DNA from: an uncultured Bacteroidota bacterium
Lineage (GTDB): Bacteria; Bacteroidota; Bacteroidia; Chitinophagales; Chitinophagaceae
Reading direction: 5' to 3'
Assembly: GCA_903875055.1 (NCBI GenBank)
Contig: CAIQUX010000259.1
Coordinates: forward strand, 1-42,095
DNA: 42,095 bases
A model generated the notes under the pieces. The model saw only the letters and a list, made by a program, of their open reading frames with translations. It did no database searches and was not told where the DNA came from. This document shows, piece after piece, positions 1-42,095 of this stretch (positions within the stretch are counted from its first letter, which is position 1; the number at the start of each line of letters is the position of its first letter). Made by a program: the position numbers and the translations under genes.

Positions 1-2
1 GC

Positions 3-1445
3 ATGGCCAATTTTATTTTGGCATTGTATGACCAGAACCTGAAATCTGTAAAAAATGCCGAAATCGAAATCTCTAAGAACTCCGAATTGGCTGCATCTGC
101 TTTCAACGGACAGTACTTTCTTTTTATTTTTGCTGACCTTTCCAAGAAAAAACGCACCATGGTGACCTTGGATAAAAATGGTGTCATCATCAAACAGAAT
201 GTAGAAGAAGATGTTCGCGCTGCACTGCTGACACCGGATAATTATCCGGAAATTCATGGTATCAGTGAGAATGAATTTGTCATTGTGCGACCTGAAAAAG
301 AAAAGAAATTCGGTTATGAAATACAGCGGGTTGACAAAAATCTGAATAGCAAATGGACCCAATCATTTTTTCCTGAAAAGGGAGTGTGGAGCGTTGAAGA
401 CAGTAAACTGTCGGGGGACAAACTGATTTTACTCCGTAAGGAAAAGGCCAACGCACTGCTTGGCGACAAGCACACGTATAGCGTACAGTCAGTGAATCTC
501 GAAACGGGCGAAGCAGTTTATTCCACAGCGTTGGTAAATGAGGATGATGGTGCCTATCCTGACTTCATCAGGGTAGATGACAAAGGTGTGGTCGCTACAG
601 GAGGTATGTATTTCAAAGATGGCAAGTATGATGACAAGAACTCCGATGGATTATTCTTTGCTTTGATCAGTCCGGACGGCATAATCTCCAAGTTCAGCAA
701 GTCAAGTTGGAAGAAAGTAAAGGATCAAATCAAAGGTGATTTTTCAAGCGACCTAGTTGGAGGAAGAACCAAGGTGCTTGTTGAAGATATAATTCAGAAA
801 AAGGACGGAAATTATATGGTGATTGGTGAAACCTGGAGAAAATCAAACAGTTCGGATAATACAGGATCAGGTTCACTGCGGAAGTTGGGCGGTCTCGGTG
901 GCGGTTCGAGCAGTTCGTCTGACAGTAAGGATAAAGGGTTTACCTTAATGGATTTTGCATTCTTCAATTTCGATGCAAAGGGCGATTTGAGTGGCATAGA
1001 CAAGGTTGAAAAAGTGACGAAAGAAGCTGTCATCAAAGGCTCTCTGGCCGAAGAACATGGATTGGCGATGGCCCAAAATTTGTATAAGCGGAAGTTTTTC
1101 TGTTACCGCCATACCATCGAAGCCAATAACAAGCAATACATCATGTTTAAAAATGATGATGGATTTAAATGCAAAGCTTACTTCTTACCGGTAGGGGCAA
1201 GTTCAGTTTCCGGAATAAGAAGCATTGATATGGATAAGTGGGTTTCAGAAGGGTTGAACAAATTGGGCAAACTTTCAAAAATGGCTGGTGGAAATAAATA
1301 CACATTTGGCAGTAGTGATAACATGTTTGAGACATCCAACCCTGAACTTTACAAGAATATCATTCCCGCCAAGCCTGGTTTTGTATTGTTGTATCAATTC
1401 TATAATGGCAAACTAGCGATGTGGTTACAGCAAGTGCCGCAATAG
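3..1445 (+). CDS. hypothetical protein, probably 5'-truncated by the window edge; contains a Gly/Ser-rich insert
   Basis: Long ORF open almost to the window edge. No signal peptide at the first Met although the rest looks exported or propeller-like. Low-complexity GSGSLRKLGGLGGGSSSSSDS. Confidence 0.7.
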   Translation: MANFILALYDQNLKSVKNAEIEISKNSELAASAFNGQYFLFIFADLSKKKRTMVTLDKNGVIIKQNVEEDVRAALLTPDNYPEIHGISENEFVIVRPEKEKKFGYEIQRVDKNLNSKWTQSFFPEKGVWSVEDSKLSGDKLILLRKEKANALLGDKHTYSVQSVNLETGEAVYSTALVNEDDGAYPDFIRVDDKGVVATGGMYFKDGKYDDKNSDGLFFALISPDGIISKFSKSSWKKVKDQIKGDFSSDLVGGRTKVLVEDIIQKKDGNYMVIGETWRKSNSSDNTGSGSLRKLGGLGGGSSSSSDSKDKGFTLMDFAFFNFDAKGDLSGIDKVEKVTKEAVIKGSLAEEHGLAMAQNLYKRKFFCYRHTIEANNKQYIMFKNDDGFKCKAYFLPVGASSVSGIRSIDMDKWVSEGLNKLGKLSKMAGGNKYTFGSSDNMFETSNPELYKNIIPAKPGFVLLYQFYNGKLAMWLQQVPQ

Positions 1446-1534
1446 GCATAACAAGAATCAATTTTTAAAGGCCGTCTGGGTAGTTTACAAGATAGCCTGA
1501 AGAGTTGAGGAAATAGAAATTTTACAATATTTGT

Positions 1535-1587
1535 CCTAATAAAAAAGAAGCTATCTTGAATGACGAATTAGCTTCTTTTTTATTAGG
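1535..1587. terminator. Likely bidirectional intrinsic terminator (perfect 19-bp stem, 15-nt loop)
   Basis: CCTAATAAAAAAGAAGCTA (1535-1553) and TAGCTTCTTTTTTATTAGG (1569-1587) are perfect inverted repeats with an A-tract/T-tract, lying just after the first CDS. Confidence 0.75.
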
Positions 1588-1715
1588 TAAATTATTGGCA
1601 ACTAACAAGTTACTAACATACGAACAAGGTCAGGTACTAATTTTTTTGACAATTTTCATGACAAAAATCATATTTGTATTTGACCAATCCCATTTAATAT
1701 TTTTCTTTGTAAAAG

Positions 1716-1723
1716 TACTTTTG
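1716..1723 (+). promoter_or_regulatory. Candidate Bacteroidota -7 element (TACTTTTG) upstream of ccoS
   Basis: Matches TAnnTTTG 24 bp upstream of the ccoS ATG; no clean -33 element at standard spacing. Confidence 0.4.
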
Positions 1724-1746
1724 TTCTGATTAAAAAATCATCTGAT

Positions 1747-1917
1747 ATGAATGTTCTCATTTTTCTTCTTGTTGTAAGTTTAACAGTTGCCTTATGTTTT
1801 CTGGGAGCCTACATATGGAGCGTTAAAACAGGACAGTTTGATGATGATTATTCTCCTGCTCATCGAATTCTATTTGATGACACCATTGACACCATTAAAA
1901 ACGAAAATAAAAAATAG
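1747..1917 (+). CDS. ccoS: cbb3-type cytochrome oxidase assembly protein CcoS
   Basis: Small ORF not in the supplied track: MNVLIFLLVVSLTVALCFLGAYIWSVKTGQFDDDYSPAHRILFDDTIDTIKNENKK; typical CcoS TM plus GxYxWxxKxGQFDD motif, directly upstream of ccoN. Confidence 0.88.
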   Translation: MNVLIFLLVVSLTVALCFLGAYIWSVKTGQFDDDYSPAHRILFDDTIDTIKNENKK

Positions 1918-1919
1918 AT

Positions 1920-4040
1920 ATGCAAGCAGAAAAATTTTATTACGACAATAAGATTGTAAAACAATTTGGATTTGCCGCCTTATTTTGGGGTGTCATCGGT
2001 ATGTTGGTTGGAATCATCATCGCATTTCAGTTGGCTTTTCCGGTCTTGAATTTAGGAATCCCATACACGACTTTCGGGCGACTACGTCCGCTGCACACCA
2101 ATGCAGTAATTTTCGCCTTTGTTGGTAACGCTATGTTTGCCGGAGTTTATTATATCCTTCAAAGGGTGCTAAAAACGCGTCTGTTCAGTGACACCCTTAG
2201 TAAGATCCACCTTTGGGGATGGCAGACTATCATAGTACTTGCTGCCGTATCGCTTCTATGCGGTTTTACAACCGGAAAGGAATATGCTGAGTTGGAATGG
2301 CCAATTGATATTCTGATTACTTTAATCTGGGTTGTATTTGGGATAAACATGTTCGGTACTATTTTAAAACGAAGAGAGCGTCATCTGTATGTTGCGATTT
2401 GGTTTTTTATTGCCACTTGGGTGACAGTAGCTTTGCTGCATATTGTGAATTCACTTGAACTTCCTGTTTCTCTTACCAAGAGTTATAGTTTGTATGCCGG
2501 TGTTCAAGATGCGTTGGTACAATGGTGGTATGGTCACAATGCAGTAGCTTTCTTCCTAACCACACCATTCCTGGGTCTGATGTATTACTTCGTTCCTAAA
2601 GCGGCCAATCGTCCAGTCTATTCATACAGATGGAGCATTGTGCATTTCTGGGCTTTGATTTTCTTGTATATCTGGGCTGGTCCTCACCATCTGTTGTATA
2701 CAGCTTTGCCAGGCTGGGCTCAGGCGTTAGGAACTGTATTCAGCGTGATGCTGATTATTCCTAGTTGGGCAGGTATGCTGAACGGTCTTTATACTTTGCG
2801 CGGTGCATGGGATAAAGTTCGTGAAGATCCTATCCTTAAAATGTTTGTGGTGGCACTGACCTGTTATGGGATGTCAACATTTGAAGGGCCTATGCTTTCA
2901 TTAAAAACAGTGAATGCTATCAGTCACTATACCGATTGGACAATTGCCCATGTGCATATTGGTGCTCTAGGGTGGAACGGATTCCTAATATTCGGTATGT
3001 TATATTATCTGATACCAAGAATGTGGGGTACAACCTTGTACAGTGTCAAATTAGCTAATCAACACTTCCTGATTGGAACAGTCGGTATCTTATTATATGC
3101 TATCCCTATGTATTGGGCCGGTTTCTCTCAAAGTATCATGTGGAAACAATTTACCGAAAGCGGGCAGTTGCAATTCCAATTCATGGAAACAGTTACTCAT
3201 ATCACTCCGATGTATATCATACGTGGCATTGGTGGAAGCCTCTATTGGATTGGGGCCCTTATGGCAATCTATAACATTTACAAAACTGTTAAACAAGGTT
3301 CATTTATTGCCAATGAAGCTGCTGAGGCCTTGCCTCTTTCTGCGCAACCAATGCCTGTGGGGCATATGCATTGGCACACCATAATTGAGCGCAAGCCGTT
3401 GCGATTCTTATTGTTTGCTTCAATTGCCGTTTCTATCGGTGGGGCCGTTGAATTAATCCCAACTTTTATGATCAATGACAATGTACCTACGATTGCCGCT
3501 GTAAAACCTTACACTCCGCTTGAATTATTAGGTCGAGATATCTATATAAGAGAAGGTTGTTACAACTGTCACTCTCAGATGATACGGCCGTTCAGGGACG
3601 AAGAAGCCCGATATGGGGAATACTCAAAAGCAGGCGAATTTGTCTATGATCACCCATTCCAATGGGGTAGCAAACGCACTGGTCCTGATTTACATCGGAT
3701 TGGTGGAAAGTATCCTAACAGTTGGCATTACAATCACATGCGCTTCCCTCAAGATATGACACCTAACAGTCTGATGCCACCTTACCCTTGGCTGCTTGAA
3801 AATGATTTGGATATCAGTCTGACTGAAGTTAAAATAAAAGCCATGCGTAAATTAGGAGTCCCCTATCCTGATGGTTATGAAAATATTGCGGTAGCAGACC
3901 TTCATAAACAAGCCGATGCAATTGCTGCCAACCTTAATACTGAAAAAATAAAGACCAACAGGAATAAAGAAATTATCGCTGTGATCGCCTACCTGCAACG
4001 CTTAGGAACAGATATCAAGAAAGGAGAAATAAAAAAATAA
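1920..4040 (+). CDS. ccoN: cbb3-type cytochrome c oxidase subunit I/II fusion (CcoN-CcoO)
   Basis: CcoN-like multi-TM region (HTNAVIFAFVGNAMFAGVYYILQR, WWYGHNAVAFFLTTPFLG, AHVHIGALGWNGF) followed by a CcoO domain with a heme-c motif GCYNCHSQMIRPF and GPDLHRIGGKYP. Confidence 0.95.
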   Translation: MQAEKFYYDNKIVKQFGFAALFWGVIGMLVGIIIAFQLAFPVLNLGIPYTTFGRLRPLHTNAVIFAFVGNAMFAGVYYILQRVLKTRLFSDTLSKIHLWGWQTIIVLAAVSLLCGFTTGKEYAELEWPIDILITLIWVVFGINMFGTILKRRERHLYVAIWFFIATWVTVALLHIVNSLELPVSLTKSYSLYAGVQDALVQWWYGHNAVAFFLTTPFLGLMYYFVPKAANRPVYSYRWSIVHFWALIFLYIWAGPHHLLYTALPGWAQALGTVFSVMLIIPSWAGMLNGLYTLRGAWDKVREDPILKMFVVALTCYGMSTFEGPMLSLKTVNAISHYTDWTIAHVHIGALGWNGFLIFGMLYYLIPRMWGTTLYSVKLANQHFLIGTVGILLYAIPMYWAGFSQSIMWKQFTESGQLQFQFMETVTHITPMYIIRGIGGSLYWIGALMAIYNIYKTVKQGSFIANEAAEALPLSAQPMPVGHMHWHTIIERKPLRFLLFASIAVSIGGAVELIPTFMINDNVPTIAAVKPYTPLELLGRDIYIREGCYNCHSQMIRPFRDEEARYGEYSKAGEFVYDHPFQWGSKRTGPDLHRIGGKYPNSWHYNHMRFPQDMTPNSLMPPYPWLLENDLDISLTEVKIKAMRKLGVPYPDGYENIAVADLHKQADAIAANLNTEKIKTNRNKEIIAVIAYLQRLGTDIKKGEIKK

Positions 4041-4079
4041 GCTCAATCCACATTTCAATCAACATCAAAATTAAACAAG

Positions 4080-4238
4080 ATGAAATTTAAAAACTATCTG
4101 GAACAAATAAACGGAGTTGAGATTTATCCAATGATATCATTGATCATCTTCGGTGCCATATTTATTGCCGTCCTTGCGTACGCATTTACGGCAGATAAAA
4201 AAAGCATGAACGATAAAGCCAATATTCCATTAAATTAA
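4080..4238 (+). CDS. ccoQ: CcoQ-like small membrane protein
   Basis: 52-aa ORF between ccoNO and ccoP, absent from the ORF track: MKFKNYLEQINGVEIYPMISLIIFGAIFIAVLAYAFTADKKSMNDKANIPLN; one TM helix, position typical of CcoQ. Confidence 0.75.
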   Translation: MKFKNYLEQINGVEIYPMISLIIFGAIFIAVLAYAFTADKKSMNDKANIPLN

Positions 4239-4253
4239 TACACTTAAACGATT

Positions 4254-5414
4254 ATGAATACAATTAGAAAAATAAAAAAAATAATGCTGACCTTATCAGT
4301 TCTTATGATTGGCAGCTTGTCTACATGGGCCGCTGCGACAGCAACGGCACCCACAGCAGCAAGTGTGAATTTCATGAATACAGACTCTCTGCTACGATGG
4401 ATATTGGTTGGCGTGATTGTCCTGTTTGTGCTCATTATTGCAGTGCTGGCTAACGCTATCAAAGTTGCTGGTGGTGCATATCAGCAAAAAGTCAGAGCAG
4501 AAAAAGCATCTAATTCAAAATTACTTTCACTAACAATACTACTTAGCCTGATCTCTTCATCCGTATTTGCTCAGGCAACATTGAAGCCATCAGATACCAA
4601 TTCATTCAGCAATTGGGATGTCTACTTATTCGTTGTTATCATCATACTACTTTTTGTAGTGGTGCTGACTATGGTAAGGACACTATTTATATTAATGGGT
4701 ATTAAGAAAGCAGAACAGCTTAGTGCAGACGGCAAGGCTGCCAAAGTGGTCACTCTATTTCAAAAGTTAAATGAAACCGTGCCTATCGAAGATGAAGATA
4801 GTCTTGACTTGTCACATGATTATGACGGCATCCGCGAGTTAGACAACAAAGTGCCTTCTTGGTGGACCTGGGGCTTCTTTGCAAGCGTCTTGTTTGCAGT
4901 GATTTACCTGTACCGTATGTTCGGTTCCGAAACATTACCGAATCAGTATGTTGAGTTAGCACAAGCGAACGAAATCGCTTCCGCTGAAAAATTAGCTTAC
5001 CTTAAAAAAGGTGCAAATAATGTCGATGAAAATACAGTCAAAATGTTAGGATCAGCTGAAATTTCGGAGGGTGCTACATTGTTTTCAAAAAATTGTATCG
5101 CTTGCCATGGTGCAAACGGGCAAGGCGGTGTAGGGCCAAACCTGACTGATGATTATTGGATTCATAAAGGAGGTATCAAGGATGTCTTCTATACCATCAA
5201 ATATGGCTGGGCAGAGAAAGGAATGAAGAGCTGGAAAGAGGATTTTTCTCCTGTTCAAATTGCTCAATTGGCTAGTTTTGTAAAATCACTGCATGGTACG
5301 AACCCTCCTGCAGCTAAGGAGAAACAAGGAGAATTGTATACAGAAGGAAACGACCATGCTCCTTCTGATTCGACTAAAAACACAACTTCGGATACCACAG
5401 CAGTAAAAAAGTAA
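4254..5414 (+). CDS. ccoP: cbb3-type cytochrome oxidase subunit III (CcoP), single heme-c domain with extended N-terminus
   Basis: NKVPSWWTWGFFASVLFAVIYLYRMFG CcoP N-terminal domain signature; one CIACHGANGQGGVGPNLTDDYW heme-c motif. Confidence 0.92.
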   Translation: MNTIRKIKKIMLTLSVLMIGSLSTWAAATATAPTAASVNFMNTDSLLRWILVGVIVLFVLIIAVLANAIKVAGGAYQQKVRAEKASNSKLLSLTILLSLISSSVFAQATLKPSDTNSFSNWDVYLFVVIIILLFVVVLTMVRTLFILMGIKKAEQLSADGKAAKVVTLFQKLNETVPIEDEDSLDLSHDYDGIRELDNKVPSWWTWGFFASVLFAVIYLYRMFGSETLPNQYVELAQANEIASAEKLAYLKKGANNVDENTVKMLGSAEISEGATLFSKNCIACHGANGQGGVGPNLTDDYWIHKGGIKDVFYTIKYGWAEKGMKSWKEDFSPVQIAQLASFVKSLHGTNPPAAKEKQGELYTEGNDHAPSDSTKNTTSDTTAVKK

Positions 5415-5421
5415 ACACAAA

Positions 5422-6822
5422 TTGGAAGATACCAACACGCAGTCAGAACAGAATTTCAGAGATAAGATATCTACAGTTGATATCAAGGGAAAACGAAAAT
5501 GGATGTATGTGTTTCAGCCTAAAGGCAAACTATACAATCTCAGAACCTATTTCAGCATCGTGTACTTGTTGTTATTATTTGGGTTACCTTTTGTCAAGTA
5601 CAATGGGAATCCTGTCTTCCTTTTTGATGTAACGAAATCTAAATTCATTTTTTTCGGACAGGTATTTCTTCCTCAGGATTTCATCTTGTTCGGAATCGGA
5701 ATGTTGGTATTTCTCCTTTTCGTCGTGGTGTTTACGTTGATTTTCGGGCGTGTATTTTGTGGGTGGGCCTGCCCTCAGACTATCTTTCTTGAAATGGTCT
5801 TCAGGAAAATAGAATATTGGATTGAAGGTTCCGCCAATAAACAACAATCTGCCGATACCAAAGCCTGGACCAGTGAATTGTATCTTCGTAAGATTGTCAA
5901 GCATATCGTTTTTTTTAGTTTATCATTCATCATCGCTAATACATTCTTGTCGTATATCATAGGTCTGGATGAATTACTGCATTACATGAAAGAGCCGCTG
6001 TCCAAGCATGTTCTGGGTATTACTTTACTGATGGTATTTACCCTTTTATTTTACGCTGTCTATGCTTTCGTGCGAGAAATCAGCTGTATCGTCATTTGCC
6101 CTTATGGTCGTTTACAAGGCGTGTTACTTGACAGAAATTCAATCGTAGTGATTTATGATTACCTACGTGGTGAACCTCGAAACAAGAAACGAAAAGAAAC
6201 AGCCGAAAACCATGGCGATTGCATCGATTGCGGAATGTGTGTGAATGTGTGCCCTACCGGGATTGATATTCGAAATGGAACCCAGCTTGAATGCGTCAAT
6301 TGCACATCTTGTATTGATGTCTGCAACATGATGATGAAAAATGTTGGACTGCAACCAAATCTGATTAAGTTTGGAAGTGAGAATGATGTGGCAACAGGTG
6401 TGAAACCAAAGTTGACTTATCGGATTAAAGCTTACAGTGTCGTCTTGATCGTTTTGCTTAGTTTGCTTGTTGGACTTTTAGCCACCCGTGATATGTTTGA
6501 CTCGACCATTCTTCGCGTAGCCGGTCAGATATTGCAAGAAAACCCAGACAATACGATCAGCAACCTATATAAAATAAAAATCGTTAGTAAGAGCGGGTAT
6601 ACAGAACCTTATCATTTAGAGCTTGATTCGAAGTTTGCACAGATTGAGTATGTTGGCAAAAAACTAGACTCACTCAAATCAGGAATCGAAAGTGAAGAGA
6701 CATTTTTTATCAAAGTGCCCAAAGAACATATCAAGCAAAGGAAGGAGAACCTGAAGATTCTAATAAAATCAGGAAATGATGTGATTCAAGCTAAAAAAAT
6801 TACCTTTATCGGTGAATACTAA
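5422..6822 (+). CDS. ccoG: cytochrome c oxidase accessory protein CcoG (4Fe-4S)
   Basis: GRVFCGWACPQTIFLEMVFRKIEYWIEG, CIDCGMCVNVCPTGIDIRNGTQLECVNCTSCIDVCN ferredoxin motifs. Apparent TTG start at 5422. Confidence 0.94.
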   Translation: MEDTNTQSEQNFRDKISTVDIKGKRKWMYVFQPKGKLYNLRTYFSIVYLLLLFGLPFVKYNGNPVFLFDVTKSKFIFFGQVFLPQDFILFGIGMLVFLLFVVVFTLIFGRVFCGWACPQTIFLEMVFRKIEYWIEGSANKQQSADTKAWTSELYLRKIVKHIVFFSLSFIIANTFLSYIIGLDELLHYMKEPLSKHVLGITLLMVFTLLFYAVYAFVREISCIVICPYGRLQGVLLDRNSIVVIYDYLRGEPRNKKRKETAENHGDCIDCGMCVNVCPTGIDIRNGTQLECVNCTSCIDVCNMMMKNVGLQPNLIKFGSENDVATGVKPKLTYRIKAYSVVLIVLLSLLVGLLATRDMFDSTILRVAGQILQENPDNTISNLYKIKIVSKSGYTEPYHLELDSKFAQIEYVGKKLDSLKSGIESEETFFIKVPKEHIKQRKENLKILIKSGNDVIQAKKITFIGEY

Positions 6823-6879
6823 ACGATGCAGTCGATGATTTATAAAGGACTTCTTGTTTAAAAATAAAGACGAAAGCAT

Positions 6880-7320
6880 ATGAAAAAAATATCACACCCT
6901 GGAAATATCATTCTAATGGGTTTTGGAGGAATGGTCTTGTTTATGTGCTATCTGGTTTACCAATGCACACAGAATCCATCAGTAATGGTCAGCAACAATT
7001 ATTATGAACAGGAGTTAAAGTTTCAGGACCTTATAGATGCGAAAACCAACACCTTGCCATTTACAGATTCGCTCATAATGAACAAAGAATCTCATCAAAT
7101 CACATTTCAGATTCCGTTGAGTATAAACAAGGAAATTACCAAGGCCTCAGTTCAACTTTATAATCGTGCAGATGACAAGAAAGACCGCACTATTAATCTG
7201 GCAAAGAACGAACAAGGTATTTATGCTCTCAATACCATAGATTGGGGTAAGGGTAACTATGAATTGAAACTTTCCATTCAAACCGGAACCAAACAATATT
7301 ATAAAGAGTTCAATTACTAG
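6880..7320 (+). CDS. ccoH: FixH/CcoH family protein
   Basis: N-terminal TM followed by NNYYEQELKFQDLIDAKTNT, typical of FixH; operon position. Confidence 0.82.
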   Translation: MKKISHPGNIILMGFGGMVLFMCYLVYQCTQNPSVMVSNNYYEQELKFQDLIDAKTNTLPFTDSLIMNKESHQITFQIPLSINKEITKASVQLYNRADDKKDRTINLAKNEQGIYALNTIDWGKGNYELKLSIQTGTKQYYKEFNY

Positions 7321-7322
7321 GC

Positions 7323-8024
7323 ATGTTAGCGATTATCCTTTCTGCCTTCGCTTTGGGTATTTTAGGGAGCCTTCATTGTATTGGCATGTGCGGACCTCTG
7401 GCAATAAGTTTGCCATTTCAAAAAGTACGTGAAGGAACAATTCAATTTGCAACGATTAATTATCATTTCGGCAAAACGATAACTTATGCATTATTCGGCT
7501 TACTGGCAGGCGGTGTAGGTCAGGGATTTGCCTTCTTTAAATGGCAACAAACCTTTTCCATCGCAACTGGCATATTCTTATTATTAATAACATTTTTACC
7601 CTATCTAAAAAATAGTATTCAACTGCCGGGTTCAATTCAAAAGGGATTCAGCAAACTTTTCTCAATGGCTGTCAGACAGACTGAACTAAAATACTTTTTC
7701 GCTTTTGGTTTTCTAAATGGTTTTCTCCCTTGCGGATTAGTTTATACTGCTATTGCCGGAGCAGCTGTTACCTCCACACCATTCACAGGTATGCTTTTCA
7801 TGACATTCTTCGGACTAGGCACGATCCCATCACTGACGGCCGTCATCCTTTTTCAAAAAAAAGCCGGTAGCCGCTTACGGCAATATATGTCCAGAAGTTC
7901 TTATTACATTTCCATTCTAATTGGTGTGTTGCTTATTCTTCGGGGATTAAATCTGGGCATCCCTTATGTCAGCCCTTATATCAATAAAACGTCAAAAGAA
8001 ATAGACTGCTGCCATAAGCATTAA
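7323..8024 (+). CDS. TauE/SafE (CcoI-associated, copper/biogenesis-like) membrane protein
   Basis: LGSLHCIGMCGPLAISLP and FGFLNGFLPCGLVYTAIAGA motifs; polytopic. Confidence 0.85.
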   Translation: MLAIILSAFALGILGSLHCIGMCGPLAISLPFQKVREGTIQFATINYHFGKTITYALFGLLAGGVGQGFAFFKWQQTFSIATGIFLLLITFLPYLKNSIQLPGSIQKGFSKLFSMAVRQTELKYFFAFGFLNGFLPCGLVYTAIAGAAVTSTPFTGMLFMTFFGLGTIPSLTAVILFQKKAGSRLRQYMSRSSYYISILIGVLLILRGLNLGIPYVSPYINKTSKEIDCCHKH

Positions 8025-8361
8025 ACGTAATCCATTATTATAACCCGCCTTACGCTTACTCAGAGCCAAATGATTGTATTTATAGACCTTGCTTTGGCAG
8101 AAATTTCAGTCTTTGTATTGCAGATTTTATACCGATTGGAATGTTGTAATAGCCCAAAGTTGGATCTGCTTCATTTGTTTTAAACAAAATAACCTTAGGC
8201 ATTTACCAATGTAGGTAACCAAAATAGTTTTGTCTACCCTGATTATCACATTGGCTTTATGTAGGCAAATGAACTTGGATTGATATTTATTGTTGTCCGA
8301 GATATTGAAAATCGACCCAAATCATCTTCCTAGAATCCTTGGTATTTTACAAAAGGCAAAT

Positions 8362-8833
8362 TTAGTTTGATTTTTTTGGGGGAGGCTTAGTTTTGCCGGG
8401 TCTGCCAGGTTGCTTCTGCTTGATAATTCGATCTCGTTTTTTCTTGTATTGGTTTATAATGGAAGTGAGGCATATTTAATTCATTAGATGAGTGGATACA
8501 ATGGAAGCTAGAATTGAAAATGCCAGTATTGTATGCTTGCGTTATGGGTAACTTGTAACTAGGGCCCGCTGAAAACACTCAATTTTAGGATGATTTCATA
8601 TTTCAGCGTAAAAGTTAGATTCCAATGTGCATGGCAAACTAAATAATATCCTCTATACCTGTATACTTAAGTTTTACAAAACCATCGATAATTTCCATAA
8701 CCAGAAGCACATCATCTAATTCACTGGCTGCAAATCAAAGTATCAATTCAACTTCGCTTTGAGGGTTCGTACCTGATGTACTTCTAACTTTTTCAGCAGG
8801 CCCTAATTTAAAATTAGAGAGAAAGTCAGGGAT
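8362..8833 (-). pseudogene. Decayed minus-strand coding remnant(s), family not recognised
   Basis: One reading frame 8833->8639 reads IPDFLSNFKLGPAEKVRSTSGTNPQSEVELIL*FAASELDDVLLVMEIIDGFVKLKYTGIEDII* with one internal TGA. A further protein-like tail YKKKRDRIIKQKQPGRPGKTKPPPKKSN* ends at 8362. No intact gene covers 8025-9011. Confidence 0.25.
8561..8804. mobile_element. Possible MITE or IS-terminus remnant bounded by a ~15-bp terminal inverted repeat
   Basis: AGGGCCCGCTGAAAA at 8561-8575 and the inverse of AGGGCCTGCTGAAAA at 8790-8804 (14/15 identical), about 244 bp apart. The sequence resembles TIRs of some DDE-transposase ISs. No transposase ORF and no clear target duplication. Confidence 0.4.
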
Positions 8834-9011
8834 CTATTATTGATAAAAAAAGATACAAAAAACATCCCGATACTTCGTGATGCAGAAAATAAACAAAAAT
8901 TTTATCAGCTGGTTAAAATGACAATACAACATGTAGTTGAAACATTGGTCCATTATCTATCGAATCATGCATTTCTCTTAAACTATCATGTCTCATTTTG
9001 CAATCTTTGCT

Positions 9012-10160
9012 TTAATCAGGATACGCAGCTGCCAATACAACATTATTGCTCTTTATTTTGATTGAATCGTGCCAGTCGGATTGATTATAAAGATAGGTAT
9101 CGACGGTACCTGTGACCATCATGGTGCTGTTACCTTGCGCATTCTTGATATACGGTGAAATACCGGTGAAGGTAAATACAGGATTACCGCTTTGATTAAT
9201 GGCTGGTTCGTTCTTATACGATTTATAGATGATACCATTTTTCTTCCAGGTAATGATAAAGGCCGACTTGTTGACACGTGGCCCTGAACTGGTGATGGTA
9301 GAAACATTGGTTTGATAATGGAAGTTAGCCAGATAAAGCGGGGCCGATGTAAAATTGACTTTCTGTTTAAAGACCGAAGTGGTACAACTTGGTGCTGTAG
9401 CAGTCAATGTGACGGAATATTTGGTTGCCGGAGGCAAATAGAAGTTACTGTCTGATTGTCCCTGTCCGGTATGTCCGTCGCCAAAATCCCAGACATACGT
9501 AAACCCTGCAGGATAGGCACTAACCGTTACTACATTCACCATCGTATCTTGTATCATATTGAATTGCGCCCGGCAAGACGAATTGAAATCGGTATTGATT
9601 TGATTCACCATCGTATCGGGCAGACTGCCGCCGGTTTGCAGGATGAGTTGGACATTCTTCATACCCCCTGTTGCGAATATATAATTCGGCGACATCTGTG
9701 TAGAAGATCCACCGTCACCAAAATCCCATTTGTACGTAGCGTTACCGCTTATGACCTGAGGCAGAAAAGTGAAGGTTTCAATATTAGTCACCGAAAAGAT
9801 ACTGTCGAGAGAAAAGGAGTTGAATGTCCCCCCACCCTTCAATAGATCGGCAATGGTACCGGCGAGTCCGTTGGTATTGGTGACATCAAAATCTTTCACT
9901 TCAAAGGAAAGGAATGGTTCACAATTGGTGCAGCTGTCTTTCCCGAAATAGCTTTTAACTGTCATGAGGTTTTGCGGATCTTTATAAAACCCCGTATACA
10001 TGAACATCCTGTTGATACCCGCCTGATAATTGACCGAATCTTTTCCAATGGTTCCAATAAATTTAAAGATCGGATCACCATTGATAGGTAAAGGCAATTC
10101 CTTTTTCTTACAGGAAACAAAAAACAGACAGACAATCAGACATATATATGCGTATTTCAT
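9012..10160 (-). CDS. PKD-domain lipoprotein
   Basis: MKYAYICLIVCLFFVSCKKKELP lipoprotein signal; repeated PKD motifs YKWDFGDGGSSTQMSPNYIF and YVWDFGDGHTGQGQSDSNFYLPPATKYSVTLTA. Confidence 0.85.
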   Translation of the reverse strand: MKYAYICLIVCLFFVSCKKKELPLPINGDPIFKFIGTIGKDSVNYQAGINRMFMYTGFYKDPQNLMTVKSYFGKDSCTNCEPFLSFEVKDFDVTNTNGLAGTIADLLKGGGTFNSFSLDSIFSVTNIETFTFLPQVISGNATYKWDFGDGGSSTQMSPNYIFATGGMKNVQLILQTGGSLPDTMVNQINTDFNSSCRAQFNMIQDTMVNVVTVSAYPAGFTYVWDFGDGHTGQGQSDSNFYLPPATKYSVTLTATAPSCTTSVFKQKVNFTSAPLYLANFHYQTNVSTITSSGPRVNKSAFIITWKKNGIIYKSYKNEPAINQSGNPVFTFTGISPYIKNAQGNSTMMVTGTVDTYLYNQSDWHDSIKIKSNNVVLAAAYPD

Positions 10161-10164
10161 AACA

Positions 10165-11832
10165 TTAGTTTCTTTTAAAATTGTATTTCAAACCTAACGA
10201 AAAACGAGTTTGTGTGTTTGTAACAGAATTACTGAAGTAACTGTTCTTCGTCATATCAAAAAAGCCTTGCTGCACCGCAGCTTGTATCATGATGCGGTTC
10301 GCAACACGATATCCGTATCCAAATTGAGCAAATACATCAAACTGATTGAAGCCAGTCCTGTATCCGGTTTGTGTGCTGGACGAGGTAGTAACCGATTTCG
10401 TAGACGGAGCAGGCGCACCGGCATTCGAACTCGAAGTGGTCGTGGTGACCTTGCTCGATACATCAAAGGAATACGACATACCTAAAGAAGCCATCACAAA
10501 ATGATTATTGAACAATTGGTAATAGACGGAGAAAGGCAGATAAAACTGCAACAACTTTTTATGTGCCACTGAAAAGGCAGAGGAATCCAACCCAAAGGTG
10601 TATTGATAGGAATTCACTTTTACCTGAGAATTCAATCCATTAAAATAAGTGAACCCTACATGAGAGGACATGGTGAGTTTAGGTGTCATTTGCTTGTCGA
10701 TACCAGCACCAAGATAAGGTGAGAAGCCCCACGATAATGGTGCGGATACATTCCCTTTGAATCCTTTATTCATATTCAGCCCGGCCAGCAACACCAATTC
10801 AAACGGAGGTTTCTTGAATTTCTCTTTCGGTGTTTCTACAGGTTTTTGTTCGGCCTGTTTTACTTCAGGCACTGGTTGATAAGTGATGACGGTCACGCTA
10901 TCCAGACGTTCAGGAATATAATTCGCCAGACAACCAATATAACGTGGATTATACATCGACTGATCGACAGGTTGGCGTTTTACATATTGGACTGTATCGA
11001 CCGGTTTCATATTCTTTCCTTTCACAGGCACGTTGACAGGACTTTGAGGAACCGGATCAGATTTCTTTTCGGTAACAGCCGGTTTCGAATCGGTCTTGGC
11101 TATCTTGTTTTCGTTGACTACTTTCTTTTTAGTGAAAGCTTTCTTAGGCGTAACGACAGTTAAGTTTGTGTTTGCATTTGAAGAAGATGGAGCTTCCTTC
11201 GCAGTAGCGTCATTCGTCACGGATTCATCATTTTTGCGTTGTTCGCGTCTAGCCAGTTTCCTTTCCTTACGTTCAATACCATGCGCAGCGCGAGCTGAAG
11301 TTACAGGCTTAGACGTACTTGGAGTGACAGTCTTTTCATTCGATATTTCTTTTTTACTTGTCCTTTTGTGCTCGTTGCTTTCATTATCGGTCAACAGCGC
11401 ACTTGACTTTTCTTGTGTTGTAGATGTTTGATTGTTGCTTGAAGAGGTTTGATTCGTTTTTGTAGTGGATGAAGTAGTTGTGGGTTCATCCGTCGTCTGA
11501 TCTGTTTCAGGTTGTGGATCTTGTTTTATGTCAGGCTGATCTTGTTTTACAGAAGGCAGCACGGTCTGTTGGGTTTGCGGCAAGGTTTGATGCTGACTAG
11601 CGGCGGCGCTTTCCTTATGAGACAGTTTTGGGAACAGATAAGCACCGGCACCAGCCACAATGAGCAAGGCCAGCACAGACAAGCCGCGCCAGAAGAAGAA
11701 TCGTTTCTTCTTTTTCTCTTCTTCGTCAAGAAGCACAGACATCTTCTGCCAATAATCCTCCTTCATGGAGAAATCGGCTTCTTCTACGTTGTGTCGCAGA
11801 AAGTCGTCCAATGATTGATTATTCTGTTTCAT
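10165..11832 (-). CDS. anti-sigma-like inner-membrane protein with long periplasmic linker and C-terminal outer-membrane beta-barrel
   Basis: About 45 cytosolic residues, TM FFFWRGLSVLALLIVAGAGAYLF, ~250-aa Ser/Thr/Lys/Gln/Pro-rich linker, then alternating barrel-like strands ending RFSLGLKYNFKRN. Gene lies 3 bp downstream of the sigma factor. Confidence 0.78.
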   Translation of the reverse strand: MKQNNQSLDDFLRHNVEEADFSMKEDYWQKMSVLLDEEEKKKKRFFFWRGLSVLALLIVAGAGAYLFPKLSHKESAAASQHQTLPQTQQTVLPSVKQDQPDIKQDPQPETDQTTDEPTTTSSTTKTNQTSSSNNQTSTTQEKSSALLTDNESNEHKRTSKKEISNEKTVTPSTSKPVTSARAAHGIERKERKLARREQRKNDESVTNDATAKEAPSSSNANTNLTVVTPKKAFTKKKVVNENKIAKTDSKPAVTEKKSDPVPQSPVNVPVKGKNMKPVDTVQYVKRQPVDQSMYNPRYIGCLANYIPERLDSVTVITYQPVPEVKQAEQKPVETPKEKFKKPPFELVLLAGLNMNKGFKGNVSAPLSWGFSPYLGAGIDKQMTPKLTMSSHVGFTYFNGLNSQVKVNSYQYTFGLDSSAFSVAHKKLLQFYLPFSVYYQLFNNHFVMASLGMSYSFDVSSKVTTTTSSSNAGAPAPSTKSVTTSSSTQTGYRTGFNQFDVFAQFGYGYRVANRIMIQAAVQQGFFDMTKNSYFSNSVTNTQTRFSLGLKYNFKRN

Positions 11833-11834
11833 TT

Positions 11835-12398
11835 CTATCTTGCATTTACTGTATAATTATTTTTTTCAAGTTTTTCAGTCATGAGTTTACGTGCTCTGTG
11901 CAGATGCCAGCGTGAGGATTCTTCACTGATATTCAACTTTACAGACACCTCACGATGACTGTATCCGTCGATGGCTACCAAATTCAATACTTCACGGGTG
12001 GTATCGGGCAATTGCTGTATGAGTCTGAAGATTTCACTGCTGTCCATACGACTTTCGGTAAAATCCATATTAAAATGAGTATTCTGAACGTTGGAGTATT
12101 CCGTGTCGATCGTGAAGCGGTTTCTGTCGGAATATCGTTTCTTCGCCCTGTAATAATCGATTGACGTGTTAACAGTGATCTGTTTTACCCAGGCCGGAAG
12201 GGTTTGAATATCTTTCAGGGTATCCAGTTTCTTCAATATCTTCAAAAAGCTCGCATTCATACTTTCCACAGCTTCGTCTTCATTGATGGTATATCGTTTA
12301 CAGACCCTCATCATTATTGGGAAACAATATTCATACAACAATCGCTGACATTTTCTGTCGTTATGTATGCATCCTTGTATGATCAGGTTCGTAATCAA
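11835..12398 (-). CDS. RNA polymerase sigma-70 family (ECF-like) factor
   Basis: Region 2-like LLYEYCFPIMMRVCKRYTINEDEAVESMNASFLKILKKLDTLKD and region 4-like LIQQLPDTTREVLNLVAIDGYSHREVSVKLNISEESSRWHLHRARKLM. Confidence 0.9.
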   Translation of the reverse strand: MITNLIIQGCIHNDRKCQRLLYEYCFPIMMRVCKRYTINEDEAVESMNASFLKILKKLDTLKDIQTLPAWVKQITVNTSIDYYRAKKRYSDRNRFTIDTEYSNVQNTHFNMDFTESRMDSSEIFRLIQQLPDTTREVLNLVAIDGYSHREVSVKLNISEESSRWHLHRARKLMTEKLEKNNYTVNAR

Positions 12399-12748
12399 TG
12401 TATCAGTTAGTAATCTCTAAAAATAGACTCAAATTAGTAATATCCCGTGCTTTTTCCTTGTGTTTCATACTGTTCCATAGCCAATACGATACTCAGTACC
12501 TCTTTGTTAGCAGAATCCTGATTTTATGCAAGGGAAAAGCAAAAGGCATCCGATAGAGTATTCATGTTATTCGCTGCAAGCTCGAAACCATAAGCAACTG
12601 AGTTAATGATAACAGCCGGACAAAACCTGCCTGAGTGAGGATGTACGACCAAACGAGAACCGACTCGACCGAGTTTTCCTTTGAAAAACAGTCGTTTGCC
12701 TTGCGAATCCCCCTGACATTTTTCTGGTTGTTGCGTTCGACTTTTTAT

Positions 12749-12756
12749 TACATTTG
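12749..12756 (+). promoter_or_regulatory. Candidate Bacteroidota -7 element (TACATTTG) for ffh
   Basis: TACATTTG 23 bp upstream of the ffh ATG; TTG motifs at about 12728-12733 as a possible -33 element. Confidence 0.5.
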
Positions 12757-12778
12757 CACCTCAAAATAAATCGTCAAT

Positions 12779-14101
12779 ATGTTCAATAATCTGACCGAAC
12801 GACTGGAAGGTGCCTTCAAACAACTCAAAGGAGAAGGCAAAATAACGGAAATCAATGTGGCAACCACCGTCAAAGAAATCAGAAGGGCTTTGGTTGATGC
12901 GGACGTTAACTTCTCTATCGCCAAGGAAGTAACAGATAAGATCAAGGAAAAAGCCATCGGAGAAAAGGTGTTGACATCGATCACACCGGGTCAATTGATG
13001 GTAAAGATCGTGAAAGATGCTTTGGTAGACCTCATGGGCGGAACCGAAGAGGAATTGTCGTTGAATAGTAACCCGACAGTTATTCTGATAGCAGGTTTAC
13101 AAGGTTCGGGTAAAACAACTTTTAGTGGCAAACTGGCGAATTACCTTAAAACAAAAAAGAATAAGAAGCCATTACTGGTTGCGGCCGATATTTATCGTCC
13201 GGCGGCCATGGAGCAATTGAGCGTATTAGCCGGACAGATCAATGTGCCAGTGCATGTTGAGTTGGAAAACAAGAATGCGGTGAGTATTGCCCTGAATGCC
13301 ATTGCCTTTGCAAAAGAAAATGGACATAATGTTGTCATCATCGATACGGCAGGTCGTCTGGCTATCGATGAGCAAATGATGACCGAGGTTGCCGATATTA
13401 AAAAAGCGGTCAATCCGCAAGAGATATTGTTTGTGGTCGATTCCATGACAGGTCAGGATGCTGTGAACACAGCCAAAGCCTTTAACGACCGATTGGATTT
13501 CACAGGTGTAGTATTGACCAAACTGGATGGAGATACACGAGGTGGTGCGGCCCTGACGATCAAATACATCGTACAGAAGCCCATCAAGTTTGTGAGTATG
13601 GGTGAAAAACTTGAAACCCTAGATGTTTTTTATCCTGAAAGGATGGCACAACGTATTCTGGGTATGGGTGATATCACCACCTTGGTTGAAAGGGCGCAGA
13701 TGGATTTTGATGAAGTTGAAAACAAAAAACTTGAGAAAAAGATTCGTGCCAATAAATTTGATTTCGATGATTTCAAGATGCAGTTGAATCAGATAAAAAA
13801 AATGGGTAACCTTAAAGACCTGCTTGGTATGATACCGGGATTAGGAAAGGCCATCAAAGATGTGGATATCAGCGACGATGCCTTCAAAGGTATTGAAGCC
13901 ATGATTGGGTCCATGACACCTGAAGAACGCAAGAATCCTGAAATCATTGACCAGAAAAGAAGACAGCGAATTGCAACCGGCAGCGGCAAGGACATGACGG
14001 AAGTCAATGCCTTTATGAAACAATTCGATCAGATGAAGGAAATGATGAAGATGATGAATAAGATGGGTGGTATGGGAATGAAGATGCCTGGAATGAAATA
14101 A
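12779..14101 (+). CDS. ffh: signal recognition particle protein Ffh
   Basis: GLQGSGKTTFSGKLA, DTAGRL, TKLDGDTRGGAAL and a Met-rich C-terminal M domain. Confidence 0.97.
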   Translation: MFNNLTERLEGAFKQLKGEGKITEINVATTVKEIRRALVDADVNFSIAKEVTDKIKEKAIGEKVLTSITPGQLMVKIVKDALVDLMGGTEEELSLNSNPTVILIAGLQGSGKTTFSGKLANYLKTKKNKKPLLVAADIYRPAAMEQLSVLAGQINVPVHVELENKNAVSIALNAIAFAKENGHNVVIIDTAGRLAIDEQMMTEVADIKKAVNPQEILFVVDSMTGQDAVNTAKAFNDRLDFTGVVLTKLDGDTRGGAALTIKYIVQKPIKFVSMGEKLETLDVFYPERMAQRILGMGDITTLVERAQMDFDEVENKKLEKKIRANKFDFDDFKMQLNQIKKMGNLKDLLGMIPGLGKAIKDVDISDDAFKGIEAMIGSMTPEERKNPEIIDQKRRQRIATGSGKDMTEVNAFMKQFDQMKEMMKMMNKMGGMGMKMPGMK

Positions 14102-14184
14102 ATCAACTACTGCATTATAACCTGAATCTCCACGAGACAGGAAGGAAAGAAAGTCAGATTAAAAAACTGCTTACTTTCCTAGGC

Positions 14185-15099
14185 TTACAATCCTTCGATG
14201 ATTTGATCAACGATGCTGTGAATTTCATCCTCTTTCACCTCTTGCTTTTGAAATTTCTCGCCTGTAATTTTTTCAAATAATTCGATATAGCGATCAGAGA
14301 TTGATTGAACAAAATCGTCGGTCATGACTGGGACCTGTTGACCTTCTTTCCCCATGAAATTATTGGCAATCAGCCATTCGCGGACAAATTCCTTTGACAG
14401 TTGTTTCTGAGGCTCATTATCCTTTTGCCTTTCTTCGAAACCTTCTTCATAAAAATAACGTGAACTGTCGGGCGTATGTATCTCATCAATCAGATAAATC
14501 GTATTCCCGATCTTCCCGAATTCATATTTGGTATCTACCAGAATCAAACCGCGTTCCTTGGCAATCTGTTTGCCGCGTTCGAATAATTTGCGGGTATATT
14601 TTTCCAATTGCTCATAATCAGCTTTTGACACCAACCCTTTGCTGATAATCTCTTCTTTGGAAATATCTTCATCATGACCTTCCATCGCCTTAGTACTCGG
14701 CGTGATGATAGGCGCAGGAAAATAATCGTTTTCCTTCAAACCATCGGGCATGGCCACTCCACAAAGGACACGTTCACCGCTTTTATACGTGCGCCACGCA
14801 TGCCCGGTGAGGTTACCACGTATGACCATTTCAATCGGAAAGGCTTCACATTTAATACCGACTGATACATTGGGCAGCGGAACACTCCTGAGCCAGTTAG
14901 GTACGATATCGGCCGTTTCTTTTAGAAATTTGGAAGCCATCTGGTTTAGCACCTGTCCCTTGTAAGGTATGTTTCTGGGCAATATGACATCGAATGCGGA
15001 GATACGGTCGCTGGCTATCATCACCAGATAATGATCATCTATGGTATATACATCTCTTACTTTGCCGCGGTAGAAACCGGTCTGATGCTTGAATGTCAT
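14185..15099 (-). CDS. purC: phosphoribosylaminoimidazole-succinocarboxamide synthase
   Basis: [65 protein letters not shown]-like, [14 protein letters not shown]. Start set at the internal Met ([13 protein letters not shown]). Confidence 0.95.
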
Positions 15100-15211
15100 A
15101 AAGGACTTGAAATTTAGCGCAAGATAATTCGTATTGTTTAATAAAATAGAAGGAAAAGAACTTATCAACACTGTTTAATAAAGATGTATTTGTCATTACT
15201 TTTGTGCTTTA

Positions 15212-16300
15212 ATGGAAACAGCTAAAAAAGCGTTATTGCTATTAGAAGACGGCACCCTGTTTGAGGGCAAAGCCTTTGGTGCAATTGGCACCGCCACAGG
15301 AGAAATTTGTTTTAATACCGGTATGACGGGCTATCAGGAAGTGTTTACTGACCCTTCATATTTTGGACAAATCCTGATTATGAATACCGCCCACGTAGGC
15401 AATTATGGCGCCAAAGAAATCGATATTGAAAGTGACAGTGTCAAAATTTCCGGACTGATTTGTAAAAATTTATCCGATAAATATTCCCGTACGATGGCCG
15501 ATGAATCACTTGAATCCTTTTTGATAAAGAATCATGTGGTTGCTATGGATGAGATCGATACACGAGCTCTGGTAGCTCATGTACGGACCCTTGGAGCGAT
15601 GAATTGCATTATCAGTTCTGAAATTACAGATATAGGCATTTTAAAACAAAAATTGTCAGAGGTCCCCTCCATGGCAGGGTTGGAGTTATCGAGCATGGTT
15701 ACAACCAACGAAGCCTATACACTAGGCGATGAAAACTCACTGAAACGAATAGCTGTACTTGATTTTGGCATCAAACGCAATATCCTGACCTGCATGGTGG
15801 AAAGAGGCGCCTATCTTAAAATTTTCCCTGCAAAGACCTCTTTCGCCACATGTGAAGAATTCAAACCCTCGGCTTATTTCATTTCAAACGGACCTGGTGA
15901 TCCGGCATCAATGGACTATGCGGTGATTACCGTAAAAGAGATACTTGATAGTAATAAACCTTTATTTGGAATCTGTCTCGGGCATCAGTTGCTTGCCTTA
16001 GCCAATGGTGCCACCACTTACAAGATGCATCATGGACACAGAGGACTGAATCATCCTGTCATCAATTTACAGACAGGCAAAAGTGAAATCTCAACACAAA
16101 ATCACGGATTTGCGGTTGATATGGATTCGGTCATTGCGAACCCGGCGATTGAAATCACACATATCAATCTGAACGACCAGACACTGGAAGGAATCAGATT
16201 GAAAGATAAAAAAGCCTTTTCAGTACAATATCATCCTGAAGCCACACCGGGCCCGCATGATTCAAGGTATCTCTTTGATGATTTCCTGGCGATGATCTGA
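15212..16300 (+). CDS. carA: carbamoyl-phosphate synthase small subunit
   Basis: ALLLLEDGTLFEGKAFG, GEICFNTGMTGYQEVFTDPSYFGQIL, GPGDPASM, FGICLGHQLLALA, FSVQYHPEATPGPHDSRYLFDDF. Confidence 0.97.
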   Translation: METAKKALLLLEDGTLFEGKAFGAIGTATGEICFNTGMTGYQEVFTDPSYFGQILIMNTAHVGNYGAKEIDIESDSVKISGLICKNLSDKYSRTMADESLESFLIKNHVVAMDEIDTRALVAHVRTLGAMNCIISSEITDIGILKQKLSEVPSMAGLELSSMVTTNEAYTLGDENSLKRIAVLDFGIKRNILTCMVERGAYLKIFPAKTSFATCEEFKPSAYFISNGPGDPASMDYAVITVKEILDSNKPLFGICLGHQLLALANGATTYKMHHGHRGLNHPVINLQTGKSEISTQNHGFAVDMDSVIANPAIEITHINLNDQTLEGIRLKDKKAFSVQYHPEATPGPHDSRYLFDDFLAMI

Positions 16301-16472
16301 TTGGTAAAACTTTCTTTGTTCACTTCTTGCCCATGAGGACATAAGCCTGTAACTATACCTCCACAACAAAATCCATTCAGAACACTTGCTAATATAGTAT
16401 GGCAATTATCAGAATCAGACGTAACTTGTGCCTGTAAATTTTGTTTGCTATATTCAAAGGGAAAAGTTACAA

Positions 16473-16685
16473 ATGATGAGGAAGAAAATTAATGTATTGA
16501 CTTTATTGATCTTTGTATATTCTATTGTCATTTGTCTGACATGTAACCGTGATTTTTCAGGCAGCATGACCAAGCGCATTACACCTGGAGAAAGATTCTT
16601 GTTGGTGAATAATGTAATCATTCGAGTGTCAACCAAACAACCTGTAGTATTTACCAGTCCGGTTGAAAAACAGAAGAACAACTAA
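16473..16685 (+). CDS. small exported/lipoprotein-like hypothetical protein
   Basis: MMRKKINVLTLLIFVYSIVICLTCNRDFSGS...; signal-like N-terminus followed by Cys. Short. Confidence 0.45.
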   Translation: MMRKKINVLTLLIFVYSIVICLTCNRDFSGSMTKRITPGERFLLVNNVIIRVSTKQPVVFTSPVEKQKNN

Positions 16686-16688
16686 GCC

Positions 16689-17702
16689 TTAGGCACCACC
16701 TATGATTTCGATTGATTCGTCAAGCAGTTTATGCTTGTCAATCGGAACAACCCCCACTTCTTCGCAGACCAAACCACCTGCCAGATTTGAGATCTGAGCA
16801 GAAAGATGGATGTCTTCTGTAATTGAATATATCATTGAAGCAACGGCTATGACCGTATCACCAGCTCCTGACACATCGGCGATTTCACGTATATGAGCGG
16901 GATACAACACCGCATCTTTGCCTTTTTGTGCAAATATCCCATGCTCTGAGAGCGTAATCAGAGTAAATTGATGATCCAATTTTTTAAGGAGTTGAGTATG
17001 CAACCCTTTCAAAGAAGACAGATTAACCTTGAGCGTATTTAAGTTCAGCGCTTCTTTAATTTCCTTTAGATTCGGTTTAAAAATATCGACCTGTTTATAG
17101 GCAAGAAAATTGGCTTTTTTAGGATCCACCGCGGTCAACACACCGACATGTTTGCAATGTGTAATGATTTTCTGAATGACATTTTCCTTGAGAACACCTT
17201 TATTATAGTCTTCAAAAATCACTATATCCGGGGTCTCTATTTGTATCGCTTTCAGACAGGTATCAATAAAATGATGTTCAACCTTAGTTGACAATTCCTC
17301 GGTCATCTCTTCATCCAGTCGAATCACCTGTTGGTTTTTTGAAATGACACGGGTTTTAGTTGTAGTAATTCGTTCTTTACTCCGAATGATAAAGTCTGTG
17401 CAAATCCCTTTTTGAATCAATAACTGGCTCAATTCGTGTCCGCTTTTATCATCACCGACAACTGTCAAAAGAGACACATCAGCTCCCAATGCTTTACAAT
17501 TTAAAGCCACATTGGCTGCACCACCCGGTCTGGCATCCTTTTGATTAACTGATAGTACAGGAACAGGTGCCTCGGGTGAAATTCGATCAATAGACCCAAG
17601 CCAGTAGTTATCCATCATAGCATCTCCGATGACAAAAACCTTCAGTTTATTTAATTTTGCGAAGACATTCCTCAATTTCTTTGCCTCTACGGTATGGCTC
17701 AT
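16689..17702 (-). CDS. rfaE1: PfkB-family kinase, likely D-glycero-beta-D-manno-heptose-7-phosphate kinase
   Basis: VFVIGDAMMDNYWLGSIDRISPEAPVPVLSVNQKDARPGGAANVALNCKALGADVSLLTVVGDD and DVSGAGDTVIAVASM; heptose kinase signature. Confidence 0.85.
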   Translation of the reverse strand: MSHTVEAKKLRNVFAKLNKLKVFVIGDAMMDNYWLGSIDRISPEAPVPVLSVNQKDARPGGAANVALNCKALGADVSLLTVVGDDKSGHELSQLLIQKGICTDFIIRSKERITTTKTRVISKNQQVIRLDEEMTEELSTKVEHHFIDTCLKAIQIETPDIVIFEDYNKGVLKENVIQKIITHCKHVGVLTAVDPKKANFLAYKQVDIFKPNLKEIKEALNLNTLKVNLSSLKGLHTQLLKKLDHQFTLITLSEHGIFAQKGKDAVLYPAHIREIADVSGAGDTVIAVASMIYSITEDIHLSAQISNLAGGLVCEEVGVVPIDKHKLLDESIEIIGGA

Positions 17703-17826
17703 AAGCGAAAAATAATTTCGTAAAAGTAAGGAATCGTGAATGAAATATAAAACCAAGACTTCTTTCGAGATTTCTCTTTCTGATATGACAGTATCATGCT
17801 CAATTCAATTGCAGTTTTACATTGTG

Positions 17827-18477
17827 CTAATCATCATCACCTGTCATGGCTGCCCTGCTTTCATTATCTTTTGCATGATAGAAAACATTCACCCTGGCGG
17901 TATCTCTGAGAAAATTAATATTGTGGATCTCAATCCTATGTATAGGCAATCCTGTCCGCTTTTTCAGGTCATCCATCAGTTCATCTCTACGCTCTGGAGT
18001 AATCAGATCAATCCGCTCATAAATTATTTCCTTTACATTTTCATGTGTCAGTGTAACAAACCTGTCAAGGACAACAGTTAATAAAAGGATAGCCAGATTC
18101 GAACCTATCATAACGAGATATCCAGCACCTTCGTCTACCGTTGACAAGGCATTGATCATACCAAGAGCCAAACAGATAAAGAAATACCCCATCTCCTTAA
18201 TCGGAACAGTGACGGTCCTGTATCGCATTAAAGAGAAGATGGCGAAAAGACCGAATGCGACCCCTTGCTTGATATGTGTAGTACTCATCAGTGTAAAAAT
18301 GATGAAATTAAATATAAAGAAGGTGAACAAAAAGTCTTTGTTCTTATGGGTTGGGTAATAAATCAACCGAACCAATATATATAAAGAAATGAAATTAATG
18401 CCAAACCTTGTGACCAACTCAAGATAATCCATCGGCATATCTTTCAGGTCATTCAATATTTTTTCAGAGTCTTTCAT
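17827..18477 (-). CDS. DUF4956 family membrane protein
   Basis: Multi-TM with FGLFAIFSLMRYRTVTVPIKEMGYFFICLALGMINAL; overlaps the VTC-domain gene by 14 bp. Confidence 0.82.
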   Translation of the reverse strand: MKDSEKILNDLKDMPMDYLELVTRFGINFISLYILVRLIYYPTHKNKDFLFTFFIFNFIIFTLMSTTHIKQGVAFGLFAIFSLMRYRTVTVPIKEMGYFFICLALGMINALSTVDEGAGYLVMIGSNLAILLLTVVLDRFVTLTHENVKEIIYERIDLITPERRDELMDDLKKRTGLPIHRIEIHNINFLRDTARVNVFYHAKDNESRAAMTGDDD

Positions 18478-19228
18478 ATTTTCCTAATTTGTCGATATGT
18501 AAAAGTAAAGGTTTAAAGTTGTTGTGTTTGACATGTTTCTCCAATAAGGAAACGCCAATGACATATTTACTAAAACTGCTTTCATGAACGCCAATCTTCT
18601 TCAGGTTCTGAATCGTATTACTGTATACGTCTGTCTTACCTTGCTTGACTTCAAGTATTACAATGTGAGGCAGACCTATGGTCTGGCTGTCATTGACGAA
18701 TTTGATATCAAAGTCAATCGTAATCCGTTCAGTAAATTTCTTATTGGTGAGTGTTATCCGTTTGAAATAATTTGTCAGCTTTTTTTCAATCGGTTTGGAA
18801 TCAAGGCGCTTATATTGTATTAAATTGTAAGCATCTTCAGGAACTTCTTCGTACAGGTCTTCGATTCGTTGTCGCTGCTTGTCAGTGCGGGTACCAAATA
18901 GCTTACGTTTGATTTCAAAAAAGCAAAGATGACTTTCAACATATTCTCTGCTTCTTACCTTCACCCGGTTAACACATTCATTATGATGATCTTTGTAAAA
19001 TTGGAAATCATGTGTGTCATAATAGATAGTCTTGTAGTTGAATATCCTGTGTTTGTCTATCTCAAGGACATATTGTTCATCATGTATTCCACTCAGTAAG
19101 GAAAGCAACTGCTCCTGAGTCAACACGTATTTCGTATCGATTCGATTTTGAAGTTCAACACTGTCGAGTTGCTTAAGCGTGACAGGTTCAAACATGTCTA
19201 AAAGCCCAGTTATTTCCTTGATTAACAA
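18464..19228 (-). CDS. polyphosphate polymerase (VTC) domain protein
   Basis: Conserved basic/acidic tunnel motifs NRIDTKYVL, YYDTHDFQFYKDHHNECVNRVKVRSREY, CFFEIKRK, ITIDFDIKF, ILEVKQGK. Confidence 0.88.
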   Translation of the reverse strand: MLIKEITGLLDMFEPVTLKQLDSVELQNRIDTKYVLTQEQLLSLLSGIHDEQYVLEIDKHRIFNYKTIYYDTHDFQFYKDHHNECVNRVKVRSREYVESHLCFFEIKRKLFGTRTDKQRQRIEDLYEEVPEDAYNLIQYKRLDSKPIEKKLTNYFKRITLTNKKFTERITIDFDIKFVNDSQTIGLPHIVILEVKQGKTDVYSNTIQNLKKIGVHESSFSKYVIGVSLLEKHVKHNNFKPLLLHIDKLGKYERL

Positions 19229-19388
19229 CCTAAATTATTTTTTGTACAAGGTAACCAAAAATTAATAATATGGTAATATTGCCTGTTTAAAATAGGTAAT
19301 AATAATTATTATAAGGGTGAATCAAATAAACCTAGATGGTACTAGTCAAATTGGAGCCAAATTAAACATGACTTCAATACGCTAAAAA

Positions 19389-19411
19389 AATCCGACATCT
19401 TAGGCCGGATT
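19389..19411 (-). terminator. Intrinsic terminator downstream of the DUF5777-like gene
   Basis: AATCCG ... CGGATT stem followed on the minus strand by a T-tract. Confidence 0.6.
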
Positions 19412-19437
19412 CTTTATTTTTTTGAGAGCAGTCAATA

Positions 19438-20343
19438 TTACCAACTACCTTCCTTATTCTTTACAATAGTGAAAACTCTTGACAAGTTAAATCCTATACG
19501 AATTTGCCCCTTTCCCCAATTTTCGGTAGTTTCTGAGATGAACGCCTTTTCATTCATTCCTCTAGTATTCGTAATATGAAGTTGAAACACGTGACCTCCG
19601 GTTTCTATATCAAAACCGATAGACAACGGGATCTGATTATACCCGTTTCGTCCCCCGTAGAGAATAGGATAAGTATCAAGAATCAGCGCGCTACGGTTTG
19701 ATAATTTAATCCTTCCTCCGATACCCAGCGCCACCATATTATTATTATCTGAATTGTATTCTACCAGATTTCTGTGAACGAATGCAGGTGAAAGTTGTAA
19801 TGTGAAAGCGGTACCAAATTTTCGTCCCAAAATAAGTTGATGGTAATACCCGATTCTGTTTTCCATCTTAGCCCTAAACTGATCAGTCTCTTTGGCTGTC
19901 TTCATCGTAATTCCTGAAACCCATACGATAGATATTGGAAATGAACCAGGCCCTTTGCTTTGAGGTATGATGCGATATTTTACAAAGCCGTCCAGCTCCT
20001 TATTGAAGGTGCTTCGACCAAAGCCAAGTGACAGATTCTTAGTTACACCATAATCGAAGCCAAAGCGCATACTGGCCTGATCAAGCCCAAATAATTCGTG
20101 ATATCCACTCGAAAGAGTTCCGAATCTATGTAGAATCCTAAAATCCAGCACTCCCTTCCCGAGCATTTCCATGGAATGTCCGTTGATAACTCGAGATGAT
20201 TTAAATGCATTGTGGATGTATTGCTTTTGAGGGGTGTTACCGGCATTCAACAATTTCTCCAAATCGTCGGTTTGTGCTATTGATGAAAAACTGAAGGATA
20301 TCAAACCCAACACGATCATCACAATCTTATATTTATTGGTCAT
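19438..20343 (-). CDS. DUF5777-like outer-membrane beta-barrel protein
   Basis: Signal peptide (MTNKYKIVMIVLGLISFSFSSIAQ), barrel-type strands (DYGVTKNLSLGFGRSTFNKELDGFVKYRI), C-terminal RIGFNLSRVFTI. Start set at the internal Met. Confidence 0.7.
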   Translation of the reverse strand: MTNKYKIVMIVLGLISFSFSSIAQTDDLEKLLNAGNTPQKQYIHNAFKSSRVINGHSMEMLGKGVLDFRILHRFGTLSSGYHELFGLDQASMRFGFDYGVTKNLSLGFGRSTFNKELDGFVKYRIIPQSKGPGSFPISIVWVSGITMKTAKETDQFRAKMENRIGYYHQLILGRKFGTAFTLQLSPAFVHRNLVEYNSDNNNMVALGIGGRIKLSNRSALILDTYPILYGGRNGYNQIPLSIGFDIETGGHVFQLHITNTRGMNEKAFISETTENWGKGQIRIGFNLSRVFTIVKNKEGSW

Positions 20344-20351
20344 ACAGTTAT

Positions 20352-20897
20352 TTATTTCATTGCCTCCAAGGTACAATTCACGTTAATTTTTACATCTTTC
20401 GAAATCTTATCCTTGACGGCTCCAGGTATGATAATTCCATAGTCGGCGAGTAGTACTGAGAAAGCTGATTTTAACTCCGGTTTACCTCCCTTTATGATCA
20501 CCTTACCTGAAAATTTGACATCCTTTGTCACACCATGTATCATTAATTTACCGGTAACATCCGCAGGATAGTCTCCATCTTTTGCAAAATTGATGGCTGC
20601 TAAATTGCTTATGCTCCCCTTAAACGAAGCTTTTGGAAACTTATCGCTTTCCATGTAATTTTCGTTAAAGTGTTCTTGCATCAGTTGTTTTTCAAATACA
20701 AAACTTTTAATCTGAATAATAAAGTCAAGCGAACCTGATTTTGAATCCAGCAGACAAGCAACTGATTTATTACTGCCTTCGATTTTTTCGATAGCACCTG
20801 TTGCGCCAAAATCGATGGCGCCTGTTTTTGTCATGAATCTCTGAGCATTCGTCTGCAAAGCGACAAAGACCAGTAAAGAGAAAAGAGTCTGTTTCAT
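20352..20897 (-). CDS. YceI-family secreted protein (paralog 1)
   Basis: HFNENYMESDKFPKASFKGSI, ADVTGKLMIHGVTKDVKFSGKV. Confidence 0.85.
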   Translation of the reverse strand: MKQTLFSLLVFVALQTNAQRFMTKTGAIDFGATGAIEKIEGSNKSVACLLDSKSGSLDFIIQIKSFVFEKQLMQEHFNENYMESDKFPKASFKGSISNLAAINFAKDGDYPADVTGKLMIHGVTKDVKFSGKVIIKGGKPELKSAFSVLLADYGIIIPGAVKDKISKDVKINVNCTLEAMK

Positions 20898-20904
20898 AAT
20901 ATTC

Positions 20905-21351
20905 TTATTTTTTTTCTAGTGAGCAATAATTCATTTCCAATGTATTTCCTAAACCAAGGTCATCCAAATCAATATTAAAACCTGCTATTTTGCCCTTAAT
21001 GCAAACCGGCTGCCCTTCTTTAAGAAACGAACATGAGGCTTGATGTCTGTCATCAATCTGACAGGTAATGCTTGATGCAGTAGAGCTATCGCCCAACTCA
21101 ACTCTGGTTGAAGTAGAATCTTTCGTAATTTTTTTAATAACACCTTTTACTGCAACCAATTCATGAACAAGACTTCTAAGGCTGCTAGTATCGTTTGACA
21201 TTTTATCCATTATCGCTTTAAAGGAATATGTAGCCTTCGGCGCTGTGTCCGAAAAATCATCAGCAGCCTTGTTGACATATTTCAACACAATGACACCTGC
21301 TATCGCGATGACAGCCAGTATCACCAAAGTGTATTTCAATTTATTTCCCAT
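20905..21351 (-). CDS. membrane-anchored OB-fold-like (tRNA_anti-like) protein
   Basis: N-terminal TM anchor; SLRSLVHELVAVKGVIKKITKDSTSTRVELGDSSTASSITCQIDDRHQ pattern typical of OB-fold tRNA_anti-like proteins. Confidence 0.65.
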   Translation of the reverse strand: MGNKLKYTLVILAVIAIAGVIVLKYVNKAADDFSDTAPKATYSFKAIMDKMSNDTSSLRSLVHELVAVKGVIKKITKDSTSTRVELGDSSTASSITCQIDDRHQASCSFLKEGQPVCIKGKIAGFNIDLDDLGLGNTLEMNYCSLEKK

Positions 21352-21353
21352 GT

Positions 21354-21701
21354 TTAATTATTATTTGCCCCACGGTTTACCCATGTTTGAATTTTGGAAA
21401 TGGTGCAACTATCCAACGGGCCATCTTTAGGCATTCTCCCAGCTCTTGTTGAATTCAGAACGGCATCGTAGTTTGCCTTCACGTTATCATACCCTTCAAG
21501 ATTGATACCCCCATTCATTGTTGTGTTATTGTGGCATGCCAAACATTTATTGGTTAAGATCGGATTAATGACGGCTGAAAACTTTGTATTGGTCGTATCG
21601 CAAATACTATTGAAGGCTTCATATTTATTGTTCTTGCAGCTATTGAAGGCAATGATTGCAAAGAGCAATGCGGCCAAGGTGAAAAACGTCTTCTGCATCA
21701 T
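21354..21701 (-). CDS. c-type cytochrome-like exported lipoprotein
   Basis: Lipoprotein-like signal (ALLFAIIAFNSCKNNK) and one heme motif CLACHNNTTMNGGINLEGYDNVKA, then GRMPKDGPLDSCTISKIQTWVNRGA. Confidence 0.85.
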   Translation of the reverse strand: MMQKTFFTLAALLFAIIAFNSCKNNKYEAFNSICDTTNTKFSAVINPILTNKCLACHNNTTMNGGINLEGYDNVKANYDAVLNSTRAGRMPKDGPLDSCTISKIQTWVNRGANNN

Positions 21702-21715
21702 GTATAAAATTTGAA

Positions 21716-21723
21716 CAAATGTA
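21716..21723 (-). promoter_or_regulatory. Candidate -7 element (TACATTTG on minus strand) for the cytochrome/OB/YceI/DUF5777 unit
   Basis: CAAATGTA on the plus strand in the gap between the response regulator stop and the cytochrome gene. Confidence 0.4.
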
Positions 21724-21789
21724 TTGTTTAAACTTGTTTCTTACATTATTGAAGAGACAAAATGGGAATACTCTGCTACGAAAAGGGTG

Positions 21790-22539
21790 TTATTCTTTTT
21801 TTAGCCATTTTTTAAACAATGAAGATCTTTCACTACTCACAATAGCCTCTATGCTTAATTGCGGATCGAGCACCAGGACTATCCTCGACTTTGAGGCTGT
21901 GTGTATATCCTTGATGGCCTTAGCGTTCGCTATGATCTGACGGTTTATTCTGAAAAAATCTGCAGGATCTAGCAAAGCTTCAATCTTATCCAAAGAAAGG
22001 TCAATAGGGGAATTCTTACCTTCATTATCGCAAATAAAACTGAGTTTATCCTTTGAAAAAAAATAGGCGATATCTTTCACCAATATCGATTTGATCTTGT
22101 TCCCCAGTTTAATGACAAATCGGTCTTTGTACTTTTTACCGGCCGAACTGAGGAGGCTTTCAATGCCAAGTGTCGAATAGTTGTGTTGAAGATTTCTGAA
22201 TTTGAGTATGGCAGCTTCCAATTCTTCTTTTTTCACCGGCTTTAGAAGGTAGTCAACGCTGTTCACCTTAAATGCGTCAATGTCATACTCATCATAAGCT
22301 GTGATAAATATCACAGGGCAGGAAATATCGCTTTTCTTCAATATTTCAAAACTGGAACCGTCTGCAAGCTGGATATCCATAAACATAATCTGAGGATGCG
22401 GGTTTCTGGAAAGCCATTGAACAGAGGCCTCCACTGACTCGAGTGTGCCCAGAATTTCAATTGTGGGGTCTACTTCAAGCAGCAATTTTGTAATGCGTCG
22501 TGCCGCAGGCTTTTCGTCTTCAATAATAAGAGCTTTCAT
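21790..22539 (-). CDS. LytTR-family response regulator
   Basis: Receiver: ALIIEDEKPAARRI, IMFMDIQLADGSSFEIL, VIFITAYDEYDIDAFKVNSVDYLLKPV; C-terminal LytTR-type domain. Confidence 0.93.
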   Translation of the reverse strand: MKALIIEDEKPAARRITKLLLEVDPTIEILGTLESVEASVQWLSRNPHPQIMFMDIQLADGSSFEILKKSDISCPVIFITAYDEYDIDAFKVNSVDYLLKPVKKEELEAAILKFRNLQHNYSTLGIESLLSSAGKKYKDRFVIKLGNKIKSILVKDIAYFFSKDKLSFICDNEGKNSPIDLSLDKIEALLDPADFFRINRQIIANAKAIKDIHTASKSRIVLVLDPQLSIEAIVSSERSSLFKKWLKKE

Positions 22540-22549
22540 GTATAATGTT

Positions 22550-25354
22550 TTAAGAATTCAAAATTGGTAATCGTACTTCAAAAAATTGGTCCGTCTTATA
22601 AATTTCAACATCTTGCCGGCTGAAAAGTTTAAACCGGTTTCTGATATTCTGGAGACCGATATTCTCTCCTTCTTCCTTATGGTTCTTCTCATTCAGATTA
22701 TTCAATATGACCAGCCGATTCATTTTGATACTGATCGATATCATCAAAGGCTTTACTGTGGATATAACATTATGCTTGATTGCATTTTCTGCCAAAAGTT
22801 GCAATGTCAGTGGAGGAATCATTAAATCTGTTATTTGACTTGCTGAACATTCATTATGAAGATGCAGGGAATCTCCAAATCTCATTTTTTGAAGGTACAC
22901 ATATTTATCCAGCAAAACAAACTCTTCTTCAAGAGTAACCAAGTTTAACTTGGTGTATGAGAGCAGAGAACGATAATAATCACTGAGCATCTGGGCATAT
23001 TCGATCGCTTTTTCCTGATCCTCGTCAATGACCTGTATCAGCGTGTTGAAACTATTGAATAGAAAATGAGGATTTACCTGATGTTTTAATGTTTCAAATT
23101 CAGCGATTGCCTTTTCTTTCTCCAGTTGTTGCACCTTGCTGACTCGTGATTCACGGAATCTGATATAGTAATAAATGATCACTGTGATTACCGAAAAAGA
23201 GAAAAAGACGAACCAATTTTGCTTCCAGAACGGGTTTCTGATGAAGAAGGAATAGCGCTCTTCAGTCGCATTCAGGAAACGGGGGTTGTTGGCCGATTGC
23301 AAAATAAATTCATATCGCCCTGGATTCAGTCTTGGGAATACTACCTCTTTGTCCACTGTCGTATTCCATTGTTCATTTAACCCCTTCAACTTATATTGAT
23401 AATAGGTCATCTGTTCTGTATTATAATTCGACGAGATCAGGAATTTGAAGTAATTCTCTTCATAATTGAATGTATTCTTGTCCTTCACGATATACTTACC
23501 CATTACCAGAATCTCATCAATTTGAGCCTGCGGAATGAAATGCGTCTTGTAACTTGGAAAATATAATTTCAGTATTCCCAGATTGGTACCGATATAGATG
23601 TTCGCATACTGATCGGCCGAAATGGAGTTGGTTTCTGGGATATCGGCCATATGAAGGGATTCAAAATTCAGGCTTGAGACCGTAAAATGCTCAATATCGA
23701 TCAGGTCTATCCCGACCGATGAAACTGCAATCAAATATTTTTTCTGGTAACTTCGAAGGCAAAGAATTTCATTAGACGAAAGCCCGTTGTTTTTAGTCAG
23801 ATGAACGACCGAATCACTGCCGTAACAGTAAAGACCATCAGAATAAGCATTAAACCACATCCGTCCATCGTAATCTTCATCAATACTGTAGAAAAGATTG
23901 GGACGTCTTTTCTGGTCAAGCACAATATCAGCTACTTTTCCATCTGAAATTCTTAAAATCCCTTGTCCGTCAGTAGCCAGCCATAAAGTCCCCTTGCTGT
24001 CCTTTTTAACATCATAGACATAGTATTTTTTTCTATGATATTCATCCTCAAGAGAACGGAATTTGTAGTTACCTGATGTGTTTTCACTATACCATACACC
24101 ATTGAGGCTCGATACCCATATATTATTCTGATCACCGGTTATTGTCAATATATCGGAAGTCTCAACAGAACTATCAATCTGAATTTTACGAAAGGAAAGA
24201 TTTGTCGTATCCACCTGATAAAGACCTTTACCAGAGGTACCTGCCCATATCCTGCCATGCACATCAATAAAAATCGATGTGATATCGATGAGGTCTGCAG
24301 GTGATGTTAAATTCGTTTTTTGTATCCTTTTGGTTGAATAATTGAACTTAATGAGTCCCTGGTCCGGGGTAAGGTAGATGGTATGCCCGCTATCAACAAA
24401 TATTGAATGCACATTGGCAAGCGGGAAACCACTCAGAGTTCTGATGGCAGTTATCTGTTCACCTACAGAAGAAACCAGCAGCCTGTTACCGCAAAGCCAA
24501 ACAGTTGCTTCTTTATCGACCTCAATCTTTTTGACAGGCTCATTGTTAACGGTGGTCTCAACAAGATTTCCTTTCATATCAAGAAAGTAAGCCCCATTTT
24601 CTGTAGCGACAATAATCATATGGTCGAGAATTCTGAGATCATTGATCTGTGAAGAGTTCCAAATATCATGATCAAACAAAGTAACAGTTGAATCAGACAG
24701 GTTTATCTTACATACATCCCCTCCCTGGGTTCCACAGTAAAGGAAAGAATCAGCTAAAGCAAAGCAGGTCACTAACCGGTCAGGGATGCGACGATTCATA
24801 TAGCAGGCATTGATTGAGTCAAGTGATATCTGCATATTGACCCCTAAATCCGTTGAGGACCAGATTGTATTATTTGAATCAATAAAGGTCTTGTAGACGA
24901 AATTATCTGTCAATCCATTGTTAGTTGTATAATGCATGATTGAGTAAGGCGATATGACAGCGTACCCGTTACCCTTCGATGAAATAGAAAGTAAATTGCT
25001 GCGCACACATATATCAGATATCTCCGCTTTCATATCACCTACTAGTTTCAGTGTTTTCAGATTCGTGTTATAGATGAACAATTTCCCTTCTGCCGTACCC
25101 AACAAGACAAGTTCATGCGAGGCAAGGATAGCTGTGATATTAAGACTAACAGGTAAAGGCACTCTGACAGATTCGGTATTTTTCCACTTAAATAACCCAC
25201 TCTCGCTACCTAACCATAGGACATTATTGGCATCAACGTACATCGTATTGTAACGGAGTTTATCCTCCCTTAGTTTACCTGCCCCGAACACAGGCAAGCT
25301 AAGACCAGCGTAGAGCAACAGAAAAAGAAGAATATATTTTAATTGTAACCTCAT
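22550..25354 (-). CDS. LytS-type sensor histidine kinase with Reg_prop beta-propeller sensor and Y_Y_Y domain
   Basis: Repeated Reg_prop-like blades (IWAGTSGKGLYQVD, LWLATDGQGILRISDG, MWFNAYSDGLYCYG), YQYKLKGLNEQWNTT...NPGRYEFILQSAN, TM, then LKHQVNPHFLFNSFNTLIQVI. Confidence 0.93.
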   Translation of the reverse strand: MRLQLKYILLFLLLYAGLSLPVFGAGKLREDKLRYNTMYVDANNVLWLGSESGLFKWKNTESVRVPLPVSLNITAILASHELVLLGTAEGKLFIYNTNLKTLKLVGDMKAEISDICVRSNLLSISSKGNGYAVISPYSIMHYTTNNGLTDNFVYKTFIDSNNTIWSSTDLGVNMQISLDSINACYMNRRIPDRLVTCFALADSFLYCGTQGGDVCKINLSDSTVTLFDHDIWNSSQINDLRILDHMIIVATENGAYFLDMKGNLVETTVNNEPVKKIEVDKEATVWLCGNRLLVSSVGEQITAIRTLSGFPLANVHSIFVDSGHTIYLTPDQGLIKFNYSTKRIQKTNLTSPADLIDITSIFIDVHGRIWAGTSGKGLYQVDTTNLSFRKIQIDSSVETSDILTITGDQNNIWVSSLNGVWYSENTSGNYKFRSLEDEYHRKKYYVYDVKKDSKGTLWLATDGQGILRISDGKVADIVLDQKRRPNLFYSIDEDYDGRMWFNAYSDGLYCYGSDSVVHLTKNNGLSSNEILCLRSYQKKYLIAVSSVGIDLIDIEHFTVSSLNFESLHMADIPETNSISADQYANIYIGTNLGILKLYFPSYKTHFIPQAQIDEILVMGKYIVKDKNTFNYEENYFKFLISSNYNTEQMTYYQYKLKGLNEQWNTTVDKEVVFPRLNPGRYEFILQSANNPRFLNATEERYSFFIRNPFWKQNWFVFFSFSVITVIIYYYIRFRESRVSKVQQLEKEKAIAEFETLKHQVNPHFLFNSFNTLIQVIDEDQEKAIEYAQMLSDYYRSLLSYTKLNLVTLEEEFVLLDKYVYLQKMRFGDSLHLHNECSASQITDLMIPPLTLQLLAENAIKHNVISTVKPLMISISIKMNRLVILNNLNEKNHKEEGENIGLQNIRNRFKLFSRQDVEIYKTDQFFEVRLPILNS

Positions 25355-25355
25355 C

Positions 25356-25889
25356 TTATTTGTTCATCAGTAGGGCTACATGAACTTCAATATTCTCAGC
25401 CACTTTCTTGTGTACAAGCCGAGGCACCTTGATTTTAAATTCTGTGAGATTAAGTTCAAAATTTGATTCAATGTTGAGTTGATTCTCATTTATGACGGTC
25501 AGCGTCGCGTGAATGATTTTATTGACTATGATGCCGTGAAGGTCAAAATTACCCTTTGCCCTCACGTTGTAAACACCAGGCTTATCAAAGCTTATTTCCT
25601 CAATGATCTTACCAGAAAATTTAGCTAATGGATACTGGTCACTTTCTACATAGTTTTCTGCATAATGCTCCTTTTGCAGTTCACTATTGAACCCATGAAA
25701 TGAATCTAGTGAAACGGCGAAACTAAACGCATTTGATTTTTCATTAATTACGCCTCTCAAATCTGAAGAATGGCTTTTAATTTTCTCCATCGTGGATCTC
25801 GAGATGAAGGACACATCACCATGAGCCGTCTTATAGAAACCAGCATCGTTGAAGAACATCATCAATAAGTAGGCGATAATCGGGAACAT
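25356..25889 (-). CDS. YceI-family protein (paralog 2)
   Basis: KEHYAENYVESDQYPLAKFSGKI aligns with HFNENYMESDKFPKASFKGSI in paralog 1. Confidence 0.82.
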   Translation of the reverse strand: MFPIIAYLLMMFFNDAGFYKTAHGDVSFISRSTMEKIKSHSSDLRGVINEKSNAFSFAVSLDSFHGFNSELQKEHYAENYVESDQYPLAKFSGKIIEEISFDKPGVYNVRAKGNFDLHGIIVNKIIHATLTVINENQLNIESNFELNLTEFKIKVPRLVHKKVAENIEVHVALLMNK

Positions 25890-25912
25890 GCTGTAAAGTT
25901 ACAAAATAAAAA

Positions 25913-25939
25913 AAACCACGGCCATATAAGTCGTGGTTT
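25913..25939 (-). terminator. Intrinsic terminator downstream of CotH1
   Basis: AAACCACG ... CGTGGTTT stem followed on the minus strand by a T-tract. Confidence 0.7.
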
Positions 25940-25959
25940 AAGCTTTGATTTTTCCTTGC

Positions 25960-28785
25960 TTATCTAAGTAATGTCACATCGCCTTTGTATGTTGATACAG
26001 AAGCATCTCTGAATTTTATTCTGATAAGGTATTGGTATACACCTATTTCTCCTTCTTTCCCATCGTAGGTGCCATTCCATCCCTGGGTAAGATTGCTGGT
26101 CTGATATACCATTTTCCCCCATCGATCATAAATCAACATCTCTATTCCTATAACGTCTTTACCAACTTGTACGCTGAACATATCATTCGTACCATCACCA
26201 TTTGGTGTAAATACATTTGGTATGAACACTTGCGATTTATCGACATCAGTCAACAATGGCAATGGTAATGGTGGTGGTGGTGGTGGCACATAAACGAATT
26301 CTGCTACGACGGTTTCTTTATCAAGATAATTCAATGCGGCTGATTTATTAGTCAGCGAAGGAGTGATGGTGGTGTTGGTATTATTCTTTTGCCATGTCAC
26401 AAAATTATAATTGGCTGCCGGCATTGCCACTATGTTATAAGGGAATCGACGGTCCAATGTCATTGTCGTCGGATAAGTCGAAATGCTTGCACCATTTAAA
26501 GTGATACTACCTGTTCCAGGAGGCGTCACATTGAAAGTCACATCTACCGAATCATAATTAAAATACTTAAAGTGAGCCACCACTGAATCCTTTTTCTTAA
26601 AATCAAACTGAATCAAATCTGTTGTGCTGTTGGGAAGAAAGTTATTGACGATATTTTGTTTCTCCCAATAATCGAATGCCCAATATTGACCACCGGTCGG
26701 AGTTGCTTTCATTGTATACATCGAATCGCCTGCTAAAATTTTATCCCATACATAAGGCGATTTGACTGAGCCGTCAAGGGCTATGGTACCACTACCCGGC
26801 GGGGTTACATCCAACTTCAACTCCTGTGGATTCAAGTCAAGACATGAATCTAATTTTCCTGTAATCAGTGCGCAACGATCATCCAAAAAGGTACGCATGG
26901 CTTGCACATTCGCATTCCAGTTTGCCATCGTTCCGGTCCATCGGGTACATTGTCGTGGCATATCAGGAGCAAATAAATTGACGATTGAATCGAAATGCGC
27001 TTTGATATTATGACATTCAAAACATGTATTCAGCATATGAATCCATTCATCTTTATATTGTTGTTTAAATTCAGGGCTTTGCAATAATAGTTCCAGCATG
27101 ATTCGATGCTTGACATTTGTATCAGTGTAAGGCTGATTCTGAAATAAGGTAGTTGCAGGTTCACAGGGGTTTGCATTGGCTGAAGTAGTCGCCAGTCCAG
27201 AATAATTAGGATTCCCAAGAGCACATATCGCATCCTCATCCCAAAGGGCATAACGCCATTTCACGCCTTGTCCTTTATTTCCTCTCCACCACATTGTATT
27301 CCAGTTAAGCCAATCGTGATTAACCAGATATTCATTGAAAATAAAATACTGGATAAAACTACGGGTATTCAAAAAAGTTTTGACATGATTGTAATTTGCC
27401 TGCACACTCATCGGGTTATTCAAGATGTAATTGAATATGTTTACCCATCCGGTATCGCTTCCCAAACGAATAGTCAATCCGCCCCAGTAGGACAAGTGGT
27501 CAACTTTCTTTGACGGTTGGCCGTAGTAATAAGAAAAGTAATCTCCATCTACCCGTTCTCTCATATCATAGATACCCCAATATTGACCATTGACAAATAC
27601 ATTCGATCCTTCAAACCGTCGGTAGTCCATATCCAATTGATATTTTTCGGCTAAGGTTTGTGCGAATACATCGCGAAGATGGCAACTGTTAGAAGGTCCA
27701 AGAGGGAAATTATCTGACGCACCGGCCTTCAGAATAATCCTGTCAAATGTATCTCGAAGGGTCGTGCTAAAAAACTTATGATTCATCGATCCCATAATAC
27801 CAGATTCGTCTGACGCTTCAAAATCAAATCCTTTTTGTGCATAGGCCCAAGAATCGTTTCCATGTTTAGAGGCCATGCCTTCAGTCTCGCAAATAAAGTT
27901 GTGGTTCTTATCGAAGAATTCAATTGAACTCCAAGCTGGCGTTGCACTCCATGAGAATAGATAATTTGGATTTGCTGATGCCAGCGTATAGGCTCCACAA
28001 ACACAAACAACCGGAAAGTTAGTCGTTTCATTAATCAAGTATGTATTTGTTTCAATTAGACTTGGCAGCACTGTCGAAACCGAACTGAAGGCTTTGGCAC
28101 GAACCGACTGTGTGACAGCGATATTGATAGGAGATGCATACACCGCGGATGTGGCAAGAGGTTCCGTGCCATCTAATGTATAACGGACAGTGACATTGGG
28201 GTCTGGCGATGTGATGATGATATTCTGTGCCGAAGAATAAAATCCTGCTTGTATATTAATGATGGGCGTGCTTGCATAGGATAAATAAGCCGGATTATTC
28301 GCTGCATTGGGAGTCGGTGTGTCATCAATTCGCCATGAAGCAGAGCCATCTGTGGTTCGGGCTCGAGAATGGTCCCGTTGCGTAATTTTCAATTTGACTG
28401 AATCCACCACCACACCGCTGGCATTCGACAAGATAAACCATTGTCCATAAGTCTGCCTCAACGTGAATTTAGCATGTATTTGACCACTTGTCACATCAAC
28501 GAGACCTCTGTTGCTGCAAAAAACCATTTTTCGACTGCCGGCATTGATATCTGTTACTGCCGGTATTTGCCACATTTGCAGATTGTTGGGGTCATTACTC
28601 AAATAATAACCTGTGAGATTCACTGGAGTTGCACCAGCATTATAAAGTTCCACCCAATCTTCTCGCTGCCCAAATGCATCAAAAGTGGTTGTAACATTTG
28701 AACACGAATATTCGTTTATCAACACCTGTGCGTGAGAAAGAAACGCAGCGGATATCAATAGGAGAATCGTAATATTTTTTTTCAT
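25960..28785 (-). CDS. secreted CotH-kinase-family protein (CotH1): LTD domain, chitobiase C-terminal-like domain, CotH, InlB-like repeats, T9SS type B (CHU_C) sorting domain
   Basis: VLINEYSCSN...DWVELYNAGATPVNLTGYYLSND (LTD); VRYTLDGTEPLATSAVYASPI; FDRIILKAGASDNF...VFVNGQYWGIYDMRERVDGDYF; WRYALWDEDAICALGN; VFIPNVFTPNGDGTNDMF...IYDRWGKMVYQT. Start at the internal Met preceding the signal peptide. Confidence 0.92.
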   Translation of the reverse strand: MKKNITILLLISAAFLSHAQVLINEYSCSNVTTTFDAFGQREDWVELYNAGATPVNLTGYYLSNDPNNLQMWQIPAVTDINAGSRKMVFCSNRGLVDVTSGQIHAKFTLRQTYGQWFILSNASGVVVDSVKLKITQRDHSRARTTDGSASWRIDDTPTPNAANNPAYLSYASTPIINIQAGFYSSAQNIIITSPDPNVTVRYTLDGTEPLATSAVYASPINIAVTQSVRAKAFSSVSTVLPSLIETNTYLINETTNFPVVCVCGAYTLASANPNYLFSWSATPAWSSIEFFDKNHNFICETEGMASKHGNDSWAYAQKGFDFEASDESGIMGSMNHKFFSTTLRDTFDRIILKAGASDNFPLGPSNSCHLRDVFAQTLAEKYQLDMDYRRFEGSNVFVNGQYWGIYDMRERVDGDYFSYYYGQPSKKVDHLSYWGGLTIRLGSDTGWVNIFNYILNNPMSVQANYNHVKTFLNTRSFIQYFIFNEYLVNHDWLNWNTMWWRGNKGQGVKWRYALWDEDAICALGNPNYSGLATTSANANPCEPATTLFQNQPYTDTNVKHRIMLELLLQSPEFKQQYKDEWIHMLNTCFECHNIKAHFDSIVNLFAPDMPRQCTRWTGTMANWNANVQAMRTFLDDRCALITGKLDSCLDLNPQELKLDVTPPGSGTIALDGSVKSPYVWDKILAGDSMYTMKATPTGGQYWAFDYWEKQNIVNNFLPNSTTDLIQFDFKKKDSVVAHFKYFNYDSVDVTFNVTPPGTGSITLNGASISTYPTTMTLDRRFPYNIVAMPAANYNFVTWQKNNTNTTITPSLTNKSAALNYLDKETVVAEFVYVPPPPPPLPLPLLTDVDKSQVFIPNVFTPNGDGTNDMFSVQVGKDVIGIEMLIYDRWGKMVYQTSNLTQGWNGTYDGKEGEIGVYQYLIRIKFRDASVSTYKGDVTLLR

Positions 28786-28926
28786 AACAAAAGTATCGGG
28801 TTTGTGTTTGGACAAGACATTCAGTACAATCCGAAAGTTAGGTTTTTGTCACCAAATAATCAATTTTTATCTCCTTAAACTTGATTCCTTGCGGTTAAAA
28901 TGTATTATTGTAGGAAATTATAGATT

Positions 28927-30537
28927 ATGAAATTATTAAAATTTTTACCCATCGCCTTATTGTTGAGCGGATCATCATATAATTCGATAGCGCAATTGAC
29001 CTCGACAAATTTGCCTATCATAATCATCACTACTTCCGGGACTATTAACACTTCAGCTATTCAGGGGAATTTTTCATTGATCAATAATACGTCCGGATTA
29101 AACACACCGACAAGCACACCGGTTTATACGGGAATCATCGGTATTAAACTGAGAGGGAATGCCATTACACAATCGTATCCGAAGAAATCATATACCGTTG
29201 AAACCTGGAGCACACCCAGTGTCAGTCAGGATACTTCATTACTAGGAATGCCATCGGAAAATGATTGGGTATTGCTGGCTTCTTATCCGGATCGTTCATT
29301 CATTCGAACCGCCTTATCGTTTAATTTACATCAAAAGATGGGACGTTATTCTCCTCGAATGAAATTTTGCGAAGTGATAATAAATAGTCAGTATGAGGGA
29401 ATTTACACCTTTGGTGAAAAGGTAAAGCGCGATACCGGACGTGTGAACATTTCCAAACTCACCACAAGCGACAACTCTGGCGTGAACCTGACAGGGGGAT
29501 ATATCTGGAAAATGGACGATGAAATTGGCGCAGGCTGGACCAGTGTCATATTGCCGCCTTACGCATCAACACAGCACATCACATTCAATTATGAATATCC
29601 GGACGCTGGCACTATCACCCCTGCACAAGCAGCATACAGTAAGTCTTTTGTCGATAGTTTTGAAAATGCTATGAACTCGGCAAATTTTCAGGATACCACC
29701 TTGGGTTGGAGAAACTTTGCATCCCAAGGGAGTTTAATCGATTTCATGATAATGCAGGAGGTGAGCCGTAACTATGAAGCTTATAGACAAAACACGTTCT
29801 TTTACAAAGACAAAGGAAAGAAACTGAGATTCGGCCCGCTGTGGAATGGTGAACTGTCTTACTTTAACACCAGCAATTGCAACAGCAGTGTCGATACAGG
29901 ATGGTGCTATAACTTAGGAGCGGTTTGTGGATCTGAAGTCAAACTGGCTCCATTCTGGTGGAGTAAGCTTACGACGGACTCTGTTTTTATGGATTCGCTG
30001 AAATGTGCCTATAGCAATTATCGCAGATCCGGAAATGCATTGGATACTATCACCATCTTTCACTTCATTGATTCGGTGAATACTTACCTGAATGCTCAGA
30101 GCGCGGTTTCCCGAAACTTTACGCAATGGCCGATTTGGGGAATTCCCATCGTAAATGAACCAGCACCTATGCCATCCAACTATGCGCAAGAAATCAGCTC
30201 ACTAAAGACCGCCATCCGTAAACGTTTACTGTGGTTGGATACCAAATGGGTATCTGCCAATTGTCCATCACCTGCAGGAACCACACTAGTAAATTTCGAC
30301 AATGAAATATCTGTTTATCCAAATCCAGCAAAAGATAAGGTAACCATCCATATCGATGGGAATACGAACGGGAAAAAGATCGCTTTCATCAATAATCTTC
30401 AAGGTGTGAAAGTGGCACAGAAAGAAACAGACTTATCGTCCCTCAGCTTTGACCTGTCAACATTGTCACCCGGAATTTACATGGTGCATATTCAGACAGT
30501 AAAAGGCAGTTTCATTCGTAAAATTGTCAAGGAATAG
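28927..30537 (+). CDS. secreted CotH-kinase-family protein (CotH2) with T9SS type A sorting domain
   Basis: GIIGIKLRGNAITQSYPKKSYTVETW, CEVIINSQYEGIYTFGEKVKRDTGRVNISKL, C-terminal ISVYPNPAKDKVTIHI...LSPGIYMVHIQTVKGSFIRKIVKE. Confidence 0.92.
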   Translation: MKLLKFLPIALLLSGSSYNSIAQLTSTNLPIIIITTSGTINTSAIQGNFSLINNTSGLNTPTSTPVYTGIIGIKLRGNAITQSYPKKSYTVETWSTPSVSQDTSLLGMPSENDWVLLASYPDRSFIRTALSFNLHQKMGRYSPRMKFCEVIINSQYEGIYTFGEKVKRDTGRVNISKLTTSDNSGVNLTGGYIWKMDDEIGAGWTSVILPPYASTQHITFNYEYPDAGTITPAQAAYSKSFVDSFENAMNSANFQDTTLGWRNFASQGSLIDFMIMQEVSRNYEAYRQNTFFYKDKGKKLRFGPLWNGELSYFNTSNCNSSVDTGWCYNLGAVCGSEVKLAPFWWSKLTTDSVFMDSLKCAYSNYRRSGNALDTITIFHFIDSVNTYLNAQSAVSRNFTQWPIWGIPIVNEPAPMPSNYAQEISSLKTAIRKRLLWLDTKWVSANCPSPAGTTLVNFDNEISVYPNPAKDKVTIHIDGNTNGKKIAFINNLQGVKVAQKETDLSSLSFDLSTLSPGIYMVHIQTVKGSFIRKIVKE

Positions 30538-30572
30538 AAATTTATAGACAGCAAATAAATTAATAGAGACAG

Positions 30573-30600
30573 ACCCGCCTATGTGCGGGTTTGTTTTTTA
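30573..30600 (+). terminator. Intrinsic terminator after CotH2
   Basis: ACCCGC CTATGT GCGGGT followed by TTGTTTTTTA. Confidence 0.8.
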
Positions 30601-30661
30601 ATTGATCCCTAGCTCTACAAAACAATTCTTTGTGATTACATTTGAGTCAAATAACATTCCC

Positions 30662-31516
30662 ATGACCATCATAAAAAATATTCCCGTTGAAGGCAGCGGA
30701 CATCGCATGATGGGTACTGATGTCTTTTTTCCCGAAGGTGAAAGGAAATTACCTGTTGCGATCTATGTTCACGGATTCAACGGGTTTAAGGATTGGGGAA
30801 ACTTTGATCTGATTGCAACTCAATTTGCTGCAGCTGGTTTTTTTTTCATCAAGATGAATATGTCGCATAACGGGACAACATTGGATTCACCACTCGATTT
30901 CGCAGACCTTGAAGCATTCGGGCAAAATAATTATTCCAAAGAACTTCATGATGTTCAACAAATTATTAACTGGATCTGTAATCATCAAAATCCCTATCAT
31001 AAATTCACCGATACAGACAGAATAGCGTTGCTTGGACATAGCCGCGGCGGCGGAATAGCCATTCTGAAAGCATCTGAAGATGATAGGGTGAAAGCATTGA
31101 TCACCTGGGCATCTATTTCAGAATGTAAGACCCCATGGGGCGCAATGTCAGTTGAGAAAATGGAAAAATGGAAAACAGAAGGTGTAATGTTTTATACCAA
31201 TAAACGAACCAATCAACAACTGCCTTTGTATTATCAGTTGTATGAAGATTATCAGCAACATGCTACCAAGCTCGATATCCGTAATGCTATTTCAGGATTA
31301 GGGATTCCGATATTACTTTGTCATGGCACAATAGACCCAGCAGTACCTTATTCCAAAGCACTTGACCTGAAGCGATGGCAGCCGGCAGCCAATTTATTCT
31401 CTGTCGAATCAGACCACGTCTTTGGACGATCTCATCCCTGGTTTGAAAATTCGTTACCCAAGCCTATGCAAGAGGTAGTTGACGAAAGTATCCGTTTTCT
31501 AGACGTATGTCTTTAA
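30662..31516 (+). CDS. alpha/beta hydrolase family protein
   Basis: VAIYVHGFNGFKDWGNFD, IALLGHSRGGGIAILKA, ILLCHGTIDPAVPYSKA. ATG at 30662, preceded by a TACATTTG -7-like element at 30637-30644. Confidence 0.9.
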   Translation: MTIIKNIPVEGSGHRMMGTDVFFPEGERKLPVAIYVHGFNGFKDWGNFDLIATQFAAAGFFFIKMNMSHNGTTLDSPLDFADLEAFGQNNYSKELHDVQQIINWICNHQNPYHKFTDTDRIALLGHSRGGGIAILKASEDDRVKALITWASISECKTPWGAMSVEKMEKWKTEGVMFYTNKRTNQQLPLYYQLYEDYQQHATKLDIRNAISGLGIPILLCHGTIDPAVPYSKALDLKRWQPAANLFSVESDHVFGRSHPWFENSLPKPMQEVVDESIRFLDVCL

Positions 31517-31796
31517 CCCAACAATCCACTTGCTGTTTCCGTTTGCAAATGGCGAGCAGAAATAATTCATACAAGAAGAGTTCCAGTCTGATAGTTAACA
31601 GACTATACTGAGCATGTAACAAATACTATAATCCGTGCAATCCTGTGATTGCATGTCAATATTAAAAAATTATCCTGCTACATTTTTGACGTTTATTGCT
31701 TTCCACATTACCTTTCCGCGTTGGCTTCATAACAAATGCTCTAAGTGATTCATAATTAAGTAGAATTGACATTATGGTGCACCAACAACTTAATGA

Positions 31797-33350
31797 ATGG
31801 AACAAAGCGTGAAGGATAAAATAAAAGTAAATATCATCGGTGCCGGTGTTTCTGGCTTGTGTGCAGGATCTTATCTGCAGATGAATGGTTTCGAGGTCGA
31901 GATATTTGAAAAACATTCAATTCCAGGTGGCCTTTGTACCAGCTGGAAAAAGGGTGACTACACGGTCGATGGCAGTATCCATTGGATTTTAGGTACCGAT
32001 AAGGGAAGTGGCTTTTATTATATGTGGTCTGAATTGCTTGACCTGAAACGTATCCCGTTTCATCATCATGATGAACGTATCTGTTTAGAGGTGAAAGAGA
32101 ATTTCAACAAATACGGTTCTAAGATTTTTCACTTATATACCAATCTTGATCGCTTGCAGGCCTACATGATAGATTTGGCTCCGGAAGATGAAAAGGTCAT
32201 CCGTCGGTTTATCAAAGATATACGTGTACTGCAGGATTTTGACCTCCCTCCTGTGATGGATAAACTGCCGCTTTTACCAAGTATCATCCGTGGTATCAAG
32301 ATGAGCCGATATCTGAGATTCTTATTCATCCTGCTCAAACAAAAACATGAGACCAACTTTTCACTTTCACGCAAATTCAAGAACCCCTTCCTTCGCGAAT
32401 GTCTGCGTTTGTTATTTGATGATAATGAAGTGAACATGTTGGTCTTTAATTTTCCTATGGCTGTGTTTGATAAGAAAAGTGCAGGTTACCCGATTGGAGG
32501 TTCGCTATCGTGGGCAAAACGTCTTGAAGAAAAATTTATTTCGTTGGGTGGAAAGATGCATTACAATACACCCGTTCAAAAGATACTGACCGAGAACAAT
32601 CAAGTGACTGGCTTACTGGTTAGAAACAATGTGATGCATCCCTGCAATATCGTGTTATCAGCAGCCGACTGGAACAGAACAGTGTACGACTACCTCGACG
32701 GAAAATATATCAATGAAAAGATTCAGCAGCTGAAGGATGAAAAAGGTTTCGAACTTTATTACTCTGTGCTGTTAGTAACTTTTGGGCTTAAGAAAAATTA
32801 TAAAGAGCATCCTCATTTCTCCCGCTTCCCGATCAAGAAGAAACTTGAATCACCTTGCGGCACCTCGTGGGACAGACTCGAAACGCACTTCTATCATTAC
32901 GATCCTACACTCGCACCCGATGGACAAACAGTCATGGCCTGTAGTTTTTATACCAAGAATGGAAACTATTGGATCGACCTCAGGAAGAACGATCGGAAGA
33001 AATACCGCGAAGAGAAGCAGAAATTTACCGATGCGATTAAGGACTTGCTTGAAATCAGGTATCCTGGCATCAATGAACAGATTGAGATGGTTGATTTTTC
33101 GACGCCTGCAACCATACTTCGTTATACAAACAATTGGCAGGGAAGTGCGCAAGGCTGGTTACCTGGCAAGAATGTGTTTGCAGCAACCCCTGTTAAATTT
33201 ACTTTACCAGGTCTTAAAAACTTTTATTATGCCAGTCATTGGAGCCGTCCGGGTGGTGGCATACCTGTCGCCATCAATATGGCCCGAGATGTGACGCAGT
33301 TGATTTGCAAGAATAATAAGATGCCGTTCAAGACAGTGAGATACGAATAA
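31797..33350 (+). CDS. NAD(P)/FAD-dependent oxidoreductase, phytoene desaturase/CrtI-like
   Basis: KVNIIGAGVSGLCAGSYLQMNGFEVEIFEKHSIPGGLCTSW (dinucleotide-binding); C-terminal NFYYASHWSRPGGGIPVAINMARDVTQLI. Confidence 0.9.
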   Translation: MEQSVKDKIKVNIIGAGVSGLCAGSYLQMNGFEVEIFEKHSIPGGLCTSWKKGDYTVDGSIHWILGTDKGSGFYYMWSELLDLKRIPFHHHDERICLEVKENFNKYGSKIFHLYTNLDRLQAYMIDLAPEDEKVIRRFIKDIRVLQDFDLPPVMDKLPLLPSIIRGIKMSRYLRFLFILLKQKHETNFSLSRKFKNPFLRECLRLLFDDNEVNMLVFNFPMAVFDKKSAGYPIGGSLSWAKRLEEKFISLGGKMHYNTPVQKILTENNQVTGLLVRNNVMHPCNIVLSAADWNRTVYDYLDGKYINEKIQQLKDEKGFELYYSVLLVTFGLKKNYKEHPHFSRFPIKKKLESPCGTSWDRLETHFYHYDPTLAPDGQTVMACSFYTKNGNYWIDLRKNDRKKYREEKQKFTDAIKDLLEIRYPGINEQIEMVDFSTPATILRYTNNWQGSAQGWLPGKNVFAATPVKFTLPGLKNFYYASHWSRPGGGIPVAINMARDVTQLICKNNKMPFKTVRYE

Positions 33351-33359
33351 TTCTGTTTA

Positions 33360-34121
33360 TCATTTTAATTCCCCTTTATCTCGTAAGAATTTCGCTGTGT
33401 ATTCATAACCCGCATTAAAAATTGCAGCGAGTTTCTGAATTTCAAACAAGCCAAACTCACTAAGATTATCAGGCTCGATATATAGATAACATCCTTGTGA
33501 AGACTCATTGACCATTTCCTTGAAACTAATATGAACAGACCGGTCTATGACCTCTAACACACTGTCGTCTGCTCTAAAATTTTTCAACGGATTGACATAG
33601 ATGCTCACTATTTCGTTTTCCCTATGGGCAAATGGTTCCACTGGTAAATTATTCGACAATCCTCCATCTACAAAGGGAATGCCACCAATTATGACAGGTG
33701 AAAAAAGAACGGGAATGGAACAGGAAGCAATGATGGCATCTAACATATACCCCTCATGAAAGATATGCTGGCGGCCATCAATGAAATTCGTAGCGGTCAC
33801 ATAGAAAGGCATTGACAATTCTTCAAAAAATGTATGTCTGAGGTTTTTCTCGATGAATTCTCTGATCTTTTTCATAGATATCAAACCTAATCTGAAGGTA
33901 TTCAAACCAAATACATTCATATTCATCTTTTGTAAAAATAGCTCTCTGATTTCATCAGGTGTAAAGCCGTCAGCCAGGAAAGCACCTGCAATAGCTCCGG
34001 CGCTAGTTCCAGAAATTTCAGAGGGTCGTATACCATATTCTTCCAACGCCTTGATGACACCCAGATGAGCAAATCCGCGTACGCCGCCGCCCGATAAGAC
34101 AAATGGTTTTTGTTGCACCAA
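33360..34121 (-). CDS. patatin-like phospholipase
   Basis: VLSGGGVRGFAHLGVIKALEEYGIRPSEISGTSAGAIAGA (GGGxRG, GTSAG) and FVDGGLSNNLPVEPF (DGG). Confidence 0.95.
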   Translation of the reverse strand: MVQQKPFVLSGGGVRGFAHLGVIKALEEYGIRPSEISGTSAGAIAGAFLADGFTPDEIRELFLQKMNMNVFGLNTFRLGLISMKKIREFIEKNLRHTFFEELSMPFYVTATNFIDGRQHIFHEGYMLDAIIASCSIPVLFSPVIIGGIPFVDGGLSNNLPVEPFAHRENEIVSIYVNPLKNFRADDSVLEVIDRSVHISFKEMVNESSQGCYLYIEPDNLSEFGLFEIQKLAAIFNAGYEYTAKFLRDKGELK

Positions 34122-34407
34122 TTTTCAGAATTAAAAAGATGATTCAATCTGCTCACTTTAACCAGCCTTCCTGGCACAAAGGTCGTGACTGAAAACCGGA
34201 AATACTAAAAATTATCACGGCTATAAAACCTGAGCGATTTGATGATGGCATCTGTTTGTTCCAATAGACATTTCAATGTAAGATATGGTTCTTGCGCACC
34301 AAGAGTGTTAACTTGGCAAAATGAATTCATTGATTTTACCATGCGGTATGAAAAAGGATGAACGGTAAATATAAATCGGCAAAAATATCTTTTAGATCAG
34401 CACATCC

Positions 34408-35814
34408 TTATTCAACAATTTCACCCAGCAAAGTACCTGATGTGCAACCTGTTATCAGCACCTTCACATAATCACATTTTTGGGATGTCCCCTTTGCAAA
34501 CACCACCATTTTATTTTTATCGGTACGACCGCAATAATCATCCGAATTTTTCTTCGACGGCCCTTCAACCAACACGTCATACGTCTTACCCACATCAGCC
34601 AGATTACTGTTATGACTATTGATACGATGCACATCGATGATTTCACTCAACCGGCTGCTCTTGACTTCTTCCGGAATATCATCGGCATAGCGCCTGGCTG
34701 CGAGGGTTCCAGGACGTTCACTATAGGCATACATATACGCCAAGTCAAATTTGCATTGTTTTACGATATCGATTGTTTCCTGATGATCTTCTTCCGTTTC
34801 AGTACAAAAACCTGTGATGATATCGGTACTCAAACCACAACCCGGAATAATTTCCATGATACGTTTCACCTTATGCAGATACCATTCCTTCGTATAGGTG
34901 CGATTCATCAACTGAAGAATTCGTGTACTACCGCTTTGAATGGGCAGATGGATATAATTGCAGATATTATCATGACGGGCTATCACATGTAAGACTTCAT
35001 CCGTGATATCTTTCGGATGAGACGTACTGAATCGAACCCGTAATAAGGGATCAATCAACGCCACACGTTCCATCAGATTGGCAAACGTGACAAGTTCATT
35101 CGTCTGCTCATTCTCCCATCGATAGCTGTCCACATTCTGGCCCAGCAAAGTAACTTCACGATATCCGTTTTCAAATAACTCTCTGGCTTCACGTACGATG
35201 GAATCGGCGTCACGACTACGTTCGCGACCTCTTGTAAAGGGCACCACACAAAAACTGCACATATTATTACAACCACGGGTAATACTGACAAAACTGGAAA
35301 CACCGTTACCATCCAAGCGTACAGGATTGATATCGGCATAGGTCTCATCGCGACTCAATAACACATTGACAGATTTCTGTCCGCTTTCAGCCTCGGCGAT
35401 CAGAGCCGGCAGAGTCCGATAAGAATCAGGGCCCATCACAATGTCCACGAGTTTTTCTTCTTCAAGTAATTTCTCTTTCAATCGTTCGGCCATACATCCC
35501 ATCACACCGACCAGCATCGTCCGGTTTCTTTTTTTGAACCCTTTAAAATGCATGAGGCGATGACGAACAGTCTGCTCGGCTTTATCACGGATCGAACAGG
35601 TATTGATCAGAATCAGATTGGCTTCTTCTATATCCTTGGTGGCACCGTAACCGACTTCATGAAGGATGGAGGCGATGATTTCACTGTCATTGAAATTCAT
35701 AGCGCAACCGTAACTCTCGATATAGAATTTTTTCTCTGCCTGTGCATTGACCTCAGAGGCTAGCGCAGTTCCCTGAATATTTTCATCAATCACTTTCGAT
35801 TCGATCTCCAACAT
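34408..35814 (-). CDS. miaB: tRNA-2-methylthio-N6-dimethylallyladenosine synthase
   Basis: [79 protein letters not shown]; radical SAM MTTase. Start at the internal Met. Confidence 0.96.
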
Positions 35815-35971
35815 GGTGCTTAATAAATTTCGGGCAAAGATAGGAAAGGAAAATTGATGTTGGATAAGCAAAAAAGGTCGGTTTTTAAGCCTCATTCAGG
35901 AGATTCTCACAGTTGGATATCGATATCGGGATAACAGAAATCGTGCTTAAAATAAATCCCTAAGGTTCCAT

Positions 35972-36673
35972 TTATTCCTCCGTCTTCTCCAATTCGCTGT
36001 CTGCAAATTTTGTATTGATCTTGTAATCTGAGAATGACAGAACGATGGTTCCGGTCTCCAGTTTATTATCTTTGGAAGTATCTTTTGATTTCTTATTCAG
36101 ATCCGCGGCCAACATCTTTGATATCTTTATTTTCTTGGTTTCTAACTTGATGATGATCTGATCAGGCAAGGTAAATGTAGAATTAGCGACATAGACATTC
36201 TCGGTCTCGATGGTCCCGTTGTTTTTGGTGGTGATCTGTGTCTTCAATACCAATGGATTTTTGATATCAATCCAGAATTTTCCCAATATAAGGTCATTCA
36301 CATTTTTGAGCGGAATGATATTCACGATAGCACATTTTTTTCCTTTCACCACTTCATAACCCGACATGACACTGGTGTATGAGGAAGTATCAAGCAACAT
36401 GGCACTCATATTCTGCAAGGGGTTTTGTTTCGGCAGAAAAAATATCCCCTTGGTTCGTATCCTGAAACGGTCGGGTCGCTTGAAAAATACTTTGCCGTTC
36501 ATCGTATTCATTTTAACGCCAGGAATATCAAAGGTCATGCGTACATGTGCCGTATAATCGTTTACCTGACTGAATCTCTTATTCAATTCGCGGATCAGCG
36601 CATTCGGGTCATCAATCGCAAACGCTTGCACGGAAAACAAACTCATCACAAGTACAAGAATCTTCTTCATCAA
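35972..36673 (-). CDS. lolA: LolA-like outer-membrane lipoprotein carrier protein
   Basis: Signal peptide, RFSQVNDYTAHVRMTFDIPGVKMNTMNGKVFFKRPDRFRIRTKG. Confidence 0.8.
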   Translation of the reverse strand: MMKKILVLVMSLFSVQAFAIDDPNALIRELNKRFSQVNDYTAHVRMTFDIPGVKMNTMNGKVFFKRPDRFRIRTKGIFFLPKQNPLQNMSAMLLDTSSYTSVMSGYEVVKGKKCAIVNIIPLKNVNDLILGKFWIDIKNPLVLKTQITTKNNGTIETENVYVANSTFTLPDQIIIKLETKKIKISKMLAADLNKKSKDTSKDNKLETGTIVLSFSDYKINTKFADSELEKTEE

Positions 36674-37518
36674 TTGGTAATGTCTTTTCGTTTAAAATAA
36701 AATATGGCCACACCCAGGAAAATAACCACATGCAAAAACAGGATTGCACAAGATGTCAGTATATCATGCACAGGTAAGGGATCTTCGAACAAGCTCCGCC
36801 AACTGATCATGTGTGTCGTAAACAGAAACGGCTTGATGACATCAAACGATTTCATATCAAACATCCCGATGATGGTGAAGATGATGATGGTAGCCATAAC
36901 CGTCACAATGGGGGTGATGGAATTGTCCATGATACATGACAACATCGTACTCAAAGAAGCCACCACACTCAGCGATAAGAACGCAATAAGGAACGCATAA
37001 CCCCAACGCCAGTTGATATCATCAGCCCGTATGATGGTCAAACCTTCGCTGTTCATCGCCATCAAGTCTCCCACACCAAAAATGGCACGAGAAACGAACA
37101 ACGCGAAAATGCCCAATACCAACAAAAGTAATAATGTGTAGACTAAGCCAGACAACCATTTGGCAACAACAATCTTGGTTCGGCTTGCAGGAGTGGTCAA
37201 TAAGAATCGGATAGATCCTGAGGCGGTTTCGCCGCTGATCTGATCACCCGTTACAAAAGCTACAAGTAAAGGCATCTGAACGATGAGGGTTTGCAAGACG
37301 ATGAAGCAAATCAGGTTGCCATTGAGGATATTGCCTTGCACATTGAATATGTTATCGAATTGTGCTGTAACGGTAGTCAGCAATTCTCTTCCATCCTGAT
37401 AGAAAGCGCCCTGAAGCATCAGACAGATAAACGAGATGACGGCAAAACCGATATAGCTTCGAGGTCTTCGGATGGTTTTGATCAATTCGTTTTTCAGTAT
37501 GGCAAAAAATTCCTTCAT
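36670..37518 (-). CDS. ABC transporter permease
   Basis: FFAILKNELIKTIRRPRSYIGF, GDQISGETASGSIRFLLTTPASRTKIVVAKW; overlaps the lolA-like start by 4 bp. Confidence 0.92.
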   Translation of the reverse strand: MKEFFAILKNELIKTIRRPRSYIGFAVISFICLMLQGAFYQDGRELLTTVTAQFDNIFNVQGNILNGNLICFIVLQTLIVQMPLLVAFVTGDQISGETASGSIRFLLTTPASRTKIVVAKWLSGLVYTLLLLLVLGIFALFVSRAIFGVGDLMAMNSEGLTIIRADDINWRWGYAFLIAFLSLSVVASLSTMLSCIMDNSITPIVTVMATIIIFTIIGMFDMKSFDVIKPFLFTTHMISWRSLFEDPLPVHDILTSCAILFLHVVIFLGVAIFYFKRKDITN

Positions 37519-37519
37519 G

Positions 37520-38428
37520 TTAGGCGTTTGTAATTTTAAGGAAATAATCTTCCAGTTGATTCCGATAATCTATCCGTTCAATACCCAATTGATGCTGTGA
37601 GAGATAGTCGACCATTTCAGGAATTTCAGTCTTGCCCATTTTAAAGACGAATAACTTTTCCTCCTGTGACTCAATCATACCAGCCCATTTGGATTGCCTT
37701 AAGACAACGGCCGTTGTCAAAGGATTCACGACTTCCAATTTGACTGTTAGATTTTCGTGAGAGAGCAGATCACTCACGCCTCCTTGCACAACGACTTTCC
37801 CTTTATTGATAACCACCATATTGCTGCAGATTTCCTGCACTTCACTGAGGATATGTGAAGAAAACAAAATGGTCTTTCCTCGTTCTTTATTCAGTGTCAT
37901 GATCAAATTACGCAAGTCAATGATCCCCTGTGGATCAAGACCGGTATTCGGTTCATCAAGGATTATAAGTTCCGGATCATGAATCAGTGCCTGAGCAAGT
38001 CCAAGACGTTGTTTCATCCCATGCGAAAATGTCTTGACCTTATCAAGTTCACGCCCTTTTAATCCTACAAGAGAAAACAAATCATCATACTGCTTTGTCG
38101 TATAGGTCAACAAGTGAGCCCTGGCAAACAATTTCATATTCTCCTTGGCGGAAAGGTATCCATAGAAATCCGGCTTTTCAATGATACAACCGATTTTGCG
38201 CATGATTTCGCTTCGGTTTTCTTGCAACGACTGACCGAATAATCGGATTGATCCTGACGTAGGTTTGATCAGGGCCATGATCATACGAAGTGTGGTGCTT
38301 TTTCCTGAACCGTTTGGCCCGAGGAAGCCATAGATATCACCCGCTTTAACTTCAAAACTTAATTCATTGACAGCGGTAAAATCGTTGAAATTTTTAGTGA
38401 CATTTTCTAACAGAATGGCTGAACTCAT
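37520..38428 (-). CDS. ABC transporter ATP-binding protein
   Basis: GFLGPNGSGKSTTLRMI (Walker A), SHGMKQRLGLAQALIHDPELIILDEPNTGLDP (signature and Walker B). Confidence 0.96.
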   Translation of the reverse strand: MSSAILLENVTKNFNDFTAVNELSFEVKAGDIYGFLGPNGSGKSTTLRMIMALIKPTSGSIRLFGQSLQENRSEIMRKIGCIIEKPDFYGYLSAKENMKLFARAHLLTYTTKQYDDLFSLVGLKGRELDKVKTFSHGMKQRLGLAQALIHDPELIILDEPNTGLDPQGIIDLRNLIMTLNKERGKTILFSSHILSEVQEICSNMVVINKGKVVVQGGVSDLLSHENLTVKLEVVNPLTTAVVLRQSKWAGMIESQEEKLFVFKMGKTEIPEMVDYLSQHQLGIERIDYRNQLEDYFLKITNA

Positions 38429-38602
38429 AGTTGGGAATAATCGCAAACGTAGGGAATGCGCACAAAACTACATGAATCATTTTATCGATGCAGTATAGTG
38501 TTGTTAAAGAATGAATAAAGCGTGACAGGCGCAAATAAAGGCCCTAGATATACGTCTATGAGGAAGTATATTATTCAAAAGACAGCCTATACAGTAAAAC
38601 TT

Positions 38603-41600
38603 TTATGGATGTGCGCAAAAAACAAAATTGCTGATATTAGTTTCCAGTACCGGTGTATCCAGTAAATCAACATTACCGTCTCCATTGAGATCAGTTGGAT
38701 AATACCCAAAACTAAAATTTCCAATAGCTGTCTCCAAAAACGGCGTATCCAACAAATCGATATTCTGATCAACATTCAAATCGCCTGAATAGATCGCCCA
38801 TGCACCATTGCTAAGTTGCACCTGATTGGCTCCATAAGCCTGAGAATTGGAGGTACTGAAATTGTAACTAACCGGTGATGTACTCATTATTACCGGCACT
38901 GCTGACCAAGTCTCCAAGGCATTACGATGTTTCAACACAATATAATATGAACCAGTAATAAATGGGAAAGTACAGGTAGCTATTCCATTCGTATTCATGA
39001 TAGTTTTTGTCGAATAACTGACAGCATATGGCGCAACTGAATTGTGCAACTCAACCATCATTGAGTCACATGCACCCGGAACAGAAGCTATACCCTGATT
39101 AGCAAGAACTGGCAGCATGGCTCCGGTACCATCCCAATAACCTTGTATAAAGCAGGTCAGATTAAGTATCGTATTCACAGGACAAACATCGGTTGTCTTG
39201 ATGCTAGTGGTGACAGAACCTGTGATCGTATTATATCCTTCCGAGACAACATAATAAGTGCCAGCCGCTAAGGTCGTTGAAATAGAAGCCGACAGACCCG
39301 TGCAAAGTGGTCCGTTATCATCATCAAACGCAATTTGTGATCCGGTGCTGTTTAATAGATGCATATAGGTATCCCATCCTGAACCGCAATGACTGATCTG
39401 CACTGTGGCAGAAGAAGCCAAGCTAAACCGATACCAAACATCAGGTGAAGGCTGATTATTGGCGCCTGTGTAACTATTGCTGAAACAATTTTGCAACGTA
39501 TTGGTTTGTGTATTCACAAACGGAGATGTTGAGCAAGGGACTTGTCCGACCTCAATCGGATTGGCCATAGTAGCTCCGGGAACTGTTGAACAAATCTGTA
39601 AGGTTGTGAATGTAAAAGGACCTGTCCAACTGCTAAGTCCGCTACCCGACGAGGTGCAGTTGGCGGCCACCCAATATTCGTACGTAGTATTCGGTGTGAG
39701 GCCATTCACCACCAAGGGATTACTTACATTCGGATTTGACCCGACTCCTGTCGGTGCTCCTCCTCCCGGTGTAGTAATATGAACATTCCAAAGTGTTTCA
39801 ATACATCCTGCTGTCCAACCCAATGTCGCACCCGTAGAAGTCAAGGCAGTGGCTGTCTGTGCCGAAGGTTGAGAACATCCGACTGATGGCAGTATGGTAA
39901 TCGTATAATCTTCGGTTTCACCATAATTATTCTGATAAATACATGGATCAATACCAGGCCCCGCTACATTATACATACAACGCACCCTAAGTCTGTGTAA
40001 CCCTAGGCTTGCATTACAGGAAATAGCAACAGGAATGATAGCCGACGAACCGAGCACACCTACCGTACCGCTTCCAGTAACAACGGCGGTTGTATTACCA
40101 ATGGCTTCAGTGGTAGAAAAAATACCGTCATTATTATAATCGATCCAGGCTTTATATCCCTCACCATATTGACCGGCAAAAACGGTCAGGCTATAAGTAG
40201 ATCCCGCATGCAATGAAGTCGTGAGTAAAGGATTGGTGCTATAACTGTAATCCGAATAACCCAACAAGCCGCCAGCACATCCGGTGCCTGAATTATTATC
40301 CAGTGTATTTAGTTTCACACGGGCGATCACATCACCATCGAGACATCCTGAATTGGAGGTGGTTCCATACACCGGTACGCAATAGCAAACTACTGTACCC
40401 ACACTCATCGTGATGGCATTCGATGTTGCTGAAGTAGAAGCCAAACAAGCCAGATTTGAAACCATATTGCAGGTAACGATTTGTCCGTTTGTAAGATTTG
40501 AAGAAGTAAACGTCGGGCTGTTAGTGCCTGCAATAACACCATCTATTTTCCATTGATATACAGGTGCCGAACCAGGATTGCTTGGCGTAGCTGTGAAAGT
40601 GACATTGACACCCGGACAAGACGGATTGGTACCTGTTGTGATCGCAATCGAAACAGCAGGGACACTATTGGCCGGAATGACGTTCACGACTATAGGACTT
40701 GAGGAAGTAATAGCACTTCCGCAATCTGTTGACACGCTATAGGCGCCGGATGTATGTACGACAATGGATTGTGTGGTGGCTCCGGTTGACCACAAATAAT
40801 TGGCAGCAATGTTTGCTGAAAGGATGACACTGTCGCCCTGGCAAAATGTGGTTGTTCCGCTTGGTGTGATGACCGGAGAGGCATTTTGCTGTGTCAAGGT
40901 AATCGGTACCGCTACCCAGTTATTCGTTTCATCACTTTCAAGGAAATTGTCATTAGGATCGGTAATCGAAACGATGTAATACGTTCCGTTGCATACATTC
41001 ACTAAAGGTATTGGATCATTTAATCCGATACTGTACACGTCATAGTTTCCTGAATAGATCCCTTGTGTCAATCCGCATCCGGTATGAAATCCAAGATTCT
41101 GATTGGGAATATTCGTGATCGTATTGCCATTCATATCTTTACATTGTCCTACATTACCCGGACAGGTTCCGAGGTTGATCAGACAAAAACTTTGCTTGGC
41201 TCCCATACCAATGACAGGCCAAGTAGTAGCATCAGGATTGGAAGTAGCCGCACGCAATGTATAGTTCGCAAAATTATCGACATGAAGATGTCCATGAGCC
41301 GGATGATAAGTCATGACACCTGCAAAACGATCATAAAAACTTAAGGTATCCGTGCCTGGTACTTTTTGATAAATACGCTGCTTGATCACATGATGTAGTT
41401 GTTCTCCTGAAGGGCAAGTCGTGGTACAAGGCACATGGGTGGTGCCGCAAAAACATGAGTCGATACCAAAAATTTCCATCGGGCCATAACCGATATTCGG
41501 AGTTGCATTCGATATATATAAAGCACCAGGCACTTCGTTGTGATTCAATAAGATTTCTTTGGCAGAGGAAATCATATCAGGTAACAAATCACAACCGGCG

Positions 41601-42095
41601 GCTCCACCCGGACAAACACAAGTTGGACAAACATAGGTGCCTGTCGGAATCACGCTGGTGCTGCTTCCATTATATTGCGGGGGATTATTGGTGAATTCGA
41701 TACTCGCATTATGAACAGAACCTGTATCTCCTGCCGCCACATCCTGCACAATCAGATACCAGGTACCGTTAGGGTTCATGCCATTATTTAAAAGACTTGT
41801 ATGCTCGAAGGGCTGAAACAATCCATTATAAGGGGCTGTCGTATTGCTGAATAATGTACCGTCTACACCGACACAGGTGCCACTGAAATTATCGCCACCT
41901 CCACCAATACCCTGAATGAGCGTGACCGAATCACCGTTAGGAGCCACAATACGAATCACCAAATCTCCATCGTAGGTATGTGTGATTGTGGTACAGATAT
42001 GCGCCAATCCGAAGGTGGTATCGATTGAATTCGGCAAACCGCTGACAACAATCGGTATTGAATCTCTATGAAAATCAAGAATAGTAGCGTTTCCA
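38603..42095 (-). CDS. large secreted multidomain protein (partial at window edge): P-domain, lysyl-oxidase-like/CARDB, Ig-like, GEVED, FN3, C-terminal duplicated calcium-binding dockerin-like module
   Basis: Frame stays open from 42037 to the edge (GNATILDFHRDSIPIVVSG). P-domain: ITHTYDGDLVIRIVAPNGDSVTLI...GTWYLIVQDVAAGDTGSVHNASIEF. LOX-like: MTYHPAHGHLHVDNFANYTLR...GAKQSFCLINLGTC. GEVED: GYKAWIDYNNDGIFSTTEAI...NNYGETEDYTITI. FN3-like and a dockerin-like tail. Confidence 0.9.
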   Translation of the reverse strand, partial: GNATILDFHRDSIPIVVSGLPNSIDTTFGLAHICTTITHTYDGDLVIRIVAPNGDSVTLIQGIGGGGDNFSGTCVGVDGTLFSNTTAPYNGLFQPFEHTSLLNNGMNPNGTWYLIVQDVAAGDTGSVHNASIEFTNNPPQYNGSSTSVIPTGTYVCPTCVCPGGAAGCDLLPDMISSAKEILLNHNEVPGALYISNATPNIGYGPMEIFGIDSCFCGTTHVPCTTTCPSGEQLHHVIKQRIYQKVPGTDTLSFYDRFAGVMTYHPAHGHLHVDNFANYTLRAATSNPDATTWPVIGMGAKQSFCLINLGTCPGNVGQCKDMNGNTITNIPNQNLGFHTGCGLTQGIYSGNYDVYSIGLNDPIPLVNVCNGTYYIVSITDPNDNFLESDETNNWVAVPITLTQQNASPVITPSGTTTFCQGDSVILSANIAANYLWSTGATTQSIVVHTSGAYSVSTDCGSAITSSSPIVVNVIPANSVPAVSIAITTGTNPSCPGVNVTFTATPSNPGSAPVYQWKIDGVIAGTNSPTFTSSNLTNGQIVTCNMVSNLACLASTSATSNAITMSVGTVVCYCVPVYGTTSNSGCLDGDVIARVKLNTLDNNSGTGCAGGLLGYSDYSYSTNPLLTTSLHAGSTYSLTVFAGQYGEGYKAWIDYNNDGIFSTTEAIGNTTAVVTGSGTVGVLGSSAIIPVAISCNASLGLHRLRVRCMYNVAGPGIDPCIYQNNYGETEDYTITILPSVGCSQPSAQTATALTSTGATLGWTAGCIETLWNVHITTPGGGAPTGVGSNPNVSNPLVVNGLTPNTTYEYWVAANCTSSGSGLSSWTGPFTFTTLQICSTVPGATMANPIEVGQVPCSTSPFVNTQTNTLQNCFSNSYTGANNQPSPDVWYRFSLASSATVQISHCGSGWDTYMHLLNSTGSQIAFDDDNGPLCTGLSASISTTLAAGTYYVVSEGYNTITGSVTTSIKTTDVCPVNTILNLTCFIQGYWDGTGAMLPVLANQGIASVPGACDSMMVELHNSVAPYAVSYSTKTIMNTNGIATCTFPFITGSYYIVLKHRNALETWSAVPVIMSTSPVSYNFSTSNSQAYGANQVQLSNGAWAIYSGDLNVDQNIDLLDTPFLETAIGNFSFGYYPTDLNGDGNVDLLDTPVLETNISNFVFCAHP

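Follow-up and report, generated by a model that had tools for sequence, protein, structure and literature searches.

The gene at one end of this contig raises the question of whether a genuine lysyl oxidase (LOX) has been built into a secreted bacterial protein and, if so, what it would do there. In animals, LOX is the copper enzyme responsible for cross-linking collagen. Its incorporation into secreted proteins, and the gene that frequently neighbors it, are little explored. The bacterial family also allows LOX chemistry to be viewed outside collagen. The window, by which we mean the whole stretch of DNA analyzed, is the entire contig C259 (42,095 bases). A preliminary description of it, made from the sequence alone, had placed a LOX-like domain inside a giant secreted protein. 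Reading of the ORFs and their translations gave a single ORF on the minus strand with 1163 aa visible, open at the contig end. As the window is the whole contig, the missing N terminus reflects the edge of the assembly. In the closest relatives (L002 and L023), only a hydrophobic, signal-peptide-like start lies upstream of the P-domain, which gives ~1190 aa for the full window protein. The visible part probably lacks only a signal peptide, the contig end being the cause, and the protein is long rather than giant. The P-domain and GEVED modules named in the description were both recovered above their Pfam cut-offs; its fibronectin type III (FN3) module fell just short (Table 1).

Table 1. Features of the LOX gene and its product in window coordinates; residue numbers are those of the visible protein
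Feature	Position	Strand	Evidence or remark
Multi-domain LOX protein, secreted	38603..42094	minus	ORF; 5' end cut by contig end
Proprotein convertase P-domain (PF01483), residues 35-133	41696..41992	minus	32.8 bits, cut-off 21
Lysyl oxidase domain, residues 168-403 (236 aa)	40886..41593	minus	Pfam, family profile, predicted fold
Copper motif H264-P-A-H267-G-H269-L-H271 (domain H97, H100, H102, H104)	41282..41305	minus	Each H in 93/94 sequences
Predicted LTQ lysine K300 (domain K133)	41195..41197	minus	K in 93/94
Predicted LTQ tyrosine Y354 (domain Y187), within D-x-Y	41033..41035	minus	Y in 93/94
Peptide TYHPAHGHLH	41311-41282	minus	
Peptide GAKQSFC	41203-41183	minus	
Peptide GNYDVYS	41050-41030	minus	
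Peptide ESDETNN	40939-40919	minus	
GEVED domain (PF20009), residues 647-733	39896..40156	minus	56.3 bits, cut-off 24.4
Fibronectin type III-like domain (fn3), residues 741-818	39641..39874	minus	24.6 bits, just below cut-off 25
Pre-peptidase C-terminal-like domain (PPC), residues 887-949	39248..39436	minus	21.9 bits, below cut-off 25.9
187-aa C-terminal module, two dockerin-like calcium-loop repeats	38606..39166	minus	32 places in own genome

The region in question, previously put at ~40900-41600, encodes a genuine LOX domain (40886-41593), with a similarity far beyond chance. Against the whole protein, the Pfam Lysyl_oxidase model (PF01186) scored 16.2 bits, under its cut-off of 20.4; against the domain alone, it scored 20.5 bits (E = 4e-4), just reaching the curated cut-off. 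A phmmer search of the PDB with the window protein returned no LOX match, and a search of the window's own genome for PF01186 at E ≤ 0.001 returned none either. We searched 60 related genomes together with that of the window, and 15 of the 61 contained a match to the 236-aa domain; every one of the 17 sequences aligned from these matches hit PF01186, the best at E = 1.4e-12. When the profile of this family was run against the PDB, human LOXL2 (5ZE3) was found at E = 8.5e-8, with the next match at E = 0.1. Full-length relatives carried PF01186 at E ≤ 0.01 in 48 of 50 cases. Single-sequence and whole-protein searches were too weak to establish LOX membership, which the profile of relatives settled.

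Fold prediction agreed. The model of the domain, predicted from a 72-row alignment, had a mean pLDDT of 93.1, and its only significant Foldseek matches in the PDB were the two LOXL2 chains of 5ZE3 (E = 4.5e-6 and 6.4e-6, probability 1.00). Superposition on LOXL2 was loose (TM 0.45, rmsd 12), with 16-17% identity in the fold alignment; in our own reading, this looseness is possibly due in part to 5ZE3 being a precursor state. The fold match supports homology, while active-site geometry lies beyond it. A chance or convergent likeness of short motifs, toward which the score of the whole protein and the empty phmmer and own-genome searches might point, is contradicted by the LOXL2 match of the profile, the PF01186 matches of the relatives, and the Foldseek result, and is extremely improbable. 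The C-terminal half of the domain also resembles the CARDB adhesion fold: PF07705 was matched by 12 of the 17 members, and a weak match of the model to PDB entry 3idu points the same way.

We then examined the catalytic residues. In the HMMER alignment to LOXL2, MTYHPTHGHLH falls on WIWHDCHRHYH, GAK-xxFCL on GHKASFCL, and G-x-x-D-x-Y on GCWDMY, so that the copper histidines and the lysine and tyrosine of the predicted lysine tyrosylquinone (LTQ) cofactor line up with those of LOXL2. The copper HxHxH (H267, H269, and H271 in the window protein) and the two LTQ residues that the preliminary description had picked out by eye were thus confirmed. To place them in a wider family, 85,462 species genomes were scanned with a 7-row alignment, giving 101 relatives, of which 80 were kept. 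Domain positions H97, H100, H102, H104, K133, and Y187 were each conserved in 93 of 94 distinct sequences, and they persist among relatives down to ~37% identity. The 80 loci were gathered with two peptide patterns, one of which includes the first two histidines and so somewhat favors their count; K133 and Y187 lie outside both patterns and are hence unselected. The sole exception was L012 (L012:1501-2211), in which the four histidines are replaced by D, a gap, K, and I, the lysine by H, and the tyrosine by K. Its genome, G056, retains a second, intact LOX copy (L018). The joint loss of histidines, lysine, and tyrosine fits the expectation that they form one site.

These observations bear on whether the LOX fold might have been retained as a non-catalytic, copper-binding or adhesive module. 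The CARDB-like half (12 of 17 members; 3idu weakly by fold) and the existence of a paralogue, L012, clearly devoid of an active site would both suit such a role. However, all six catalytic positions are held across the family even in distant members, and where the site was lost, the whole of it went, so we consider a non-catalytic domain very unlikely.

A LOX enzyme in Bacteroidetes is itself already known, having been reported in 2015 by Grau-Bove et al. (PMC4448552), in keeping with the earlier statement that LOX homologs occur in some prokaryotes. Their prokaryotic proteins and ours share a LOX domain with catalytic residues in bacteria of the same phylum. In that survey, bacterial LOX lacked the first histidine of the motif, and all but three prokaryotic LOX had simple architectures. 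In contrast, the first histidine (window 41303-41305) is present in all but one of our sequences, and the family consists mostly of long multi-domain proteins. With animal LOX, represented by PF01186 and LOXL2 (5ZE3), the window family shares HxHxH plus a fourth histidine upstream, GxK-xxFCL, D-x-Y, GxY, and an ExDxxNN end. The FCL and YxC cysteines of LOXL2 are also shared, whereas two LOXL2 cysteines near the tyrosine have no counterpart. No SRCR domains were seen in the window protein, which instead carries the P-domain, GEVED, FN3-like, and C-terminal modules.

The distribution of the family was then considered. All 80 kept relatives have Bacteroidota titles, and nearly all are metagenome-assembled; in an even draw from the class, 45 of 247 genomes carried the LOX domain. 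By Pfam, 12 of 50 full-length relatives have a P-domain. The family splits in a quick tree, where all 19 members of the window clade carry the P-domain and two long-branch P-domain members, L018 and L019, fall outside it. A type IX secretion (T9SS) type A sorting tail (TIGR04183/PF18962) terminates 36 of the 50 full-length relatives, and visual inspection of relatives, L002, L004, and L005 among them, showed hydrophobic N termini, the start of the window gene being cut off by the contig end. These starts and tails support the secretion proposed in the preliminary description. The window's own genome encodes 119 T9SS type A tails. Judged by such signals, the LOX family is probably exported via type IX systems, and its members resemble T9SS type A cargo in their tails, signal-peptide-like starts, and long extracellular modules. 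The window protein differs from such cargo in ending with a dockerin-like module, and it had no match to the type A sorting domain (TIGR04183/PF18962). What is newly added to the known family is the N-terminal P-domain of the window clade, secretion by the probable T9SS route, and, as described below, the pairing with a propeller gene. Together, the occurrence of the family and its likely secretion route provide a concrete set of proteins in which to test the role of prokaryotic LOX.

The dockerin-like module is a recurrent element of this genome (G000), where the 187-aa unit was found at 31 places besides the window copy. Of 20 copies fetched, 18 terminate their protein exactly at HP, one continues past, and one ends in QPN; the end is usually NFIFSNHP or a near variant. 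When the window copy was compared against Pfam and NCBIfam, no family reached its cut-off, T9SS sorting models included, and scanning of the copies gave weak Dockerin_1 matches with no other convincing name. Its close form was absent from 59 other genomes of the class searched at 1e-25. Type A tails predominate among the LOX relatives; of those lacking one, some have a tail that by eye resembles the 187-aa module. As some relatives without a type A tail end in this way, the pattern suggests that the module is a candidate alternative sorting or anchoring signal.

What the enzyme would do can be set out stepwise. We infer that the domain binds copper, forms its cofactor, and acts as an amine oxidase: K300 and Y354 would be converted to LTQ, and primary amines, either lysine side chains or small amines, would be oxidized to aldehydes with release of ammonia and hydrogen peroxide. 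The gene product is, in our view, very probably a secreted, copper-dependent lysyl oxidase that is probably held at the surface. It is most likely a cell-surface amine oxidase producing allysines or peroxide. Where the P-domain, GEVED, and FN3 modules hold matrix proteins or adhesins, these might then become cross-linked through the aldehydes; this step, which depends on the substrate, is the most speculative, and the preliminary description was right to mark function as an inference. An enzyme of this kind could also find use as a small tool for introducing aldehydes into proteins. In the literature, we found no activity data on any Bacteroidota LOX, and nothing on bacterial LOX biology or a T9SS link beyond PMC4448552 and PMC6452851.

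The latter paper describes HTU-LOX from the archaeon Haloterrigena turkmenica, a distant relative among prokaryotes and an active amine oxidase, with copper as a stimulant and BAPN as an inhibitor (PMC6452851). By its description, HTU-LOX is likewise a prokaryotic LOX with the same catalytic residues; a feature of its own is an N-terminal portion that, once removed, leaves a more active enzyme (PMC6452851). Its specificity is relaxed, extending to taurine, glycine, and other small amines, and its authors propose that it contributes modestly to the supply of nitrogen (PMC6452851). As HTU-LOX is so broad in the amines it accepts, scavenging of nitrogen from amines, or local production of hydrogen peroxide, is a real rival for the role of an active enzyme here. 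Such a role would leave the enzyme chemistry the same and compete with the cross-linking step only. In favor of this rival, we recognized no matrix substrate beside the LOX gene, the recurrent neighbors being a propeller gene and, at a few loci, a thioredoxin-like protein. Against this, LOX is embedded in long proteins that also carry sorting tails and modules of the adhesion type, an arrangement better suited to a fixed surface position than to free scavenging. We regard scavenging or peroxide production as a serious possibility, though one that falls short of probable.

Clustering of neighboring genes identified a secreted single beta-propeller gene (Reg_prop) of ~410 aa that adjoins LOX in 27 of the 80 loci (L040, L064, L075, L092, and 23 more; genomes include G001, G013, G050, and G057). 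The propeller is PorZ-like yet scores far below the PorZ cut-off, and it mostly carries a T9SS tail. It shares the strand of LOX in every one of the 27 loci and lies within 650 bases of it in 26, on either side. True partners scored 386-515 bits, with the next gene at 99. The 247 genomes, drawn regardless of LOX, were then screened at E ≤ 1e-60. The propeller was present in 26, of which 23 also had LOX (Fisher p = 5e-17, a value that overstates independence as the genomes are related), and the two genes lay within 3 kb on one strand in 17 of the 247. That the linkage is conserved while the order of the two genes varies points to a functional connection between LOX and the propeller, and the conserved partner of one clade adds a further handle on the role of prokaryotic LOX.

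It is in the sister clade of the window's P-domain clade that LOX genes frequently have this partner. No propeller partner was present at any of the 10 P-domain loci with room to see one, and a search of the window's genome at E ≤ 1e-20 gave no match. Two other candidates were set aside: a propeller histidine kinase in the window (22550-25354), which had entered the propeller cluster through weak similarity (69.8 bits, compared with 386-515), and a gene at L094, PorZ-like by eye, with 90 bits. As to the nature of the tie, we tentatively suggest that LOX and the PorZ-like propeller might form a conserved two-gene surface system, with the propeller presenting the substrate or holding the enzyme, and that in the window clade the P-domain might replace the propeller. 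If true, matrix cross-linking by LOX would have a bacterial counterpart in the LOX-propeller system.

Finally, a gene for a thioredoxin-like protein of the AhpC-TSA/TlpA type (~400 aa) was seen directly upstream of LOX at L044, L051, L064, L069, and L077; at L057, a thioredoxin-like gene lies 7.7 kb from LOX.
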